Assembly: GCA_016212855.1 (NCBI GenBank)
Contig: JACRDP010000025.1
Coordinates: forward strand, 62,001-126,000
Direction of reading: 5' to 3'
Length of the DNA: 64,000 nucleotides
DNA from: Elusimicrobiota bacterium
GTDB taxonomy: Bacteria; Elusimicrobiota; Elusimicrobia; UBA1565; UBA9628
The position numbers were made by a program, and so were the translations under genes. Below, piece by piece: positions 1 through 64,000 of this stretch (positions are counted from its first letter, which is position 1; each line of letters begins with the position of its first letter). The notes under the pieces were generated by a model. It did no database searches, was not told the origin of the DNA, and saw only the letters and a program-made list of their open reading frames with translations.

Positions 1-366
1 GAAGGCGCGATCGTCTTCGACGCGGACCTGGAATGGCTCGCCGGACGGGAGGATGCCGTCTCGCGCTTCGCGGAGTTCTCGTCCCTGCCCGTGTCCCGCC
101 GCGATCTGGCTCTCGTTTTGGACAAGAAGTCCGCCTATCGCGACGTCGAGACCGTCATCAAGAAGTGCCGGCTCGAGGCGCTTCAAGACGTTCTTCTCTT
201 CGACGTCTATGAAGGGAAGGGCGTGCCCGAGGGCAAGGTCAGCCTCGCCATCCGCCTGACCTTCGGGCTCGCGGACCGGACCTTGACCGACACAGAGGTT
301 TCGGCGGCGGTTGAGACCGTGGTCGCCGCGCTCGCCAAACAGCTCGGCGCGAGCCTGAGGAGCTGA
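1..366 (+). CDS. pheT: Phenylalanyl-tRNA synthetase beta subunit, C-terminal end (partial)
   Basis: The reading frame is open from base 1 and stops at 364-366, so only the last 121 residues are in the window. They match the ferredoxin-fold anticodon-binding (FDX-ACB) domain that closes PheT: a P-V-S-R-R-D-L-A-L segment near residue 30, then D-V-Y-E-G near residue 67 and R-T-L-T-D-T-E-V near residue 95, all hallmark positions of the family. In the complete enzyme this subunit pairs with PheS to charge tRNA-Phe in the cytoplasm, and this domain grips the tRNA. One base separates its stop from the next gene, so it probably leads the pheT-zapA operon. The catalytic part and start lie upstream of the window. 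Confidence 0.93.
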   Translation, partial: EGAIVFDADLEWLAGREDAVSRFAEFSSLPVSRRDLALVLDKKSAYRDVETVIKKCRLEALQDVLLFDVYEGKGVPEGKVSLAIRLTFGLADRTLTDTEVSAAVETVVAALAKQLGASLRS

Positions 367-367
367 C

Positions 368-604
368 GTGCAGAATTCCCTCCAAAGCCTCAAGCAGCTC
401 GAAGCTTTGGTCAAGCAGGCGTCCGAGTCCCTGCAGAAGCTCGGCGCGGAGAACCGTCAGTTCAAGGACGTCCTGCGCCGCCTCGAGAATGAGAATAAGG
501 CCCTCAAAGACGAGCTCCGCGAAGCGCGCCTGACCTTGGCCCGCCACGAGCGCCTCAAGTCGCGCCTGACGCGGCTCACCGACAAGCTCGAGAGGATCGC
601 ATGA
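368..604 (+). CDS. Small coiled-coil protein, ZapB-like
   Basis: This 78-residue protein starts with GTG one base after the pheT stop and overlaps zapA by four bases (ATGA). Almost the whole chain is a heptad-patterned, charged helix, with leucines recurring around residues 5-70 and no hydrophobic membrane segment. Size, coiled-coil character and position directly before zapA recall ZapB, an 81-residue coiled-coil divisome protein that in Escherichia coli bridges ZapA and the nucleoid. Coiled coils give little sequence signal, so the link to division rests mainly on the neighbour. It could be any short structural coiled coil; translation is probably coupled to zapA. Confidence 0.7.
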   Translation: MQNSLQSLKQLEALVKQASESLQKLGAENRQFKDVLRRLENENKALKDELREARLTLARHERLKSRLTRLTDKLERIA

Positions 605-906
605 ACGAGAAAGTCGAAGTCCAGATCGGCACGCGCCGCCTCGTCGTCGAGATGGAGGGCCTGACCCCCATCGAGATCAACGCGCTCGCGCAGAAGGTCT
701 CGGAGCGGGTCGTCGATCTGCAGAGCCAGAACAACAAGGTCGCCGACACCTCGAAGATCGCCTTGCTCGTGGCGCTCTCCTTCGCCGCGGAGCTCGACAA
801 GGAGCGCCAGGGGCACGACCTGACGCGGCGCCTGCTCGACAACAAGGCCGAGTCGCTGTCGCAGTCGCTGCGCGAGTCGCTGCAAGCCGGCGAAACTTCA
901 AAGTAA
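601..906 (+). CDS. zapA: Cell division protein ZapA
   Basis: The 101-residue protein has the ZapA layout: an N-terminal beta segment (V-Q-I-G-T-R-R-L), a short helix with the conserved L-A-Q-K-V pattern near residues 27-33, then a long C-terminal coiled coil from about residue 45. ZapA binds and bundles FtsZ filaments at mid-cell. The ATG overlaps the stop of the preceding coiled-coil gene, which indicates coupled translation, and rarA follows seven bases after the stop. The pheT-zapA order is common in bacteria and supports the call. Confidence 0.85.
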   Translation: MNEKVEVQIGTRRLVVEMEGLTPIEINALAQKVSERVVDLQSQNNKVADTSKIALLVALSFAAELDKERQGHDLTRRLLDNKAESLSQSLRESLQAGETSK

Positions 907-913
907 TTTATCC

Positions 914-2212
914 ATGAGCGAGCTCTTCTCCGCCGGCACCGATTCCCGTCCTCTCGCCGCGCGCATGGCGCCGCGCGGCCTCGACGAATTCGCGGGCCAG
1001 GAAGCGCTCCTCGGCAAGGGCAAGCTTCTCCGGCGTCTCGTGGAGAGCGGGCGGTTCACGTCCGCGATCTTCTTCGGGCCGCCCGGCTGCGGGAAGACGG
1101 CTTTGGCCCGCTATATCGCGGAGCACTCCAATGCGGAGGTCGTCGAGCTCAACGCGGTGACGGCGGGGGTCGCCGACATACGCAAGGCGGTGGAGCAGGC
1201 CAAATATTCGGCGGGGAGCCTGGGACGGAAGACGCTTTTGCTGGTGGACGAGATACACCACTTCAATAAAACCCAGCAGGACGCGCTGCTGCCGTCGGTG
1301 GAGCGCGGGGACGTGCTCTTGATCGGGATGACGACGGAGAATCCCGGCTTTTATGTCAACGCGGCGCTGCGATCCCGCGTGACCGCGTTTGAGTTCATGC
1401 CGGTGCCGGAAGGTGAGCTGGACAAAATTTTATCGAACGCCATCAACGACAACGACCGGGGGATCTCGTCACTACGGATCATTATGACGCCCGAGGCCAA
1501 GATTCATTTGGTGCGCCAGGCCAATGGCGATGCGCGGCGGCTATTGAACGCACTCGAGATCGCCGCGCTGACAACCACGGCTAACGCCGCGGGCGAACGG
1601 CGAATTACTCTTGATGTCGCAGAAGAATCCATACAACGACGTCAGATTCGCTACGACAAGAAATCCGACGACCATTACGATCATATCTCCGCCTTCATTA
1701 AATCCATCCGCGGTACGGATCCCGACGCGGCCCTTTATTGGATGGCCAAAATGTTGGAGGCGGGCGAAGACCCGCGGTTTATCGCGCGCCGAATTTTGAT
1801 CGCGGCTTCGGAAGATGTGGGCAACGCCGACTTTAGAGCCCTTCTCGTGGCCGAGGCCGCGTTTAGGAGCGTTGAAGTGCTCGGCATGCCCGAGGCGCGG
1901 ATAACGCTGGCGCAAGCAGTGACGTTCGTCGCTTCCGCGCCTAAATCGAACGCGGCCTATCTCGCGATCGACGCCGCGACCGCCGAAGTGCGTACGGGTC
2001 CCTCCCGCGAAGTTCCCTTACATTTGCGCGACGCCAGCATGGACGCCAAGGAACGCGGGCATGGCGCGGGTTATAAATACCCGCACGGCTTCCCCGGGCA
2101 CCACGTTTCGCAGGAGTACATGCCCAATCCCATGCGCTTCTACGAACCTTCGGACCAGGGCGATGAGAAGCGTATCGCCGAACGTCTCAAGTCGTTGAAG
2201 TCCGCTCAATAA
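914..2212 (+). CDS. rarA: Replication-associated recombination protein A (RarA/MgsA), AAA+ ATPase
   Basis: 432 residues, the usual length for RarA. The AAA+ core shows Walker A G-P-P-G-C-G-K-T near residue 54, Walker B L-L-L-V-D-E-I-H-H near residue 110 with the H-F-N-K-x-Q-Q-D-A-L signature typical of RarA/WRNIP1, and a sensor region T-T-E-N-P near residue 140. The C-terminal MgsA domain includes S-E-D-V-G-N-A-D near residue 295 and a conserved H-G-x-G-Y-K-Y-P-H near residue 380. RarA acts on DNA at stalled or gapped replication forks in the cytoplasm. It follows zapA by seven bases and probably shares its transcript. A symmetric DNA element lies just beyond its stop. Confidence 0.95.
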   Translation: MSELFSAGTDSRPLAARMAPRGLDEFAGQEALLGKGKLLRRLVESGRFTSAIFFGPPGCGKTALARYIAEHSNAEVVELNAVTAGVADIRKAVEQAKYSAGSLGRKTLLLVDEIHHFNKTQQDALLPSVERGDVLLIGMTTENPGFYVNAALRSRVTAFEFMPVPEGELDKILSNAINDNDRGISSLRIIMTPEAKIHLVRQANGDARRLLNALEIAALTTTANAAGERRITLDVAEESIQRRQIRYDKKSDDHYDHISAFIKSIRGTDPDAALYWMAKMLEAGEDPRFIARRILIAASEDVGNADFRALLVAEAAFRSVEVLGMPEARITLAQAVTFVASAPKSNAAYLAIDAATAEVRTGPSREVPLHLRDASMDAKERGHGAGYKYPHGFPGHHVSQEYMPNPMRFYEPSDQGDEKRIAERLKSLKSAQ

Positions 2213-2231
2213 ACAGCGGCCGGCATCGCGG

Positions 2232-2293
2232 GTTATCCACAAGCGGGGGTTTCAGTGTTGTCGACAACACTGGAAGACGCTGTTGTGGATAAC
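2232..2293. repeat. 62-bp two-fold symmetric element with two DnaA-box sequences
   Basis: An 11-base arm GTTATCCACAA (2232-2242) and its exact reverse complement (2283-2293) enclose, with a 10-base spacer on each side, a perfect 20-bp palindrome at 2253-2272 centred on TCGA. All parts share one centre at 2262.5. Each arm contains the consensus DnaA box TTATCCACA. A further 12-bp palindrome, CGTGAATTCACG, abuts at 2293-2304. The element lies after rarA and just before the promoter of the SGNH-hydrolase gene. It might bind DnaA or another dimeric regulator. No T-tract follows, so it does not look like a simple terminator. Confidence 0.8.
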
Positions 2294-2309
2294 GTGAATT
2301 CACGGGGCC

Positions 2310-2338
2310 TGGACAACGGCCATGTCCGGGGTTATCCT
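2310..2338 (+). promoter_or_regulatory. Promoter for the SGNH-hydrolase gene (TGGACA-N17-TATCCT)
   Basis: A -35-like TGGACA at 2310-2315 is followed after 17 bases by TATCCT at 2333-2338. Only six bases separate the -10 from the ATG at 2345, which predicts a leaderless transcript. The symmetric DnaA-box element lies directly upstream. Confidence 0.55.
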
Positions 2339-2344
2339 GAACGC

Positions 2345-3085
2345 ATGTGCCAACCCCTCCTCGCCCTCGCTCTCGCGGCCGCGCTCGCCGCCCCCTCCGT
2401 TGCCTCCGAAACCATACTCGTCGTCGGCGACTCCCACACGGTCGGCGCCTTCGGCGCACATATCGACGAAGCCCTGCGCGCGGTGAGGGGCAACCGCGTC
2501 GCGACGTACGGTGTGTGCTCCTCGCGGCCGCAGTCCTATCTGTCCGAGTCCGCGCACGGCTGCGGGCACGTCTTCCGGGATTTCGACAAGAAACCGCCGT
2601 CGAAGTGGCTCGGCTCGCGCGTTTATAAAGAGCTGCGCAAGGTCAAAGGCGTCGATAAGGAAGTCGAAATGGTCAAGACGCCGGAATTGGGTCAGCTATT
2701 GACCGATCACACTCCGTCCACGGTGATCGTCGCGCTCGGCTCCAATATTCCGATCAACGGGGCCAGCGTCGCGAAGACGCTCGCCCTGATCCACAAGGCC
2801 GGCGCGGCCTGCCTGTGGGTCGGGCCGCCCGATATGAGACGGCCCACCAAGGACGAGGTGGACGCGGTGTACGCGACCTTGGCCAAGAACAAGGTGGACG
2901 CGTCGGTCACGATGGAGGCGGCGAAGAAGGACGGCTGCCGGCTCATCGACAGCCGCGAATTTTCCTACCTGCGCTACCCCGAGAAGGACGGCGACGGCAC
3001 GCATTACATGGGGAAGCTGACGCCTTTGGCCGCGAAGTGGGGCGACGACGCGGCCGCGGCCGCGCTTAAGGCGTTAACGCCTTAA
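2345..3085 (+). CDS. Secreted SGNH/GDSL-type hydrolase
   Basis: Starting at ATG 2345 gives 246 residues with a clear Sec signal peptide (M-C-Q-P then a long Leu/Ala stretch ending P-S-V-A-S-E near residue 21). An upstream in-frame GTG at 2255 would bury the signal peptide and lies inside the palindrome and before the promoter. SGNH motifs are visible: G-D-S-H-T near residue 28 (nucleophile Ser), L-G-S-N near residue 137 (block III) and D-G-T-H-Y near residue 220 (Asp/His pair). Such enzymes hydrolyse esters of lipids or O-acetylated glycans; the substrate is unknown here. Its 3' end overlaps the convergent next gene by 12 bases. Confidence 0.75.
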   Translation: MCQPLLALALAAALAAPSVASETILVVGDSHTVGAFGAHIDEALRAVRGNRVATYGVCSSRPQSYLSESAHGCGHVFRDFDKKPPSKWLGSRVYKELRKVKGVDKEVEMVKTPELGQLLTDHTPSTVIVALGSNIPINGASVAKTLALIHKAGAACLWVGPPDMRRPTKDEVDAVYATLAKNKVDASVTMEAAKKDGCRLIDSREFSYLRYPEKDGDGTHYMGKLTPLAAKWGDDAAAAALKALTP

Positions 3086-5338
3086 GGCTTCGTTCAGGGC
3101 GCGCGCGCCGTCCCAGTCGACGGTGAGGCCGGGCGAGAGGAATATCTCGAGGCCGCCCGGGTGGCGGCCCGAATTCTGGTCGATGTTCGCCATCAGCCCG
3201 CGCTTGGACAGGTCCGCGTCGAAGGAGTCCGCGACGATGACGAGCGCGTCGGCGCCGGCGGCGCGCAGGCGGTCCCAGGCGTCGTACAGGCGGCGGACTT
3301 TCTCGGGTGAAACTGACCCCGCGGGGACGGCCGCCGCCTCGCGGACGAAGACGTTCTTGGCGACCTGAAGCGCGTCGATCCGGCGGCGGATTTCGCCCAG
3401 GTTTCGGGACGTGTAGGTGTTCACCGCACCGGGGTTCTCGGTCCAGCGCGCCCACTCGGAGTTCTTCGCGTCGAAGGCGTCGCCGGAGGCGGCGAGCCAG
3501 GCCTGAGCCGCGTCGGCGAAGTCGCGCGCGTCCTGCGCGGGCGAGCGTTTGATCGGGGAAGGAGGCGGCGGCTGGCCGCGACGGTCGAAGGAGCCGAGCA
3601 TCGGCTCGAAAGTATTGATGACGCGGTTGATCTCGGCCTCGCGGTGTAGGCGCGCCTTGGCGCGCGGCATGATCGTCTCAAGCACGGCCAGCATGGTCTC
3701 GAGTTGACGGCGGATCTCGGGGGTCAAGCCCGCGCGCGCGACGGCCTCGAAGCCGTCGTAATACGCCGTGGACAGAAGATAGGCGGCCAGCCGCTCGGGC
3801 TTCTCGGCGGACATATAGGCTTTCGTGAGAGCCTCCACTCGCCCGCGCAGGACCGCATCCGTCGACTCCTTCAGGTGCTCGGCGGCGAACTCCTCGAGCC
3901 CCTCGTCGGGCTTGGCCTGGGGCTTGGCGACGGCCTTCCAATCGGGGACGAAACTCTCGCGGATCGGGGCGAAGTCGAGGGTCACGATCACGGGGAAATG
4001 GTCGGACGGGTTCTTCTCGCGCTCCTCGTACGTCTTCGGGATCGCGCGCACGCTTCCATCGGGATTCTTGTAGCGGTACACCTCGGCCTTGCTCACCGCG
4101 CCGCGCAGGCCTTTCGAGACGAGCACGGCGTCCATCTGGCCGTACTTCGAGGCGCCGCCCTTCGGATGGAAGGTGTGCGTGATGCGGTCCTTGTCCGACG
4201 GCGGGTTCGGGGAGGCGTCGAAGCTGTCGGTCAGGCCCGCGGCCTCGAACAGGGGCTTGAACTCGGGCTCGTTGGGCACCTCGCCGTTGAAGTCGCCGGC
4301 GAGCATGACCGGCACGTCGGCGCCGAACTCCTGGCGGTAGCGGCCGATGATCTCGGCCGCGCGCTGGACCTGCGCGCCGCGCATGATGCGCGACTCGGGA
4401 TCGCGCCCGTCGCGGTCGCGCTTGGACTTGAAGTGGGTGCCGAACAGCACGAACAGCGGCTTGCCGCCGGGCTCGGCGCGCACGACGAGCGAGGTCAGGT
4501 CGCGCGAGAACAGCTTGGTCGGACCGCCGCCGAACACGGGGTCCACCCAGGTTTCTTCTTTATGAGAACGGTGTTCGATGGCCAGCGGCAGATCTCTTTT
4601 GACGAGGAAGGCGACGTCGATGCCGCGCTCGTCGTTGCCTTCGATCAGGAAGACTTTATACTTGCCGTCGAGATAGCGCTCGTTGAAGTCGGAGAGCGCG
4701 GCGATGTTCTCGACCTCTTCGAGGGTCACGATGTCGAGGTCGCTGTCGAGGATGACCTTGCCCTGCGCGCGCAAGGACCACTCCTCCTTGGGCTTGGCGT
4801 CGGAGATCTTCACGAGCTTGCCGGGATTGCCCGGATCGGGGACGTGCTTGCCGACGTTCTCGAACAGGTTCAGGAGATTGTACGTGCCGACCTTGAGCTG
4901 TTTGATCGACGCGAGCGGGCGGACCGGGGAGGCGGCCGCGGCCGCCGCGACGGGTTCGGAGACGTCGCCGACGGCGGCGGACCCGTCGAACAAACCGAGC
5001 AAGGCCTTCGGCGCCTGCGCCAGCTTCTCGCCGAAATTGGAGACCGCGGCGCGGAGCGGATTGATCGCCTTCGCGGGACTCGCGGCGACCGCAATCGCGG
5101 CAACGGGAACCGCCGCGGCGGCCGGCGCGACGGCGATCGCGGGCGCGAGAACCGGAACGAGGGACGGCGCCAGACTCGCCGCGAGAGTGGGAACCGCCAC
5201 GCCCGCGCTGAGAGCGGGCGCCTGAAAGGCGACCACGCCCGGCGCTCCCGTGAGGACGGGAACCGTGGTCTTGACCGAGACGACCTGGGCGTTCAGCGGG
5301 GACGCGAGAAGGAGCGCCGCCAACAAGGACCGGATCAT
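3074..5338 (-). CDS. Secreted endonuclease/exonuclease/phosphatase-family protein with Ala/Pro/Val-rich leader
   Basis: 754 residues. A signal peptide (M-I-R-S-L-L-A-A-L-L-L-A-S-P-L-N-A) is followed by about 110 residues rich in Ala, Pro and Val. The EEP domain spans roughly residues 145-455: T-Y-N-L-L-N near 150, the metal ligand region L-E-E-V-E-N near 200, R-G-I-D-V-A-F near 238, G-T-H-F near 300, G-D-F-N near 346 and S-D-H-F-P near 444. These are the catalytic Asn, Glu, Asp and His positions of the fold shared by DNase I, ExoIII and sphingomyelinases. The last 300 residues are helical and unrecognised. Substrate is uncertain: extracellular nucleic acid or phosphodiester lipid. A CATAAT -10 at 5345-5350 ends six bases before the ATG. 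Confidence 0.75.
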   Translation of the reverse strand: MIRSLLAALLLASPLNAQVVSVKTTVPVLTGAPGVVAFQAPALSAGVAVPTLAASLAPSLVPVLAPAIAVAPAAAAVPVAAIAVAASPAKAINPLRAAVSNFGEKLAQAPKALLGLFDGSAAVGDVSEPVAAAAAASPVRPLASIKQLKVGTYNLLNLFENVGKHVPDPGNPGKLVKISDAKPKEEWSLRAQGKVILDSDLDIVTLEEVENIAALSDFNERYLDGKYKVFLIEGNDERGIDVAFLVKRDLPLAIEHRSHKEETWVDPVFGGGPTKLFSRDLTSLVVRAEPGGKPLFVLFGTHFKSKRDRDGRDPESRIMRGAQVQRAAEIIGRYRQEFGADVPVMLAGDFNGEVPNEPEFKPLFEAAGLTDSFDASPNPPSDKDRITHTFHPKGGASKYGQMDAVLVSKGLRGAVSKAEVYRYKNPDGSVRAIPKTYEEREKNPSDHFPVIVTLDFAPIRESFVPDWKAVAKPQAKPDEGLEEFAAEHLKESTDAVLRGRVEALTKAYMSAEKPERLAAYLLSTAYYDGFEAVARAGLTPEIRRQLETMLAVLETIMPRAKARLHREAEINRVINTFEPMLGSFDRRGQPPPPSPIKRSPAQDARDFADAAQAWLAASGDAFDAKNSEWARWTENPGAVNTYTSRNLGEIRRRIDALQVAKNVFVREAAAVPAGSVSPEKVRRLYDAWDRLRAAGADALVIVADSFDADLSKRGLMANIDQNSGRHPGGLEIFLSPGLTVDWDGARALNEALRR

Positions 5339-5391
5339 GATCTTATTATGGAATAGGCCGCCCCCTTCTCCCAGGGGCTTTGGACCCGGGG

Positions 5392-5414
5392 CCCTAGGCC
5401 GCTAGGGCCTAGGG
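5392..5414. repeat. Inverted repeat in the divergent intergenic region
   Basis: CCCTAGGCC (5392-5400), loop GCTAG, and GGCCTAGGG (5406-5414) form a perfect nine-base stem between two divergent genes (5338 minus, 5495 plus). It may be an operator shared by both promoters. The rest of 5339-5494 holds two -10 sequences (5345-5350 minus, 5480-5485 plus) and GC-rich sequence with no other structure I recognise. Confidence 0.5.
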
Positions 5415-5479
5415 AGAATTGGCCCTCTGCCCGGCGCGATTCGGGACTTAGGTCTCTAGGAGTTTTCCCGGTCCCGGTG

Positions 5480-5485
5480 TAAAAT
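5480..5485 (+). promoter_or_regulatory. -10 element of the acyltransferase/acyl-ACP synthetase gene
   Basis: TAAAAT lies nine bases before the ATG at 5495. No convincing -35 is visible. The spacing implies a leader of only two or three bases. Confidence 0.4.
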
Positions 5486-5494
5486 GACGTCCTC

Positions 5495-8134
5495 ATGATC
5501 TACCGCTTTTTTCTCGTTTTTCTCGCCCTGCCCGCCTCCGCGGGCGTCATCTCCCTGCCGGTTTTCGAATCCGCCCCCCGCGTCGTCGCGCCCGCCGTAT
5601 CGCCGTCTTTGGCCGTCTCAGCGCTGACCCCTTCCGCGCTCCGCGCGGAAGGTTTTCCCGTCATAGCGCCCGCCCTCGCCGCGCCGGTCCCCACGGCCAT
5701 GGCCGCGGTCCATGCCGCGGCGGCCGCCTTGCCCGACGCGACGGTCCCCGCCGCTCAGGCGAAGGCCGCCGTCGCCGCGGCTTTCGACGCCTCGGCCGTT
5801 CGCCCCGCGGAAACCGGCGCGGTCGAGGGCGCCTTCTCCGCCGCGCTCCCTCTCTCCGCGCACTCCGCGCCCGATGCGCCCGAGCCCGCCGCCGTACCTT
5901 CCGCCGCCGCTCCGGCCGCAGACGTCCCGTTCTTCTTCCGCCGCTACGGCCTGGCTCGCCTGCTCGTCCGGCCGCTGGTGCGGCTGTTCTACAAGACGAC
6001 GATCGCCGGCCTCGAGAACCTGCCGAAGGGGCCGGCCGTCATCATCCCGAACCACATCTCTTACGTGGACGCCATTCTCATCTCCTTCGCCGTGGACAAG
6101 CCGATGCGCTTCATGATGAAGCGCTCTATTTTCGAGAAAGCGCCGCGCCTGATGGGCGCGATCGGCGCGATCCCGGTGTCCCCGCGCGACGGGCCCGCGG
6201 CGATCGAGGCATCGCTTGAGGCCGCGCGCCAGGCGATCCGCGCCGGACAGAGCGTCGTGATCTTCCCCGAGGGCCAGCTCACCTTGACCGGGAACATGAT
6301 CGGCTTCCGCCGCGGCTTCGAGCGCATCGTCGCCGAGGCTCCCGCGCCAGTGATTCCCGCGTATTTAGACGGCCTGTGGGGCTCGGTGTTCTCGATGCAG
6401 AAAGGCCCGTCGATTTGGAGCCGCCTCAAGGAACTCCCGCGGCCGGTGTCCGTGCGCTTCGGTCCCGCGCTTTCGCAGCCCACGTCCCAGGCGGGCCGCC
6501 TGGCCGTCGCCGAGCTCGGCGCCGACGCGATGGACGCGCGCGTGCGCTCGCGCCGCAAGACTCTCGTGCGCGAGTACTTCGCCGGAGCGTTGAAGAACTG
6601 GAAGCGCCCCGCGATCGCCGACTCGATGGGCGCGGACCTCACCTACGGGAAATCCCTGACCGGCGCGTTGTTGCTCGGCAAGGCGCTCGACGCGGAGCTC
6701 CCGGCGGCCAGGAACACGGCCGTCCTCCTGCCGCCGTCGAGCGGCGGCGCGCTCGCGAACCTCGCTTTGGCGGCGATCGGCAAGGTCCCGGTGAACCTCA
6801 ACTACACCGCCAGCCGCGAGGCGCTCGACCACGCGCTCGCGAGCGCGGCGATCGACTCGATCGTGACCTCGCGCCGCTTCGTTTCGGCGCTCAAATCCGA
6901 CCGCGGCTTCGAGCTTCCGGCCGGGAAGTCGATCGTGTATCTCGAGGACCTCGCGCCCAAGATTCCCGCGTGGAAGAAGACCGCGCTATACCTGGCGCTG
7001 AAGATCCTGCCGCGCTTCATCTCGGAGAGGATATTCTTGAGAAAGGCCGCGACGAGCCTCGACGAAACGGCGACGATCCTCTTCACCAGCGGCTCGAGCG
7101 CGCTCCCGAAGGGCGTCGTGCTGACCAACAAGAACGTCCTGGCCAACGTCGAGATGGTCCGAGAACTCCTGCCCTGGGCCGAGCACGACTCGATGCTCGG
7201 CGTGCTCCCCTTCTTCCACTCCTTCGGCTTCACCGTGACCTTGTGGCTGCCGCTCGTCTCGGGCATGTCCGCCGCGTACCACACGCACCCGATGCAGGCC
7301 GAGGCGATCGGCAAGCTCGCCGCGAAGGCGAAGTCCACCTTGCTGCTCGCGACCCCCGCCTTCCTCCAGCGCTACACGCAGAAGGTGCCCGCCGAGGCGT
7401 TCAAGCACCTGCGCCTCGTGATCGCCGGCGCCGAAAAGCTGCGCGACTCCGTCGCCGACGAGTTCGCCGCGAAGTTCGGCGCGCGCCCCTTCGAGGGCTA
7501 CGGCGCCACCGAGCTCTCCCCCGTCGCCTCCGCCGGAACGCCGGACGCCGGCTCTCAAAAGGGCTCCAAGTCCGGCTCCGTCGGCCGCGCCTTGCCCGGC
7601 ACCGCGGTCAAGGCCGTGGACCTGGCCACCGGCAAGCCCGTCGCCGACGGCGAGGTCGGCATGCTCCTGGTCAAGGGACCGCACGTCATGACGGGCTACC
7701 TCGGCCAGCCGGAGAAGACCGCCGAGGTGCTCAAGGACGGCTGGTACGTCACCGGCGACCTGGGCACGATCGATCGCGACGGCTTCATCACCATCACGGG
7801 CCGCCTCTCCCGCTTCTCCAAGCTCGCCGGCGAGATGGTCTCGCACGTCGCCGTCGAGGAGAAGCTCCAGCAGGCCGCGGGGCTCGCCGACATGACCTTC
7901 GTCGTCACCGGGATTAAAGACGAGAAGCGCGGCGAGAAGCTCGTCGTGCTGTACTCGAACTGGGAAGGCGACATCGACGCGTTGCTTTCGAAGATGCGCG
8001 AAAACGGCGTGCCCAACCTGTGGCTGCCCTCGCGCGGCTCCTTCTACAAGGTGCCCGCGATCCCCCTGCTCGGCACCGGCAAGCTCGACCTCAAGGCCGT
8101 CAACGAGCTCGCCGCGAAGGTCGCCGGCTCCTGA
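5495..8134 (+). CDS. aas: Lysophospholipid acyltransferase / acyl-ACP synthetase fusion (Aas-like) with signal peptide and Ala/Pro-rich leader
   Basis: 879 residues. After a signal-like N-terminus (M-I-Y-R-F-F-L-V-F-L-A-L-P-A-S-A-G) comes a leader of about 130 residues rich in Ala, Pro and Val. A PlsC-type acyltransferase follows: N-H-I-S-Y-V-D (HX4D) near residue 187 and F-P-E-G near 258. The second half, from about 370, is an AMP-forming acyl-activating domain with T-S-G-S-S-A-L-P-K-G near 532, G-Y-G-A-T-E-L near 669 and T-G-D-L near 753. E. coli Aas (719 residues) has these two activities and re-acylates lysophosphatidylethanolamine; no MFS transporter domain is present here. A signal peptide on an ATP-using enzyme is odd. 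It might instead be a membrane anchor, or the leader may be removed. Confidence 0.82.
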   Translation: MIYRFFLVFLALPASAGVISLPVFESAPRVVAPAVSPSLAVSALTPSALRAEGFPVIAPALAAPVPTAMAAVHAAAAALPDATVPAAQAKAAVAAAFDASAVRPAETGAVEGAFSAALPLSAHSAPDAPEPAAVPSAAAPAADVPFFFRRYGLARLLVRPLVRLFYKTTIAGLENLPKGPAVIIPNHISYVDAILISFAVDKPMRFMMKRSIFEKAPRLMGAIGAIPVSPRDGPAAIEASLEAARQAIRAGQSVVIFPEGQLTLTGNMIGFRRGFERIVAEAPAPVIPAYLDGLWGSVFSMQKGPSIWSRLKELPRPVSVRFGPALSQPTSQAGRLAVAELGADAMDARVRSRRKTLVREYFAGALKNWKRPAIADSMGADLTYGKSLTGALLLGKALDAELPAARNTAVLLPPSSGGALANLALAAIGKVPVNLNYTASREALDHALASAAIDSIVTSRRFVSALKSDRGFELPAGKSIVYLEDLAPKIPAWKKTALYLALKILPRFISERIFLRKAATSLDETATILFTSGSSALPKGVVLTNKNVLANVEMVRELLPWAEHDSMLGVLPFFHSFGFTVTLWLPLVSGMSAAYHTHPMQAEAIGKLAAKAKSTLLLATPAFLQRYTQKVPAEAFKHLRLVIAGAEKLRDSVADEFAAKFGARPFEGYGATELSPVASAGTPDAGSQKGSKSGSVGRALPGTAVKAVDLATGKPVADGEVGMLLVKGPHVMTGYLGQPEKTAEVLKDGWYVTGDLGTIDRDGFITITGRLSRFSKLAGEMVSHVAVEEKLQQAAGLADMTFVVTGIKDEKRGEKLVVLYSNWEGDIDALLSKMRENGVPNLWLPSRGSFYKVPAIPLLGTGKLDLKAVNELAAKVAGS

Positions 8135-8147
8135 TCGGCCGAAGTGA

Positions 8148-8153
8148 TATAAT
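8148..8153 (+). promoter_or_regulatory. -10 TATAAT, leaderless promoter of the small membrane protein / xseA operon
   Basis: A consensus TATAAT ends six bases before the ATG at 8160, which places the expected start site on the ATG itself. It probably drives the small membrane gene, xseA and xseB. Confidence 0.6.
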
Positions 8154-8159
8154 CGGCGG

Positions 8160-8447
8160 ATGAAGCGCGTCCTCGTCGGGACGGTCATCGCCGGCCTCTG
8201 CCTCGCTTTTTTCTCCGAGCGCAGCACCCCCGCCTGCTTCCTGGCCGGCTTCTTCGCGACCATGCTCCTGCTTCAGCTCGGCGCGCGCTCCATCGTCGAA
8301 AAAGTCGGGGCCCTGCTCACCGCGGCGGCGATCGCCTGGCTCGCCGGCCCGCGCGCCGCGACGAACCAGAGCGTGATCTGGCATTTCGCCGGCTGGCTGG
8401 TCGCCGGAACCGCCCTGGCGTCCTACCTCCATCCGCGCGCCGAGTAA
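8160..8447 (+). CDS. Small membrane protein of unknown function
   Basis: A 95-residue, strongly hydrophobic protein with three or four predicted membrane spans (about residues 4-20, 25-43, 47-65 and 73-90) separated by short charged loops. I recognise no family. A consensus -10 sits just upstream, and xseA starts one base after its stop, so it is the first gene of the xseAB operon. The tight coupling to exonuclease VII may only reflect shared expression. Confidence 0.7.
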   Translation: MKRVLVGTVIAGLCLAFFSERSTPACFLAGFFATMLLLQLGARSIVEKVGALLTAAAIAWLAGPRAATNQSVIWHFAGWLVAGTALASYLHPRAE

Positions 8448-8448
8448 C

Positions 8449-9639
8449 ATGGAGACGGCCCGCCGCGTCCTGACGATCTCGGAGCTGAACGGCCAGGTCC
8501 ACGATCTCTTGGAGTCCTCGTTCTCCGAGCTGTGGGTCGAGGGCGAGATCTCCAACTGTAAGGCCTACCCATCGGGCCATACCTATCTCAGCCTCAAAGA
8601 CGACAAGGCCCAGGTCCGCGCCGTGTTGTTCAAGGGCTCGGCCTTCGGCGTGAAGTTCAAATTTCAGGACGGGCTCAAGATTCTCGCCCGCGGCCGCGTC
8701 ACCTCGTACGAGGCCCGCGGCGAACTGCAGTTCATCATCTCCGGCGCCGAGCCGCGCGAAAAGGGCGCGCTCCAGCTCGCGCTCGAGCAGCTCACCGCGA
8801 AGCTGAAGGCCGAAGGTTTGTTCGACGAGGACCGTAAGAAGCCGCTCCCGCCCTATCCCAAGAGCGTCGGCGTGGTGACCTCCGGCTCGGGCGCGGCGGT
8901 GCGCGACATCATCCACGTCCTCAGCCGGCGCTGGCCCGGCCTCGACATCCGAGTCTGGCCCGTCAAGGTTCAGGGCCCGGGCGCGGCTGAGGAAATCTCC
9001 GACGCGATCCGGGGCTTCAACGAGCTGGCGCCCGACACCGACGTACTGCTCGTCGGCCGCGGCGGAGGCTCGATCGAGGACCTGTGGGCGTTCAACGAGG
9101 AGCCCGTCGCCCGCGCGATCGCCGCTTCGACGATCCCGATCATTTCCTGCGTCGGCCACGAGACCGACACGACGATCGCCGACTTCGTCGCCGATCTGCG
9201 CGCCCCCACGCCGTCGGCCGCCGCCGAGATGGCGGTGCCGGAGAAAGCCGCGATCGACGACCGGATTTATGAGCTCGTGGATGCCATGACGCAGAACCTG
9301 CGGGACGCGCTCGAGAGCCTCGGCCGCCGCCTGTCTTACGCGGCGGGCCACCCCCTATTGTCCGACCCGCGCCGGCTGTGGCAGCAGCGCGTCCAGCGCG
9401 TCGACGAGCTCTCCATGCGCCTGCCCGAGGCGCTCAAGCGCCTGCTTGAAAATACGGGCCTGCGCCTGGGCGCTGCCGCGGGCCGGCTCGACGCGATCTC
9501 TCCGCTCAACGTGCTCGCGCGCGGCTACGCGATCGCGACGAGCAAGGGCAAGGTTTTGACGAAGGCGCGCCAGGTAAAGACCGGCGACGCGGTGACGGTG
9601 CGCCTCTCCGAAGGCGAAATCAATTGCGAGGTGTCCTAG
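8449..9639 (+). CDS. xseA: Exodeoxyribonuclease VII large subunit
   Basis: 396 residues, slightly shorter than E. coli XseA (456). An N-terminal OB-fold occupies about residues 1-100 with the V-W-V-E-G-E-I-S-N motif near 26. The catalytic domain has the family signatures Y-P-K-S-V-G-V-V-T-S near residue 140, G-R-G-G-G-S-I-E-D-L-W-A-F-N near 204, and G-H-E-T-D near 238. With XseB it degrades single-stranded DNA from both ends to oligonucleotides in the cytoplasm. The xseB start overlaps its stop by one base. Confidence 0.95.
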   Translation: METARRVLTISELNGQVHDLLESSFSELWVEGEISNCKAYPSGHTYLSLKDDKAQVRAVLFKGSAFGVKFKFQDGLKILARGRVTSYEARGELQFIISGAEPREKGALQLALEQLTAKLKAEGLFDEDRKKPLPPYPKSVGVVTSGSGAAVRDIIHVLSRRWPGLDIRVWPVKVQGPGAAEEISDAIRGFNELAPDTDVLLVGRGGGSIEDLWAFNEEPVARAIAASTIPIISCVGHETDTTIADFVADLRAPTPSAAAEMAVPEKAAIDDRIYELVDAMTQNLRDALESLGRRLSYAAGHPLLSDPRRLWQQRVQRVDELSMRLPEALKRLLENTGLRLGAAAGRLDAISPLNVLARGYAIATSKGKVLTKARQVKTGDAVTVRLSEGEINCEVS

Positions 9640-9875
9640 TGGCTAAAGAAAAGACCGAGACGTTCGAGAAGTCCCTGGAATCGCTCGAGGAGCTCGTGCG
9701 CGAGCTCGAGGCCGGCGACAAAGGCCTCGACGAGTCGCTCGCTTTGTTCGAGAAAGGCGTGACGCTCTCGAAGGAATTGTCGAAACGGCTCGAAGATGCC
9801 AAGACGAAGATCGAGGCGCTGTCTAAAGAGGGCGGGAAACTCGTCAAGAAACCGTTCGCCGGTGGAAACGACTAA
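9639..9875 (+). CDS. xseB: Exodeoxyribonuclease VII small subunit
   Basis: A 78-residue helical protein with the XseB pattern F-E-x-S-L-x-x-L-E-x-L-V-x-x-L-E near residues 7-22 and L-x-x-S-L-x-L-F-E-x-G near 30-40. I take the GTG at 9639, which overlaps the xseA stop (TAGTG), rather than an in-frame TTG at 9624. XseB subunits coat the XseA catalytic subunit. Confidence 0.92.
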   Translation: MAKEKTETFEKSLESLEELVRELEAGDKGLDESLALFEKGVTLSKELSKRLEDAKTKIEALSKEGGKLVKKPFAGGND

Positions 9876-9885
9876 CCCGGACGAT

Positions 9886-9947
9886 TTTATCTTAAGACAA
9901 AACTGTCTCCAAACGTGGGCCGCAACAGTCAATAAGTCCGGGAATAT
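9886..9947 (+). repeat. Intergenic repeat element, copy 1 (upstream of the giant GHKL protein)
   Basis: TTTATCTTAAGACAAAACTG and CTCC (9886-9910), then after a variable stretch AAGTCCGGGAATAT at 9934-9947. The two blocks recur with few changes at 27340-27403, 48 versus 50 bases apart. TTTTATCTTAAGACAAAA (9885-9902) is nearly palindromic. It lies in the 134-base gap before the 2357-residue protein gene. Its role is unknown; an operator or a 5' regulatory element is possible. Confidence 0.65.
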
Positions 9948-9984
9948 CGACTAATTCCCCCTGGCGGGAAGGTGGAAGCGGGGC

Positions 9985-9990
9985 TACACT
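9985..9990 (+). promoter_or_regulatory. Possible -10 of the giant GHKL/transglutaminase gene
   Basis: TACACT lies 19 bases before the GTG start at 10010. No clear -35 is seen. The call rests on the hexamer and its position only. Confidence 0.3.
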
Positions 9991-10009
9991 TCGGCTGGAG
10001 CCCCTCTCC

Positions 10010-13000
10010 GTGAGATTCGCGCTTTTCCTCGCCTTCCTCTTATCTCCCCCTCTCCCGCTGCGCGCGGTCGAGGTCCGGGCCGTCGAAGTCAACGCCGGCC
10101 GCTCCGCCTGGACGACCTACCTCGCCGCCCCGGAAGCCCAGCCGCTCCTCGGCGCGATGGGCTTCTCGGGTCTGACCCCTCTTCAAACCTCGGCCTTGGC
10201 CGGAGTCCTGGTCCAGTCGGGCGTTCCCCTCGCCTCGATTCAGAAACTGCCGGAGCTGCCCGCCCAGGTCCACCTCATCCAAAGCAAGGCCTCGGCCTAC
10301 GCCGGGGCGATGCTCGCCGCCCCGAGCGCCGCGACCCCGCTGAACGCGCCCGGACAGGAAGGTCTCGTCGAGGCGCGCTTACTCGCGACCTTGGCCCCGC
10401 TTCACGCCCGCGCCATCATCGAGGCGCGCCGCCAGGCGGGCGACCGCATCGACGAGGCGCGCGCGGACTGGGGCCTGGCCGCGGCCGAGAGCGGCTCGGT
10501 CGCCGGCGGCGAGAGCGCGATCACGACGCGGCTTCAGCGCTCCGATCCCAACCGCCGTCCGGTCGAGACTCAGAAGGCGCCGCCCGCGCCCGCTTCGCGG
10601 GCCGCGGCGAATCTTCCCTTCGCGCCCGCGCGCTCCTTCTCGCTGTCCCACGTCGCGGCGGTGATGGAGCGCCGGCTCGCGGGGAAGGAGAAGATCGCCG
10701 AGGAACAGTACCGGTCGATGGACGCACCCGCCTTTTTTGAGGGCAACGAGACCCGTCGCATGGATACCTTGCTCACCCGCCAGGCCGCCGATCAGGCCCA
10801 GGCCATGCTCGAGGTGATCAGCAACGCCCAAGACGCGACGAACACGGGCAACAAAAAGGTCGGCCGCTTCGGCGTCGGCGGTCTGCAGATCCTGGGCGAG
10901 CTCAAGGCGCCCGAGGACCGCGTGGTGATGGAGACGTCGAAAGGCGACGGAACGGCCGCGCAGCTCATTTTCTGGAAAAAGGACGGCGAGGTGCAGTTCG
11001 ACTACCGCACGATCCCCTCGTCCGTCCGCGGGACGAGCTTCGAGGTGATCAAGAATCTCGGCGCGGAGGAGGAGGCTCACCGCCGGGAATTCATCGAGCG
11101 CAAGCTGCGCGCCAACGACCGCGGCCCCATCACCTGGCAGGACGGCGCGGGCGTCAACCGCCCCGAGACGTTCGCCGAATATGGGCGAGAAACCGGCGCC
11201 GCGCCCGCGGCGACGCCCGCCGTCGTCGTCCGGCTGTCCGCGTCGGGGTACAAGATAACGGATCAGGGCAAGGGGATGGGCCTCAAGGAGGTTTTCGAAC
11301 GCTACCTCAAACCCTACGGCACCGACAAGCCGGTGGAGAAGAACACCGACGGAGCGCGCCTGTTCCACCGGGCGGCCCCCGCGCCGAAGGCCTCGCTCGG
11401 CGTGGCCATGGTCGAGATCGAGCGAGTGAAAGTGGACGCGAGCCGCCTGGGCCTCGCGGGCGACGCGTTCATCGACCTGCCCCACGACACCGACCTCAGC
11501 GAGGAGCGCGGCACCGTCTCCCTCGTCCCCGCCGATCAGAAGATCGACGGCGCCTTGCGCGGCATGCGCCTGTTGATCGACCGGCTGACCGATCCCTCGA
11601 TCGAGGACCCTGACCGCTTCCGTTTGATCAACACCGTCGCCGAGGTCATCCGCGCCAAGCAGCCCGCGGGAGACAAAGGCGTGTCGCGCGGCGAAGCGAA
11701 AACCGCCACGGACCTGATGTGGTATTTAAGACACACCCTCGAAACCTCCCGTCTGCTCGACGCCTACCGCCAGCGCGGCCTCGCCTTCCTGCCGAACTCG
11801 GCGCGGTGGGCCCCGCTCGAGGGCGTCTCGGAGAGGATCGTCTTCCTCGACGACGCGCTGTTTACGCCCACGCCGAAGGACCTCGAGACCGCGGGGCTCG
11901 AGCCGCTGCCGGAGACGCTCACCGGCGCGCCCGCCTGGAAATCCTTCGCGGAGCGGACCCAGGCCCGGTTCTTCACGCGCGACCTCCGCCGCGGCGGCGC
12001 GCTCGCCGTCGTCGGGAACGGGATCATCGTCATCGACAAGTCCATCGCCGGCGGCGGCGGCGACGTGGACGTGCTCATCGCGCGCATCGAGCGCGAGCTG
12101 ACCCGGGCCCGGACCGAGATGAAGCCCGCGCCGCCCAAGCGCGGCCTCCTGGCCTGGGCGAAGCGGCGCGTGCTCGTACCGTTCGCCGTCGCCGCGAGCC
12201 TCGCCGCGGGCGTGGTCATCCTCAACGGCGCCTTCCAGTCCGCTCACTCCGGCGACTCCGAATGGTCCTACTACAGCCAGGGCAGCTACCAGATGAGCGG
12301 CAATCCGAATCCGAACCACGAGGCCAAGAAGCATCCCTCCAAGCCCTCGCGTCCGTTCGGCGCGTATTCGCCCGAAGCCGTCGGCTCCCCCTACTTCATC
12401 GACGCCGTCCGCAGCGGCCTCGCCGACGACGGCGCCTGGAAATCGAAGGAAGCCGGGATGACCCACCCCGACAGCCCCGTCACGGGAAGCATCACCGTCG
12501 GCTACAAGCTCGCGGTCGCCCCGAACCAGGACGGGAAGCGCCTGTTCAACCGGGCGAACGGCGCCATCACGGATCTGAAGGTGACGGACCAGAAGGGCGA
12601 CCCGGTCGAGCATTCTCTCGATCCGAAGACGGACGCCTTGACGGTCGCGCATTTCTCCGGGGTGGCGAGCGTCTCCTACCGCATCGAGACTCACGCCGCG
12701 GCGAACGGGATCGACTTCGACGCGAGCGCGCTGCCGGCGATCGAACTGCGCGACCTGCCGGCGAAATGGAGGGCGGCGCTCGATCCGCTGAAGAACGCGC
12801 CCGTCGAGGAGAGGCTCGCGGCGATCGACAAGATCATGGCCGCGGACTTCGCCTACGACTACGACAAGCCGTTCTGGCACGACGGCAGCTGGGGCAAGAC
12901 GGCCTCGAAATACCTGGACAAGGGCGAGCGCGTCCCGATCATCTGCAACACCTCCAGCCTGTACTACTACATGCTTTCGCGCTACATGGACATTCCCGCC

Positions 13001-16000
13001 GTCTACGTGTCCCTGACCAAAGGCGTCAAGGGCAAGTTCTACAACGACGTCGTCGGCCACGCTCAGACGATGGTCGAGGTCAACGGCCAGTGGCGCACGA
13101 TCGAGACGACCGCCTTGATGCCCTTGGTGTCCGCGGCCCCGGAGGTCATCGACATGGATCCGGGCGGCGGCGACTCGCCGTCGCTGTTCAACTGGGGCTT
13201 CTTCAAGAATTCGTCGCCCTCTTCGATGTCGCCCAAGGAGCAGCTCGGCCTTCTCGCCGTCGTCGCAGCCTCCTTCCTCGCTTTGCTCGGCTACCTCGTC
13301 AAAGGCCTGTTCGGCACCTGGAAGACGATCAGGAGGGTGAAGACCGCGCGCGCGGCGGCCGCGCTCGGAAACTTCCGCGACCGGCTCGCGTCCTGGGCCT
13401 GGTGGAAATGGGAGCCGCTGACCCGGCACTGGGGCGCGGAGCACTCCGCGTCGTGGGGCGCGGCCTATCACATCGTGAAATCCGGCTGGCTGCACGTCGA
13501 GGACCGCCACGGACGCATGCGCGCGATCGCGATCACGCCCAGGAGCGACGTGCGCATGGTCGCAGACCGCCTGCTCTTCGTCCCCCGGCGCTGGTACCGG
13601 GACGGCCCGCTCTCCTACTTCGACGGCGAGCGCGTGACCCCGATCCCGGGCATGGGCTTCTTTGAAACCAAGCCCAAGCTGTTCGGCCGCGGCTCCAGCC
13701 TGTACGCCGAAACCGGCTCCTCGCTGTACCGCATCGACCTCGCCGCAGGCCAAGCCAGGCTCGTGGCGAAGACGGGAAGCTCGTCGATGCAGGCGCTTTT
13801 GCTCGACAGCCGCGGCGGCGTCGACCGCATCGCCGTGCGCACGATTCCGGCGTTCGGGAAAAAAGCGACCTTCAAGACGTTGACCGTGTCCGGCGACAAA
13901 GCCGAGTGGGGGCCCGAAGAGTTGACCGCGCGCATGTCCAACTCGGAGAAGCAGGAGTTCAAGGCCTACCCCTCCGGCGAACGGACCGTGTACGCGGTCC
14001 GCGACAAGCACCTGCTGCGGGTCTTCGTCTCCGGGCTCGGCGAGGTGCCGCTCGCCGAGGGCATGGCCGACCCCGACGCGAAGGAGATCCTGTGGCTGAC
14101 CAACGGCGTCTTCAAAGCGGCGGTCGCCGGAAAGATATTCTATCTCCGCGGGCACCTCCTCGAGTCGTTCGACATCGCGTCGTGGACGCGCCAGGAGCCG
14201 ATCCTCGGCGGCCATCGGATCGACGCGATCGAATCGGTCGGCGAGGACGTGGCGGCCGTCATCGCGTACACGAACCGCGAGACGAACCGTTACTTCGTGG
14301 ACGGCGACGGGGCCTTTCTCGGTCCTTCGCTCGGCACGCCCGAGGCGGCCCTGCGCTACGGAGACGCGGTGTTCTTCCGCGACGGCGCCGCTATGGGACG
14401 CATGTACGTGACCGCCAAGGACGGTCAGGTCACGGCCTATCCCATGGAGTCGTCTCCGGAAAGAGGCTACTCGCGGGCGGCCGCGCGCGCCACCGGCCTC
14501 GACGCCGCGCTGTTCGAGTCCCTCGATCCGCCGGGCGGAACGGCGCTCAATCACGCCTTGCTCCAGACGAAGGACCCCGACGTCCTGGCCGCCGCGGCGG
14601 AACGCGACGGCGCGGCGCTGGCCGCCCTGGACGAGCCCCTGCGCCGGGCCGCGGCGTGCCGGGGGGCCCTCGGCTCCCAGGACTGGTCGCTCGGGCGCAT
14701 GCTCCTGAGCCCGCACGTCGCCCGTTCGGCCGCGATCTCCGCCCCGGTGCTGGAGCGGCTGGACGCGCTCGTGCGCGAGTCGGCGGGCGACACCGCGCGG
14801 CTGCGCACGACGTTCGAGCTGGCCGACCGCATGCTCGCGAGCCATGGCGTCAACGCCGACGCCGCCCTCGGCCACCTGCTCGACATCTTCGCCGTCGCGC
14901 CGGAGCTCGTCGAGGACATCGGCCGGGCCGTGCTTCCGACGGCGCTGTCGGCCGAAGGCGCCCGGTACGAGCCGATCGCGTATCTGCTCGCCGGCGAGAC
15001 CTACCGCAAGCGCCTGCCGCCGCTGACGTCGCTGTTCCTGCAGATGCTCGCGGAAGGCCCGGAGAGCCTGCTTCGTCGCGAATCCGAAAACGCGCCGGCC
15101 GCGGCCCCGGACTTCGTCCTGGAAGGACGGGGCGAATCCATGAGCCGTCTGATCGCCGCTTCGCGGCGATCAACCGAAGAGCTGCTCGACGCCGGCGGCG
15201 CGGCCGCCTTCGCGCGCGTGTACGAGGGCCTGGCCGACAACGACCGCGCCGATCTCTCGCCCGTCACGGGCGTGGTGAAGAACCAGGGCCTGTCCGCCCC
15301 GGTGTGGATCCGCGAGCTGGTGCAGAACGCGCGCGACGCGGCGCGCGAGGCCAAGCGCGCCGGCCGGCCCGTCCCTCAGGAGCTCGCGCTGCGCAGCTAC
15401 CTGTCCGAAGACGGGTCGCGCTGGATCGTGTCCGTCGGCGACAAGGTGGGCATGAAGCTCAGCCGCTTCCTCAAGGCCATGCTCGTGCCCGAGGCCACGA
15501 CCAAGACCTTGGCCGACGAGGTCCGCATGTTTTTGGCCATGCCCGGCACGGCCGAGGAGAAAGCCGGCCGCCTCCTGACCGAATTCTTCGACGACGCGGC
15601 GGCGGGCGACGCCGCGCTCAAGGCCTACCTGCTCTCCGCCGTCGCGGCTCCGGCGGCGCAGGCCGGCAAGGCCATCGCCGAGAAGCTCGCCGACCGGATG
15701 AAGAAGGGCGGCGCGGGCTTCTTCGGCATCGGCTTCTTCACCGTGTTCGGCGGCGGCGACCAGGTCGTCGTACGCACCGGCGCGGACGGCATGATGCGCG
15801 AGGGCGCTCTCACGCCCGTCAGGGATAACGAGGGCCGTCTCATCGACATCAAGCTCGAGCGCATCCGCGAATGGGCCGATCCCGAGGGCGCGCGTCAGGG
15901 AACCGAGGTCCTGCGCGTCAAGAACGTCACGCCCGAGAACTTCGGCCGCCTGCTCGTCGAGAACGCCTACGTGCACATCATGACCGGCAAGTACGCGGGA

Positions 16001-17083
16001 GCCGTGACGGACGTCGCGATCACGCTCAACGCCGCCCCGCTGCACTCCGGCATCGCGAACGCCGCTCAGTCCGGCGGCCTGCGCTCGCGCCTCGACCCCT
16101 CCGGCCGCGCGCGCTGGACGGCCGACGAGCTGTTCGTCTCGGAGCCGCCGCCGGAGGGGCTGACCTTGCTGCCTCCCGACATCGCCTCGGCTTTGGTCAA
16201 CGCCGGCTGGAACCTGGACTTCCCCGCGGCCACGCCCGTCGTGCGCACGCGCACCAGCGTGCAGAACCCCGGCCTGTACGCGCCGGCGGCCGCCATGCTG
16301 GCCTTGCCGACGGCGTTCTCTCTGTACCGCGACGGAAAAATCTCCTTGCCCGGCATACCGCCCTATGAGGCGCATTGGCGGACCTCGACGTGGGACGAGA
16401 CGCCCGCGTCGGACCGGCTGCGCGCCGACGCGGCCGCGATCCGCGGCGGTGAGGCGGGCGAGGAGCTGTGGCGCCGTTACCGGGACGAGCCGCGCCTGTG
16501 GGCCCAGCTCATGCTGCACCTGAGCGACGACAAGGAGCCCGCGCTGCGCGCCGCTCTCGGTCCGAAGATGTCCGCGGACCTGGACGCCGCGCGTTCTCGA
16601 GGGGAACCGGCCAGGGTCGGGCCGCTGCCCGCGCGCGGCTCGGCGAACTGGGAGGAGCAGGTGCGCGCGCTCCACGCCGAGGCGCTCGCCCTCATCGAGG
16701 CGAACTCGCCGAGCGCGCTCGCCGGCGAACCCGCGGCCGCGGGTATGACCCGGGTCCTGATCAAGCTCGCGACCTTCCTCGACGCGCCTCCGCCGTTCGT
16801 GTCCGCGGGCCCCGCGCTGTGGGAAGGCCTGCGGCGCTGCCTCGACGAAGGCAAGGCCGTGCCGCTGCTGGAAGGCCTGCTGTCGGAGATCGGGCGAGCC
16901 GGGAACGCCGACGCGGTGCGTCTATTCGAGGGCTGGCTCAAGGGCCAGGGCGCGGCGAAGGAGTTGGAGACGCTCTTCCTGAACGGGACGTCGCGCGCGG
17001 ACGCCGAGGCCTCGCTCGGCCGCATGTGGAAGCTCGCCTCGCGCGGCCGCCCGCCCTTGCTGGCTCTGAAGCCGAAAGGCTAG
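10010..17083 (+). CDS. Giant multidomain protein: two GHKL ATPase-like modules, transglutaminase-like domain, two membrane spans
   Basis: 2357 residues from a GTG. An N-terminal hydrophobic segment (residues 3-19) resembles a signal peptide. Module 1 has an N-box E268-xxx-N272-xx-D275-A followed at once by a G2-like G-R-F-G-V-G-G (285-291) and R-G-T-S (340-343), while the D-x-G-x-G G1 box (D418-Q-G-K-G-M) comes afterwards, so its order looks permuted. A membrane span lies at about 721-742. A transglutaminase-like domain follows with Cys979, His1017 and Glu1032. A second span lies at about 1078-1098, then roughly 350 residues of beta-rich repeats. Module 2 has E1769-xxx-N1773-xx-D1776, a degenerate G1 (D1811-K-V-G-M), T-T-K near 1831 and G-x-G-F-F-G-I-G-F-F (1901-1910) in normal order. 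I recognise no known full-length family. Confidence 0.85.
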   Translation: MRFALFLAFLLSPPLPLRAVEVRAVEVNAGRSAWTTYLAAPEAQPLLGAMGFSGLTPLQTSALAGVLVQSGVPLASIQKLPELPAQVHLIQSKASAYAGAMLAAPSAATPLNAPGQEGLVEARLLATLAPLHARAIIEARRQAGDRIDEARADWGLAAAESGSVAGGESAITTRLQRSDPNRRPVETQKAPPAPASRAAANLPFAPARSFSLSHVAAVMERRLAGKEKIAEEQYRSMDAPAFFEGNETRRMDTLLTRQAADQAQAMLEVISNAQDATNTGNKKVGRFGVGGLQILGELKAPEDRVVMETSKGDGTAAQLIFWKKDGEVQFDYRTIPSSVRGTSFEVIKNLGAEEEAHRREFIERKLRANDRGPITWQDGAGVNRPETFAEYGRETGAAPAATPAVVVRLSASGYKITDQGKGMGLKEVFERYLKPYGTDKPVEKNTDGARLFHRAAPAPKASLGVAMVEIERVKVDASRLGLAGDAFIDLPHDTDLSEERGTVSLVPADQKIDGALRGMRLLIDRLTDPSIEDPDRFRLINTVAEVIRAKQPAGDKGVSRGEAKTATDLMWYLRHTLETSRLLDAYRQRGLAFLPNSARWAPLEGVSERIVFLDDALFTPTPKDLETAGLEPLPETLTGAPAWKSFAERTQARFFTRDLRRGGALAVVGNGIIVIDKSIAGGGGDVDVLIARIERELTRARTEMKPAPPKRGLLAWAKRRVLVPFAVAASLAAGVVILNGAFQSAHSGDSEWSYYSQGSYQMSGNPNPNHEAKKHPSKPSRPFGAYSPEAVGSPYFIDAVRSGLADDGAWKSKEAGMTHPDSPVTGSITVGYKLAVAPNQDGKRLFNRANGAITDLKVTDQKGDPVEHSLDPKTDALTVAHFSGVASVSYRIETHAAANGIDFDASALPAIELRDLPAKWRAALDPLKNAPVEERLAAIDKIMAADFAYDYDKPFWHDGSWGKTASKYLDKGERVPIICNTSSLYYYMLSRYMDIPAVYVSLTKGVKGKFYNDVVGHAQTMVEVNGQWRTIETTALMPLVSAAPEVIDMDPGGGDSPSLFNWGFFKNSSPSSMSPKEQLGLLAVVAASFLALLGYLVKGLFGTWKTIRRVKTARAAAALGNFRDRLASWAWWKWEPLTRHWGAEHSASWGAAYHIVKSGWLHVEDRHGRMRAIAITPRSDVRMVADRLLFVPRRWYRDGPLSYFDGERVTPIPGMGFFETKPKLFGRGSSLYAETGSSLYRIDLAAGQARLVAKTGSSSMQALLLDSRGGVDRIAVRTIPAFGKKATFKTLTVSGDKAEWGPEELTARMSNSEKQEFKAYPSGERTVYAVRDKHLLRVFVSGLGEVPLAEGMADPDAKEILWLTNGVFKAAVAGKIFYLRGHLLESFDIASWTRQEPILGGHRIDAIESVGEDVAAVIAYTNRETNRYFVDGDGAFLGPSLGTPEAALRYGDAVFFRDGAAMGRMYVTAKDGQVTAYPMESSPERGYSRAAARATGLDAALFESLDPPGGTALNHALLQTKDPDVLAAAAERDGAALAALDEPLRRAAACRGALGSQDWSLGRMLLSPHVARSAAISAPVLERLDALVRESAGDTARLRTTFELADRMLASHGVNADAALGHLLDIFAVAPELVEDIGRAVLPTALSAEGARYEPIAYLLAGETYRKRLPPLTSLFLQMLAEGPESLLRRESENAPAAAPDFVLEGRGESMSRLIAASRRSTEELLDAGGAAAFARVYEGLADNDRADLSPVTGVVKNQGLSAPVWIRELVQNARDAAREAKRAGRPVPQELALRSYLSEDGSRWIVSVGDKVGMKLSRFLKAMLVPEATTKTLADEVRMFLAMPGTAEEKAGRLLTEFFDDAAAGDAALKAYLLSAVAAPAAQAGKAIAEKLADRMKKGGAGFFGIGFFTVFGGGDQVVVRTGADGMMREGALTPVRDNEGRLIDIKLERIREWADPEGARQGTEVLRVKNVTPENFGRLLVENAYVHIMTGKYAGAVTDVAITLNAAPLHSGIANAAQSGGLRSRLDPSGRARWTADELFVSEPPPEGLTLLPPDIASALVNAGWNLDFPAATPVVRTRTSVQNPGLYAPAAAMLALPTAFSLYRDGKISLPGIPPYEAHWRTSTWDETPASDRLRADAAAIRGGEAGEELWRRYRDEPRLWAQLMLHLSDDKEPALRAALGPKMSADLDAARSRGEPARVGPLPARGSANWEEQVRALHAEALALIEANSPSALAGEPAAAGMTRVLIKLATFLDAPPPFVSAGPALWEGLRRCLDEGKAVPLLEGLLSEIGRAGNADAVRLFEGWLKGQGAAKELETLFLNGTSRADAEASLGRMWKLASRGRPPLLALKPKG

Positions 17084-17087
17084 ACGG

Positions 17088-18011
17088 CTAGGGCCGCACC
17101 GCCGTCACCTCGTGAATGCGGCAGAAGCGGTTCTCAGGCACGTCAGGGTGGCGATCTTCGCCCCAGGAGTTGCGCACCAGCAAGGCCATCGCGCCGCCTC
17201 GCGGCTGCCGATATCCGCGGACGGCGACGCAGTGCTTCGCGTGCATGGCCGGCGCTCCCCATTCCGGAAGTCCGCCGAGCGAGAGGCAGATGGCGACGGG
17301 ACGCCGCACCGCGAGGTCCTCCATCAAGCGCGCCTTGACGGGCGCGCCCGCCGCGCGGCAGCGCGCGTCCTCATCCCGTGAGGGCGCGTTGAACGTGGAG
17401 GCGAAGGTGGACGAATGCACGGTGAAGCCCTTCAACAGCCGGCGGACCTCCTCGCGATCGGCCTCCGCGCGCGCGAGCATGGCGGCCCCGTAAAAATAGC
17501 CGATCTCCTCTCTCTCGCGTTCAGGCGACGGAGCGAGGCTCGCCTCGTAGGCGAGCAGGGCGGACTCGCCCTCGCAGCCCGCCGCGCGGCATTCGTCGCG
17601 GCGCTTCTCTCGAAAGGTTTCGAACTTTCTCAGGAAGCCGTCCCACGGCACGGTCTCCGCGCGGGCCACGCCCAGCTCGAGCGCGATCCGGAGGTCGCGC
17701 GACGGCCAGCCGCCCTCGATGAGCACGCGCTCGGACAGCCGTGGATCGACGGAGTAACGCGCCGCCGACACGCCGTTGATCACGTTCGTGCGCAGGAACA
17801 GGTCGGCGTCGGACAGCAGCACAGGCTCGGCGTCGCGCCGGCGGCGCTTCATCGCCGCCTCCAAGATCGCGATCGAGGCGAAGGCGTGGCAGGAGCCGGT
17901 GTCGCACTGGTCGCGGAAGTCCTCGTCGAATACGGCGCCCATGTCGACCTGGTCGGCCGGCGCGGGAAGCGCGAGCATGAGGATGAGAGAGACCGCGAAA
18001 AGTTTCCTCAT
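17088..18011 (-). CDS. Secreted papain-like (C1) cysteine peptidase
   Basis: I start at the ATG at 18011, which puts a signal peptide (M-R-K-L-F-A-V-S-L-I-L-M-L-A-L-P-A-P-A) at the N-terminus; an in-frame start at 18053 would precede the -10 TATACT on this strand (18027-18032). The catalytic Cys is in D-T-G-S-C-H-A-F-A near residue 41, matching the papain Q-G-x-C-G-S-C-W-A-F block, with His in K-H-C-V-A-V near 259 and Asn in R-N-S-W-G-E near 281. The Gln of the oxyanion hole is shifted or replaced. About 307 residues. It probably acts outside the cytoplasm; the substrate is unknown. It sits downstream of rimO and ends four bases from the giant gene. Confidence 0.75.
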   Translation of the reverse strand: MRKLFAVSLILMLALPAPADQVDMGAVFDEDFRDQCDTGSCHAFASIAILEAAMKRRRRDAEPVLLSDADLFLRTNVINGVSAARYSVDPRLSERVLIEGGWPSRDLRIALELGVARAETVPWDGFLRKFETFREKRRDECRAAGCEGESALLAYEASLAPSPEREREEIGYFYGAAMLARAEADREEVRRLLKGFTVHSSTFASTFNAPSRDEDARCRAAGAPVKARLMEDLAVRRPVAICLSLGGLPEWGAPAMHAKHCVAVRGYRQPRGGAMALLVRNSWGEDRHPDVPENRFCRIHEVTAVRP

Positions 18012-18026
18012 ATGAAGGCCCGGCAC

Positions 18027-18032
18027 AGTATA
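18027..18032 (-). promoter_or_regulatory. -10 TATACT for the papain-like peptidase gene
   Basis: TATACT on the minus strand ends 15 bases before the chosen ATG, giving a leader of about nine bases. It decides between the two in-frame starts. Confidence 0.4.
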
Positions 18033-18061
18033 AGCCCGATCGGGCGAACGCACAAGACGGG

Positions 18062-19372
18062 CTAGGCGGACTCGCCGACGAGGTCGTACTCTTCCGCGCC
18101 GGTGATTTTTATATCCGCGAAGTCGCCGATGCGGAGATAGTCCTTCACGGCGGGGATCAGAACCTCGTTATCCACCTCGGGCGAGTCCTGCTCGGTGCGG
18201 CCGATGAAGTGCTTCCCCTCTTTGCGGTCGATGAGAACCTTGAGGGTCTTGCCCACGCGCGCGGCGTTGAGCGCGAGCGAGATCGGCTGCTGGACGGCCA
18301 TGATCGCCTCGGCGCGACGCTTCTTCTCTTTGGCGGGCAGGTCGTCGGACAAGGTGTAAGCGTGCGTGTTCTCCTCGTGCGAATATTGGAACACGCCGAG
18401 GCGGTCGAAACGCGTCTCGTGAACCCAGTTCAGCGCTTCCTCATGATCCTCGATCGTCTCGCCCGGATAGCCAGCGATGAGCGTCGTGCGCAGCGCGATG
18501 CCGGGAACCTTATCGCGGATCATCGAGATCAATTCGCCGGTTTTGGCCTTGGTCGTGCCGCGGCGCATGGAGGCGAGCATTTTGTCGGACACGTGCTGCA
18601 AAGGCATGTCCAAGTATTTACAGATGTTGGGTCGTTCGGCCATGACGTCTAAAACGTCGGTCGGGAAGCCCGCCGGGAAGGCGTAATGAAGGCGGATCCA
18701 ACCTATGCCGGGGACGTCGGAAAGAGCTCGTAAGAGGTCCGCCAAACGCCGTTTGCCGTACAAGTCCAATCCGTAATACGTTGAGTCCTGAGCGATGAGT
18801 AAGAGCTCTCTCGTACCCGCGGCCGCGAGTCGCTTTGCCTCGTTTACCAGCTCCTCGATGGGTGTCGAGACGTGCTTCCCGCGCATCAGCGGGATGGCGC
18901 AGAACGAGCACGGCCGGTCGCAGCCTTCACTTATCTTGAAGTACGCGTAATGCCGCGGCGTCGTGATCAGCCGTTCGCCCACGAGCTCGTGCTTATAGTC
19001 CGCGCCCAGCGCCTTCACGAGCCGCGGCAGGTCGCGGGTACCGAAATAGGCGTCCACCTCGGGGATATCGCGCTCGAGATCGTCCTTGTAGCGCTCGGAC
19101 AGGCAGCCCGTGACGAATAATTTTTCGATCTCGCCGCGCTTCTTCGCGCCCGCGTAGTCGAGAATGGTATCGATCGACTCCTGCTTGGCGTTGTCGATGA
19201 AGCCGCAGGTGTTGATGACGACGATCGCCGCGTCGGAGTCATCCCGGTCGTGGTCGACGTCCAGCTTATTGGCTCGCAGCTGTCCCATCAGCACCTCGGA
19301 GTCGAAGAGATTCTTCGAGCAGCCGAGCGTGATGACGGAGACCTTGTTCTTCTTGAGAGTTTTCGTGCGCAT
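18062..19372 (-). CDS. rimO: Ribosomal protein S12 methylthiotransferase RimO
   Basis: 436 residues, standard length. The N-terminal UPF0004 domain has T-L-G-C-S-K-N near residue 16 and further cluster cysteines (N-T-C-G-F near 55, T-G-C-L near 89). The radical SAM motif C-D-R-P-C-S-F-C is near residue 153, followed by I-P-x-x-R-G near 164. The C-terminal TRAM domain ends the protein. The G-C-S-K-N form of the first motif and R-G-K-H separate RimO from MiaB. It adds a methylthio group to an aspartate of ribosomal protein S12. It follows a zinc-ribbon gene by 18 bases. Confidence 0.95.
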   Translation of the reverse strand: MRTKTLKKNKVSVITLGCSKNLFDSEVLMGQLRANKLDVDHDRDDSDAAIVVINTCGFIDNAKQESIDTILDYAGAKKRGEIEKLFVTGCLSERYKDDLERDIPEVDAYFGTRDLPRLVKALGADYKHELVGERLITTPRHYAYFKISEGCDRPCSFCAIPLMRGKHVSTPIEELVNEAKRLAAAGTRELLLIAQDSTYYGLDLYGKRRLADLLRALSDVPGIGWIRLHYAFPAGFPTDVLDVMAERPNICKYLDMPLQHVSDKMLASMRRGTTKAKTGELISMIRDKVPGIALRTTLIAGYPGETIEDHEEALNWVHETRFDRLGVFQYSHEENTHAYTLSDDLPAKEKKRRAEAIMAVQQPISLALNAARVGKTLKVLIDRKEGKHFIGRTEQDSPEVDNEVLIPAVKDYLRIGDFADIKITGAEEYDLVGESA

Positions 19373-19390
19373 CGTCGAGGAGGGAGTACT

Positions 19391-19648
19391 TTACCGACGA
19401 GGTATTGTACCATGCGGCGCCCGCACGCGAATCTCAGAAACCCGCTCGCGGTAGAACAGGCCGAATCCGACGAACCAAACCGCCACGAGCGCCGCCGCGA
19501 CCGCGCGGGCCGCCCAGGGATTGATCGGCTTGGACGGCGTTCCGGGGCCGAGCTCCAGCTTCTTCTGGAACTTGGCGAAGATCACCCCGCAGCCGGCGCA
19601 ATCCGCCGCGCCGGCCTTACTCGAAACGCCGCAATTCGGGCACTTCAT
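19391..19648 (-). CDS. Small zinc-ribbon membrane protein
   Basis: Translation from the ATG at 19648 gives 85 residues beginning M-K-C-P-N-C; the ATG nine bases upstream overlaps the -10 box and cannot be on the transcript. Two C-x2-C pairs (residues 3/6 and 17/20) form a zinc ribbon. One hydrophobic span of about 20 residues lies near 46-65, and the tail is basic. Function is unknown; such proteins often sit in membrane complexes or act as adaptors. It leads a transcript that continues into rimO. Confidence 0.7.
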   Translation of the reverse strand: MKCPNCGVSSKAGAADCAGCGVIFAKFQKKLELGPGTPSKPINPWAARAVAAALVAVWFVGFGLFYRERVSEIRVRAPHGTIPRR

Positions 19649-19655
19649 TGTCGCC

Positions 19656-19661
19656 ATTATA
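19656..19661 (-). promoter_or_regulatory. -10 TATAAT, leaderless promoter of zinc-ribbon/rimO
   Basis: A consensus TATAAT on the minus strand ends seven bases before the ATG at 19648 and overlaps the alternative ATG at 19657, which settles the start. Confidence 0.6.
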
Positions 19662-19695
19662 CAAAAAGCCGTTATCCTGCATGCACTTTCCCGCC

Positions 19696-19724
19696 TTGTG
19701 AGCCCTCGGCCCAGGTGTTATACT
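19696..19724 (+). promoter_or_regulatory. Promoter TTGTGA-N17-TATACT of the RluA-family gene
   Basis: TTGTGA (19696-19701) and TATACT (19719-19724) are separated by 17 bases. The -10 ends eight bases before the ATG at 19733. Confidence 0.6.
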
Positions 19725-19732
19725 TGAGGTCC

Positions 19733-20683
19733 ATGTCCGCGTCGACGCAGGAAACCGAGTGGATCGACGTCCCCTTCCGCGTGCTCAAAGAGCACGCGGG
19801 GCGGCGCCTCGACGCCTTTTTGGCCGAACGCCTGGGCAAGAAGTACTCGCGCGTGGCCGTGCAAAAGCTGATCGACGACGGGCTGGTCTCCCGAGCCGCG
19901 CGTCCGGTCAAGGCGGCGGCCCGCGTCGGCGAAGGCGAGACCGTCCTGATCCGCTACCCGCGCGTCTCGGAGCCGCCGGTCCCGCATGAGACGATGCCGG
20001 TCCTGTTCCAGGACGAGCGCCTCGTCGTCATCTCCAAGCCCGGCGGCACGCTCAGCCATCCCACCGACAAGGTGCTCCACAACACGGTGACCCATCTGCT
20101 GGCCAAGCAGCTCGGCCGCAAGGTCTATCTCGCCCACCGGCTCGACCGGGAGACGAGCGGGACGATGGTCCTCGCGCTCGACGTGGACGCGGCGCGCTCT
20201 CTGTACGAACAGTTCGTCGCGCACGGCGTGAGGAAGGAATATCTCGCCGTCGTGTTCGGAGCGGTGAGCTGGACGAGCAAGCTCGTCGACGCGCCGCTCG
20301 GCGAGGAGGGCAAGTCCATCCGCGTGCGCCGCGCCGTGGGCGGCGCCAACAGTCAGGACGCCGTCACCGAATTCCGGCGCCTCGCGACGGACGGAAAGTT
20401 CTCGCTCGTCTCGGCGCTGCCGAAAACCGGCCGCCTTCACCAGATCCGGGCGCACCTGGCCCACGTCGGCCACCCTCTCGTCGGCGACAAGCTGTACGTC
20501 GGAGACGGAGACGCGTACATGAAAGCCGTCCGCAAAGAAGTCTCCCGCGCGGACCTCGACGCGCTCGGCGCCGACCGCCAGCTCCTGCACGCCTGGAAAT
20601 TGTCCTTCCAGCACCCCGGCGACGGCCGCCCGCTCGCCTTCGAGGCGCCGGTGCCGGACGACTTCCCGCTGAGGCCCGCATGA
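19733..20683 (+). CDS. RluA-family 23S rRNA pseudouridine synthase (RluD-like)
   Basis: 316 residues. An N-terminal S4 RNA-binding domain (about residues 15-80, with G-R-R-L-D-A-F-L near 22) precedes the catalytic domain carrying H-R-L-D-R-E-T-S-G near residue 136, where the Asp is the nucleophile, and the R-L-H-Q-I-R-x-H-L motif near 236. Such enzymes isomerise uridines in rRNA or tRNA; RluD acts on helix 69 of 23S rRNA, but RluA, RluC and RluD types cannot be separated safely here. Start chosen from the -10 position. Confidence 0.88.
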   Translation: MSASTQETEWIDVPFRVLKEHAGRRLDAFLAERLGKKYSRVAVQKLIDDGLVSRAARPVKAAARVGEGETVLIRYPRVSEPPVPHETMPVLFQDERLVVISKPGGTLSHPTDKVLHNTVTHLLAKQLGRKVYLAHRLDRETSGTMVLALDVDAARSLYEQFVAHGVRKEYLAVVFGAVSWTSKLVDAPLGEEGKSIRVRRAVGGANSQDAVTEFRRLATDGKFSLVSALPKTGRLHQIRAHLAHVGHPLVGDKLYVGDGDAYMKAVRKEVSRADLDALGADRQLLHAWKLSFQHPGDGRPLAFEAPVPDDFPLRPA

Positions 20684-20732
20684 CCGAGCATAGCGCAGGA
20701 AATGGTCGCGTCGATAGCCGTTGGGGGCGACC

Positions 20733-21854
20733 ATGAAAGGCTACAACCCCGTCATCAAGGACGGCGTCGCCTACGTGCAGTTCGCCTACGACGTCGGCCT
20801 CGCGATCGGCCTCGATCTGGCGGAAAAAAGCGTCAACGCCAACACCGAGCGCGCGCCGATCCGCCACCAGCGCCGCGCCCCGAAGTATTTCGAGTTCCAG
20901 CCCTATCCGCTGCGCGTGACCCAGACGACCGCGGCCCACGAGATCGGCGACTGGAAGACCTTGGGTTCCGTCGAGACCATGGTCTTCGACTTCGGCGCGG
21001 TGAGCGTGACTTATCAGATCCCCCTCGTGGGTCCATTCGCTTCGCTGGCCCGGCTTTCCGAACTTCTTTACGACAACGAGGCTTTGCTCGCCGACAGCCG
21101 CCGCCTCGTCGAGGAACTGCTCAAGACCATCCATCCCTCGGTGAGCCGCCCGCAGATCTCCGCGTTCTACGAGGACTACGTCGTTTTTCAGATCCGCTCC
21201 TTCGACGACCACGGCGCGCACGCCCGACTGCTGGCGGAAGCGCCGACCTTGGTCGCCCAGGTTCTGCGCGCGGACGTGGACCTGCGCTCGGAGCAGGAGG
21301 TGCAGGACGCGCTGTCCTGCCAGGTCTCCTACGGCTCCGACGACCTGACCCTCGTGGACTGGGTCGCCGCGATCGTCTTCGACTCCGCCGCCGACGACAC
21401 GCGCTCGGTCCTCGAGTTCGCCACGCTCCAGCTCCTCGAGCTGCGCCACCTCGACCACCAGCTCGACTCGGCGCTCGAGCGCTACTACGACGCGCTGACG
21501 CGCAGCCCCAAGGGACCGGTGAGCTTGTTCACCAAGGCCGACGACGAGCTGCGCGAGATCGGTCAGCTGCAGGTGGAAAGCGCTTTGCTCTTCGAGAACA
21601 TCAACAACTCGATCAAGCTCCTCGGCGACCAGTACCTGGCCCGCCTGTACCAGCAGGCGGCGCGGCGCTATCACCTGAGCTCATGGGACAAGAGCATCCA
21701 GCGCAAGCTCAAGACGCTGGAGAGCATCTACGACAAGATGGACTCGGCGCTCTCCTCGGCGCGCCTCGAATTCCTCGAGTGGATCGTGATCATCCTCATC
21801 GGCCTGGAGCTCGTCGTGCCCTTCCTCGTGCCCTTCGTCACCGGCAAGCATTAG
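20733..21854 (+). CDS. DUF155/RMD1-family protein with C-terminal membrane segment
   Basis: 373 residues from the ATG at 20733 (an in-frame TTG lies 12 bases upstream). The central acidic/aromatic domain with S-E-L-L-Y-D-N-E near residue 110 and the long helical stretch ending in L-E-W-I-V-I-I-L-I-G-L-E near residue 345 match DUF155, the family of yeast Rmd1 and human RMND1. The final hydrophobic segment (about residues 348-366) is a membrane anchor. Eukaryotic members support mitochondrial translation; the bacterial role is unknown. Its end overlaps the convergent HNH gene by four bases. Confidence 0.75.
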   Translation: MKGYNPVIKDGVAYVQFAYDVGLAIGLDLAEKSVNANTERAPIRHQRRAPKYFEFQPYPLRVTQTTAAHEIGDWKTLGSVETMVFDFGAVSVTYQIPLVGPFASLARLSELLYDNEALLADSRRLVEELLKTIHPSVSRPQISAFYEDYVVFQIRSFDDHGAHARLLAEAPTLVAQVLRADVDLRSEQEVQDALSCQVSYGSDDLTLVDWVAAIVFDSAADDTRSVLEFATLQLLELRHLDHQLDSALERYYDALTRSPKGPVSLFTKADDELREIGQLQVESALLFENINNSIKLLGDQYLARLYQQAARRYHLSSWDKSIQRKLKTLESIYDKMDSALSSARLEFLEWIVIILIGLELVVPFLVPFVTGKH

Positions 21855-22855
21855 TCCGCGCCGTCGAAGAGCCGCCCCTCCCCCACCGTCCGCCGTCGGG
21901 CCAATTGATTGTGCTCCCGGCACAGGAGCCGGATATTCGCCGGGTCGTCCGATCGCCCTCCGGCCGAGAACGGAATCACGTGATCGAGCTCAAGGGCGCG
22001 CCGGCTCGCACACCGGCGTCCTCCCGAGACAAACGCGCACCGGCCGCCATCGCGCGCCCAGACGACGTTGCGGACGGAGGCTGAAACTCTTCGTTTAGAG
22101 CCGGCCGCAGGGTAAGCGGATCGCGAGGGGGCGTCGGGCGGACGTTTCGCCGGGTCGTGCCTCTCGACGTATTCAAAAACGGCGATCTTCAGAAAGCCAT
22201 CGAGGGCGCCGAACGGAACGCGGAGCCAAAGAATGTCCTTAAGACGTTCGATGGCGGAATGCAGTTCTGCCGAGGCCGTAAAAGAGTAGTTGAAGGCGGG
22301 TGCCGGCGCTTCTTGCGTACCGGCTCCAGCGCTTTCGCCGCCTTCCGCCCTCTCGTCGGCTGCCAAAGCAACTTCCGGAGGCGGGGAGGGCAGTATCGGC
22401 GCCCTGACGACGACTTTATCCGGAAGCGCGGGTGAAGGCGGCTTTCGGGCGGCGAGCCATATCTCGGTTTCCCGCGTCGACTTTCCCCGACAAGCGCGCA
22501 TCGCATCAATCGCGTCCAGCCCGAGCTCGCGCACGATCAAAGACAGAACGCAAAGAGACAACTCGCCGTCCCGGACGTACGCATAGAGTTCCGGATGCCG
22601 CGCGGCGGCCCTTGCCGCGTGGATCCGGCGATACGCTGAGCCTCTGGACATCCGCAGTTGGCGAACGCAGTAGTCGAACAAATCCGAGCAGGAGCGTAGT
22701 CCCGGAAGCGCGCGCCTGTCCACCTCGGCAAGACAGATCAGGACGTCGATGACGGCGCCCCGCTCCTGCGCTGCGAGCTGGTCCATGAGGGACAGAACTT
22801 GCTCGTCTGTCATTGTCGCCAAAATCTCGGCGCCGATCGTTTTCAATTCATGCAT
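21851..22855 (-). CDS. HNH endonuclease-domain protein
   Basis: 334 residues. The N-terminal 120 residues are helical, with a Y-x-x-x-Q-L-x-x-S-x-G-S-A-Y-R-R-I segment resembling a DNA-binding region found before HNH domains in DUF222-like proteins. A Pro/Ala linker follows. The C-terminal HNH nuclease (about residues 255-330) has W-A-R-D-x-G-R-C, L-E-L-D-H-V-I-P near 289 and N-I-R-L-L-C-R-E-H-N, with all metal and catalytic His/Asn positions. Such orphan HNH proteins are common and may be solitary nucleases or mobile-element remnants. No adjacent methylase or transposase is seen. Confidence 0.82.
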   Translation of the reverse strand: MHELKTIGAEILATMTDEQVLSLMDQLAAQERGAVIDVLICLAEVDRRALPGLRSCSDLFDYCVRQLRMSRGSAYRRIHAARAAARHPELYAYVRDGELSLCVLSLIVRELGLDAIDAMRACRGKSTRETEIWLAARKPPSPALPDKVVVRAPILPSPPPEVALAADERAEGGESAGAGTQEAPAPAFNYSFTASAELHSAIERLKDILWLRVPFGALDGFLKIAVFEYVERHDPAKRPPDAPSRSAYPAAGSKRRVSASVRNVVWARDGGRCAFVSGGRRCASRRALELDHVIPFSAGGRSDDPANIRLLCREHNQLARRRTVGEGRLFDGAD

Positions 22856-22889
22856 ACCATCATACGATCGAGCCCCTGAAAAAGTTCCC

Positions 22890-22917
22890 TGTTCAGCGCT
22901 GAACTTTTGTGGATAAC
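22890..22917. repeat. Palindrome plus DnaA-box 11-mer upstream of the HAD gene
   Basis: GTTCAGCGCTGAAC (22891-22904) is a perfect palindrome, and it is followed by TTGTGGATAAC (22907-22917), the same 11-mer as the arms of the 2232-2293 element. It lies between the divergent HNH and HAD genes, about 35 bases upstream of the HAD -10. Confidence 0.6.
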
Positions 22918-22950
22918 TTTCACTGCCGCCCGGCCCTTCCTCTGAACCGC

Positions 22951-22956
22951 TATAAT
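22951..22956 (+). promoter_or_regulatory. -10 TATAAT of the HAD-hydrolase gene
   Basis: A consensus TATAAT ends nine bases before the ATG at 22966. A GTG at 22909 in the same frame lies inside the DnaA-box 11-mer and upstream of this promoter, so it is rejected as the start. Confidence 0.6.
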
Positions 22957-22965
22957 CGATTATTC

Positions 22966-23568
22966 ATGGCGATCAAAGCCGTCTTCTTCGATATCGGCAA
23001 CGTGCTGCTCAAGTTCTCGAACAAGCGCATCCTGCGCAAGTTCGCCTGGGCGGTGCGCCGCCACCCGGTCAAGGTCGCGCGACACATCTGGAAGGGCGGA
23101 CTCGTGGACCGCATCGAGCGTGGTGAGGTGTCGGGGACGGATCTTCACGATTTGTTTATCAAAGAATTCGGCTACACCGGCGACTACGCGAAGTTCAAGG
23201 GCCTGTGGTGCGACCATTTCACGCTCGACCGGGGTTCGTTCGCGGTGCTGAAGAATCTTTCGGGGCGGATGCCGACGTATCTTTTGTCAAACACCAACGC
23301 CCTGCACATCGAGCATATCCGGGAACGCTACTCGGTCCCGGGGCTCGTGAAGGGCGCGATACTCTCCCACGAGCTGCGCCTGCGCAAGCCGCAGCGGGAG
23401 ATCTACGAGGCCGCGCTGACGATGTCCGGCACTTTGCCGGACGAGACCGTGTTCATCGACGATCTCGAAGAGAACTGCGAGGGCGCCCGCAAGGTCGGCC
23501 TGCACGCGATCCGCTACCGCGGCGCCCGCGACCTGAAGAAACGCCTGGCCGCGCTCGGCGTCGGCTAA
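22966..23568 (+). CDS. HAD-superfamily hydrolase (IA subfamily)
   Basis: 200 residues. HAD motifs are complete: F-F-D-I-G-N-V-L near residue 9 (nucleophile Asp; the second Asp is Asn, as in many IA members), L-S-N-T-N near residue 108, L-R-K-P near 141, and F-I-D-D-L-E-E-N near 164. A helical cap lies at about 20-90. Members dephosphorylate small metabolites; the substrate cannot be read from sequence. It overlaps the convergent transporter gene by four bases. Confidence 0.85.
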   Translation: MAIKAVFFDIGNVLLKFSNKRILRKFAWAVRRHPVKVARHIWKGGLVDRIERGEVSGTDLHDLFIKEFGYTGDYAKFKGLWCDHFTLDRGSFAVLKNLSGRMPTYLLSNTNALHIEHIRERYSVPGLVKGAILSHELRLRKPQREIYEAALTMSGTLPDETVFIDDLEENCEGARKVGLHAIRYRGARDLKKRLAALGVG

Positions 23569-24446
23569 ACCGGAAGGACTTCTTTCTTCCGGCCTTTGAG
23601 CAGGTCCAGTTTGGAGAGCTCGCCGGCCATCATCGCCGCGACGATGAGGCCGCCGCCGGCGGCGCGGGCCGGGACGAAGGCCTCGCCGCCCAAGGTCCAG
23701 GCGAACAGCGCGGCGAAGACGGGCTCGAGCGAGAAGATCAGGCTGACCTTCACGGGCGCGGTGAATTTTTGCGCCCACATTTGGATAAAGAACGCGGATA
23801 AGGTCGGGATCGCGGCGAGGAAGGCGATGGTGCCGGCGGCCTTGTCGCCGGTGACATGCAACGATCTGCCGGAGGCTAGGCAGTAGATCAGGGCCATGAG
23901 CCCGGTCATCCAGAATTGGTGGAAGGCGAGCACAACTGGATCGGCGTCGGTGCGCACATACTTGTCTGTGGCCAAGAGATGGGCGGCGTACGTGGCCGCG
24001 GCCACCAAGGTAATGACGTCCCCAAAGTTGACGGAAGAGATGCCCCCGGTGAGCATCCACAACCCCACGAGAGCAAGGCCCGAAGAAAGCCATTGAACGG
24101 CGGTGGGCGGCTTGCGGAAGAAAAACAACAGAAATATCGGGACGAAGATCACGAAGAGACCCGTGATGAACCCCGAATTCGACGCAGACGTGTACCCGAG
24201 GCCTACGGTCTGCGTCGCGTATAACAGAAATAGTAAAACGGCGAGGATCAGGGACTCTTTCAAATGACGTCCGCGCGAGGGGCGGACGAGCGCCCACGGC
24301 GCTAAGAGCAATGCCGAAAGTAAAAATCTGTGACATACCATAGCCACCGGATCGACGCCCGCGAGGGCGTCCTTGACCATATAGAAGGTGGCGCCCCACA
24401 CGGCGGCGCAATAGACTAAGCCGAGCTCAGCCCAGGCTGGGGACAC
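23565..24446 (-). CDS. EamA/DMT-family transporter
   Basis: 293 residues with ten hydrophobic spans arranged as two EamA repeats; each repeat ends in the pattern of a drug/metabolite transporter (A-V-W-G-A-T-F near residue 17; S-L-E-P-V-F-A-A-L near 247). The GTG start at 24446 lies 20 bases inside the end of the FolD-like gene, so the pair is co-translated. The substrate is unknown; an exporter of a metabolite or amino acid is typical for the family. Confidence 0.85.
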   Translation of the reverse strand: MSPAWAELGLVYCAAVWGATFYMVKDALAGVDPVAMVCHRFLLSALLLAPWALVRPSRGRHLKESLILAVLLFLLYATQTVGLGYTSASNSGFITGLFVIFVPIFLLFFFRKPPTAVQWLSSGLALVGLWMLTGGISSVNFGDVITLVAAATYAAHLLATDKYVRTDADPVVLAFHQFWMTGLMALIYCLASGRSLHVTGDKAAGTIAFLAAIPTLSAFFIQMWAQKFTAPVKVSLIFSLEPVFAALFAWTLGGEAFVPARAAGGGLIVAAMMAGELSKLDLLKGRKKEVLPV

Positions 24447-25311
24447 GGGAGACGCGGCGCGCGGGAGAATTGCGCGCGCAGTAGACGAGGTTCACGAAGG
24501 TCATCGCGCGCGTCATCGCGCCGATGCGGTTGTCGGGGGCGGTCAGGAAGGCGGCGCGGCTCTCGAGCGCCCTGGCGTCGACGTTGCCCTGGTAGGACAC
24601 GTCGACGACCGTCGCCCCGGGCTTGACCCACGACGCGTCGAGCTTGAAGGAGGGATCCGGCACCGCGGTGACGAGCAGATCGGCGCGGCGGACGAGGTCC
24701 TCGAGCACCGGACGCGGCGTCTTGTCGTAGCACTTCACGACCGTGGCGCCGAGGTTCTCGAGCATCAAGCCCAGCGGCTTGCCCACGCGCATCGAGTTGT
24801 TGACGACGACGGCGAAGGAGCCCTCGACCGGGATCTCGGGATAGGACTGCAGGAGCTTGACCACGGCCTTCGCGGTGGCCGGCACGACGCACTTGATCCC
24901 GCGGGCCTCGTCGATGAAGCGTTTGTACTTGATGAGGTAGCCGAGGTTGGTCGAGTTCAGGCCCTCGACGTCCTTCGCGGGCGAGACGAGGTCCATCACG
25001 TCGTCGTCCTTGAGCGCGCACAGGAGCGGATAGAGCAGCATCAGCCCGGTCGCCGTGCGGTCCGCGTTGAGCCGGCGCACGAGGGCGAGCAAGGATTCCT
25101 CGTCCTCGGCCTCGTGCCCGTCGACGGGGACGCCCAGGCGCGCGGCGTCGCGCAGCATCAGGTCGCGGTATTGCAGGGAGGCCGGATTCTGCTTGGGACG
25201 AAACAGGACCGTCGCGAGGTGCGGCTTCTTGCGCATCGCGGCGACCTCGCGCGCGACCCAGTCGAAGTAACGGGCGGCGACGCCGCGGCAGTCGAGGAAG
25301 CGCGCGCTCAC
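24427..25311 (-). CDS. folD: FolD-like methylenetetrahydrofolate dehydrogenase with altered cyclohydrolase residues
   Basis: 294 residues from a GTG whose GTGA overlaps the stop of the caspase-like gene. The FolD architecture is plain: K-D-V-E-G-L-N near residue 126, a Rossmann segment with V-G-K-P-L-G near 186, and V-V-D-V-S-Y near 250. Key residues differ from bifunctional FolD: the catalytic Tyr-x3-Lys becomes Y-R-D-L-M (Met for Lys) near residue 47, and the Q-L-P-L-P motif becomes L-L-Y-P-L-L. The NAD-dependent, dehydrogenase-only yeast Mtd1 has comparable changes (from memory). I infer a dehydrogenase that may lack cyclohydrolase activity. No second folD is visible in this window. Confidence 0.8.
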   Translation of the reverse strand: MSARFLDCRGVAARYFDWVAREVAAMRKKPHLATVLFRPKQNPASLQYRDLMLRDAARLGVPVDGHEAEDEESLLALVRRLNADRTATGLMLLYPLLCALKDDDVMDLVSPAKDVEGLNSTNLGYLIKYKRFIDEARGIKCVVPATAKAVVKLLQSYPEIPVEGSFAVVVNNSMRVGKPLGLMLENLGATVVKCYDKTPRPVLEDLVRRADLLVTAVPDPSFKLDASWVKPGATVVDVSYQGNVDARALESRAAFLTAPDNRIGAMTRAMTFVNLVYCARNSPARRVSRVPSLG

Positions 25312-26510
25312 CGGTTGCTCGAGCCCAGGAAGGTGAAGCTGACGCCGTCGTAGGCGGTCTCGGAGCTTTTCTTGGCGGCGAAGGGCATCAGCCGCACGAG
25401 CTCGGCGGCTGCCTTCGCCGGGGGCAGATCGCGGGAGAGAATCAGGTCGAGGTACATGAAGTCGTTGATCGCGCTCGCGGCCCAATCAACCGGCTGGGCG
25501 AAACCGGAGACCGGGAAACGACTCCCCGGCAACAGGCGCTGCAGCTCGAAAGGCACTTTGCCCTTCATAATGTCGCAAGAGCCGAAGTGCACGAGCGAGA
25601 TCTGTTCGCCCGTGCCGAGCGCTGCGGCGATCGTCTTGGCGTCGGCGGGGCCGTCGGTCGTCTCCAGACCCTCGCTCGTGCCGTGGCCGGAGAAGTAAAG
25701 GACAACGGGTTCCGACAGGAAGGAGGCTTCCCGCACGTACTTCACCAGGCTCGCGCGGTCGGTGTAAAAGCGCTGTCGCACCTGCACGCTCGGCGTGCGC
25801 GTGAAGAAGGACTTGAGCATTTCCCCATACGTGTACTCGTCGGCGTCGAGGCTCGATTCCCAGCGCGATTCTAGGACGATCAGCCACTTTCTGCCGGGCG
25901 AGGGGTCGCTGCGAAAGCCGTTCCAGTCTTTCCATTCGGTGGAACCGTCGGCGCGCCAGCGGCCGATGAAGGCGCGTCCGTTGCGCGCGAGCGTGAACTC
26001 ACCTTCGCCCTCGCGGACATCTTTATAGCGGAAGATGAGCTTGCCGTCTTTCTCGACGCCGTCGAGCGTGCCGTCGGCGTAGGCGTACATGCCGGCGTAG
26101 CGTCCGTTCTTGCGCGTCAGGCGCAGCGGGCCGAACGTCGTATCCCACAGCCCGATGAAGCCGTCGCCCTGCTGGGGCTTCCACTGGCGGGTGCCGAGCC
26201 AGGGCACGAAGCCCTTGGAGTCCGGCGCGCGCCACTCGCCCGCGAAGCCGAGGCCGCCGGACGAAAGCTTGAAATGTCCCGTCCCCGTCGCGTCGGGCTC
26301 GCGGTAGGTGAACTCGAGGGTGCCGTCCTTCACCGTGCCCAAGATCGAGCACACGTTGCCCTCGTTGATGTAGGTTCCGGTCACGGTCCCGCTCGTTTCA
26401 GACAGCGTCATGGGGCCGTAGGTCGTCGTCCAGTCGCCGTTAAACCCGCGCTCGACCGCCGCGGCGGGAGCCGCGAGCAGGAGCGTGAAGAGGAGAGGAA
26501 GGACGCTCAT
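25308..26510 (-). CDS. Secreted caspase-like (C14/C13-type) protein with tandem beta repeats
   Basis: 400 residues. A signal peptide (residues 1-17) is followed by two similar beta-rich repeats of about 90 residues, each starting G-x-W-x-T-x-x-G-P (near 24 and 120), of unknown function. The C-terminal 190 residues resemble a caspase-fold peptidase: L-Y-F-S-G-H-G near residue 270 supplies the His and H-F-G-S-C-D near 308 the Cys. Specificity is unknown. It is first in an operon with the FolD-like gene and the transporter. The ATG at 26510 is only 19 bases from the divergent tlyA start. Confidence 0.72.
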   Translation of the reverse strand: MSVLPLLFTLLLAAPAAAVERGFNGDWTTTYGPMTLSETSGTVTGTYINEGNVCSILGTVKDGTLEFTYREPDATGTGHFKLSSGGLGFAGEWRAPDSKGFVPWLGTRQWKPQQGDGFIGLWDTTFGPLRLTRKNGRYAGMYAYADGTLDGVEKDGKLIFRYKDVREGEGEFTLARNGRAFIGRWRADGSTEWKDWNGFRSDPSPGRKWLIVLESRWESSLDADEYTYGEMLKSFFTRTPSVQVRQRFYTDRASLVKYVREASFLSEPVVLYFSGHGTSEGLETTDGPADAKTIAAALGTGEQISLVHFGSCDIMKGKVPFELQRLLPGSRFPVSGFAQPVDWAASAINDFMYLDLILSRDLPPAKAAAELVRLMPFAAKKSSETAYDGVSFTFLGSSNR

Positions 26511-26518
26511 CGCGGGCC

Positions 26519-26525
26519 TATGTTA
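26519..26525. promoter_or_regulatory. Overlapping divergent -10 elements (tlyA and caspase-like operon)
   Basis: The same bases read as TATGTT (26519-26524) toward tlyA and TAACAT (26525-26520) toward the caspase-like gene, five and nine bases from their starts. The two genes cannot easily be transcribed at the same moment. Confidence 0.4.
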
Positions 26526-26529
26526 GCAT

Positions 26530-27279
26530 ATGACCGTGAAAGCCAAGCGCGCGCGCCTCGACATCCTCCTCGTCGAGCGCGGCCTGTTCGAGACGCGGAC
26601 CAAGGCCCAGGCGGCCTTGATGGCGGGCCTCGTGCTCGTCGACGGCAAGCCCGCCGGCAAGGCGGGCGACATGACCGCGGAGGACGCCGAACTGTCGCTG
26701 AAGTCCGATCCGTGCCCCTACGTCTCGCGCGGCGGCCTCAAGTTGAAAGCCGCTCTCGACGCGTTCCGGATTCAAGTGGAAGGCCGGACGTGCCTGGATG
26801 TCGGCGCCTCCACCGGCGGCTTCACGGACTGCCTGCTCCAAGCCGGCGCCGTGAAGGTGTACTCGATCGACGTGGGCACCGCCCAGCTCGCCGACAAGTT
26901 GAAAAAAGACTCGCGCGTCGTCAGCCGCGAGAACACGCACGCCCGGCTGATCAAGCCCGACTGGTTCGACCCGCGTCCGGACCTGGCGGTGATGGACGTC
27001 TCCTTCATCTCCTCGGCCCAGGTGATGCCATTCGTCGTTCCCTGCCTGGCGCGGCCCTTCGATTTCGTCGTGCTGGTCAAGCCGCAGTTCGAGGTCGGCC
27101 CCAAGCTCGCGCCCAAAGGCGTCGTGCGCGACCCAGCGGTCCGGCTCCAGGCGGTGGAAAAAATACGCGCTGCGGCGCGGGAATTGGGCCTGGCGGAGGC
27201 CGGCCTGCTGGAGTGCCCGGTGGCCGGCCCCAAGGGCAACCGTGAGTTCCTGCTCCGTCTGACGCCGGAACTGATCTGA
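26530..27279 (+). CDS. tlyA: TlyA-family rRNA (cytidine-2'-O)-methyltransferase
   Basis: 249 residues. An S4 domain (residues 5-65, R-L-D-I-L-L-V-E-R-G) precedes an FtsJ-like methyltransferase whose SAM motif is L-D-V-G-A-S-T-G-G-F-T-D near residue 93. The conserved Y-V-S-R-G-G-x-K-L near 65 and K-P-Q-F-E near 183 complete the TlyA pattern. The family methylates 16S and/or 23S rRNA at cytidine 2'-O, the modification that sensitises ribosomes to capreomycin in mycobacteria; older annotation calls it haemolysin A. Confidence 0.9.
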   Translation: MTVKAKRARLDILLVERGLFETRTKAQAALMAGLVLVDGKPAGKAGDMTAEDAELSLKSDPCPYVSRGGLKLKAALDAFRIQVEGRTCLDVGASTGGFTDCLLQAGAVKVYSIDVGTAQLADKLKKDSRVVSRENTHARLIKPDWFDPRPDLAVMDVSFISSAQVMPFVVPCLARPFDFVVLVKPQFEVGPKLAPKGVVRDPAVRLQAVEKIRAAARELGLAEAGLLECPVAGPKGNREFLLRLTPELI

Positions 27280-27329
27280 CACGACATAGAATAGATCGGC
27301 TATGTCTCGGTTTGAGTCCGGACATGATC

Positions 27330-27403
27330 CGGAGACAGGTTTATCTCAAGATAAAACTGTCTCCGAATATTCCCAAGCCCATACTCCAGAAGTCCGGGAA
27401 CAT
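27330..27403 (+). repeat. Intergenic repeat element, copy 2, with a 16-bp hairpin (upstream of the response regulator)
   Basis: TTTATCTCAAGATAAAACTG and CTCC (27340-27364), then AAGTCCGGGAACAT at 27390-27403, match copy 1 at 9886-9947. In this copy the first block extends leftward into a stem: 27330-27345 pairs with 27350-27365 around a TCAA loop, with one mismatch in 16 pairs. No T-run follows, so it is not a typical terminator for tlyA. The element ends 14 bases before the -10 of the response regulator. Confidence 0.65.
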
Positions 27404-27413
27404 GAAACCGATT

Positions 27414-27422
27414 TGCTAGAGT
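27414..27422 (+). promoter_or_regulatory. Extended -10 promoter of the response regulator
   Basis: TGC followed by TAGAGT (27417-27422) reads as an extended -10 and ends seven bases before the ATG at 27430. Confidence 0.45.
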
Positions 27423-27429
27423 CGAAACG

Positions 27430-27978
27430 ATGAAGGTTCTGATCGCGGAGGACGACCGCACCAGCCGCGCGCTCCTGCAGGGCTCGCTGCTGAAGCTCGG
27501 CTATGAGGTCGTCGAGGCCGTCGACGGCGCCTCGGCCTGGAACGCGCTGGGCATGACCAGCGCGCGCATCGTCGTCAGCGACTGGGTCATGCCCGACACC
27601 GACGGCCTGGAGCTGTGCCGCCGCGTGCGCGCCCGCAAGGACGCGCCTTACGTCTACTTCATTCTGCTGAGCGGCAAGCGGATCGGAGCGGACCACTACG
27701 CCGAGGCGATGGACGAGGGCGTCGACGACTTTTTGACGAAGCCGCTCGACGTCGACGCGCTGCGCATACGCCTGCGCGTGGCCGAACGCATCGTCCAGCT
27801 GACCGAGCGGGTGCGCTCGCTCGAGGGCATTTTGCCCATGTGCGCCTACTGCCGGCGGATTCGAGACGAGCGCGGAAGCTACCAAAGCCTGGAGGAGTTC
27901 GTCTCGGCCAAGACTCCGGCCCAATTCTCCCACGGTGTATGCCCGGAATGCGTCAAAATCCACTTCCCGGACGCCTAA
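27430..27978 (+). CDS. Response regulator with receiver domain and four-Cys C-terminal segment
   Basis: 182 residues. The receiver domain (1-120) has the acidic pair E-D-D near residue 8, phospho-acceptor Asp in V-S-D-W-V-M-P near 53, and the invariant Lys in L-T-K-P near 104. After a short coiled coil comes a tail with L-P-M-C-A-Y-C-R-R-I-R-D near 137 and H-G-V-C-P-E-C near 170. This C-x2-C ... C-x2-C tail is widespread after receiver and GAF/PAS domains; its function is not known and it may bind zinc. No DNA-binding domain and no kinase gene adjoin it. Confidence 0.85.
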   Translation: MKVLIAEDDRTSRALLQGSLLKLGYEVVEAVDGASAWNALGMTSARIVVSDWVMPDTDGLELCRRVRARKDAPYVYFILLSGKRIGADHYAEAMDEGVDDFLTKPLDVDALRIRLRVAERIVQLTERVRSLEGILPMCAYCRRIRDERGSYQSLEEFVSAKTPAQFSHGVCPECVKIHFPDA

Positions 27979-27998
27979 TCCCTGTAACTCAGACGACA

Positions 27999-28027
27999 TT
28001 GACGGCCTCGGGGACCCCTGTTACAAT
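27999..28027 (+). promoter_or_regulatory. Promoter TTGACG-N17-TACAAT of the 28-33 kb glycan operon
   Basis: Near-consensus -35 TTGACG (27999-28004) and -10 TACAAT (28022-28027) have optimal 17-base spacing. The -10 ends seven bases before ATG 28035 and overlaps the alternative ATG 28026, so the former is the start. Confidence 0.75.
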
Positions 28028-28034
28028 GGGGAAG

Positions 28035-29525
28035 ATGCGCGTCTGCCTCATCACGCCTCCTTCTATATTCCTATTAGATGAACGGGTCTTCATGACCTTG
28101 GGCATCCTGCGGGTGGCCGCCGCCTTGGAGGGCGCCGGCCACGAAGTCGAGATGCTCGATCTGTCGGGCATCGAGAACTATGAGGAAGTCATCAAGCTCC
28201 ACGCGAAGACCAGCCGCGCCGACATCTACGGCCTGACCGCGACGACGCCCCAGATGCCGGCCGCGTTCCGCGTGACCCAGGCGCTGCGCCTGGCGAAGCC
28301 GGAGGCGAAGATCATCCTCGGCGGACCGCACATCACCTTGATCAACGCCGCGTATAAAGGCGAGCTCTCGCGCAAAACGCCGGGCCGCGCCGCGAAGGCG
28401 ATGGAGAAGATGCTCGCGACCTACGACGTGCTGGTCCCGGGCGACGGCGAGGAGGCCGTGTTCGAGGCGCTCAAGCCGGACGCGCCCAAGATCGTCGACG
28501 GCGACGACCCCAAGACCGCGCTGTTCCTGACCAACCAGAAGCTCAACGATCTCCCCTTTCCCGCGCGCCATCTCGTGGATGCGAGGAGCTACCACTACTC
28601 GATCGACAACGTGCCCGCGATGAGCCTCATCGCGCAGCTCGGCTGTCCGTTCGCCTGCGGCTTCTGCGGCGGGCGCGAGTCGCCGATGCTGCGGCGCGTG
28701 CGCACGCGCAGCACGGAGAACGTGGTCAAGGAGATCGCGCACCTCCACGACACCTACGGGACCAAGGGCTTCATGCTTTACGACGACGAACTCAACGTCA
28801 ACCCGAAGATGGTCGAGCTGATGCACGCGATCGCCGACGAGCAGGAGAAGCGCGGCGTCGAGTGGCGCCTGCGCGGCTTCATCAAGTCTCAACTCTTCAA
28901 CGACGCCCAGGCCGAGGCCATGTACCGCGCGGGTTTCCGCTGGATCCTGACCGGCTTCGAGTCCGGGTCCCCCCGTATTCTGCAGAACATCAACAAGCGC
29001 GCGACCCGCGACGAGAACACGCGCTGTGTGGAGATCGCCAAGCGCCACGGCCTGAAGGTCAAGGCCCTGATGTCCATCGGCCACCCCGGCGAGTCCGAGC
29101 AGACCATACTCGAGACGCGCGACTGGCTGCTCGAGACCAAGCCCGACGACTTCGACGTCACGATCATCACGACTTACCCCGGCACGCCCTACTACGACCG
29201 CGCGGTGCAGCACCCGACGATGAAGAACGTCTGGGTGTACACGTACGAGGAGACCGGCGACCGGCTCTACGGCTACGAGGTCGACTACACCATGGTCGCC
29301 GACTACTACAAGGGCGACCCCGACGGCGGCTACAAGGCCTACGTCTACACCGACCATCTGAGCGCGGCCAAGCTGGTGTCCTTGCGCGACCAGGTGGAGC
29401 GCGACGTGCGCAAGACCCTGAACATCCCCTTCAACGCGGGCCGCCCGGCGCAGCGCTTCGAGCACTCGATGGGCCAGCTGCCGCCGAACATACTCCGAGC
29501 CACCGCCGCCGCGGAGTCGAAGTGA
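28035..29525 (+). CDS. B12-binding-domain radical SAM enzyme
   Basis: 496 residues. An N-terminal cobalamin-binding-like Rossmann domain (1-150; L-I-T-P-P near 5, I-I-L-G-G-P-H near 96) is followed by a radical SAM domain with C204-x3-C208-x2-C211 in G-C-P-F-A-C-G-F-C. A G-F-E-S-G-S motif near 311 is typical of the B12/radical SAM group. Family members do methylations, ring contractions and other difficult chemistry on lipids, sugars or antibiotics; the substrate here is unknown. It is first in an operon with a glycosyltransferase, a CMP-sugar-synthetase-like protein and an O-antigen ligase-like protein, which suggests a glycan or lipid role. Confidence 0.85.
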   Translation: MRVCLITPPSIFLLDERVFMTLGILRVAAALEGAGHEVEMLDLSGIENYEEVIKLHAKTSRADIYGLTATTPQMPAAFRVTQALRLAKPEAKIILGGPHITLINAAYKGELSRKTPGRAAKAMEKMLATYDVLVPGDGEEAVFEALKPDAPKIVDGDDPKTALFLTNQKLNDLPFPARHLVDARSYHYSIDNVPAMSLIAQLGCPFACGFCGGRESPMLRRVRTRSTENVVKEIAHLHDTYGTKGFMLYDDELNVNPKMVELMHAIADEQEKRGVEWRLRGFIKSQLFNDAQAEAMYRAGFRWILTGFESGSPRILQNINKRATRDENTRCVEIAKRHGLKVKALMSIGHPGESEQTILETRDWLLETKPDDFDVTIITTYPGTPYYDRAVQHPTMKNVWVYTYEETGDRLYGYEVDYTMVADYYKGDPDGGYKAYVYTDHLSAAKLVSLRDQVERDVRKTLNIPFNAGRPAQRFEHSMGQLPPNILRATAAAESK

Positions 29526-30538
29526 GGATCCTCCTGATTCCCGACGCCACCTCCCCCAACGGGGAAGACGCGTTCTGCCGCGAGATCGCCAAGCGCGCCC
29601 CGGCGCGCGGCCATTGCGCGACGATGCAGATGGTCCCCAACGGACCGGCCGAGGCCGCCGCCGAGCTTCTCACCTCGCAGGGCTTCGCTTCGAACGCAGA
29701 CGTCGTCGTCGTCAACAGCCTGCAGCCCGCGGCCCTGCTCGCCGCGAAGGCCGCGGGTGTGCCGAAGATCCTGCGCCTCATCGAGTCCTACGCCGGCGCC
29801 TCGCCCGACTCGCTCGGCGAGGTCAAGCGCCTGGCCGTCGCCGCCGACCTGATGCTCGTCCCCAGCCGCCACCTCGCCGGGATCGTCGCCGCCTGGGGCG
29901 TGTCCGAGGCGAAGCTGCGCGTGATCCCGTACGCGTACGACCAGATCTTCGCCCAGCAGATCGCGCTCGTGACCGTGCGCGCCTCGCGCGCGCGCGGCTT
30001 CACCCTCGTCACCGCCGGCGTCGTCGACGCCGCCTCGCTGCCGGGTTTCGAAACGATCTTATCCGCGGTCTCGCGTCTGCGCATGGACGTGCACGTCACC
30101 GTGATCGGCGACGGCCCGGCCTTGCCCGCGCTCAAAGAACGAGCGCAGGCGCTGCTCCTCGGTGAACGAGTTACGTTTCTAGGAGAATTGCCGCACCCGA
30201 AGAAGATGGAGTACTTCCGCTCGGCGAAGGCTTTCGTCGAGCCGACGGGCCGCCAGGGCTTCCCCTCGCTCGCGCTGCACGCCCTGTCGGAGGGCTGCCC
30301 GGTCATCGGCGCGCGCGCCGGCGCCCTGCCCGAGTTCATCCACGACGGCGAGAACGGCCTGCTCTACACCCCGGGCGACCCGCAGGCTCTCGCCGAGCAC
30401 ATCATCACCTTGAACACGACGCCGGGGCTGTCTTTGCGCCTGATCGCCGAGGGCGTGCGCACCGTCGAGCGCCACTCCTGGGACGCCACGGTCGCCGCCG
30501 CCCTTGACGCCGTGGAAGCGCTCGAGGTCAAGGCCTGA
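29522..30538 (+). CDS. Glycosyltransferase, GT4-like
   Basis: 338 residues from the GTG at 29522, whose GTGA overlaps the preceding stop. The N-terminal half is a degenerate GT-B acceptor domain; the C-terminal half has the GT4 donor-site pattern: V-I-G-D-G-P near residue 196, V-T-F-L-G-E-L near 219, G-F-P-S-L-A-L-H-A-L-S-E-G-C-P-V-I near 248, and the acceptor-side E-x7-E region reduced to a modified form. It probably adds a sugar from an NDP donor during surface-glycan assembly at the inner membrane's cytoplasmic face. Confidence 0.85.
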   Translation: MRILLIPDATSPNGEDAFCREIAKRAPARGHCATMQMVPNGPAEAAAELLTSQGFASNADVVVVNSLQPAALLAAKAAGVPKILRLIESYAGASPDSLGEVKRLAVAADLMLVPSRHLAGIVAAWGVSEAKLRVIPYAYDQIFAQQIALVTVRASRARGFTLVTAGVVDAASLPGFETILSAVSRLRMDVHVTVIGDGPALPALKERAQALLLGERVTFLGELPHPKKMEYFRSAKAFVEPTGRQGFPSLALHALSEGCPVIGARAGALPEFIHDGENGLLYTPGDPQALAEHIITLNTTPGLSLRLIAEGVRTVERHSWDATVAAALDAVEALEVKA

Positions 30539-30539
30539 T

Positions 30540-31301
30540 ATGATCTGCGCGCTTCTCGTCGATCCCGACGACAGCATCGACTACCCCGGCAACGGCGCCG
30601 AGGTGATGGGCCGGCCGCTGGCCGCCTATCCGCTGCTCGCCGCCAAGGGCTCCGAGCACGCGCGGCGCATGTACGCGCAGACGAACTCCGAGCCCGTGCG
30701 CCGCGTCGCCGCCCAGTTCGGCGCGATCCCGCTCGATCCGCCGCCCGCGCGCGCCGACGGCACCCGCCCCACCGACGCGGTGCGCGTGCGCGTCGGCTAC
30801 CGCCAGATCGTCGAGGACCTCAAGGCCGAGAAGGGCGAACTCGAGTTGCTCGTCCTGCTCTTCGCCAACACCGGCGCGGTCGCCACGCCCTCGATCGACG
30901 CGGGCGTCCAGGCCCTGCTCGACGACGCCTCACTGGATTCCGCCGCCACGGTGTCTCCTTATGATCGCTGGAATCCGCGGCGCGCGTTTCGCGAGGACAA
31001 GGGCGGGCGCCTGGTCCCGTACGCCGAGTGCCTCCCCGAGGCCGGCACGCCCTGGTTCCCCGACTGGGGCGCCGCGGTCCTGCGCCCGCGCGTGCTCGAG
31101 ACGATGAACGCCGACTCGCCCGACCTGTCCTGGCTCGGAACCAAGATCATGCCCCTCAAGCAGGCCGGCGGCGGCCCCGTCGACTACCAGTGGCAGGTCC
31201 CCAAGATGGAATACTGGCTCAAGAAGCAGGGCGTGCGCGACTCGCCGCGCCCCGAGCCGATGCCCAAGCTCGCCCCCGCGCCGAAGCCCGACCGCCGTTG
31301 A
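30540..31301 (+). CDS. Acylneuraminate cytidylyltransferase-like (NeuA-type) protein
   Basis: 253 residues from the ATG at 30540, two bases after the glycosyltransferase stop. The pattern G-R-P-L-A-A-Y-P near residue 23, then Q-T-N-S-E-P-V-R-R-V-A-A-Q-F-G near 43 and R-P-T-D-A-V near 75, follows the CMP-NeuAc/CMP-Kdo synthetase family. The usual N-terminal R-x-G-S-K nucleotide-binding loop is replaced by D-P-D-D-S-I, so it may be divergent or altered in activity. It would activate an acidic sugar with CTP. The next gene overlaps its stop by one base. Confidence 0.65.
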   Translation: MICALLVDPDDSIDYPGNGAEVMGRPLAAYPLLAAKGSEHARRMYAQTNSEPVRRVAAQFGAIPLDPPPARADGTRPTDAVRVRVGYRQIVEDLKAEKGELELLVLLFANTGAVATPSIDAGVQALLDDASLDSAATVSPYDRWNPRRAFREDKGGRLVPYAECLPEAGTPWFPDWGAAVLRPRVLETMNADSPDLSWLGTKIMPLKQAGGGPVDYQWQVPKMEYWLKKQGVRDSPRPEPMPKLAPAPKPDRR

Positions 31302-32941
31302 TGGGCGCGGTCCCCCGGCTTTTCGCGTTTTGCATCCTCCTCGGCGGCCTGCGCGAGCCCCTGTGGTTCGCGGCGGCCGCCGCGGCCGTCTGGGCCGCGG
31401 TCTGGACGAGCCGCCCCGCCTTGGGCCCGGCGATCAACTGGCTTCCTTGGCTCGGCTGGGCTGGAGTGTCCGCGCTCGTCTCGAGCCAGCCTCTCGCGGC
31501 TTTGCCTCCGCTCGCGCGCTGGTCGACCGCGCTCGCCTGCGCCTCGCTCGCCGCGTCCTGGAAGCCGAAGGAGCGCGAGGACTGGCTGCGGGCCTTCCTG
31601 ATCGCCGCGGCCGGCGCCGCAGTCGCCGCGCTCGCCACGGGCGCCGGACGCGGCTGGGCCAACAACATGACCGGGGTGCTTCCGCCGTACTCCAACTACA
31701 CGGCCTTCGTGCTGACCGGCGCGGCGGCCGCGGCGGCCGCGTGGCTGCTCCATCCGCGCGGACCGAAAGGGCGCGAACGCGCCGCCGCGATCGCTCTCCT
31801 CGCGCTGTGCGTCGCGTCTCTGTTCCTTCTGCGCTCTCGCGGCGCGTGGCTCGGGATCGGCGCGGCCGCGTTCGTCTGGACGGTGCGGCACCGGCGCCCG
31901 CGCGAGAGCCTCGCGCTCGCCCTGTTCGCCGTCTTCATGGGCGCCGCGCTGACCACACAGCTCATGCCCGCGTCCTGGGAAAACGCCCTGCTCAAAAAAT
32001 ACCGCGCGCACGCCGAAGCGCGTCCCCGCATCTGGCGGGCGGCCGCCGCGATCGCCTCGGACTCGCCGTGGCTCGGCGTCGGACCGGGCAACTTCGGGGC
32101 CGGCTTCCGCCGGCGGCCCGTCCCGTTCGAGGACGGAGCCGCGCGCTGGTCCATGAGCACGGATTACTCGCACGGCGAGGCTCAGCAGGCGGCGGCCGAG
32201 ACCGGCTGGGCCGGACTCGCGCTGTGGCTGCTGGGCGCCGGGGTCGCGCTGGGCGCCATGCTCCGCAAGGCCGGCGACGATCCCGTCCGGGAAGCCGCCG
32301 CGCTCGCCGCGGCGGCGCTGAGCGCCCATCTGCTCGTCGACAACATGCTGCAGATTCCCGCCCTCGCCGCGCTGTGGCTGACCGCGCTGGCCTTGGCCGC
32401 GCCGCCGCCCGGCGCCATAGAGCGCTGGCCGCGCGTCGCGATCGTCGCGGCGGGGCTGCTCGCGCTGGTCTCATGGATTCCGAAAACACTCGCCGCCTCG
32501 AGCCCCGCGCGAGCCGCCGTCCTGTTCCCAGACGATCCCGGTCCGCGCGAAGACCTCGCCTACGCCGCTGCTCGGGCGCACGATGCTTCTTCGGCCTTCA
32601 AAAACTTCGGAGAGGCCGCCCGCCTCGCCCCCTATAACGCGATCTATCGCTGGCGCCTGGCCCAGTTCTCCGGCGCGATCGACAGATGGAACGACGCTGA
32701 GTTCTTCATCGCGCGAGCGATCGAACTCGAGCCGGGCTTCATGCGCGCGCGCCTTCTGCGCGTCGAGGCGCTGGTCCATCTCGGGAAAAAGAAGGAAGCC
32801 CGCGCCGAGCTCGACGAGTTCCGGCGCCTGCGCGACACGCGCGTGAACCCGGGAATTCACTCCGGATACGACGCGACCGTCTGGGAATTCGGCTCGGATG
32901 AGTACGAGCGCGCGGTCAGCGTTGCTTCAGGTAGAAAGTGA
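31301..32941 (+). CDS. O-antigen ligase/polymerase-like membrane protein with TPR tail
   Basis: 546 residues. About ten to twelve membrane spans fill residues 1-395. The Wzy_C/WaaL-type region contains the periplasmic-loop pattern G-V-G-P-G-N-F near residue 262 and Y-S-H-G-E-A-Q-Q-A-A-A-E-T-G near 287, where the conserved His of this family lies. A C-terminal tail of about 130 residues has two or three TPR-like helical repeats (R-L-A-P-Y-N-A-I-Y-R-W-R; I-E-L-E-P-G-F). This layout is common in O-antigen ligases and in PglL-like protein O-glycosyltransferases. It transfers or polymerises lipid-linked glycan outside the inner membrane. The end overlaps the convergent SIS gene by 26 bases. Confidence 0.8.
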   Translation: MGAVPRLFAFCILLGGLREPLWFAAAAAAVWAAVWTSRPALGPAINWLPWLGWAGVSALVSSQPLAALPPLARWSTALACASLAASWKPKEREDWLRAFLIAAAGAAVAALATGAGRGWANNMTGVLPPYSNYTAFVLTGAAAAAAAWLLHPRGPKGRERAAAIALLALCVASLFLLRSRGAWLGIGAAAFVWTVRHRRPRESLALALFAVFMGAALTTQLMPASWENALLKKYRAHAEARPRIWRAAAAIASDSPWLGVGPGNFGAGFRRRPVPFEDGAARWSMSTDYSHGEAQQAAAETGWAGLALWLLGAGVALGAMLRKAGDDPVREAAALAAAALSAHLLVDNMLQIPALAALWLTALALAAPPPGAIERWPRVAIVAAGLLALVSWIPKTLAASSPARAAVLFPDDPGPREDLAYAAARAHDASSAFKNFGEAARLAPYNAIYRWRLAQFSGAIDRWNDAEFFIARAIELEPGFMRARLLRVEALVHLGKKKEARAELDEFRRLRDTRVNPGIHSGYDATVWEFGSDEYERAVSVASGRK

Positions 32942-33533
32942 GGATGTGCGCGACGGCCATGTGCAGATCCTCGATCACGCCGTACTGATCGCTGGGGATC
33001 AGCAAAATCTCGTCGGACAGCGCCTTCAGCTTGCCGCCGTCGAAGCCGAGCAGGGACACGACGCGCGCGCCGCGCTTGCGGGCGAGCTTGGCGGCGGCGA
33101 CGAGGTTCGCGGAGTTTCCGCTGCCGGAAATCAGCAGGACGACGTCGTCCTTCGCGACGACGTTCTCGAGCTGGCGCGAAAACGTCTCGTCGAAGGACAG
33201 ATCGTTGCCGATCGCGGTCATGTATGCGGTGTTGTCGGAGAGCGACACGCATTTCAGGCGCTTCGCGCCGGCCTTCGCCGCGGTCTTGCCGAAGTCGCAG
33301 CCGACGTGGGCCGCGCTCGCCGCCGAGCCGCCGTTGCCGCACACCCAGATGAAGCGCCCCGCGGCCTGCGCGCGCTCGACGACGGCGGCGACGCGCGCCA
33401 GCGCGTCGACATCCAGGCGCTCCCACTGCTCGATCGTGCGCGCGCGGTACCAGCTCGCGAAGGCGGCGACGCCGAGCCCTCCGGGTCCGGTGACGTGGGT
33501 GGCGCCGGGCTTGGTTCCGCGGATTTTCTTCAT
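32916..33533 (-). CDS. gmhA: SIS-domain phosphosugar isomerase, GmhA-like
   Basis: 205 residues from the ATG at 33533; the in-frame ATG at 33542 overlaps the -10 TAAAAT (33541-33546), which ends seven bases before 33533. SIS motifs: C-G-N-G-G-S-A-A-S-A-A-H near residue 65, S-G-S-G-N-S-A-N near 137, and E-D-L-H-M-A-V-A-H near 189, all close to GmhA (sedoheptulose-7-phosphate isomerase). GmhA begins heptose synthesis for lipopolysaccharide. Compare the transketolase halves and the kinase-cytidylyltransferase fusion further along. DiaA-like SIS proteins are an alternative. Confidence 0.82.
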   Translation of the reverse strand: MKKIRGTKPGATHVTGPGGLGVAAFASWYRARTIEQWERLDVDALARVAAVVERAQAAGRFIWVCGNGGSAASAAHVGCDFGKTAAKAGAKRLKCVSLSDNTAYMTAIGNDLSFDETFSRQLENVVAKDDVVLLISGSGNSANLVAAAKLARKRGARVVSLLGFDGGKLKALSDEILLIPSDQYGVIEDLHMAVAHILTFYLKQR

Positions 33534-33538
33534 CGCGT

Positions 33539-34726
33539 TCATTTTACACGATCACAGACGTGCGCGGCGAACGGCATCGCGCACGTGAAGCCCGGCGACA
33601 CCGCGTTCAGCACGTGCAGGGACTTGTCGTCGCCCTCGAGAAGAAAGTCCATCACGAGCGTTTTCTTCTCGATGTCGATCAACTGCGCGCGAATGCCGGG
33701 CTTGCCCCACCTCTGATAATTCGAGCTCTCGATGCCGTCCGCCAGCTTCGCCGCCATGGTCGTCATGACTTGTTTTGAATTCTTCCTGATCTCTTCCCAG
33801 GCCAGGCGCCGGAAGTCGAACCCCGACCCCAGCAGCAGGCCCGCCTGACGCCAGGCGATCTCGGCCGCTTCCGCCGCCGAGAATCCGGCCAGGCCTCCGT
33901 AGTTCTCGCGCCACAACGCCGGGATCGCGGTCGGCCCGAGCTTCGCGCGTCCGTCCGCGGTCACGGTCACGTGCACGCCCAAGAACGGATTGCGGATGTC
34001 GGGCACCGGGTAGATGTGCGCGCGGAACGCGCCCGCGGGCTCATCGGAATAAAGGTACAGCCCCTTGAACGGCAGGATGCGGTACTTCTGCGAGAAGCCG
34101 AAATCTCGCGCCACGCGGTCGGCGTACAAACCGGCCGCGTTGACGACGCAGCCGGCCTCGATGTCGCCCTCTCCGGTGCGGACGATCTTGCCGGATCGCG
34201 ATAGATAGGGAGTGCTCCAAAGCAGTTCGATGCCCTCGTGCGCCGCGTCCGCCGCAAGCGCCGCGACGCACTGGGCCGGATCGACGACCGCCGTCGAGCG
34301 TGAAAAGAGGGCCCGGCTCAAGGTTTTGGCCCGCGGCTCGATCTCTCGCGCCTGCTTCTCGTCGACGAGTTCCACCGGCACGCCGTTGATACGGCCCCGC
34401 TTGATCAACTCGTCGAGAACCGGCAGGTCCGCGGGCCGGGATGCCACCACCAGCTTCCCGCAGGCGCGCAACGGCAGCCCCCGCGAGCGGCAGTACTCGG
34501 TCCAGGCCAGGTTTCCGGCCCGGGTGAAGCGAGCCTTGAGGCTGTCGGCGGTGTAATAGAAGCCGGCGTGAAGAACCCCGCTGTTGCGTCCGCTGGCGTG
34601 CCGGGACGGACCGTCTTCCTTGTCGAGAAGAACGACAGCCGCCTTCGGATGACGCCGCCGGAGCTCGCGCGCGATCGAAAGCCCGACCACGCCGCCGCCC
34701 ACCACCAGGAAATCGCAGGTCCGCAC
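33539..34726 (-). CDS. lhgO: L-2-hydroxyglutarate oxidase/dehydrogenase-like flavoprotein
   Basis: 395 residues with a GTG start. An FAD-binding Rossmann motif V-V-G-G-G-V-V-G-L-S near residue 8 is followed by H-A-S-G-R-N-S-G-V-L-H-A-G near 43, the signature of LhgO/L2HGDH, and N-A-A-G-L-Y-A-D near 196. The enzyme oxidises L-2-hydroxyglutarate to 2-oxoglutarate, usually feeding electrons to the quinone pool. Two 2-oxoglutarate oxygenase-like genes occur in this window, but a link is speculative. A TAGAAT -10 (34733-34738) ends six bases before the GTG. Confidence 0.88.
   Translation of the reverse strand: MRTCDFLVVGGGVVGLSIARELRRRHPKAAVVLLDKEDGPSRHASGRNSGVLHAGFYYTADSLKARFTRAGNLAWTEYCRSRGLPLRACGKLVVASRPADLPVLDELIKRGRINGVPVELVDEKQAREIEPRAKTLSRALFSRSTAVVDPAQCVAALAADAAHEGIELLWSTPYLSRSGKIVRTGEGDIEAGCVVNAAGLYADRVARDFGFSQKYRILPFKGLYLYSDEPAGAFRAHIYPVPDIRNPFLGVHVTVTADGRAKLGPTAIPALWRENYGGLAGFSAAEAAEIAWRQAGLLLGSGFDFRRLAWEEIRKNSKQVMTTMAAKLADGIESSNYQRWGKPGIRAQLIDIEKKTLVMDFLLEGDDKSLHVLNAVSPGFTCAMPFAAHVCDRVK
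33541..33546 (-). promoter_or_regulatory. -10 TAAAAT, leaderless promoter of the gmhA-like gene
   Basis: TAAAAT on the minus strand lies at the very end of the lhgO-like gene and ends seven bases before the ATG at 33533. Confidence 0.5.
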
Positions 34727-34732
34727 GGCGAC

Positions 34733-34738
34733 ATTCTA
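34733..34738 (-). promoter_or_regulatory. -10 TAGAAT, leaderless promoter of the lhgO-like gene
   Basis: TAGAAT on the minus strand ends six bases before the GTG at 34726. Confidence 0.5.
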
Positions 34739-34780
34739 CCTCCTTTGCGACGGCATGTTCGTTGCATGTCATTATCCTCC

Positions 34781-35845
34781 ATGCGAGAGGTTTACAGCCG
34801 GCTCAAGGCCCTGCGCTTTCCCGACCGCCTCGCGGCGCTCGACGGCGGCCCGCCCGCCGCGCCGGTGCACTTGCGCATCAAGCCCGTCAACGCCTGCAAC
34901 CATCACTGCTGGTACTGCGCCTACCGCGCCGACAACCTCCAGCTCGGCGATCAGATGAAGCTGCGCGACCGCATTCCCGACGAGAAGATGGATGAAATCG
35001 TCGACGACGCGATCGCGATGGGCGTGAAGGCCGTGACCTTCTCCGGAGGCGGCGAGCCGCTGCTCTACGCCGGCCTGCCCCGAACGGTCGAGCGCCTGGC
35101 CGCCGGCGGCGTGCGAACCGCCACGTTGACCAACGGCGCTTTGCTCAAGGGCGCCGTCGCGCAGGCGTTCGCCAAACACGGAACCTGGATTCGCGTCTCC
35201 ATGGATGCCTGGGACGGACCCAGCTACGCCGCTTCCCGCGGCGTCGGCGAGAACGCCTACGCGGAGACGATGACCAACCTCACGCGCTTCGCCGCCACCG
35301 GCACCAAGTGCACGCTGGGCGTCAGCTTCATCGTGGGCAAGGACAACGCCGAGCACATCGCCGCCTTCTGCCGCCAGGCCCGGGACTCGGGCGTGTCCAG
35401 CGTCAAGCTCAGCGCCTGCGTGGTCGGCAACTCCGCCAAGGAGAACAACGACTATCACGCGACCCTGACCGGAACCGTAGCGGAACAGATCGAACGGGCG
35501 CGAGGGCTGGAGCGCCCGGGCTTCTCCGTCGTCAACCACTACCACCGGATGGACGAGCGCTTCGATAAGGACTATCGAAGCTGCGCCTACCTCCAATTCC
35601 TGGTCGTGATCGGGGCCGACTGCGCGGTGTACTCCTGCCAGGACAAGGCCTACACGGATTCCGGGCGCCTGGGTTCGATCAAGGAGCGTTCCTTCAAGGA
35701 CTTCTGGTTTTCCGACGAGAACCGCGCGCGCATGAGCGCCCTCGACCCGAGCCGCGACTGCCGCCATCACTGCGTCTCCCACACCAAGAACCTGCTGCTC
35801 AACGAGTATCTCGCGCTCGACCCCGAGCACGCCGACTTCGTCTGA
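34781..35845 (+). CDS. Radical SAM/SPASM-domain protein
   Basis: 354 residues from the ATG at 34781 (an in-frame ATG at 34766 is equally possible; no clear promoter or ribosome site decides). Radical SAM cysteines are C39-x3-C43-x2-C46 in A-C-N-H-H-C-W-Y-C. S-G-G-G-E-P-L-L near residue 88 is the SAM-binding turn. A C-terminal cysteine-bearing SPASM-like region contains Y-S-C-Q-D-K near 285 and G-S-I-K-E-R-S-F-K-D-F-W near 299. Family members modify peptides or small molecules; no precursor peptide is visible nearby, and the setting suggests a sugar or lipid substrate. It is divergent from lhgO. Confidence 0.82.
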   Translation: MREVYSRLKALRFPDRLAALDGGPPAAPVHLRIKPVNACNHHCWYCAYRADNLQLGDQMKLRDRIPDEKMDEIVDDAIAMGVKAVTFSGGGEPLLYAGLPRTVERLAAGGVRTATLTNGALLKGAVAQAFAKHGTWIRVSMDAWDGPSYAASRGVGENAYAETMTNLTRFAATGTKCTLGVSFIVGKDNAEHIAAFCRQARDSGVSSVKLSACVVGNSAKENNDYHATLTGTVAEQIERARGLERPGFSVVNHYHRMDERFDKDYRSCAYLQFLVVIGADCAVYSCQDKAYTDSGRLGSIKERSFKDFWFSDENRARMSALDPSRDCRHHCVSHTKNLLLNEYLALDPEHADFV

Positions 35846-35862
35846 GCCCCAGCCGTTTCGCG

Positions 35863-35891
35863 TTGCCCGACGGAGTGAAAAACGATATAAT
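35863..35891 (+). promoter_or_regulatory. Promoter TTGCCC-N17-TATAAT of the 35.9-39.7 kb operon
   Basis: TTGCCC (35863-35868) and TATAAT (35886-35891) with 17-base spacing. The last T of the -10 is also the first base of the TGTTCA inverted repeat, so a protein bound to that repeat would overlap the start site. Confidence 0.75.
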
Positions 35892-35907
35892 GTTCACTTC
35901 TTGAACA
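35891..35907. promoter_or_regulatory. TGTTCA-N5-TGAACA inverted repeat, site A
   Basis: TGTTCA (35891-35896), CTTCT, TGAACA (35902-35907). It is centred on the expected +1 of the promoter. Nearly the same sequence recurs at 43209 and the same symmetry at 63578. It could be an operator, or a stem-loop at the 5' end of the mRNA. Confidence 0.7.
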
Positions 35908-35918
35908 CCAAACCCCTC

Positions 35919-37976
35919 GTGAAGAACAACCGGATTTACTTCGCCGACCTGACCCACACGGCGCAAGGCATCAGCGCCCCCACCTTCCCCCTCGGAGTCA
36001 GCTACGTGGCCGCCTACGCCCGCCATCAGCTGGGGTCGGAATTCGACTTTCACATGTTCAAGTTCCCGGCCGACCTGGAACGTGCTTTGGTCGCCGCCCC
36101 GCCCCTGGTCCTGTGCCTGTCGAACTACAGCTGGAACTTCGAGCTCGCCTACAAGCTCGCCAGCCTCGCCAAGGCGCGCTGGCCGGACATGACCGTCGTG
36201 TGCGGCGGCCCCAACTTCCCAACCAACGAGGCGGAGCAGACGGAGCATCTACGCCTGCACCCGAACATCGATTTCTACGTCCAGCTCGAGGGCGAGGTCG
36301 GCATCGTCAACCTCATCAAGCAGTTGGCCGCGCACGGCTTCGACGCGCGCAAGCTCCGGGCTTCGGGCCTGCCGCTGCTGAACACGGCGTACCTGACCGA
36401 AGGACGCATGATCGTCGGCCCCGTGGAGCGGATCAAGGACGTCAACACGATCCCCTCGCCATACCTCACGGGCCTTCTCGACCCGTTCTTCGACATGAAG
36501 CTGATCCCGATGATGGAGACCACCCGAGGCTGCCCCTTCTCCTGCACCTTCTGCGCCGACGGCCTGCCCAGCAAAAACAAGGTCGTGCGATATCACGAAG
36601 ACCGGACCCGCGACGAACTGGAATACATCGCCGCGCGGGTCAAGAACATCGACGAGCTGGTCATCACCGACCTCAACTTCGCCATGTATGCCGAGGACAT
36701 GAAGACCGCCGCCTCCATCGCCGCGATCCAAAAGCGGAAGGGCTGGCCGGTCACGATCTCCGCGTCGGCGGGCAAGAACCGGCCGCAACGCATCATCGAC
36801 GTAGCCGGCGTGCTCAACGGCTCTTGGACGATGGGCGCCTCGATCCAATCCACCGACGAACACGTTCTCAAGTCGATCAAGCGCAGCAACATCTCAAGCG
36901 CCGCCTACAAAGAGCTCATCGACTACGGCAACAGCTTCGAGACCGGCAAGACCCACTCCGAGATCATCCTGGGCCTGCCGGGCGACACCAAGGAAAAGCA
37001 CTTCGAGTCCCTGCGCTTCGGCGTCGACAACCAGGTCAACAGCATGCGCATGTTCCAGGCGATGCTCCTGATGGGCACCGAAATGGCCGATCAGGAAACG
37101 CGCAAGCGCTTCGGCCTGATCACCAAGTTCCGCACCATCCCGGGCTGCGTCGGCATCTACGACTTTTTCGGGCAGAAGGTCCCCGTCTCCGAGATCGAGG
37201 AGATCATCACGGGCAGCAAGGACCTGCCCTTCGAGGACTACCTCGAGTGCCGCGAGATGAACCTCATCGCCGAGACCTTCTACAACAACGCGATGTTCGA
37301 CGAGGCCTACTCGATGATCCGGGCGCTCGGCGGCTCCATCTTCGACTGCCTGCTCCACATCAAAAATCATCCCGAGCATCACAGCCCCAAGGTCAAGGAG
37401 ATCATCGCCGAGTTCCTCAAGCAGACGAGCGTGGACCTCTACGACAGCCGCAAAGAGACCGAGGACTACGTACTCACCCCCGAGGTCATCGACCGCTACG
37501 TCGGCGGCGAGCTCGGCATCAACGAGCTCCTGGTCCATCGCGCGCTTCTGTTCTGCGAGTTCGAGGACATCTGCGGCCTGCTGTTCCGCGCGGTCGCGGC
37601 GACCCTGAAAGACAAGGGCCTGCTCACTCTCGCCGTCACCGATTACCTCAAGGAGCTCCAGGAGTTCACCCTGCTGCGCAAGGACGGGGCGATCACGAAA
37701 ACCGACGTCACGCCCGTCGGCCGCTTCCGCTTCGACTTCGAGGCGATCAGCCGCCAGGGCTACAAGATCGATCCCAATTCCTATCCGCGCGCCGACGAGC
37801 CCGTCGAATACCGCTTCTTCCATACCGACGAGCAGAAGAAGCACATCGCCAACCAGGTCAGAGTGTACGCCAACACGCCCATCGGCCTCGGCCGCCTGAT
37901 CCAGCGCTCCAACCTCAAGCTGTTCTACCGGACCTTCCGGAAGGCCAGCCCCGCGCCGGCGCTCGCTGCGTCTTGA
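35919..37976 (+). CDS. B12-binding-domain radical SAM enzyme
   Basis: 685 residues from the GTG at 35919. An in-frame TTG at 35901 lies within the inverted repeat about three bases from the expected +1, so I prefer the GTG. The N-terminal cobalamin-binding-like domain (V-C-G-G-P-N-F near residue 96) is followed by the radical SAM motif C205-x3-C209-x2-C212 in G-C-P-F-S-C-T-F-C. The C-terminal 250 residues are helical, without a family I can name, and make it longer than most relatives. It leads an operon with a sugar oxidoreductase and a 2-oxoglutarate oxygenase, so modification of a glycan precursor is plausible. Confidence 0.8.
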   Translation: MKNNRIYFADLTHTAQGISAPTFPLGVSYVAAYARHQLGSEFDFHMFKFPADLERALVAAPPLVLCLSNYSWNFELAYKLASLAKARWPDMTVVCGGPNFPTNEAEQTEHLRLHPNIDFYVQLEGEVGIVNLIKQLAAHGFDARKLRASGLPLLNTAYLTEGRMIVGPVERIKDVNTIPSPYLTGLLDPFFDMKLIPMMETTRGCPFSCTFCADGLPSKNKVVRYHEDRTRDELEYIAARVKNIDELVITDLNFAMYAEDMKTAASIAAIQKRKGWPVTISASAGKNRPQRIIDVAGVLNGSWTMGASIQSTDEHVLKSIKRSNISSAAYKELIDYGNSFETGKTHSEIILGLPGDTKEKHFESLRFGVDNQVNSMRMFQAMLLMGTEMADQETRKRFGLITKFRTIPGCVGIYDFFGQKVPVSEIEEIITGSKDLPFEDYLECREMNLIAETFYNNAMFDEAYSMIRALGGSIFDCLLHIKNHPEHHSPKVKEIIAEFLKQTSVDLYDSRKETEDYVLTPEVIDRYVGGELGINELLVHRALLFCEFEDICGLLFRAVAATLKDKGLLTLAVTDYLKELQEFTLLRKDGAITKTDVTPVGRFRFDFEAISRQGYKIDPNSYPRADEPVEYRFFHTDEQKKHIANQVRVYANTPIGLGRLIQRSNLKLFYRTFRKASPAPALAAS

Positions 37977-38947
37977 GGACTCGCAGAGTCACCGTCGCCG
38001 TGATCGGCCGCTCCGGCCACGCGGCCCGTCTCATCGGCCTGGTCCGCCGCCACCCCGCCGCCGAACTCGCGTGCGCCTATCACCCGAAGGCCGCAACCGG
38101 CGCGCCCGCGCCGCTCACGAACGACTTCAGAGAGGTCCTCGCCGCCGACGCCGTGATCGTCGCCAGCCCGACCCCGACCCACGCGGCCTACCTGCGCCGC
38201 CTCGCCCACTACCGCGGTCTCGTGCTCGTCGAAAAGCCGGCCGCGAGCACGGCCAAGGACGTCGCCGAAATCCGGAAATGGTCCCGCGAGCGCAAGAGCC
38301 GTGTGCGGATCAACTACAACCTGGCCCATTCCCGCCTCCTCAAGCACCTGTCCGCGGTCGCGGCGTCTCCCGCCCTGGGCCGGCCCGTCTACCTGGACGT
38401 TCACATCAGCTACGGACCCGCCTTCAAACCCGAGTACGCGGGCAACTGGCGAACGGACCGGTCGAAGAGCCTAGGCGCGCTCGAATCTATCGGCGTGCAT
38501 TTCATCAACCTCGCCGCGCGCCTATTCGGCGCCCCGAAGGACGCGCACGCCTCGATCCATTCCGCGGCGCGTCGCTCGAACTCGCTTGTCGACACCGGCC
38601 TGGCGTCCTTCCAGACGACGTCCGGCGTCTACGTCAACCTCTTCTTCAGCCACGCGGCCCCCTTTTACTTTCGCATGCACCTTCTCGGCACCAACGGCTA
38701 CTGGGAGTACGACGGCCGGACCGCGCGCTTGCATTCGCCCCGGACGACCTATCATCGCGACGGCTCCTTCGCTCCGCCGCCGCTCGTGAAGAAGACCGCC
38801 TTGAACCATCATGAGGCCTCGCTCGAGAGCCTAAGGCGCGCCGTCGACGATTTCCTCCGGACCGCCAAGAACGGCGGCCGCTTCGACGTCGGCGAGTTCG
38901 ACCTCGGACTCGCCGCCATGGATCCACTGCTCGGAATACGGAGATAG
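37973..38947 (+). CDS. Gfo/Idh/MocA-family oxidoreductase
   Basis: 324 residues from a TTG whose TTGA overlaps the preceding stop. The N-terminal Rossmann fold begins V-A-V-I-G-R-S-G-H near residue 8, S-P-T-P-T-H lies near 65, and the V-E-K-P-A-A catalytic-lysine motif near 85 is diagnostic. The C-terminal alpha/beta domain has E-S-I-G-V-H-F near 168. Such enzymes oxidise or reduce NDP-sugars, for example at C3, in polysaccharide clusters. No RBS is visible; coupling to the upstream gene is likely. The next gene starts after two bases. Confidence 0.82.
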   Translation: MRTRRVTVAVIGRSGHAARLIGLVRRHPAAELACAYHPKAATGAPAPLTNDFREVLAADAVIVASPTPTHAAYLRRLAHYRGLVLVEKPAASTAKDVAEIRKWSRERKSRVRINYNLAHSRLLKHLSAVAASPALGRPVYLDVHISYGPAFKPEYAGNWRTDRSKSLGALESIGVHFINLAARLFGAPKDAHASIHSAARRSNSLVDTGLASFQTTSGVYVNLFFSHAAPFYFRMHLLGTNGYWEYDGRTARLHSPRTTYHRDGSFAPPPLVKKTALNHHEASLESLRRAVDDFLRTAKNGGRFDVGEFDLGLAAMDPLLGIRR

Positions 38948-38949
38948 CG

Positions 38950-39723
38950 ATGAAAACGACCGACCCGCTGAAGACCTTCGAGGAGCGCGGCTACGCGATC
39001 TTCTCCGCCGTGGACCGCAAGCCGCTCGACGAGCTGCGCGCGCGGATCTTCGATCACGCCAAGACTCTCGTGCCCTACAAGGGCGAGAAGATGGAGGACT
39101 TCTTCAACAAGTTCCACGAGTACGGGCTCAGGTCCTCCGAGCTCAACAAATTCCGCATGGACCTGATGGGCTGGTGCAACCGCGAACTGCGCGTGGCCCG
39201 CTCCCTGCACGAGGCGTTCCGCGGCCACATCTCGGCGTTGGTCGGCCCGGACGTCGTCGCGCAGAAGGGCACCAACCTCGTCGTCCAGCCCCCGGGCGAC
39301 AAGGACCAGACTCCCACGCACCGCGACGCGCCGATGTCCTCCCACTTCGAGGTCATCGTGTGGGTGCCGCTCGTCGACGTGTACAAGACCAAGAGCATGT
39401 TCATTTCCGACCGGCCCCATTCCGCGCAGGCTCTGGGCAAACTGCAGGCCGGGGGCTCCTACGGGGATTTCTGCTCCTTCATCGAGAAGCACTCGACGAA
39501 CCTCGAGGTCGATTACGGCCAGGCATGCTTCTTCGCCGGAGGAATCGCCCACGGCTGCCCCCTGAACGCGGAAAAGGAAACACGCTGGTCGCTGAACATG
39601 CGCTACAAGAACATTTTCTCCCCCTACGGCACGCGCGGCATCAACGATTACTTCGAGCTGCTGACCTTGTCGCCGCTCGCGAAGGTCGGCTTCGACTTCG
39701 AAAAGTTGGAACACGCGGGTTAA
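38950..39723 (+). CDS. 2-oxoglutarate/Fe(II)-oxygenase-like protein (sporadic carbohydrate cluster type)
   Basis: 257 residues. The PhyH-like double-stranded beta-helix is suggested by T-H-R-D-A-P near residue 124 (H-x-D iron ligands), V-W-V-P-L-V-D-V-Y-K-T-K-S-M near 137, and F-A-G-G-I-A-H-G near 197 with the distal His, then R-W-S-L-N-M-R near 213 where an Arg would hold 2-oxoglutarate. It is a paralogue of the protein at 50799-51608 (shared T-K-S-M, H-G, T-R-W and P-Y-G positions), and both fit the oxygenase of the 'sporadic carbohydrate cluster'. The likely role is hydroxylation or another oxidation of a sugar precursor. Confidence 0.75.
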   Translation: MKTTDPLKTFEERGYAIFSAVDRKPLDELRARIFDHAKTLVPYKGEKMEDFFNKFHEYGLRSSELNKFRMDLMGWCNRELRVARSLHEAFRGHISALVGPDVVAQKGTNLVVQPPGDKDQTPTHRDAPMSSHFEVIVWVPLVDVYKTKSMFISDRPHSAQALGKLQAGGSYGDFCSFIEKHSTNLEVDYGQACFFAGGIAHGCPLNAEKETRWSLNMRYKNIFSPYGTRGINDYFELLTLSPLAKVGFDFEKLEHAG

Positions 39724-39745
39724 AACCTTCTGAGATCGGGCGCCC

Positions 39746-39774
39746 TTGACAAGAGCTGGGCTCGGGGGTACGCT
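39746..39774 (+). promoter_or_regulatory. Promoter TTGACA-N17-TACGCT of the OmpR-like regulator
   Basis: A perfect -35 TTGACA (39746-39751) and a weaker -10 TACGCT (39769-39774) are 17 bases apart. The -10 ends nine bases before the ATG at 39784. Confidence 0.6.
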
Positions 39775-39783
39775 TCGCGCGTC

Positions 39784-40476
39784 ATGCACCCGCGCCGAGT
39801 GCTGGTCGTTGACGACGAAGATTCCCAGCGCCGTCTCTATTGTCGCCTGTTGGAATCCCACGGCCTTGAGTCCGCCCAAGCCGAATCCGGCGCCAAGGCT
39901 CTCGAGTCGATCCGACGCGAACGCCCCAAACTGATCGTCGCGGACATCTCCATGCCGGGCATGGATGGAATTCAGCTCTACAAGGCTCTCCACCGCGCTC
40001 AAGAGACGGCAAACATCCCAGTCCTTCTCATGACGGGCATACCCGCCCCACGCTCCTTGCTGCGGGAAGCCGGCATCGCTTTGGGCATCGACGAGATCTT
40101 CGTGAAGGGAGACGACGTCCGTCGCTTCATCGGGCTCGTCGCCAAACTGCTAAGGGCTCCCGGCGCGACATCTTCACAGAAGGTCCCGGCCGAAAAACAG
40201 GAACGCGTCACCATCGATACGACACACCGAAGAATCTGGGTCGATGGGCTAGAACTTCCGAAGCTTCCGTCCAAGCGTTACGACCTGCTCATCCAACTGC
40301 TGAACGGCAACGGTCCGCGAAGCCTCGGAGACCTCCTACACAGCGTCTGGCCGGAGAGCGACAATGTGAATATCGTTGGCGTCGGCATCATGCGCCTGCG
40401 CAGGGACCTGACGGCTTTCCCGAATATCCGCATTGAAACAACCGCGTACGGCTATGCCGCGCGCCTCGCACCTTAA
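39784..40476 (+). CDS. OmpR/PhoB-type response regulator
   Basis: 230 residues. The receiver domain (1-125) has V-D-D-E-D near residue 8, phospho-acceptor Asp in V-A-D-I-S-M-P near 55, and a Lys in F-V-K-G-D-D near 106 (the usual following Pro is Gly). The C-terminal winged helix (about 140-230) has the PhoB order: W-V-D-G-L-E-L near 155, Y-D-L-L-I-Q-L-L near 166, R-L-R-R-D-L near 205 and a closing T-A-Y-G-Y. It lies between glycan operons and could regulate them. No histidine kinase gene is nearby. Confidence 0.85.
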   Translation: MHPRRVLVVDDEDSQRRLYCRLLESHGLESAQAESGAKALESIRRERPKLIVADISMPGMDGIQLYKALHRAQETANIPVLLMTGIPAPRSLLREAGIALGIDEIFVKGDDVRRFIGLVAKLLRAPGATSSQKVPAEKQERVTIDTTHRRIWVDGLELPKLPSKRYDLLIQLLNGNGPRSLGDLLHSVWPESDNVNIVGVGIMRLRRDLTAFPNIRIETTAYGYAARLAP

Positions 40477-40496
40477 TCCACCGCTTAGCGCGTACG

Positions 40497-40511
40497 ATTA
40501 CAACGTGTAAT
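40497..40511. repeat. Inverted repeat ATTACA-N3-TGTAAT
   Basis: Six-base arms at 40497-40502 and 40506-40511 overlap the upstream edge of the -35 TTGCGC of the next promoter. It is a candidate operator. Confidence 0.45.
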
Positions 40512-40540
40512 TGCGCCCCGCTCTTCTCCGACCCTATACT
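40511..40540 (+). promoter_or_regulatory. Promoter TTGCGC-N18-TATACT of the fibrous-protein operon
   Basis: TTGCGC (40511-40516), 18-base spacer, TATACT (40535-40540). The -10 ends seven bases before the ATG at 40548. Confidence 0.6.
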
Positions 40541-40547
40541 GATCGGG

Positions 40548-40928
40548 ATGCGTTGTGTCGAGGAATCCATGAAAACGTTGCTCGTCACCTTCCTAATCGT
40601 TGCCCCGATCAGCGGTTGGTGTGCCGACGCCAAGGAGTTGGTTAAACCGCTCAGCGAACAAAATCCCGAGGTACGCCAGAGTTTGCAAGATGAGCGAGCC
40701 AAAACGTCCGCGCTCCGAACCGAAGAAAACATCAGGATCGCGGAACTTAAAAAATCGAATGGCTTGACAGAAGCTGACCGCGCATCCGCGATAAACAAAA
40801 TCCAGCGGGAATTCCTAAACAAGCGAAATGCCGAACGGCTGAAGATCAGAATAAAGCTGCGCGACAAACTACTCAAGATGGATGGCGCCCCCAAGCTTCT
40901 CAGGAAGGATAAAGCCAATGATCGCTAA
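40548..40928 (+). CDS. Small secreted charged helical protein, unknown
   Basis: 126 residues from ATG 40548, favoured by the -10 spacing; ATG 40569 is a second option. A signal peptide is visible (K-T-L-L-V-T-F-L-I-V-A-P-I-S-G-W-C-A-D near residues 9-27). The mature part is a Lys/Arg/Glu-rich helix, about 100 residues, with coiled-coil tendency. No family recognised. Base composition is richer in A+T than the neighbours and continues so into the next gene, which overlaps by 11 bases. Confidence 0.65.
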   Translation: MRCVEESMKTLLVTFLIVAPISGWCADAKELVKPLSEQNPEVRQSLQDERAKTSALRTEENIRIAELKKSNGLTEADRASAINKIQREFLNKRNAERLKIRIKLRDKLLKMDGAPKLLRKDKANDR

Positions 40929-42663
40929 ATCGGCTCCAATAAAATTTTTAATGATGGCTCCATTCGGTCTCGCTCTAATCTTGACGGAGCCTACCCGCGC
41001 CTCGACGACGAGCGTGTTCGATGTCCTCGTGGCCACGGATAACCTTACCGTTGTCGGCACGACGACGATTCAGGGCAACGGCTTCAGCGTCGGGGCATCG
41101 ACTCTCGTGATAAAAAATGGGAATGTCGGCATCGGCACGACGACACCAGTGGGTCCGCTCCAAGTTGTCGGCTCAGCGGACTCCCAACTCCTTTTATTTA
41201 CTGCGCCGCCCGCATTCCGCGCCGGCGGAAACACAGGGAATTACTGGGACCCTGCAAAGTTTGGAGCATACTCCGTGGCGTTCGGGATGGATAATCAAGC
41301 AATCGGATATGCCCCTGCCATCGGCGGGGGTAGGCTAAATGAGACGGACGGCGACTTCACGGTTGTTTCGGGTGGCGACAATAACGAAGCAACGGCGCAG
41401 AGCGCTTCCGTCGGAGGCGGGGAAGCAAACTTGGCGGCCGGACCATACTCGCACGTCGGCGGAGGCTACGTCAATACTAGTTCAGAATCCTGGTCCGTGG
41501 TTTCCGGTGGTTATGTCAATTTTGCCATTGGATTATTCAGTTCCGTTGGAGGCGGAAGCGGAAATATAGCTGATCACGATTACGCGACTGTCGGAGGCGG
41601 CGGGGCCAATCACGCGAAAGGGATCGGCGCGACAATCTCGGGCGGAATCTACAATCTTGCTACTGGCCAATACTCTACGATTCCCGGCGGATACGCGAAT
41701 ATCGCCAGCGGCGATTACGCATTCGCCGCTGGAAGCCGCTCGAGCGCAACGGCCGCGGGATCTTTCGTCTGGTCGGACACTCAATCCTCCGCGTTTATTT
41801 CGAACCTTCAAGATGAGTTCAAAGCTCGCGCTAAAGGCGGGTTCGTATTGTACAGCTCTTCAACGACACCCACGGTGGTCGTATCCAGCGGCGCGATAAT
41901 GATTTCGACAAGCGCCACCGCAGCTTCAGCCGTCCCCAATCTATTCATCTCTTCCACGAACGGGAATGTGGGTATCGGAACGAAATCCCCGGCCACCGCA
42001 CTCGATGTCAACGGAGCCGTAACCGCCTCCAGCGCGTCCCTCACCGCGACAGGGAGCAACATCTACTCGCTGACCTCATCAAGCGGCATACACATTCTGG
42101 CGGGCGGCATCACCTGGCCCGATGGGACGACAAGCGTGTCGTCGGCCTCGAGCAGTGGTGCCTCGTTCGCAAACGAGTGGCAATGGGTCGCCGACACTGT
42201 CGCCGTCAACGATGTGGGCGTCGGGTTTAGCAACCTGACGTCATCTGTGGCATATCGGATTGAAATCGATATCATCGCCAACACCGCCACAAGCAAACTC
42301 GTGCTTACTTTTAACGGGGACACCGCAACCAATTACAGCTATAGCTATCTCAGCGAATCCGATACCAACGCGCAGTTAAACGCAGGAGGAGTCGGCCAAA
42401 CCTCCATCACTCTTTGCGCCGACAGCAGTTCCGTCGGCGGCGAATTCCATGGTGACGTCGATTTCGCGACGGCATACTCATTACCGAAAAAAGTGATGGT
42501 GAAATCGATGTGGACTTATTTAAGCACCACGGCAATCCTCAACGGGCATTCCGGCGGACGTTATGTCGGATCGTCGACCCTCTCCAGTGCGAAAATTTCC
42601 ATTGGCAGCGGCACAATGAAAGGGGTCGTGAAGCTGTTTAAACGAAACGGCACCGCCTGGTAG
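40918..42663 (+). CDS. Secreted fibrous protein with YadA-head-like beta-roll repeats and tail-fibre-like C-terminus
   Basis: 581 residues from ATG 40918. Signal peptide ends near P-T-R-A-S (residue 29). G-N-V-G-I-G-T-x-x-P occurs twice (near 70 and 345), a motif common in phage tail fibres and large adhesins. Between them lie some ten degenerate repeats of 14-28 residues built on S-V-G-G-G or V-S-G-G-x-x-N-x-A, as in the left-handed beta-roll of YadA heads. The last 160 residues (L-T-F-N-G-D-T-A-T-N-Y-S-Y near 462; G-T-M-K-G-V-V-K-L-F near 568) resemble a tail-fibre receptor-type jelly roll. No autotransporter barrel is present. AT-richer codon use suggests acquisition by transfer. Confidence 0.78.
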   Translation: MIAKSAPIKFLMMAPFGLALILTEPTRASTTSVFDVLVATDNLTVVGTTTIQGNGFSVGASTLVIKNGNVGIGTTTPVGPLQVVGSADSQLLLFTAPPAFRAGGNTGNYWDPAKFGAYSVAFGMDNQAIGYAPAIGGGRLNETDGDFTVVSGGDNNEATAQSASVGGGEANLAAGPYSHVGGGYVNTSSESWSVVSGGYVNFAIGLFSSVGGGSGNIADHDYATVGGGGANHAKGIGATISGGIYNLATGQYSTIPGGYANIASGDYAFAAGSRSSATAAGSFVWSDTQSSAFISNLQDEFKARAKGGFVLYSSSTTPTVVVSSGAIMISTSATAASAVPNLFISSTNGNVGIGTKSPATALDVNGAVTASSASLTATGSNIYSLTSSSGIHILAGGITWPDGTTSVSSASSSGASFANEWQWVADTVAVNDVGVGFSNLTSSVAYRIEIDIIANTATSKLVLTFNGDTATNYSYSYLSESDTNAQLNAGGVGQTSITLCADSSSVGGEFHGDVDFATAYSLPKKVMVKSMWTYLSTTAILNGHSGGRYVGSSTLSSAKISIGSGTMKGVVKLFKRNGTAW

Positions 42664-42697
42664 AGCCGCCGCGCGGTCCTCACGGTCGAAAAGTTAA

Positions 42698-42703
42698 TAG
42701 AAT
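42698..42703 (+). promoter_or_regulatory. -10 TAGAAT, leaderless promoter of the LIC12192-like gene
   Basis: TAGAAT ends six bases before the GTG at 42710. No -35 is evident. Confidence 0.45.
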
Positions 42704-42709
42704 AGGCGT

Positions 42710-43153
42710 GTGTCACGCCCCAAAGAAAAAACATACTACTCGTGCCTGGACATGACCTGCATCCGCATCGCTCCGCAGGCCGTCCAGCACCTCGTCATCG
42801 GACAATTCTCCGAGAAGCTGAGCGGAAAGGTCACGTTCTACACCGCGGAGAACACCCACACGCGGGAGTCCCATGAGGTCATCCTCGCCAAGGTCAAGGA
42901 AAAGCCCGCCGTCGACGGCCTCATCTACTACCGCCTGAATCAGTTCCTATCGCCGTCCAAGGGGCCCGCCCTAGAGGTCATGCGAACAATCATGGCCGCC
43001 GGCTACGAGTTGCACTTCGCGGTGGACAAGGTTTCCCTGCATAAGCCCGCGGATTTGGACGCGTTCTTCCCCATGCTCAGCGCCACCGCCCATGCCGAAC
43101 TCGGGGACGAAGAGTTCCGCGGCATCGAAGCGCTCATCCGCCCGGCCCCATAG
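42710..43153 (+). CDS. LIC12192-type sporadic carbohydrate cluster protein, divergent
   Basis: 147 residues from a GTG placed by the -10. It lines up with the protein at 51605-52012: the V-Q-H-L-V-I segment near residue 22 against V-Q-N-L-V-L, Y-T-A-E-N-T near 41 against S-A-T-E-Y, V-D-G-L-I-Y-Y near 63 against L-E-G-L-L-F-Y, and Y-E-L-H-F-A-V near 97 against C-G-I-R-F-A-L. I therefore place it in the same family, whose function is unknown. It stands alone with its own promoter between the fibrous-protein operon and the epimerase operon. Confidence 0.6.
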   Translation: MSRPKEKTYYSCLDMTCIRIAPQAVQHLVIGQFSEKLSGKVTFYTAENTHTRESHEVILAKVKEKPAVDGLIYYRLNQFLSPSKGPALEVMRTIMAAGYELHFAVDKVSLHKPADLDAFFPMLSATAHAELGDEEFRGIEALIRPAP

Positions 43154-43180
43154 GGAGCGGGCCCAAGCCGCGCGGAATTA

Positions 43181-43209
43181 TTGCTTGGCCCGCCCGAAAG
43201 CGATATAAT
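43181..43209 (+). promoter_or_regulatory. Promoter TTGCTT-N17-TATAAT of the 43.3-52.5 kb operon
   Basis: TTGCTT (43181-43186) and TATAAT (43204-43209) with 17-base spacing, followed at once by the inverted repeat. The block CGATATAATGTTCACTT is identical to that at 35.9 kb. Confidence 0.75.
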
Positions 43210-43225
43210 GTTCACTTGTTGAACA
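43209..43225. promoter_or_regulatory. TGTTCA-N5-TGAACA inverted repeat, site B
   Basis: TGTTCA (43209-43214), CTTGT, TGAACA (43220-43225), centred on the predicted +1. It differs from site A at one spacer base. Confidence 0.7.
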
Positions 43226-43250
43226 TCCTCCGAAGCGAGTTCTACCGCCC

Positions 43251-44252
43251 ATGAAAGTCCTTGTCACCGGCGCCGCCGGCTACGTCGGTTGCGTGCTCGT
43301 TCCCAAGCTCCTGGAGGCCGGCCACGAGGTCGTCGCCTTCGACATCATGTACTACGGCGAGCAGGGCCTCGTCCCCCAGAGGAACCTGCAGATCGTCGCC
43401 GCCGACATGCGCGACAACGCCGCGTTCACGAAGGCCCTGCAGGGCGTAGACGCCGTGATCCACCTCGCCTGCATCTCCAACGATCCCAGCTTCGAGCTCG
43501 ACCCCGCCTTGGGCAAGTCCATCAACTACGACTGCTTCGAGCCGATGGTCGTCGCCGCCAAGAAGGCCGGCGTATCGCGCTTCATTTACGCCTCCTCGAG
43601 CTCGGTGTACGGCGTCAGCGAGGCGGCCAACGTCGACGAGACGCACCCGCTCAAGCCGCTCACCGACTACAGCCGCTTCAAGATGCTCTGCGAGGAGATC
43701 CTCGAGAAGCACCGCCAGCCCGGCTTCACCACGATCACCATCCGTCCCGCCACTGTATGCGGCTACTCGCCGCGCACGCGCCTGGACCTCTCCGTCAACA
43801 TCCTGACCAACCTCGCGGTCAACAAACGCCAGATCACGGTGTTCGGCGGCTCTCAAAAACGGCCCAACATCCACATCGACGACATCTCCGACCTCTACGT
43901 CCAGCTGCTCGCGATGCCGTCCGAAAAGATCGACGGCGGCGTCTACAACGCCGGCTACCAGAACTACTCGATCGCCGACTTGGCGCTCATGGTCAAGAAG
44001 GTCGTCGAGGCCGAGATGCCGGAGAAGGCCCCCATCGAGATCGTCACGAGCCCAACCGACGACCTGCGCTCCTATCACGTGGGCTCGGATCTGATCGCCA
44101 AGAAGCTCGGCTTCACGCCCAAGCGCACCGTCGAGGACGCCATCAAGGACCTGTGCCGCGCCTTCAAGGCCGGCAAGCTCCCCGGCAGCCTCGACGATCC
44201 GCGCTACTTCAACGTCAAGATCATGAAAGGCCGGACCCCGGCGGCCGCGTGA
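43251..44252 (+). CDS. NAD-dependent sugar epimerase/dehydratase (extended SDR)
   Basis: 333 residues. N-terminal T-G-A-A-G-Y-V-G near residue 6 binds NAD, S-S-S-S-V-Y-G near 116 includes the catalytic Ser, and Y-S-R-F-K near 139 gives the Tyr-x3-Lys pair. R-P-A-T-V-C-G near 165 is typical of NDP-sugar-acting members. It is the first gene of a ten-gene operon and would interconvert an NDP-sugar. The leader is about 35 bases, unlike the leaderless genes. Exact substrate unknown. Confidence 0.85.
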
Positions 44253-45268
44253 GCGCCAAGCCCCGAGCGCTCGTCACCGGCGGCGCCGGCTTCATCGGCA
44301 GCCACCTCGTCGACCGCCTGCTCAAGGATGGGCATGAAGTCGTCGTCGTCGACAATTTCTCCACCGGCCGACCGCAGAATCTCGCGCACCACAAAGGGAA
44401 CAAGGGCCTGAGCCTCGTGCAGGCCGACGCGAGCGATCATGACGCGATCAAAGCCCATTTCGCCGGCGTGAAATGGGTGTTCCACCTGGCCGCGCTCGCC
44501 GACATAGTGCCCTCGATCGAGCGGCCGACCGATTACTTCAAGGCCAATGTCGTCGGCACCGAGTCCGTGCTCGAGGCCGCCCGCGCCGCCAAGGTCCAGC
44601 GCTTCGTCTACGCGGCCTCCTCCTCCTGCTACGGCATCCCCGACGAGTTCCCGACGCCCGAGACCGCCGAGATCCGCCCGCAGTACCCGTACGCGCTGAC
44701 CAAGCGCCTCGGCGAGGAGCTCGCGCTCCACTGGGGCCAGGTGTACGGGATGCCCGTCGTCTCCACCCGCTTCTTCAACGTCTACGGCCCGCGCTCGCGC
44801 ACGTCGGGCACCTACGGCGCCGTGTTCGGCGTGTTTCTCGCCCAGAAGCTCGCCGGCAAGCCCTACACCGTCGTCGGCGACGGGAACCAGACGCGGGACT
44901 TCACCTTCGTCACCGACGTGGCCGACGCTTTGGTCGCCGCCGCGTCCTCCAAGGTCTCCGGCGAGATCTTCAACATCGGCTCGGGCCAGACCTACAGCGT
45001 CAACCGCCTCGTCGAGCTGCTCGGCGGCCCCGTGACGTACATCCCCAAGCGCCCCGGCGAACCCGACTGCACCTTCGCCAATATCGAGAAGATCGGCAGG
45101 GTCCTCGGCTGGAAGCCCAAGATCCCCCTCGAGGCCGGCGTCGCCGAGATCCTCAAGCACATCGATTACTGGCGCGAAGCTCCCGTCTGGACCCCGCAGA
45201 GCATCGCCGACGCCACCCAGGCGTGGTTCCAGCATCTTGGCCCCGCGAAGGAAAAAACCCGTGCCTAA
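44249..45268 (+). CDS. NAD-dependent sugar 4-epimerase-like protein (extended SDR)
   Basis: 339 residues from a GTG overlapping the previous stop (GTGA). [10 protein letters not shown] near residue 11, V-D-N-F-S-T-G near 34, S-S-S-C-Y-G near 125 and Y-A-L-T-K near 149 are the standard motifs; F-N-V-Y-G-P-R near 174 and D-F-T-F-V-T-D-V near 215 place it with UDP-glucose/UDP-GlcNAc 4-epimerases such as GalE and WbpP. Consecutive distinct epimerases suggest a multi-step route to an unusual NDP-sugar. Confidence 0.87.
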
Positions 45269-46826
45269 AGTGAAGAACAAGAAAGCTCCCGCTTCGAACG
45301 GACATGCGCCGTCGGGCAAGATCAAGACTCTCGCCGAGCTCGAAATCGTGCTCAAGGCTTCCCGCAAGGACGGCCGAAAGATCGTTCACTGTCACGGCGT
45401 GTTCGACCTTGTCCATCCCGGGCACATCGTGCATTTCCGCGAAGCCCGGAAGAACGGGGACCTGCTCATCGTCACCATCACTCCCGATCGCTGGGTCAAC
45501 AAAGGCCCGGGGCGGCCCCTTTTCACCGAGAAACTGCGCCTCGACAGCCTCGCCGCGCTCGAGATGATCGACTACGTCGCGCTCAACGAAGCACCGTCGG
45601 CCGTCGAAGTGATAAAGCGGCTCAAGCCGGATTTTTACGTGAAGGGCGGCGACTACGCCGACGCCAAAGCCGACGTCACCGGCAAGATCGTCGACGAGGA
45701 AAATGCGGTCCGCTCCGTCGGCGGAAAGCTGATCTTCACAGAAGGCTTCACCTCGAGCTCGAGCCACCTCATCAACCGTCTCTTCTCGGCCTACCCGGTC
45801 GAGACTCAGGAGTATCTGCAAGGACTGCGCTCGATTTACTCCGCCGACAAGATCCTCGGCTACCTCCGCAAACTCTCGGGCCTCAAGGTCCTCATCGCCG
45901 GCGAGGCCATCCTCGACCAATACAGCTACTGCGTCGCGCTGGGCAAGACGACCAAGGAGACGATCGTCGCCAGCAAGTTCACCCATGAGGAGTTGTTCGC
46001 CGGCGGCGCCGTCGCCACGGCCAACCACATCGCGGGATTCTGCAAGGAAGTTACCTTGCTGACGAACTTGGGACCCGATCCGGGCGAGGAGAAATTCGTG
46101 CGCTCAAAGCTGCGGCCCAACGTCCGGCTCGAGGTGATCCGCACGCCGGACCGGCCCACGGTTCGCAAACAGCGCTACATCGACCCCAACGAGCTGCGCA
46201 AAATTTTCGAGATCCAATACCTCAACGACACCCCGATCGCCGGCGCCGTCGAGGCCAACATGGCCAAGAAGCTCGAGAGGGAGTGCGGCCGCCACGACCT
46301 GCTCATCGTCAACGACTTCGGCCACGGGTTGATGAGCCAGAAGCTGCGTGAGCAAGCGTCTCGCTGCGGCAAGTTCCTCGCGCTCAACACCCAATCGAAC
46401 GCGGCCAATCACGGCTTCAACGCCGTGACGAAGTACGAGCGCGCCGACTACATCGCGATCGACGAGATCGAGATGCGCGTCGCCACTTCGGACAAGTACG
46501 GGCGAATACCGGATCTCGCCGCGGGCGTCAAGAAACGCCTTTCCGTCGGAACCTTTCTCGTCAGCCGCGGGCCGTCGGGCTCGGTGGTCCTCACCTCCGA
46601 CGGCTGGCACGAGGCTCCCGCGCTCGCGCGCCGCATCGTCGACCGCGTCGGCGCCGGCGACGCCCTCTTCGCCGTCACCTCCCCCTGCGCGTTCCAGGGC
46701 GTCCCGCCCGACGTGCTCTGCTTCATCGGCAACTGCGTCGGCGCCCTGGCCGTCGAGATCGTCGGCAACCGAGAGCCCGTCGACCCGGTCAAGCTGTTCA
46801 AATTCGTGGAGACCTTGCTCAAATAA
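45261..46826 (+). CDS. Bifunctional cytidylyltransferase-PfkB kinase fusion (HldE-like, reversed domain order)
   Basis: 521 residues from the GTG at 45261, preceded by an AAGGA ribosome-binding-like run; a TTG at 45237 is in frame but deep inside the previous gene. The N-terminal nucleotidyltransferase (about 25-165) has H-G-V-F-D-L-V-H-P-G-H near 41-53 and a further K-G-G-D-Y near 130. The C-terminal PfkB sugar kinase (about 200-515) has G-G-A-V-A near 250 and the catalytic G-A-G-D-A near 464. E. coli HldE has the kinase first and the nucleotidyltransferase second. The protein probably phosphorylates a heptose-like sugar and activates it as an NDP-sugar. Confidence 0.85.
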   Translation: MPKVKNKKAPASNGHAPSGKIKTLAELEIVLKASRKDGRKIVHCHGVFDLVHPGHIVHFREARKNGDLLIVTITPDRWVNKGPGRPLFTEKLRLDSLAALEMIDYVALNEAPSAVEVIKRLKPDFYVKGGDYADAKADVTGKIVDEENAVRSVGGKLIFTEGFTSSSSHLINRLFSAYPVETQEYLQGLRSIYSADKILGYLRKLSGLKVLIAGEAILDQYSYCVALGKTTKETIVASKFTHEELFAGGAVATANHIAGFCKEVTLLTNLGPDPGEEKFVRSKLRPNVRLEVIRTPDRPTVRKQRYIDPNELRKIFEIQYLNDTPIAGAVEANMAKKLERECGRHDLLIVNDFGHGLMSQKLREQASRCGKFLALNTQSNAANHGFNAVTKYERADYIAIDEIEMRVATSDKYGRIPDLAAGVKKRLSVGTFLVSRGPSGSVVLTSDGWHEAPALARRIVDRVGAGDALFAVTSPCAFQGVPPDVLCFIGNCVGALAVEIVGNREPVDPVKLFKFVETLLK

Positions 46827-47488
46827 TGGCCTACGTCGACTTCGTCATGAAGCTGCACAACAAGACGAAGCGGGACTATGTCCAGCGGGTCGTCGAGCAC
46901 GACAAGGCCGAATCCGCCGAAGTCGCGATCAAGTACGGCAAGGACTACTGGGACGGCGAGCGCCGCTACGGCTACGGCGGCTACAACTACGACGGCCGCT
47001 GGAAGGCCGTCGCCGAGGACATGAGCCGCCACTACGGCCTGAAGCCGGGGGCTTCAATCCTTGACGTGGGCTGCGGCAAGGGCTTCCTCCTTCACGAGTT
47101 CACGCAAGTCCTACCCGGCGCCAAGGTCGCGGGTGTGGACATCTCCCGCTACGCGCTCGAGAACGCCAAGCCCGAAGTGAGGCCGTTCCTCAAAGAAGCG
47201 AGCGCGGTGAAACTTCCCTTTCCCGACAAGTCCTTCGACTTCGTCTACTCGATCACCACTTTGCACAATCTCTACAACTACGAGCTGCACGAGGCGCTCA
47301 AGGAAATCCAGCGCGTCTCCCGCGGCCCCGCGCACATCATCATCGAGACCTACCGCAATGAGCGCGAGAAGGCGAATCTCCTCTACTGGCAGCTGACCTG
47401 CCGCACCTTCTACACCCCCAAGGAATGGGAGTGGGCGTTTAAGCAGGCCGGCTACACCGGCGACTACTCCTACATCGTCTTCGAATGA
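46826..47488 (+). CDS. SAM-dependent methyltransferase (class I)
   Basis: 220 residues; the ATG overlaps the previous stop by one base (TAATG). Motif I is L-D-V-G-C-G-K-G-F near residue 79, the acidic ribose-binding residue is in G-V-D-I-S near 102, and P-F-P-D-K-S-F-D-F-V near 132 is motif II/post-I. The N-terminal 60 residues have a Gly/Tyr-rich R-Y-G-Y-G-G-Y-N-Y segment. Operon position suggests sugar O- or N-methylation, which cannot be specified. Confidence 0.82.
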   Translation: MAYVDFVMKLHNKTKRDYVQRVVEHDKAESAEVAIKYGKDYWDGERRYGYGGYNYDGRWKAVAEDMSRHYGLKPGASILDVGCGKGFLLHEFTQVLPGAKVAGVDISRYALENAKPEVRPFLKEASAVKLPFPDKSFDFVYSITTLHNLYNYELHEALKEIQRVSRGPAHIIIETYRNEREKANLLYWQLTCRTFYTPKEWEWAFKQAGYTGDYSYIVFE

Positions 47489-49050
47489 CAGTGCGCATCG
47501 GCATCGACTTCGACAATACTCTCGTGGGCTACGACGCGCTGTTCGCGCTGCTGGCGCGCGAGCGCGGCTGGCTGCGCGCCGGCGCCGCAGCGAGCAAGGC
47601 CGGGGTCAAGCGCGCCTTGGTCAAGGCCGACGGCCACGACCTGCGCTGGCAGCGCCTGCAGGCCGACGCCTACGGCCACCGCATTTTGGAGGCCCGCGCG
47701 TTCCCCGGCGCCCTCGAGTTCATCGGGCGCGCCGAGCGCGCCGGCCACGAGGTCTTCGTCGTCAGCCATAAGAGCGAACGCTCACACCTCGATCCCTCCG
47801 TGCGCCTGCGCGACTGGGCCCGCCGTTGGCTCAAGCACGGAGCGCCCGGGCTTCCGCCCGGCCGCGTCTTATTCGCCTCGACGCGCGCCGAGAAGGTCCG
47901 CCTCATCGACCGCCTCGCGCTCGACGTGTTCATCGACGACCTGCCCGAAGTGCTCTCCCACCCCGGCTTCCCCAAGCGCACCGGCAAGATCCTCTTCGAC
48001 CCCGCGCTGAGCTGGAAAGGAGTGGCCCGTCGCGTCGAAATCCTCGCCACAATCGGCGCCGACGCCGTCGCCGCCATCGAGGACGCGCTCGGCCGCCGCT
48101 GCATGAAGGCCGCCGCGATCCGGTCGAGCGGCAACAACCGCCTCTTCCGCATCGAACTTCAGGGCGGCCGCGCCGTCCTGCTCAAGCGCTACTTGGTCGA
48201 CAAGCGCGACGGCCGCCCGCGCGCGCGCACCGAGTTCGAGGGCCTGGCCCTCCTTTGGAAGGCCGGCCTGCGCGAGATCCCGGAGCCCATTCGCCTCGAC
48301 CGCGAGGGACGCTTCGGAGTCTACTCCTGGCTCGACGGCAAGCCCCTCAAGCGCGCCGCCCCGACCGACGCGCACGTCCGCCAGGCCGCCGCCTTCCTGC
48401 GCCGCCTGCGCGCCGTTCCCGCGCGCAAGTGGACCGCGCCCGCCGCCGACGCCCGCGCCTCGCTCTCGGACTACGCCGCCCACCTCCGCCGCCGCCTGGC
48501 GCGCGTGCGCGCCGGGGCCAAGGCCCTGGGCGACGCCCGGGCGCGCCGCTTCGTCGAGAACGAGGTGACCCCCGCCGCCGAGGCCGTGATCGCGCGCCTG
48601 TCGCGCGACGCCGGAAAGTCCTTCACGTCGCCCTTGCCCTCTTCCGAGCGACTGCTCAGCCCTTCCGATTTCGGCCTGCACAACGCGATACTCGCCCCGA
48701 ACGGAAAAGTCCGCTTCATTGACTTCGAGTACTTCGGCTGGGACGACCCCGCCAAGCTCGTCGCCGACTTCTTCCACCACGCCGGGCAGAGGCCGCTGTC
48801 CGCGGCTCAGCGCGAGCTGTTCCTGCGCGAATTCGGACGCGGCTGGAAAAACGCGCCCGCCTTCCGCCGCCGCCTCGGCCTCGTGCTCGAGCCGATCGCG
48901 CTGGAGTGGATCCTCATCATCCTCAACGTTCTCTCCCCCGAGACCTTGGAGCGGCGCCGCTTCGCCGATCCTTCGCTCGACCCCAAACGCCTCGTGGCCC
49001 GGCGGCTGCGCGCGGCGCGCCTGCGACTCCAAAGGATACCTTCATGCTGA
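47485..49050 (+). CDS. HAD-like domain fused to an aminoglycoside-phosphotransferase-like kinase
   Basis: 521 residues, ATGA overlap with the upstream gene. The N-terminal HAD-like domain (1-190) has I-D-F-D-N-T-L near residue 7, V-S-H-K near 92 and F-I-D-D-L near 152. The C-terminal APH/choline-kinase-type domain (about 210-490) has a Lys in L-L-K-R-Y near 233, a catalytic loop S-D-F-G-L-H-N near 394 in which the usual H-x-D is S-x-D-like, and F-I-D-F-E-Y near 412 for metal binding. I know of no standard enzyme with this fusion. A phosphatase/kinase pair acting on a lipid-linked or core sugar is an inference. Confidence 0.75.
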   Translation: MTVRIGIDFDNTLVGYDALFALLARERGWLRAGAAASKAGVKRALVKADGHDLRWQRLQADAYGHRILEARAFPGALEFIGRAERAGHEVFVVSHKSERSHLDPSVRLRDWARRWLKHGAPGLPPGRVLFASTRAEKVRLIDRLALDVFIDDLPEVLSHPGFPKRTGKILFDPALSWKGVARRVEILATIGADAVAAIEDALGRRCMKAAAIRSSGNNRLFRIELQGGRAVLLKRYLVDKRDGRPRARTEFEGLALLWKAGLREIPEPIRLDREGRFGVYSWLDGKPLKRAAPTDAHVRQAAAFLRRLRAVPARKWTAPAADARASLSDYAAHLRRRLARVRAGAKALGDARARRFVENEVTPAAEAVIARLSRDAGKSFTSPLPSSERLLSPSDFGLHNAILAPNGKVRFIDFEYFGWDDPAKLVADFFHHAGQRPLSAAQRELFLREFGRGWKNAPAFRRRLGLVLEPIALEWILIILNVLSPETLERRRFADPSLDPKRLVARRLRAARLRLQRIPSC

Positions 49051-49862
49051 CCAAAGACAAGAAGATCGATTTCGTCACCCTCGGCAAGAACACGCGCCGC
49101 GACGTCGCCGACGCCCTCGTCGCCGCCGGACGCGGTCACATCGGCGCCTCCTACTCCCTCGTCGAGATCCTTCTGGTTCTCTACCACGGCATCCTCAAGG
49201 TCGACCCCAAGAACCCGCACTGGGAAGACCGCGACCGCATGATCCTGAGCAAGGGCCACGGTTGCTTGACTCTCTACTCGATCCTCTCCGACTTCGGCTT
49301 TTTCCCCAAGGCCGAGATGAAGCGCTTCTGCATGCCCGACGGCCTGCTCGGCGGCCACCCGGAGCACAAGGTGCCCGGCGTCGAGGCCTCCACCGGGGCG
49401 CTCGGCCACGGCCCGTCCATCGGCGTGGGCATGGCGATGGCCGCCAAGCTCAACAAGCAGAAGCACGGCGTGTTCGTCGTCGTCGGCGACGGCGAGTGCG
49501 ACGAGGGCTCGGTGTGGGAAGCGGCGATGCACGCCTCCAAGCACAAGCTCGACAACTTCACCATCCTCGTCGACTACAACAAGCAGCAGTCCTACAGCGA
49601 CGTCAGCGAGGTGCTCCCGCTCGAGCCCTTCACCGACAAGTGGCGCGCGTTCGGCTTCGAGACGCACGAGGCCGACATGGACCATCCCGAGATTCTGCTC
49701 GACATCCTGCGCAAGCCCCGCACCGGCGCGCCGCGCGCGGTGATCTGCCACACGATCAAGGGCAAGGGCATCACGTTCATCGAACGCAACCTCAAGTGGC
49801 ATCACAAGGTGAAGCTCACGCCCGAGGAAATCGAGAACATCTACAACGAGCTGGAGATATGA
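49044..49862 (+). CDS. Transketolase, N-terminal (TPP-binding) subunit
   Basis: 272 residues. The ATG lies seven bases inside the previous gene. R-G-H-I-G-A-S-Y-S near residue 29, S-K-G-H-G near 70, G-H-P-E-H near 107, G-A-L-G-H-G near 119, and the TPP motif G-D-G-E-C-D-E-G ... N near 147-175 define the transketolase N-terminal half. The next gene encodes the other half. Full-length transketolase is about 660 residues, so this is a split enzyme. Such pairs occur in carbohydrate clusters; here it may make a branched or seven-carbon sugar phosphate. Confidence 0.88.
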   Translation: MLTKDKKIDFVTLGKNTRRDVADALVAAGRGHIGASYSLVEILLVLYHGILKVDPKNPHWEDRDRMILSKGHGCLTLYSILSDFGFFPKAEMKRFCMPDGLLGGHPEHKVPGVEASTGALGHGPSIGVGMAMAAKLNKQKHGVFVVVGDGECDEGSVWEAAMHASKHKLDNFTILVDYNKQQSYSDVSEVLPLEPFTDKWRAFGFETHEADMDHPEILLDILRKPRTGAPRAVICHTIKGKGITFIERNLKWHHKVKLTPEEIENIYNELEI

Positions 49863-49863
49863 A

Positions 49864-50802
49864 ATGAGAAAGCGCTGCCTCGACACCGTCTACCAGCTCG
49901 CCAAGGCCAACAAGGACGTGGTCTTCGTCGGCTCCGACCTCGGCGTCGGCGTCCTCGACAACTTTAAAAAAGAGATGCCCGACCGCTTCTTCATGGACGG
50001 CGTCTCCGAGCAGCACCTCATCGGCGCCTGCGCGGGCCTGGCCATGTCCGGAAAGATCGTGTACTTCAACACGATCGCGACCTTCCTGACGCGCCGCGCC
50101 TTCGAGCAGAACATGATCGACCTGGGCCTGACCAAGGCCAAAGTCCGCATCCTCGGCTCCGGCGGCGGGCTCGTCTACGCCCCGCTCGGACCCACCCACC
50201 TCGCCTTCGAGGACGTCGCGATCATGCGCACGATCCCGAACATGACCATCGTCGCTCCCGCCGACGCCGAGGAGATGGCGCGCGCGATGGTCGCCTCCGA
50301 GCATTACGACGGCCCGATCTACGTGCGCATCGCCAAGGGCGGCGACCCCGTCGTCACCAAGCCGGAGCTCGGCTTCGAGTACGGCCGCGCCGTCGTCTAC
50401 CGCGAGCCCGGCGATGTGCTCTTCGTGACCACGGGCGTGATGCTCAACCGCGCGCTCGACGCCGTGAAGCTGCTCGAGGCCGAAGGCGTGAGCGCCGGCA
50501 TTTTACACTGCCATACGATCAAGCCCTTCGACACGGACTCCGTCGTCAAGCAGGCCAAGAAGGCCCGCGCGGTCATCACGCTCGAGGAGCACACGATCAT
50601 CGGCGGCCTGGGCAGCGCGGTCGCGGAAGCCCTGGCGGAAGCGGGTCTCGAGCGCATGCCCGCCTTCAAGCGCATCGGCGTGCCCGACGTGTTCCCCGAG
50701 CGCTACGGCTCGCAGAACTCGCAGTTCGAGGACTTCGGCCTCAACGCGCCGCAGATCGCCGCCTCCACGCGGCGCCTGCTCAAGGAGCTTTCGCCCGCAT
50801 GA
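49864..50802 (+). CDS. Transketolase, C-terminal subunit
   Basis: 312 residues, starting one base after the N-terminal subunit gene. It contains the pyrimidine-binding domain (D-G-V-S-E-Q-H near residue 58, with the conserved Glu that activates TPP) and the C-terminal transketolase domain (E-E-H-T-I-I-G-G-L-G-S near 239). DXS and pyruvate-dehydrogenase beta subunits share this layout, but the partner gene favours transketolase. The two chains must assemble to bind TPP at their interface. Confidence 0.88.
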   Translation: MRKRCLDTVYQLAKANKDVVFVGSDLGVGVLDNFKKEMPDRFFMDGVSEQHLIGACAGLAMSGKIVYFNTIATFLTRRAFEQNMIDLGLTKAKVRILGSGGGLVYAPLGPTHLAFEDVAIMRTIPNMTIVAPADAEEMARAMVASEHYDGPIYVRIAKGGDPVVTKPELGFEYGRAVVYREPGDVLFVTTGVMLNRALDAVKLLEAEGVSAGILHCHTIKPFDTDSVVKQAKKARAVITLEEHTIIGGLGSAVAEALAEAGLERMPAFKRIGVPDVFPERYGSQNSQFEDFGLNAPQIAASTRRLLKELSPA

Positions 50803-51608
50803 GCGATACCGACTTCTTTGACGCCGACGAGAAAGCCTTCATCGACGGATTCCTGGAAAAGGGTTACGCGATCGTTCCCTTGCAGGAGCGAGAGCGCCTC
50901 GACGCGGTGCGCGCGCGCATGTACGAGCGCGCGATGAAGCAACTCGGACCGAGCGGCGCCAAGCGTCCGTCGCTCGATGCCTTCTTCGATCACACGGAAC
51001 GGTTCGTGCCCGTGGCCAAGCTCAACGACTTCCGCCTCGGCGTGATCGAAGGGCTCAACAAGGACGCCTTACTGAGACCCGCGCTCTTCAAGATGGCCCG
51101 CCGCCACATCGAGTGGGCGATCGGCAGCGAGATCGCGATGCAGCGCACGGTCAACCTCAGCATCCAGCTCCCCAAGGACAAGAGCTCGCTCCTGCCCCTG
51201 CACTCCGATGTGTGGTCGGGCAACTCGCCCTACGAACTGGTCCTCTGGACCCCGCTCGTGGACTGCTTCAAGACTAAGTCCATGTACGTGCTCGAGCGCC
51301 CGGAGAGCGAGACGATCTTCCGCGAGTTCTCCAAGTACAAGGAGTTCGACGCCGAAAAGCTCTACCGTCAGATCAAGCCCAAGCTCGTCTGGCTCACGGT
51401 GCCCTACGGCCACGCGGTGCTCTTCACGCACTCCCTGCTGCACGGCAACCGCGTCAACGAGGAGAAGACGACGCGTTGGACCTTCAACGTCCGGCTCAAA
51501 GGCCTGCTGACACCCTACGGCGTCAAGGAGATGGGCGAGTCCTTTTTGCCCATCACGGTCCGCCCGGCCACGCGCATCGGCTTCGAGGCCGTCACGCTCA
51601 AGAAATGA
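50799..51608 (+). CDS. 2-oxoglutarate/Fe(II)-oxygenase-like protein (sporadic carbohydrate cluster type)
   Basis: 269 residues, ATGA overlap. L-P-L-H-S-D near residue 133 supplies the H-x-D iron ligands; V-L-W-T-P-L-V-D-C-F-K-T-K-S-M-Y (about 148-163), H-S-L-L-H-G-N near 212 and T-R-W-T-F-N-V-R near 224 complete the pattern shared with 38950-39723. The direct neighbour is a LIC12192-type gene, and the known 'sporadic carbohydrate cluster' families pair just these two proteins with others in surface-polysaccharide loci. A role in oxidising a nucleotide sugar is inferred; no substrate is known to me. Confidence 0.78.
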   Translation: MSDTDFFDADEKAFIDGFLEKGYAIVPLQERERLDAVRARMYERAMKQLGPSGAKRPSLDAFFDHTERFVPVAKLNDFRLGVIEGLNKDALLRPALFKMARRHIEWAIGSEIAMQRTVNLSIQLPKDKSSLLPLHSDVWSGNSPYELVLWTPLVDCFKTKSMYVLERPESETIFREFSKYKEFDAEKLYRQIKPKLVWLTVPYGHAVLFTHSLLHGNRVNEEKTTRWTFNVRLKGLLTPYGVKEMGESFLPITVRPATRIGFEAVTLKK

Positions 51609-52012
51609 AGAAAGAGGGCTGGCGCGGCTACATCTTCTCGCGCGAGATCAACGGCCAGATGATCCCGCAGCGAGTGCAAAACCTGGTGCTCCGCAACTAC
51701 GCCCAAAAATCCGGCCTGCAGTACCTGCTCAGCGCCACCGAGTACCACATGCCCGGCTCGTTTATGATGCTCGAGAGCCTGTACCCGTCGCTCAAGGAAC
51801 TCGAGGGCCTGCTGTTCTACTCGATCAGCATGTTGCCCGAATCGAAAGCGGGACGCCAAAAGCTCTACGCCGCGCTCGCCAAGCACCGTTGCGGGATACG
51901 CTTCGCCCTCGAAGAGCTGACCTACGCCAAGCCCAAAGACGCCGATCTCATCGAGGACGTGCTCGCCGTGCGCAAGATCAGCGCCCAGGCCGACCTCTCC
52001 CTCCTCTCATGA
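51605..52012 (+). CDS. LIC12192-type sporadic carbohydrate cluster protein
   Basis: 135 residues, ATGA overlap. The sequence fits the family closely: G-Y-I-F-S-R near residue 7, Q-R-V-Q-N-L-V-L-R-N-Y near 20, L-S-A-T-E-Y near 39, G-L-L-F-Y-S-I near 67, and I-R-F-A-L-E near 99. The family occurs in scattered bacteria, named after a Leptospira protein, always in carbohydrate loci. Its biochemistry is unknown. The S-R ... Q-x-x-x-R-N-Y pattern superficially suggests a compact enzyme or binding protein. Confidence 0.8.
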   Translation: MKKEGWRGYIFSREINGQMIPQRVQNLVLRNYAQKSGLQYLLSATEYHMPGSFMMLESLYPSLKELEGLLFYSISMLPESKAGRQKLYAALAKHRCGIRFALEELTYAKPKDADLIEDVLAVRKISAQADLSLLS

Positions 52013-52473
52013 AGCTCGAAGACCTCGGCTACCGCCTCGACAAGACCGGCAAGTCCCCTGCCTACTACCTGCCCGCGGGCAAAGCCGTCGACTTGGCCGC
52101 GTTGGACGCCCTCAAGGCCGCCGTCGGCGCCGAACCCGGCTCGGCCGCCCGCATCTGCCTGCACGCCGGCGCCGAAGCCCCCGCCCAGGACATGATCGTC
52201 GCTTTGCGCCGCGGCGGAAAAGCCCGCCCCCATCGTCACGCCTCCCGCGAGGAGACCTACCACCTCGTCGAGGGCCGCCTGCGCCTGCGCTTCTTCGACG
52301 ACGCCGGAAAAGAAACCGGAGCCTGCGATTTGGGCGGTCCCGGCACCGGTTTGCCCCTGTTTTATCGCATGCCCGCCAAGACCTGGCATATCACCGAACC
52401 CCTGACGGATCTGGCCATTTTTCACGAGAGCCGGCCGGGCCCTTTCGACCCCGCGGATACGGCTGTTCAATAA
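52009..52473 (+). CDS. WbuC-family cupin protein
   Basis: 154 residues, ATGA overlap. R-I-C-L-H near residue 45, R-P-H-R-H near 75, E-E-T-Y-H-L-V-E-G near 81 and F-F-D-D-A-G near 94 match WbuC, a small metal-binding cupin encoded in O-antigen clusters. H-x-H and the later His are likely metal ligands. Function in other bacteria is not firmly known to me; a 3,4-ketoisomerase- or regulator-like role has been considered for similar cupins. It ends the 43.3-52.5 kb operon, and its last codons contain the near-match inverted repeat, site C. Confidence 0.8.
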   Translation: MKLEDLGYRLDKTGKSPAYYLPAGKAVDLAALDALKAAVGAEPGSAARICLHAGAEAPAQDMIVALRRGGKARPHRHASREETYHLVEGRLRLRFFDDAGKETGACDLGGPGTGLPLFYRMPAKTWHITEPLTDLAIFHESRPGPFDPADTAVQ

Positions 52474-52480
52474 TCGAACA
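52464..52480. promoter_or_regulatory. TGTTCA-N5-CGAACA inverted repeat, site C (one mismatch)
   Basis: TGTTCA (52464-52469), ATAAT, CGAACA (52475-52480). It differs from sites A, B and D in one arm base and in position: it lies upstream of the -10, over the expected -35 region, and partly within the wbuC coding end. Confidence 0.45.
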
Positions 52481-52496
52481 ACATTCCCGATTTTGA

Positions 52497-52502
52497 TATA
52501 AT
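52497..52502 (+). promoter_or_regulatory. -10 TATAAT of the 52.5-62.5 kb operon
   Basis: Consensus TATAAT ends seven bases before the ATG at 52510, giving a leaderless transcript. No good -35 is present 17 bases upstream; that region is occupied by site C, which would fit an activator-dependent promoter. Confidence 0.6.
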
Positions 52503-52509
52503 CGGGGCC

Positions 52510-53781
52510 ATGACCGCCCCCCAGGCCTCATCCCGCCCGCTCGTCGAGGCCCCGATTTATCGTCGAAAAAACTGCCGATTGTGCGCCGGCAAGCGCCTCG
52601 ACCTGGTGTTGAAACTTTGCCCCACACCCCTCGAGGACGACTACCGTAAGGCCGACCGCCTGGCCCCCCAGAAGTCCTATCCTCTGGACCTGGCCTGCTG
52701 CGCGGACTGCGGCCACGTCTTTCTCCTAGATGTGGTCGATGCCGGTAAGATTTACTCCGAATACCTCTACGTGACTCAGACGTCGTTGGGCCTCGGCGAG
52801 CACTACGACCGTTACGCCGCCTCCGTCATCGGCAAGCTGGGCCTTCCCGCCGGCTGCTTCATGGTCGAGTTCGGCAGCAACGACGGAACCATGCTTCGCG
52901 CCTTCCAGAAGCGCGGGCTGAAGGTGCTCGGCGTCGACCCCGCCGCCCCCATCGCCAAGGCGGCCACCGAGGCCGGCACGGAAACCGTGGCGGATTTCTT
53001 CACCGCCGCCCTGGCCCGCCGGATCAAGGCCGAGCGCGGGCCCGCGGCCCTGATCGCAGCGAACATGGTGTTCGCCAACATCGACAACCTCGACGACATC
53101 GCCGCCGCGCTGGTCGAACTCCTCGCCGACGACGGCGTCTTCGTCTGTGAGACCGGCTATCTGCTCGACAACATCAAGAACTTGGTCTTCGACAACATCT
53201 ATCACGAGCACCTCGCCTATCATTCGGTCAAGCCGCTCGCGGCCTTCTTCGCCCGCCACGGACTCGAGCTTTTCGACGCCGAGGCCGTCGACAGCAAGGG
53301 CGGGTCCGTTCGCTTCTTTGTCCAGAGAAAGGGCGCCAACAGGCCGGTCGAGCCGTCCGTGGCGGCGTTCATCGCGCGCGAGGACGCTGCCGGCATCCAC
53401 GCCGCCGCACCCTACGTCGAGTTGGCACGAAAGCTCGACGAAACGCGCGCCCGGTTGCACGACCTTCTGGGCGGCTTCAAACGCCAGGGCAAGAAGATCG
53501 CCGGTTTCGGCGCGTCCCACAGCGTGACGACGCTCGCGCATCACTTCAAACTCCCGCCCTTCCTCGAGTTCATCGTCGACGACAATCCGCGCAAACAGGA
53601 CACCTTCATGCCCGGCTACCACATCCCGGTGTTCCACCCGAAAGCCCTGCTCGAGCGCAAGGCCGACTACGCCGTCATCCTACCCTGGCGCTTCTCCGGC
53701 CCCATCCGCGAGCGGCATGCCGAGTTCGCGCGCGCCGGCGGCCGATTCATCGACGTCCTCCCGACGGTGGAGGTCCTCTGA
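52510..53781 (+). CDS. NDP-sugar C-methyltransferase-like protein with zinc-binding N-terminus
   Basis: 423 residues. The N-terminal zinc segment has C-R-L-C near residue 22 and C-C-A-D-C near 63, as in sugar C-methyltransferases of the TylC3/NovU/EvaC type. The SAM domain has V-E-F-G-S-N-D-G-T near 119 and the family motif I-Y-H-E-H near 234. The C-terminal part (from about 315) contains G-F-G-A-S-H-S near 335 and F-I-V-D-D-N-P near 356. Such enzymes methylate C3 of a 4-keto-deoxysugar. It leads the operon; the next gene is an SDR epimerase, as expected for deoxysugar synthesis. Confidence 0.87.
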   Translation: MTAPQASSRPLVEAPIYRRKNCRLCAGKRLDLVLKLCPTPLEDDYRKADRLAPQKSYPLDLACCADCGHVFLLDVVDAGKIYSEYLYVTQTSLGLGEHYDRYAASVIGKLGLPAGCFMVEFGSNDGTMLRAFQKRGLKVLGVDPAAPIAKAATEAGTETVADFFTAALARRIKAERGPAALIAANMVFANIDNLDDIAAALVELLADDGVFVCETGYLLDNIKNLVFDNIYHEHLAYHSVKPLAAFFARHGLELFDAEAVDSKGGSVRFFVQRKGANRPVEPSVAAFIAREDAAGIHAAAPYVELARKLDETRARLHDLLGGFKRQGKKIAGFGASHSVTTLAHHFKLPPFLEFIVDDNPRKQDTFMPGYHIPVFHPKALLERKADYAVILPWRFSGPIRERHAEFARAGGRFIDVLPTVEVL

Positions 53782-54644
53782 TCCGCCGCGCCGTCATCCT
53801 CGGGCACACCGGGTTCGTCGGCTCGGCTCTCGAGCGGCGCCTGAAGCGCGCGCCCGGCCTCGAGGTCGTCGGACTTTCTCCCGAGAGCTTCGATCTGACC
53901 CGCTCCGCGGACGGGCTCCATACCTATCTCGATCCCGAGACCGTGATCGTGATGTGCTCGGCGATCAAGCGCCAGTCCGGAGACACCCTCGAGAACTACG
54001 AGAAGAACGTCGCGATGGCGGCCAACGTCTCCCGCCAGATCGACGCGACACCTGCGGGACGCTTCATCTATTTCAGTTCCGCCGCGGTCTACGGCGAGGA
54101 CGTCGAGAACACGGCCATCACGGAGAAGACGCCGGTCGAGCCGACCTCGTACTATGGCATGGCGAAATACGCCTCCGAGCGGCTGCTTCTGAAAGCCGCC
54201 GGTACACGCACGCCTCTCGTGCTCCTGCGACCCGCGACGATCTACGGTCCCGAAGAGCCGGGCCGCCCGTACGGCCCGACGGGCTTCCTGCGCGCCGCGC
54301 TGGCCGGAGAAAAAGTGACCCTCTGGGGCGACGGAGACGAGTTTCGCGAGTTCGTGTTCATCGATGACGCTTGTGAAGCCGTCGCCGGACTTCTCGATCA
54401 CTCCTTTTGCGGCCCGCTCAATCTCGCCACCGGACGCAGCGTCTCGTTCCGGGATGTACTCGCCGCCGTCGCCAAAATCGCCCCAGCCCCGGCGACGGAC
54501 AGCCGTCCGCGCAGCAAGCGCAGGGTCGACCACGGCTTCGACAACGCTCTCCTGCGCGCGACTCTACCGTCACTTAAGTTCACCCCGCTGAACGACGCCC
54601 TGACAACCACGCGCGAGACCGTCCTTCCTGGAGCGCAGCGGTGA
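53778..54644 (+). CDS. NAD-dependent epimerase/dehydratase (SDR) with probable CTG start
   Basis: The Rossmann motif L-G-H-T-G-F-V-G is encoded at about 53797-53820, upstream of the first ATG (53943) in the frame. No in-frame ATG, GTG or TTG precedes it within reach, but a CTG at 53778 overlaps the previous stop as CTGA, matching the NTGA overlaps of its neighbours. That gives 288 residues with F-S-S-A-A-V-Y-G near 99 and Y-Y-G-M-A-K near 126 as catalytic Ser and Tyr/Lys. R-P-A-T-I-Y-G-P near 153 is typical. The likely role is reduction or epimerisation of a sugar made by the flanking methyltransferase. Confidence 0.8.
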   Translation: MIRRAVILGHTGFVGSALERRLKRAPGLEVVGLSPESFDLTRSADGLHTYLDPETVIVMCSAIKRQSGDTLENYEKNVAMAANVSRQIDATPAGRFIYFSSAAVYGEDVENTAITEKTPVEPTSYYGMAKYASERLLLKAAGTRTPLVLLRPATIYGPEEPGRPYGPTGFLRAALAGEKVTLWGDGDEFREFVFIDDACEAVAGLLDHSFCGPLNLATGRSVSFRDVLAAVAKIAPAPATDSRPRSKRRVDHGFDNALLRATLPSLKFTPLNDALTTTRETVLPGAQR

Positions 54645-55852
54645 GCGCCGGACGCTGCCTCGTCTGCGCGCGCCCTGAAGTCGAGCGACTTCTCGAACTC
54701 GGCCCCCAGCCCATCACGAACCGTTTTCCGCAAACGGAAACCGAGAGCGAATTCACCCACCCGATGACCTTCGGCGCGTGCCGCTCATGTGGTACGGCCC
54801 AGCTTCTCGATTTCCCCCCCGCCGCGGAACTCAAGCCGATTTGCGATTGGATCACCTACAACGAGCCTGAGCCGCATCTCGACGGCCTGGCCGACCGCCT
54901 CGCGGCGCTCCCAGGAATCGGGCCGGATTCCGTCATCCTGGCGATCACCGCGAAAGACGACTCCCTCTTGCGCCGCCTCAACGAGCGCGGCATCTCCAAG
55001 ACGCGCCGGCTCGACCCGAAAGAAGATCTCGGCGAAGCCGACCCCCGCGCTTTCGTCGAAACGATCCAAGGCCTTCTGACGCCAGACAAGGCGCGGCGGC
55101 TCGCCGAAAAGATCGGCCGGGCCGATCTCGTGATCGCTCGCCACATCTTCGAGCATGCCCACGCTCCCGCCGAATTCTTCGCCGCGCTGCGCGCCCTTGC
55201 CAAGCCGGGCGGCCGCATCGTGCTCGAGGCTCCCGATTGCGGCCGCGCCTTGCGCGATCACGATTACAGTATGCTTTGGGAAGAACACTCCCTCTATCTG
55301 ACCCCCGCGACCTTCAGGCGCGCCGTCGAATCCTTCGGCTCGGAGATCGAGCGCTTCGAGACCCATCCGTACGCCCTCGAGGACTCATTGGTCGTCGTCG
55401 CCCGGCCGGGCCGCAGCAACGCCGTAGCGGCCCCGGCGGAGGAGGCCAAGGCGGCTCTCGAGCAGGCGAGGCGTTTCGCCGGCGGACTCGACGATAAGCG
55501 CCGCTTCACAAGGGACTGGGCACGCAAGGCCGTCGGAAACGGAGGGAAGCTCGCGTTGTTCGGGGCGGGGCATCTCGCCGCGGTCTGGATCAACGCTCTC
55601 GGCCTGCGCGATCTCATCGCTTTCGTCGTCGACGACAACGCCAACAAAAAAGGCCGGAGAATGCCGGGTTCCCGTCTACCGATCGTCGGCTCCGACGCCC
55701 TGAGCGATCCGAAAGTCACCTGGACTTTGATGGCGTTCCACCCCGGGGCCGAAGAAGCGGTGATCGCCAAAAACCGCGCTTTCATCGATCGGGGCGGCGG
55801 ATTCGTCTCGATTTTTCCCGGCAGCCCCCGCTCGCTCGAGGCGGGCGCGTGA
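54641..55852 (+). CDS. C-methyltransferase-like protein lacking a recognisable SAM glycine motif
   Basis: 403 residues from a GTG (GTGA overlap). It has the same three-part build as the protein at 52510: zinc cysteines C-L-V-C near 6 and C-R-S-C near 47, a central methyltransferase-like fold, and a C-terminal domain with F-G-A-G-H near 307 and F-V-V-D-D-N near 328. Where the paralogue has V-E-F-G-S-N-D-G-T, this one has I-L-A-I-T-A-K-D-D-S, so the glycine-rich SAM loop is lost. H-I-F-E-H-A-H near 168 and W-E-E-H-S-L-Y near 210 are kept. It may be an altered methyltransferase or a non-catalytic partner. Confidence 0.75.
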   Translation: MSAGRCLVCARPEVERLLELGPQPITNRFPQTETESEFTHPMTFGACRSCGTAQLLDFPPAAELKPICDWITYNEPEPHLDGLADRLAALPGIGPDSVILAITAKDDSLLRRLNERGISKTRRLDPKEDLGEADPRAFVETIQGLLTPDKARRLAEKIGRADLVIARHIFEHAHAPAEFFAALRALAKPGGRIVLEAPDCGRALRDHDYSMLWEEHSLYLTPATFRRAVESFGSEIERFETHPYALEDSLVVVARPGRSNAVAAPAEEAKAALEQARRFAGGLDDKRRFTRDWARKAVGNGGKLALFGAGHLAAVWINALGLRDLIAFVVDDNANKKGRRMPGSRLPIVGSDALSDPKVTWTLMAFHPGAEEAVIAKNRAFIDRGGGFVSIFPGSPRSLEAGA

Positions 55853-57087
55853 CGACGACCGCTATGGCCGCTCCCAAAAATTCGCCTAGCGTCTGGATGG
55901 CGCGCCCGAAGCTGAGAAGTTTCGTCATTACCGCCACCAAGCCCTTCTTTCTCGCCGGCGGATTGATCGCCTGGTTGATCATCCGATTGCTCGAGCCTTG
56001 GCGGCGGGTGCGCGTGGGCATGCTCGTTTACGACCGCATCGGCCATCTGGCGATCAATACCGAGATTTCCCTGAGGGAATCGGTCCGTCGTCGCGCGTCG
56101 CGCGAATACACGATCCTCGTGTCCGGTCCGCCGGCCAACAGGCAACTCTTCGAAATGATCGCGCGGCGCACGCGCGTGTGGCGCTCGCCGTGGGCGTTGC
56201 GGCTTTTCGTGCACGGCCTGGCGCCGCTCATCCGCGGCACGCGCTTTGAACTCGATCTTCCGTTCGAAGGCAACGAGTATGAAACGCTCGCCAGCGCCGG
56301 CCCGCAGCTCTCCTTCACGCCGGCAGAGGAAGCGCGAGGACGGAATTTCCTACGCTCGATGGGCGTCGAGCCCGGGCGGCCCTACATTTGCTTCCACTCC
56401 CGGGATAAGGCTTATCTCGACGTCCTCCATCCTCACCGCACTCGCGGCGAATGGTCTTATCACGACTACCGGGACTGTGCGATCGAAAATTATCTCCCCG
56501 CCGTTCGCCGCATCGCGGCGCGCGGTATCGCCGCCCTGCGTATGGGCGCCGTCGCCGAGAAACCACTGGGCGCCGAGCCCCCCGGCATCATCGACTACGC
56601 GACGAAATTTCGTGACGATTTCGCCGACGTCTACCTCCTCGCGCACTGCAAATTCATGCTCGCCAGCACGTCCGGAATCTGCGTCGTGCCGCCGATCTTC
56701 AACGTTCCCGTCGCCCTGGCCAACTTCACCCCCCTCGGCTATGCGACCTGGGGGCCGCGCGACCTGTTCATTCCGAAAACCTACCACGACGCATCCGGAC
56801 GGCCCATGGCTTACCGGCGCCTCATGGAACTCGGCACCTCCCGGTGGACCGAAGGCAACAAGTTCACCGAGGCGGGCATCGCAGTCGTCGAGAACACCGC
56901 CGAGGACATCACCGACCTCGCGGAAGAAATGGACGCCCGCCTCGACGGGCGCTGGATCGCCGAGCCGGGCGACGAGGAGTTGCAAAGGCGTTACCGCGCG
57001 CTTTTCCCGGCCGATCATCCGATCACCGGCTACCCTGCCCGTGTCGGCGCAGCCTTCCTGCGCCGACATAAGAGCCTCTTGGATTAA
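55849..57087 (+). CDS. TIGR04372-type putative glycosyltransferase
   Basis: 412 residues from a GTG (GTGA overlap). A hydrophobic segment near residues 30-48 may anchor it to the membrane. Y-I-C-F-H-S-R-D near 180, Y-R-D-C near 206, a R-M-G near 235 and the loop H-C-K-F-M-L-A-S-T-S-G near 266 match the TIGR04372 family, found in polysaccharide loci and distantly related to GT-B transferases. Donor and acceptor are unknown. Three bases separate it from the next gene. Confidence 0.75.
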   Translation: MTTTAMAAPKNSPSVWMARPKLRSFVITATKPFFLAGGLIAWLIIRLLEPWRRVRVGMLVYDRIGHLAINTEISLRESVRRRASREYTILVSGPPANRQLFEMIARRTRVWRSPWALRLFVHGLAPLIRGTRFELDLPFEGNEYETLASAGPQLSFTPAEEARGRNFLRSMGVEPGRPYICFHSRDKAYLDVLHPHRTRGEWSYHDYRDCAIENYLPAVRRIAARGIAALRMGAVAEKPLGAEPPGIIDYATKFRDDFADVYLLAHCKFMLASTSGICVVPPIFNVPVALANFTPLGYATWGPRDLFIPKTYHDASGRPMAYRRLMELGTSRWTEGNKFTEAGIAVVENTAEDITDLAEEMDARLDGRWIAEPGDEELQRRYRALFPADHPITGYPARVGAAFLRRHKSLLD

Positions 57088-57090
57088 ACG

Positions 57091-57867
57091 ATGAAAAAAA
57101 CTTCCTCGATTCCACAGACGGTCGTCGTCGGCGGATCCAAAGGCGGCGGCCGCGCGTGGGCGCGGCTGGCCCACCTCAACGGCCGCCGCGTCACCATCGT
57201 CGGCCGCACGGCCCCCGAGCGCGGGCTCGGCGACGGCGTCTCCTTCGAGCGCTGCGACCTCTCGCGGCCCGGCGCCGCCGCGTCGCTTTGCGCGCGGCTC
57301 GTCAATCGCGGCCCGATCGACAGCCTGGCGTTCTTCCAACGCTTCCGCGGCGCCGGAGATCCCTGGAGCGGCGAACTCGCCGTGACATTGACCGCGACCC
57401 GGGCGCTCATTGAGGGGCTCGCCGGGAGATTTTCGCCGGACGGCGCGCGCTCCATCGTCGTGATCGGTTCGAATGCCGGCCGTCTAATCGCCGATGAGCA
57501 GCCGTCGGGCTACCACGCCGCCAAAGCGGCCCTGATCCAGCTCGCGCGCTACTACGCGGTCGCCCTGGGTCCCTCCGGCATCCGTGTCAACGCGGTTTCT
57601 TCCGGCACGGTGATCAAGGACGAGTCGTCCGCTTTTTACGCGCGCCAGCCGCGCCTGCGCGCGCTCTACGAAAAAATCATTCCGTTACGCCGCATGGGTA
57701 GATCTGAGGACGTCGCCGGCGCCGTCAGTTTCCTCTGCAGCCAGCAAGCGTCGTTCGTCACCGGACAGGAGATCGTCGTGGACGGCGGCGTCTCCCTGCT
57801 GATGCAGGAAAGCCTCGCGCGCCGAATCGCGTTGCCCGCGCTGCGCGTCACCAGGAAGACCAAGTGA
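57091..57867 (+). CDS. Short-chain dehydrogenase/reductase
   Basis: 258 residues of classical SDR build. Cofactor loop V-G-G-S-K-G-G-G near residue 12 (a variant of T-G-x3-G-x-G), catalytic Ser in I-G-S-N-A near 126, Y-H-A-A-K near 142, and the P-G-like S-S-G-T-V-I near 168 where the usual Pro-Gly is Ser-Gly. The C-terminal G-Q-E-I-V-V-D-G-G near 226 is typical of FabG-like enzymes. The substrate is probably a sugar or lipid intermediate of the locus. Confidence 0.85.
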   Translation: MKKTSSIPQTVVVGGSKGGGRAWARLAHLNGRRVTIVGRTAPERGLGDGVSFERCDLSRPGAAASLCARLVNRGPIDSLAFFQRFRGAGDPWSGELAVTLTATRALIEGLAGRFSPDGARSIVVIGSNAGRLIADEQPSGYHAAKAALIQLARYYAVALGPSGIRVNAVSSGTVIKDESSAFYARQPRLRALYEKIIPLRRMGRSEDVAGAVSFLCSQQASFVTGQEIVVDGGVSLLMQESLARRIALPALRVTRKTK

Positions 57868-59075
57868 AGACCACCGGCTCGCGCCTCAGCGACTATTATA
57901 AAAGCATCGGGCTCAATCCAGTGGGCCATGACATCTCGCGCGAAGACCGCCTGACCGTACATGAGCGCAAGCGTCAAAACCTGCTCGAGCATCACCTGCG
58001 CTTGCCGCGCTTCGGCTGGCGCGGGGCGCGCGTGCTGGAATTCGGCCCCGGCTCCGGCGAGAACGCGGTCGCGCTGGCCCGTCTCGGCGCGCGCTTCACC
58101 TTCGTGGAGCCGCTCGACTATCTGAGCGATCGGCTCAAGACCACCTTCGCCGAATTTGGCGTGTCCGACCGCATCGAGGCCGTGCACCAGGGTGTGCTCG
58201 AGACCTTTCGCTCGAAGGAGCGCTACGACGTCGTGTTCGCCGAGGGCTTCGTGCACTTCCTCGAAGACCACGCGGCGGCCGTGAAGCGGCTACTGTCCTT
58301 CGCCGGTGATGAGGGATTCGTCGTGCTCAGCGACATCGACCCCGCAGGCACCTTCATCGAATTCGTCAAGAAGTGCTACCTCGAGCGCGCTTGCGCCGCG
58401 CTCGGCCTGCGCGCGCCCGAGCAACGCCTGGAGATGGCCCGAATCCTGTTCGCACCGGAGTTCGCGCGCATCAACCACAGCCGAGGCTTCGACAGTTGGG
58501 CTAAGGACATGGTCCTCAATCCGCTTTACCGGCCGCGCTACTTCCTGGATCTGCCGACGATCATCGCCGCCGCGCCGGAGGACGTCGCGCTTTATTCCTC
58601 TTGGCCGAACTATCTCGACGCCGACGATTTGATCTGGCACAAGAACGTCCGCTCTGAAAAATCGATGCGCGCCGCGGCCTTAAACGGCTACTACGCCCGC
58701 CTGCCGCACTTCCTTCACTCCGTCCCGCATCCCGAAGCAGGCCTGCCGCTCTTCACACCCGCGCAAGGCCGCCGCGCCGCCGCCGCGCTGGGCGCGTGCT
58801 ACAAGCGTCTCGACCGGGCGCTCGAGCGCGGTGCGGCGCCCGCGGCCGTGCTGGAGGCCCTGACCGGACTTCGGCGCTCGCTCGTCCCCGCCCGGAACGC
58901 GAAACTCGCCCTCCGGGTGGTCGACGACGCCGCCGCACTCTTCTCGAGCACTCGCAACGCGAAGACCTCCGCCGCTTTCGTCAGCGCCTGGAAGGGGCGA
59001 ACTTTCCTGCGCCGGCTGTGGGGCACCCCCGGCCACTACGTCGTGCTGCACAAGACGCGCCTCTACTCCCGATGA
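57864..59075 (+). CDS. Class I SAM-dependent methyltransferase, large
   Basis: 403 residues from a GTG (GTGA overlap). SAM motif I is L-E-F-G-P-G-S-G-E-N near residue 55, with F-V-E-P-L-D near 80 and F-A-E-G-F-V-H-F near 126. The C-terminal 200 residues are helical and not part of the usual fold. The following ABC exporter overlaps it by four bases. A methyl cap on a nascent glycan before export would fit, as for the O9 polymannose system, but this is inference. Confidence 0.75.
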   Translation: MKTTGSRLSDYYKSIGLNPVGHDISREDRLTVHERKRQNLLEHHLRLPRFGWRGARVLEFGPGSGENAVALARLGARFTFVEPLDYLSDRLKTTFAEFGVSDRIEAVHQGVLETFRSKERYDVVFAEGFVHFLEDHAAAVKRLLSFAGDEGFVVLSDIDPAGTFIEFVKKCYLERACAALGLRAPEQRLEMARILFAPEFARINHSRGFDSWAKDMVLNPLYRPRYFLDLPTIIAAAPEDVALYSSWPNYLDADDLIWHKNVRSEKSMRAAALNGYYARLPHFLHSVPHPEAGLPLFTPAQGRRAAAALGACYKRLDRALERGAAPAAVLEALTGLRRSLVPARNAKLALRVVDDAAALFSSTRNAKTSAAFVSAWKGRTFLRRLWGTPGHYVVLHKTRLYSR

Positions 59076-60751
59076 AGAAGAAGTCCTCGTTCCAGGAGCA
59101 CCTACGATTCGTCGGCGGGCGCGTGGCGCTTATGCTCGCCGGCGGCGCGGCCCTGGGCTTGATTCTGGGCGTCGTCGAGATCGCCTTCGCCTACGCCCTT
59201 CAGGCGTTCCTCGCCACACTCGGCGCGCTCGGTTCGGCCGCCGCCTCCATCCCTTCCTGGCTACCCCACGACAACCGACGGATCGTCATCTCGATAGTCG
59301 CCCTGCTCGGCGTCGCGCGCGGCGTTCTGCAGGCGCTGCAAGTCTACATCCAGAACGCGACGATGGAGGAATCCCAGCTCTTGCAACGCTCGCGCATACT
59401 CCGCTGGGCCCTGCACGGCGATTCGGCAAGCAGCAGCCACGTAACGACGATGTTCAACCAGCGCGTCGTCAACACCGCATCGGCCCTGTACTCGATCCAG
59501 GGCCTCGTCGTGCAGTTCTCGACCGCCGCTTTGCTGGGCGTCTCTTTGCTCGTCATCTCCGCGCCCGTGACGTTGGCGGCAGCGGCGGCTCTCCTTCTCT
59601 TCGCGCCACTGCTGCTCTGGGGCGACCGCCGCATCAAAGACGTCTCGGCTGACGCGATAGCGCACTGGGATAAGACCAACGCCCATCTCCTGATGAGCAT
59701 CCGCAACCTGCTGCTGCTGCAGATATGCGGCATGCAGGACCGCGAGGAGGCGCTGGCGCAGGGTAGCTTACGCTCCTACGTCTCCAAGATGTACCGCTTC
59801 TTCGCGCTCGTGAGCCTCAAGGTGGCCGTACCGCAGATCGCCGGCCCGCTCCTCGGCTGCCTCATCGCCGTCATCTCCATGCGCCGAGGCCTGATGTCTC
59901 CCGGCGCCTTGATCACCTATTTCTATCTCTTCCAGCGGCTGATGCAGACCTTCACCGCGGTCAATCAGAACGCCTCGTCCTTCGTTTTCGGCCTGCCTCA
60001 CTACGGGGAATTGTTCTCGTGGTGGAATGCCCAGCAGGCCGATGATGGCGCTCCCGTCGTAGCCGACGAGCCGGCGCCGCTCACCCAGGCGCGCATCGGC
60101 TGGCGGCTGAAAGGCGTGCGATTCTCATATCTCCGGGCCGCCGAACCCGCCGTCGACAAACTCGACCTGAGCGTGGATCCCGGCTCGACCGTCGTGGTGA
60201 CCGGCCCCTCCGGCGCGGGCAAGAGCACCTTGCTCGGACTCATGCTCGGCAACCTCCGTCCTCAGCTGGGTTCGGTGTCCGCCATCGTCGACGGTAAAGA
60301 ACTGCCCCTGGCGGGTTGCCGCACATGGCTACTACCCCGCGTGGGCTACGTCGGGCCCGAGAGCTTCCTGCTCGAAGGCACGATCCTGCAGAACATCACG
60401 TACGGCCTGCCCGGGTCCACGCCGCGCGCGGACATCGACGCCGCCCTGCGCCAGGCCGAGTGCCAGTTCGTCGCCTCGCTTCCGCTCGGCCTCGAGCATC
60501 CTCTCACCGAACAGGGCCAGGGCCTCTCCGCGGGACAGAAGCAGCGCCTGTCCCTGGCGCGCGCCCTACTGCGCAAGCCCACCATCCTGATCCTCGACGA
60601 AGCGACCTCGAACCTCGATATGGAAACCGAGGCCCGTCTGGTGGACACCCTGGAGGGCCTCAAAGGCTCGATGACGATCATCGCCGTCACGCACCGGCGC
60701 GAACTGTTACGCATCGCCGACAAGCATCTGGAGCTGGCGTCGAGGCGATGA
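59072..60751 (+). CDS. ABC transporter, fused permease and ATPase
   Basis: 559 residues, ATGA overlap. The permease domain (about 15-335) has five or six membrane spans. The ATPase domain has Walker A G-P-S-G-A-G-K-S-T near 378, signature L-S-A-G-Q-K-Q-R near 487, Walker B I-L-I-L-D-E near 508 and the H-loop V-T-H-R near 541. This half-transporter layout works as a homodimer in MsbA- or PglK-like flippases. In this locus it probably exports lipid-linked glycan or a surface component. Confidence 0.88.
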   Translation: MKKKSSFQEHLRFVGGRVALMLAGGAALGLILGVVEIAFAYALQAFLATLGALGSAAASIPSWLPHDNRRIVISIVALLGVARGVLQALQVYIQNATMEESQLLQRSRILRWALHGDSASSSHVTTMFNQRVVNTASALYSIQGLVVQFSTAALLGVSLLVISAPVTLAAAAALLLFAPLLLWGDRRIKDVSADAIAHWDKTNAHLLMSIRNLLLLQICGMQDREEALAQGSLRSYVSKMYRFFALVSLKVAVPQIAGPLLGCLIAVISMRRGLMSPGALITYFYLFQRLMQTFTAVNQNASSFVFGLPHYGELFSWWNAQQADDGAPVVADEPAPLTQARIGWRLKGVRFSYLRAAEPAVDKLDLSVDPGSTVVVTGPSGAGKSTLLGLMLGNLRPQLGSVSAIVDGKELPLAGCRTWLLPRVGYVGPESFLLEGTILQNITYGLPGSTPRADIDAALRQAECQFVASLPLGLEHPLTEQGQGLSAGQKQRLSLARALLRKPTILILDEATSNLDMETEARLVDTLEGLKGSMTIIAVTHRRELLRIADKHLELASRR

Positions 60752-62472
60752 GCCCGGCCGCCGCCGTCGTCGACCTGCGCCGCCCCGTCGACGCCGCCGG
60801 CCTGGGTGAAGAGCTAAAAGCGCGACGCTTCGAACGGATTTTCGCCGTCACGCCCCTGGCCGCCTGGACGCTCGAACGGACCGGACTGTCCTTCGAAACC
60901 AACGCCGCGCTCGTGGATCGGGCTGCGTTCCGCGAGGGTTGCCTCGGCAACCACGAGCGCGTCCGCCGCGCTTTGGTCGCCGCGTTCGGCGACGAGAGCG
61001 ATTCCTGGATGGGGCTCATGCTCCAGCTCGTCGCCTTCGCCGCCTACGCGCTCGGCGAGGACATGCGCCTGCGCTCGCTCGACGGCCTAGAGCCGAGCGT
61101 TTACAGCGACGTCCCGCACGCGAGCCGCGACAGCCTGTCGCTCGAAGCCCATCTCTACAACGACTGCGCGCTCTACTTCCGCGCCGTGCCCGCCGACAAG
61201 CATCACGCGCTGGCCCGCCGCTCGGAGTCGCTCTCGCGCCTGCTCAACCGCGTCAAGCGGCTGACGCCCGCGAACCTACTGCGCAAGCTCGCCCGCCTGG
61301 CGCCCCGGCGCGACGGCCCCGCGCTCGTCACCGACTACGGCTACGACTGGGCCGCCCTGCGCCCCCACCTCGAGCCGCGCTTTTCACAGTGGACCTTCGC
61401 CGAGCTCGCCGCCGAGCTGCGCGGCCTGGGCGGGCCGCAGCCCGACGCCGCGGCGCTCGACCGCTTCGCCGCCGCTCTCGAAGCCGGGTTCAAGGACCTT
61501 CTGCCCCGCACCCTCGGCGCCTTCGTCGCCACGGCGCGCGACCGCGCCGCGCGCTACGGCGTACTGCGGCGACGCTTCGCCGACCACCTCCCCAAAGTGG
61601 CCGCCCGCGCGGACCTGCGCGCCGTCCTGGGCACCCTGTGCGGGACCGACGAGCAGTTTCTCGCCCACCACTTCATGAAAGCCGCGGGCCGGCCGTCCCT
61701 GTTTTATCAGCACGGCGCCTACATGCAGCGCTGGCCCATGACCGGGCCCTCCGAGGTGTTCCCCGCCACGCACAATCTCGCCTACGGCTCCGCCGACGCC
61801 GCGTTCATGTCCGGGCTGAGCCCGTCGGCGACGGTGACGGCCGTGGGCAGCGCCTTGCTCGACGCGTTCGAGCGCGACGAACCGTTCAAGGGCCGGTTCC
61901 TATACGTACTCTTCCTCAACCCCGGCAACCTCGCGCTGGCGGAAAGCGAGCTGGCGCACCCCGACACGGATCACGCCTACCTCTTCGCCCGGCACCGCAA
62001 GGTGATGGAGCTCTTCGCCGCCCGGCCCGGGCTCACGCTCGTCCTGCGTCCGCACCCGTCGCAATTCACCTGGGGCCTCTACGAACCGTTGCGGGAATTC
62101 GCGGCGAGCCGCAAGATGACCAACATCGTGTTCGATCAGTCCCCGCTCGATGCGAACCGCTACTACGCGGGTTATGAGGGAGTCCTCATGGACTACCCGT
62201 GCACCGGCCTACTGCAGGCCATGGCCAAGGGGCGCAAGATCGCCTGCCACACGGGCGCGCCCTACGGCTCCGACGGCGCGGACGTCCTGCGCCGCGCGAT
62301 CCCGTGCGCGGACGACGACGTGGCCTTCCTCGCGATCGCGCAGCGCTGGTGCTCCCACGGCGCCGACGACGGCGACCCGGAGGCCCGGCGGGAGTATCTG
62401 GCGCGCTTCGGGAAATCTGATCGTCCGAGCCTGCCTGCAGTCAAGGCCCTTCTCGACGACCTCCTGTCTTAG
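60748..62472 (+). CDS. Putative surface-carbohydrate transferase, unknown family
   Basis: 574 residues, ATGA overlap. No N-terminal signal. The C-terminal half resembles GT-B-type or CDP-glycerol-transferase-like proteins: F-Y-Q-H-G-A-Y near residue 320, L-R-P-H-P-S-Q near 435, and a donor-site region with Y-E-G-V-L-M-D-Y-P-C-T-G near 474. The N-terminal 250 residues are helical and unassigned. It ends the operon. A role as glycosyl- or polyol-phosphate transferase is inferred from motifs and location only. Confidence 0.65.
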   Translation: MSPAAAVVDLRRPVDAAGLGEELKARRFERIFAVTPLAAWTLERTGLSFETNAALVDRAAFREGCLGNHERVRRALVAAFGDESDSWMGLMLQLVAFAAYALGEDMRLRSLDGLEPSVYSDVPHASRDSLSLEAHLYNDCALYFRAVPADKHHALARRSESLSRLLNRVKRLTPANLLRKLARLAPRRDGPALVTDYGYDWAALRPHLEPRFSQWTFAELAAELRGLGGPQPDAAALDRFAAALEAGFKDLLPRTLGAFVATARDRAARYGVLRRRFADHLPKVAARADLRAVLGTLCGTDEQFLAHHFMKAAGRPSLFYQHGAYMQRWPMTGPSEVFPATHNLAYGSADAAFMSGLSPSATVTAVGSALLDAFERDEPFKGRFLYVLFLNPGNLALAESELAHPDTDHAYLFARHRKVMELFAARPGLTLVLRPHPSQFTWGLYEPLREFAASRKMTNIVFDQSPLDANRYYAGYEGVLMDYPCTGLLQAMAKGRKIACHTGAPYGSDGADVLRRAIPCADDDVAFLAIAQRWCSHGADDGDPEARREYLARFGKSDRPSLPAVKALLDDLLS

Positions 62473-62482
62473 CTTCGGCCGC

Positions 62483-63496
62483 TCAAGTGCCGAACAAGTC
62501 GGCGATTTCCACGCGTTTAAGCTCGTCCGTCCAGCCCGAGCTTCGGTCCAGGCGGTTGTGGTACTCGATGCCTTCGGAGCTTCGGATTTGCACTCTCCCG
62601 ACGGTCTCCTCGCGTGTGATGTCGAAATTCGCCCATAAGGTGCAGTCGCGGCAGAACGGAAGTTCCGAGTAATCGTCCGCAAGGTGCCGCGCCCTGAGCG
62701 TCCCATAGGCTTCGGAGTTCCAGACGGCGCCGATCCCGTTCTTGAAAATATCGCCGAGGTTCGTCGTCGCGCGACCGTCCAAGCAGCACATGAGCGCGGT
62801 GCCGTTGAAATAGACGTTCAACTGGTCGAAAACCTCACGGCAGGGCAGGCGCGTCGGAGGGGCCCCGCCCTCGTACAATCGTTTGTCACGGTCGTAGACC
62901 CCGTAGATCTTGACGCAATCGACGCGCTCAATCCAGTAGTCCAGAAAGCCCTGCTTCTCGGCACGGTTGGCGTCTTCGATTCCAAAACTCACCGTCACAC
63001 GCGGCCGCTTCGCACCGTCGCGCATCTCCAGGAAGCGCAAAACATTCGCTACCACCTGGTCGAATTTATCGACTCCGCGGACCTTCCGGAAGGTGTCCCG
63101 GGTCGAGGCGTCGATGCTAATCGACAGCAGAGCGACGTCCATGTCGAGCAGGAACGCGCTCATCGTCTCGTCGAGCAGGACTCCGTTCGTGCAGAGATTG
63201 ACGGGCAGACGGTTCTTCTTCGCCTCGCGAATGAAGAAATTGAAGTTCTTCGCCACCATCGGCTCGGAAAAAAAACTGGGCGAGACGATGGACGAATGCG
63301 GCGCCGCCTCCGCCAAGAGCCGGACGATCTGCTCTTGGGGCATCGTCCCGGCGTTTTTCTTTTCGCCGTGGTTGTTGGTGCCGTGGACGAAGCACTTGGG
63401 ACAACGCTCGTTGCACACCCCTTCCTGTAGGGAAAAGTTGATTTTTCGCGGAAAGGGAAGGGCGTCGGCCCGACGGGCCGGGAGAGAATGGCTCAT
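62483..63496 (-). CDS. Radical SAM/SPASM-domain protein
   Basis: 337 residues from the ATG at 63496; an ATG at 63511 and a TTG at 63562 are also in frame. The iron-sulfur motif is C-N-E-R-C-P-K-C near residues 28-35, and a C-terminal cysteine cluster (L-P-C-R-E-V-F near 214, M-C-C-L near 234, F-C-R-D-C near 284) marks a SPASM-type auxiliary domain. Family members with this tail often mature peptides, but here it lies in a glycan region, divergent from another radical SAM gene. Confidence 0.82.
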   Translation of the reverse strand: MSHSLPARRADALPFPRKINFSLQEGVCNERCPKCFVHGTNNHGEKKNAGTMPQEQIVRLLAEAAPHSSIVSPSFFSEPMVAKNFNFFIREAKKNRLPVNLCTNGVLLDETMSAFLLDMDVALLSISIDASTRDTFRKVRGVDKFDQVVANVLRFLEMRDGAKRPRVTVSFGIEDANRAEKQGFLDYWIERVDCVKIYGVYDRDKRLYEGGAPPTRLPCREVFDQLNVYFNGTALMCCLDGRATTNLGDIFKNGIGAVWNSEAYGTLRARHLADDYSELPFCRDCTLWANFDITREETVGRVQIRSSEGIEYHNRLDRSSGWTDELKRVEIADLFGT

Positions 63497-63544
63497 GTTC
63501 ACGAAAATCATACGCAACAACTCCGCCAACGTGATTTCGCCCGG

Positions 63545-63573
63545 TTGACCCGGCCCGGGCAATAACCTAAAAT
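63545..63573 (+). promoter_or_regulatory. Promoter TTGACC-N17-TAAAAT of the last operon
   Basis: TTGACC (63545-63550) and TAAAAT (63568-63573) with 17-base spacing. The expected +1 is near 63580, within the inverted repeat, so the in-frame ATG at 63572 lies upstream of the transcript. Confidence 0.7.
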
Positions 63574-63577
63574 GAGA

Positions 63578-63594
63578 TGTTCAGACTTTGAACA
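63578..63594. promoter_or_regulatory. TGTTCA-N5-TGAACA inverted repeat, site D
   Basis: TGTTCA (63578-63583), GACTT, TGAACA (63589-63594). The arms are identical to sites A and B; the spacer differs. Its centre is about six bases downstream of the predicted +1. Confidence 0.7.
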
Positions 63595-63604
63595 CGCCCT
63601 TCCT

Positions 63605-64000
63605 TTGAAGATCACCATCTGCACGACGCCCATCCGGCCGGTCCCTACGGACTACCCCCCGTTCGGCTCCTTGGCCGTGATCCAGTCCCTGCGCAAAGCC
63701 GGCTTCGACCCCTATTTCTACGACATCGACGGCCTGCGCCCGGACTTCCCCACCGTCGAGAAGTTCTTCGCCGACCAGCAGCCCGACGTCCTCGGCATCT
63801 CCGCCGTCGTCTCCACGGCTTACGGCTACACCAAGAACCTCATCCGCGCCGTCAAACGCGTCTCCCCCAAGACCCGCATCGTTCTCGGCGGCAACCTGGC
63901 CGCCTCGGCCGAGATCATGCACCGCATCGCGGGTGTCGACTATTGCGTCGCGGGCGAAGGCGAGATCGTCAGCGTCAACCTCATGCGCTACCTCGAGACC
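63605..64000 (+). CDS. B12-binding-domain radical SAM enzyme, N-terminal part (partial)
   Basis: The frame is open to the end of the window. I start at TTG 63605, because ATG 63572 precedes the predicted transcription start. The 132 visible residues form a cobalamin-binding-like domain: I-C-T-T-P near residue 4, L-G-I-S-A-V-V-S near 60, I-V-L-G-G-N near 93 and A-G-E-G-E near 117. The radical SAM motif would lie beyond the window. Its promoter layout with site D resembles that of the gene at 35919. Confidence 0.75.
   Translation, partial: MKITICTTPIRPVPTDYPPFGSLAVIQSLRKAGFDPYFYDIDGLRPDFPTVEKFFADQQPDVLGISAVVSTAYGYTKNLIRAVKRVSPKTRIVLGGNLAASAEIMHRIAGVDYCVAGEGEIVSVNLMRYLET

Follow-up and report, generated by a model that had tools for sequence, protein, structure and literature searches.

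Gyrase, Hsp90, MutL and histidine kinases draw their power from GHKL domains, whose descriptions presume that the ATP-site elements follow one another along the chain in the order N-box, G1, lid and G2. The modules of sacsin are in this canonical order, and we know of no membrane-flanked transglutaminase domain in that protein. PMC3629688 describes sacsin as giant and as having several modules of the Hsp90-like, ATP-binding kind. Among the matches listed from the open-licence literature we found no permuted GHKL protein, which is no proof of absence; permutations described in PMC3710099 and PMC7824862 concern HEPN domains and methylases.

Here we analysed a stretch of 64,000 nucleotides (the window) from an Elusimicrobiota genome. 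The window contains the forward-strand open frame, 10010-17083, that an initial annotation had read as a protein of 2357 residues, here called P0001. Like sacsin, P0001 is giant and carries more than one Hsp90-like ATP-binding module. The gene and the regions outside its recognisable domains are as follows.

10010..17083, + strand: gene of the giant protein P0001, 2357 aa, GTG start (open frame)
10010..10066, + strand: signal-peptide-like N-terminus, residues 1-19 (by eye; under the hydropathy threshold)
10067..10609, + strand: N-terminal region, residues 20-200 (a profile of P0001, L019 and L020 also picks up a G006 protein of 341 aa, E 6.5e-14)
11690..12154, + strand: conserved region after module 1, residues 561-715 (a profile of P0001, L019, L020 and L022 also finds L021, E 6e-28)
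13400..14629, + strand: repeats of short strands that may form a propeller, residues 1131-1540 (read from the sequence; inside the L019/L020 alignment)

From about residues 204-212 to 2353, P0001 aligns at 47-48% identity with two relatives, L019 (2357 aa from its ATG) and L020 (open frame of 2395 aa), and given these alignments P0001 is, judged by its sequence, a real gene. Searches with the whole protein returned a single Pfam row at E 2.4 with no GHKL match, nothing at E <= 1 among PDB sequences and 0 families at E <= 1 among the PADLOC models of anti-phage defence. NCBIfam gave three rows, all below their cut-offs: the sacsin N-terminal domain (NF047352, touching N-box 2 at E 2.4e-4 and 21.5 bits, where the cut-off is 50), LapG (E 0.13) and HtpG (E 0.38). 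Both exact E-x3-N-x2-D-A boxes reported initially were verified at residue level, EVISNAQDA at 268-276 and ELVQNARDA at 1769-1777; the mean number of such boxes in 2000 shuffles of P0001 was 0.022, against the 2 observed, and two boxes arose in 0 of the 2000.

When compared with 340 genomes of the same phylum, whole P0001 matched 11 at E <= 0.001, a count that takes in its own genome together with G006, G217 and G050, where the match was partial (the N-terminal region only, the transglutaminase-like region only and part of module 2, respectively). A module-1 profile found 8 genomes at E <= 2e-96 and 8 more weakly, at 1.2e-5 or poorer, with a second match in G065 (7.9e-18). For the weak module-1 matches the protein was read in L040, L044, L045, L046, L047 and the L029 region; left out were L041 and L042, matching in other frames only, and L043, which gave nothing. 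A contig scan reaching outside the phylum yielded 311 stretches and 4 relatives, all of them Elusimicrobia bacterium MAGs. Among viral contigs, 83 stretches fitted the pattern and 0 were relatives of module 1, and plasmids gave no match to it.

Block order of module 1

The first GHKL-like module divides into four blocks, and its parts lie at these positions.

10610..10855, + strand: block A of module 1, which holds the N-box, residues 201-282 (alignment, block-order comparison)
10811..10837, + strand: N-box 1, EVISNAQDA, residues 268-276 (E, N and D invariant in 8/8)
10856..11218, + strand: module 1 block B, with glycine loop (G2), strands, GT motif and helix, residues 283-403
10862..10882, + strand: glycine loop GRFGVGG, residues 285-291, ahead of G1 (alignment)
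11219..11341, + strand: block C of module 1, made up of the displaced hairpin, G1 (D-x-G-x-G-M) and a lid-like T-D-K stretch, residues 404-444
11261..11278, + strand: G1 box DQGKGM, residues 418-423 (D, G, G and M invariant in 8/8)
11342..11689, + strand: block D of module 1, transducer-like, in which Arg500 is conserved, residues 445-560

The initial annotation had noted that a glycine loop precedes the D-x-G-x-G box (418-422), and this holds: GRFGVGG starts at residue 285 and DQGKGM at 418. We aligned module 1 from 8 genomes of the phylum, one sequence each, with identity to the window sequence down to 25%. In every one the order is N-box, glycine loop, GT strands, helix, hairpin with D-x-G-x-G-M and lid-like stretch. 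The motif conservation among homologues on which the original reading depended was borne out, as the ATP-site motifs are invariant in all eight: the E, N and D of the N-box, three loop glycines, the GT motif and the D, G, G and M of G1 (in alignment A1 the G2 glycine loop and GT motif are G85, G88, G90, G141 and T142). The canonical order N-box, G1, lid, G2 is absent from the native module in 8/8 and emerges only once blocks B and C are exchanged, and we therefore class module 1 as a GHKL lineage that is derived and permuted, outside the ordinary membership. Its motifs are those of the Hsp90/HtpG branch (an N-box with catalytic-type Glu, D-x-G-x-G-M, a lid-like T-x-K, a glycine loop and a GT motif), but here the G1/lid block comes after the glycine loop and last strands.

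We rebuilt the module-1 profile in all 24 orders of its blocks (A up to the end of the N-box; B from the glycine loop to the last strand; C the hairpin, G1 and lid; D the rest) and compared each with GHKL profiles from the same phylum. The six references overlap (an Hsp90-like set, a MutL-like set, HtpG, Hsp90-like plus HtpG, module 2, and L060), and the canonical profiles behind them are few: 5 Hsp90-like, 3 MutL-like, 1 HtpG and 1 other, from 10 of 12 loci. Hsp90-like and MutL-like are by-eye labels, the HtpG cut-off being passed by L052 and L053 only; the Hsp90-like loci L054, L055, L056, L061 and L062 are in canonical order, with open frames of 576-623 aa, and score below that cut-off. The motif filter missed L053 (HtpG), which entered only the comparison of block D and module 2, and L063, which entered none. 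The canonical arrangement A-C-B-D ranked first of 24 against five of the six references and second against L060 (46.8 vs 46.9 for D-A-C-B), and the native arrangement A-B-C-D ranked 7-16. The runner-up was often D-A-C-B, which likewise has A-C-B in line, by a small margin (75.4 vs 74.8), and the result against the MutL-like set was weak (P 70.6; 41.8 vs 41.7). Once un-permuted, module 1 aligned with the Hsp90-like loci of the phylum at P 96.7 over 132 columns.

Sliding block C through 81 insertion positions located its highest-scoring site at residues 279-283, between the N-box and the glycine loop. Against Hsp90-like plus HtpG the score peaked at 99.3 after residue 279 and was 98.5 after 283, vs 87.1 after 275, 78.5 after 289 and 57.3 at the native place. 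Against module 2 the maximum was 79.1 after 283 and about 46 at the native place, a shallow maximum, with earlier places mostly at about 65-78. Short motifs might have fallen into the permuted order by chance, or the order might stem from faulty assembly; in favour of this, single motifs are short and MAG assemblies can contain errors. We nevertheless rejected it as having a negligible probability, given an order that recurs in 8 sequences, each from a different genome, the shuffles and a sliding maximum at the predicted place.

Curated domain models responded to the same rearrangement. In five of the eight sequences, the best Pfam GHKL scores rose in 5/5, from 13.3, 11.9, none, none and 23.9 bits in native order to 26.5, 26.5, 20.1, 24.7 and 34.2 bits after the exchange, and the cut-off of HATPase_c or HATPase_c_3 was passed by 0/5 native and 3/5 rearranged sequences. 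The swapped order would thus explain why module 1 carries no Pfam annotation. Single sequences, too, scored higher rearranged than native in 8/8 against Hsp90-like plus HtpG, in 8/8 against L029 and in 7/8 against module 2, where L027 was lower. These sequence tests are partly dependent on one another; together with the conserved order and the canonical-order relatives described below, they uphold the initial proposal that the boxes of this GHKL module are swapped. We consider it very likely that module 1 is a GHKL (Bergerat) domain with blocks B and C exchanged, A-B-C-D instead of A-C-B-D, and its conserved motifs suggest that it probably binds ATP.

The same order would also arise if block C were all that is left of another GHKL copy, now decayed, and completed the site of another chain in an intermolecular swap: a tandem duplication losing its first C and last B yields it, and the linkers on either side of block C look, from the sequence, long enough for such a swap. 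By eye, no residual N-box or second glycine loop lies beside block C in the 8 sequences, and we rate this origin as quite improbable. Because homology and conservation are equal under both, it differs from an exchange within one chain only in which chain is completed.

Structure prediction did not confirm the proposed Bergerat-type fold. The AlphaFold model of module 1, built with 5 sequences and of moderate confidence (pLDDT 64.7, pTM 0.46; values under 50 in the glycine loop and in the stretch following G1), contains an N-box helix, loop, helix, four strands, helix, short strand plus helix, hairpin and helix, and the GHKL elements appear along it in permuted order. The expected order of helices and strands was present, but a significant fold match was not: Foldseek returned no match to the module-1 model at E <= 0.001, and rank 1 was not GHKL. 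GHKL N-domains were among the better Foldseek probabilities listed (0.30, 0.20 and 0.18), with 3h4l_A, a DNA-repair N-domain, having the highest among the 50 matches listed (0.30). The module-2 model (3 sequences; pLDDT 48.6) was too poor for use.

Canonical-order relatives and the origin of the probable exchange

Two relatives, with one sequence each, contain the canonical counterpart of module 1. The first, L029 (3823 aa, from G050), has a canonical-order module at about 850-1130 of its open frame that matches the rearranged module-1 profile at P 97 over 239-240 columns, vs P 75-81 for the native order; its fit to the remaining canonical GHKL profiles was much poorer (P 0.2-76). Whole L029 scored 26.7 bits against Pfam HATPase_c_3 (cut-off 25), with its best stretch in the canonical module, a score that may sum both modules since no single stretch passes E 0.01; against HATPase_c it scored 26.3 bits (cut-off 26.4). 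Among the 340 genomes the canonical L029 module was found only in G050 itself, the six other matching genomes matching the module-2 part, and the second L029 module groups with module 2 in the tree. Residues 561-715 of P0001 gave P 0.5 with L029, despite an apparent resemblance by eye. The second relative, L071 (a contig fragment from G297), has a canonical-order module with a degenerate G1 and matches the rearranged profile at P 95.9 over 275 columns, vs 32.9 for the native order; it is less specific than L029, as the Hsp90-like sets fit nearly as well (P 94.5-95.4 over about 100 columns). One other genome among the 340 matched this module, weakly.

In a tree into which the permuted rows were put in rearranged form, these rows made up one group with support of 85/84 (the program's star is 95/80), present in 86% of bootstrap trees, and the module-2 rows made up another (98/93). 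The two canonical-order relatives joined each other, and we left this join uninterpreted because of long branches. L029 and L071 together suggest that the permuted order is probably derived from the canonical one, and the two-module layout is probably older than the block exchange. A circular permutation in the strict sense was rejected: A-B-C is no rotation of A-C-B, so the change is an exchange of adjacent blocks, which could have come about if C-B was duplicated and the outer parts were then lost.

Module 2, the transglutaminase-like domain and membrane topology

Module 2 and the membrane-flanked domain occupy the following positions.

12170..12226, + strand: hydrophobic segment 1, residues 721-739, with a basic N-terminal side (hydropathy)
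12587..13189, + strand: transglutaminase-like domain, residues 860-1060, with C979/H1017/E1032 (invariant in 5/5; Pfam Transglut_core in 3/5)
13244..13300, + strand: hydrophobic segment 2, residues 1079-1097, with a basic C-terminal side (hydropathy)
15230..16399, + strand: module 2, a canonical-order GHKL module, residues 1741-2130 (alignment, profile comparison)
15314..15340, + strand: N-box 2, ELVQNARDA, residues 1769-1777 (exact match; NCBIfam sacsin row)
15440..15454, + strand: shortened G1 of module 2, DKVGM, residues 1811-1815 (alignment)
15716..15733, + strand: glycine loop of module 2, GFFGIG, residues 1903-1908 (alignment)

Module 2 keeps the normal order and has a degenerate G1 at D1811, as first described, with the refinement that D-K-V-G-M is one residue short of D-x-G-x-G-M. 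The short form occurs in 7/8 aligned module-2 sequences, and L029 keeps the full D-E-G-I-G-M. In P0001, module 2 does not reach the curated Pfam GHKL score; in hhalign comparisons it aligned with HtpG at P 96.7-96.9, limited to the HtpG N-domain, and with the Hsp90-like loci of the phylum at P 97.2. Arg500 of block D is conserved in 9/9 aligned rows and, by eye, is reminiscent of the arginine that serves catalysis in the middle domain of Hsp90. Against full HtpG block D gave P 0.2, with no significant match to the HtpG middle domain. P0001 differs from Hsp90/HtpG in that neither the middle nor the C-terminal domain of Hsp90 was recognised in the regions compared (block D and module 2), and in that its GHKL modules are part of a giant membrane protein.

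The initial annotation had also placed a Cys979/His1017/Glu1032 centre between two membrane spans. The three residues were verified and hydrophobic peaks at 721-739 and 1079-1097 flank the domain, with the counterpart of segment 1 in L019 falling below the hydropathy threshold. The transglutaminase-like reading gained support from the triad, invariant in 5/5 aligned sequences (an alignment that left out the weak L027 region), and from a weak Pfam Transglut_core match in 3/5 members (best E 8.1e-4); the P0001 segment itself matched only DUF553 in Pfam (E 0.23), under the curated cut-offs. The Cys-His-acid arrangement is that of Transglut_core and LapG-type thiol enzymes, from which P0001 differs by a Glu in third position and by a domain that is flanked on both sides by a hydrophobic segment and a GHKL module.

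Domain content varies among the relatives, as judged with profiles that recover their own source sequences by construction. Both modules were clearly found in six proteins: P0001, L019, L020, L021, L027 and L029. Four of these six have the thiol domain with the invariant triad between the modules, among them L021 (open frame of 3385 aa). In L027 (open frame of 5805 aa) the transglutaminase-like match between the modules is weak (E 1.6e-4), and in L029 the domain was not detected beside the two modules. Contig ends cut L022, L023, L024, L025 and L026; module 1 was seen in L022 and L024, module 2 in L023 and L025, and module 1 with a weaker module-2 match (E 2.6e-9) in L026. L028, also cut by a contig end, has the transglutaminase-like domain, and no GHKL module was detected in it. 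The neighbouring genes of the window gene, L049 and L021 (three genomes compared) included none in common.

We weighed whether P0001 is mainly a sacsin- or Hsp90-like chaperone whose GHKL modules clamp a client, the transglutaminase-like domain being accessory. The sub-threshold NCBIfam sacsin row on N-box 2 and the alignment of module 2 with HtpG both point that way, as does the giant size with repeated Hsp90-like regions ascribed to sacsin in PMC3629688. The thiol domain and its invariant triad between the modules in four of the six two-module proteins argue against an accessory role, and the Hsp90 middle-domain homology is not significant; we hold a chaperone to be unlikely.

The basic outer flanks of the two hydrophobic segments, read by the positive-inside rule, would place the enzyme outside, with module 1 and module 2 on the cytoplasmic side. 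Members with the start present have signal-peptide-like N-termini by eye, and such an N-terminus would export module 1 from the cytoplasm, in conflict with that rule. An N-terminal segment exceeded the hydropathy threshold in L019, L022, L024, L027, L028 and L029, not in P0001, L020 or L021. On this basis module 1 could be a non-ATPase structural or peptide-binding periplasmic domain behind a cleaved signal peptide, its motifs merely retained, and the lack of a further above-threshold segment before module 1 in P0001, L019, L020, L021, L022 and L027 would fit. Against this, the N-box E, N and D, the G2 glycines, GT and D-x-G-x-G-M are invariant in 8/8 at identities down to 25%, and the basic N-terminal side of segment 1 would by the positive-inside rule put module 1 in the cytoplasm; we consider such a non-ATPase periplasmic domain improbable.

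A possible GHKL motor with altered wiring

With module 1 taken as an exchanged GHKL domain, its blocks would still fold into one ATP site, and the lid would run straight into the transducer-like block D and not back to the glycine loop. Because the lid is joined directly to block D, closing of the lid over ATP should exert a direct pull on this block. The N-box glutamate is the general base in GyrB, MutL and Hsp90, and its retention in both modules makes hydrolysis more likely than mere binding, as far as motifs can indicate. The N-domains of Hsp90, MutL and GyrB pair between chains; in P0001 the two modules of one chain may instead pair with each other, and the ATP cycle could, via the two membrane segments, regulate the transglutaminase-like enzyme across the membrane, with an envelope protein or peptide as its substrate. 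That modules 1 and 2 pair as an ATP clamp and regulate the membrane-flanked thiol enzyme we regard as doubtful, a proposal weakened by L029, which has the modules without a detectable enzyme, and by L028, which has the enzyme without detectable modules. The wider picture, in which a non-cyclic GHKL exchange became fixed in one Elusimicrobiota giant-protein lineage, with the lid in series with the transducer and the motor driving a trans-membrane thiol enzyme, is one that we put forward tentatively, as possible rather than probable.

A conserved family that breaks the canonical order suggests that the GHKL ATP site tolerates re-threading of the chain, and other permuted GHKL proteins may hide among unannotated proteins. 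The permuted module 1 and its canonical-order relatives provide a natural experiment on the coupling between lid and transducer. If the proposed arrangement is true, the GHKL motor of this lineage would be mechanically wired in a different way, the ATP lid standing directly in series with the transducer.

Reading frames near the giant genes

Three reading frames lie around or opposite the gene for P0001, the giant protein of the window (10010-17083, plus strand), and a fourth precedes the gene for L021, a giant with both GHKL modules in genome G052.

Window 5495-8134, plus strand: 879-aa protein, acyltransferase domain followed by AMP-binding domain
Window 11726-14875, minus strand: 1049-aa open frame antisense to the giant gene
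Window 17088-18053, minus strand: neighbour convergent with the giant gene, papain-family Peptidase_C1 match of 43 residues
L021 10-3120, plus strand: NUDIX-domain open frame, 1036 aa or more

The convergent neighbour and the giant gene have their ends four bases apart. The NUDIX-domain frame stops 29 bases upstream of the G052 giant gene start. The antisense frame is probably a shadow of high G+C content.

Domain make-up of related loci

L028, a giant cut by its contig end, and L029, the 3823-aa giant of genome G050, share 50.6% identity between their N-terminal parts (L028 residues 5-817 and L029 residues 26-747), past which they diverge, with a transglutaminase-like domain in L028 and GHKL modules in L029. 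The L029 chain joins two GHKL modules to a protein kinase domain narrowly above the Pfam cut-off.

L029 residues 3132-3329 of 3823: protein kinase domain (Pfam, 32.0 bits against a cut-off of 31.7)

Genome G065 holds a partial permuted-type module (L072, contig C436), its second in addition to that of the contig-end-truncated L026; in L072 the G1 motif comes after the last helix, and the N-box and glycine loop fall outside the contig.

N-terminal regions

By eye, three GHKL giants have an N-terminal region in common (L021, about 110-540; L027, about 95-480; and L071, a canonical-order contig fragment, about 75-500), carrying the motifs QD-x-H, EGA-x-x-ID and GG-x-H-x-E; we take it to be reminiscent of TraB/EreA-like proteins. 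No N-terminal region of this type was seen by eye in P0001. The sole part that P0001 has in common with an open frame of genome G006, from the same genus as the window genome, is its own N-terminal region.

L030 806-1828, minus strand: 341-aa open frame, genome G006

This frame is perhaps a relic, or the origin, of the P0001 N-terminal region.
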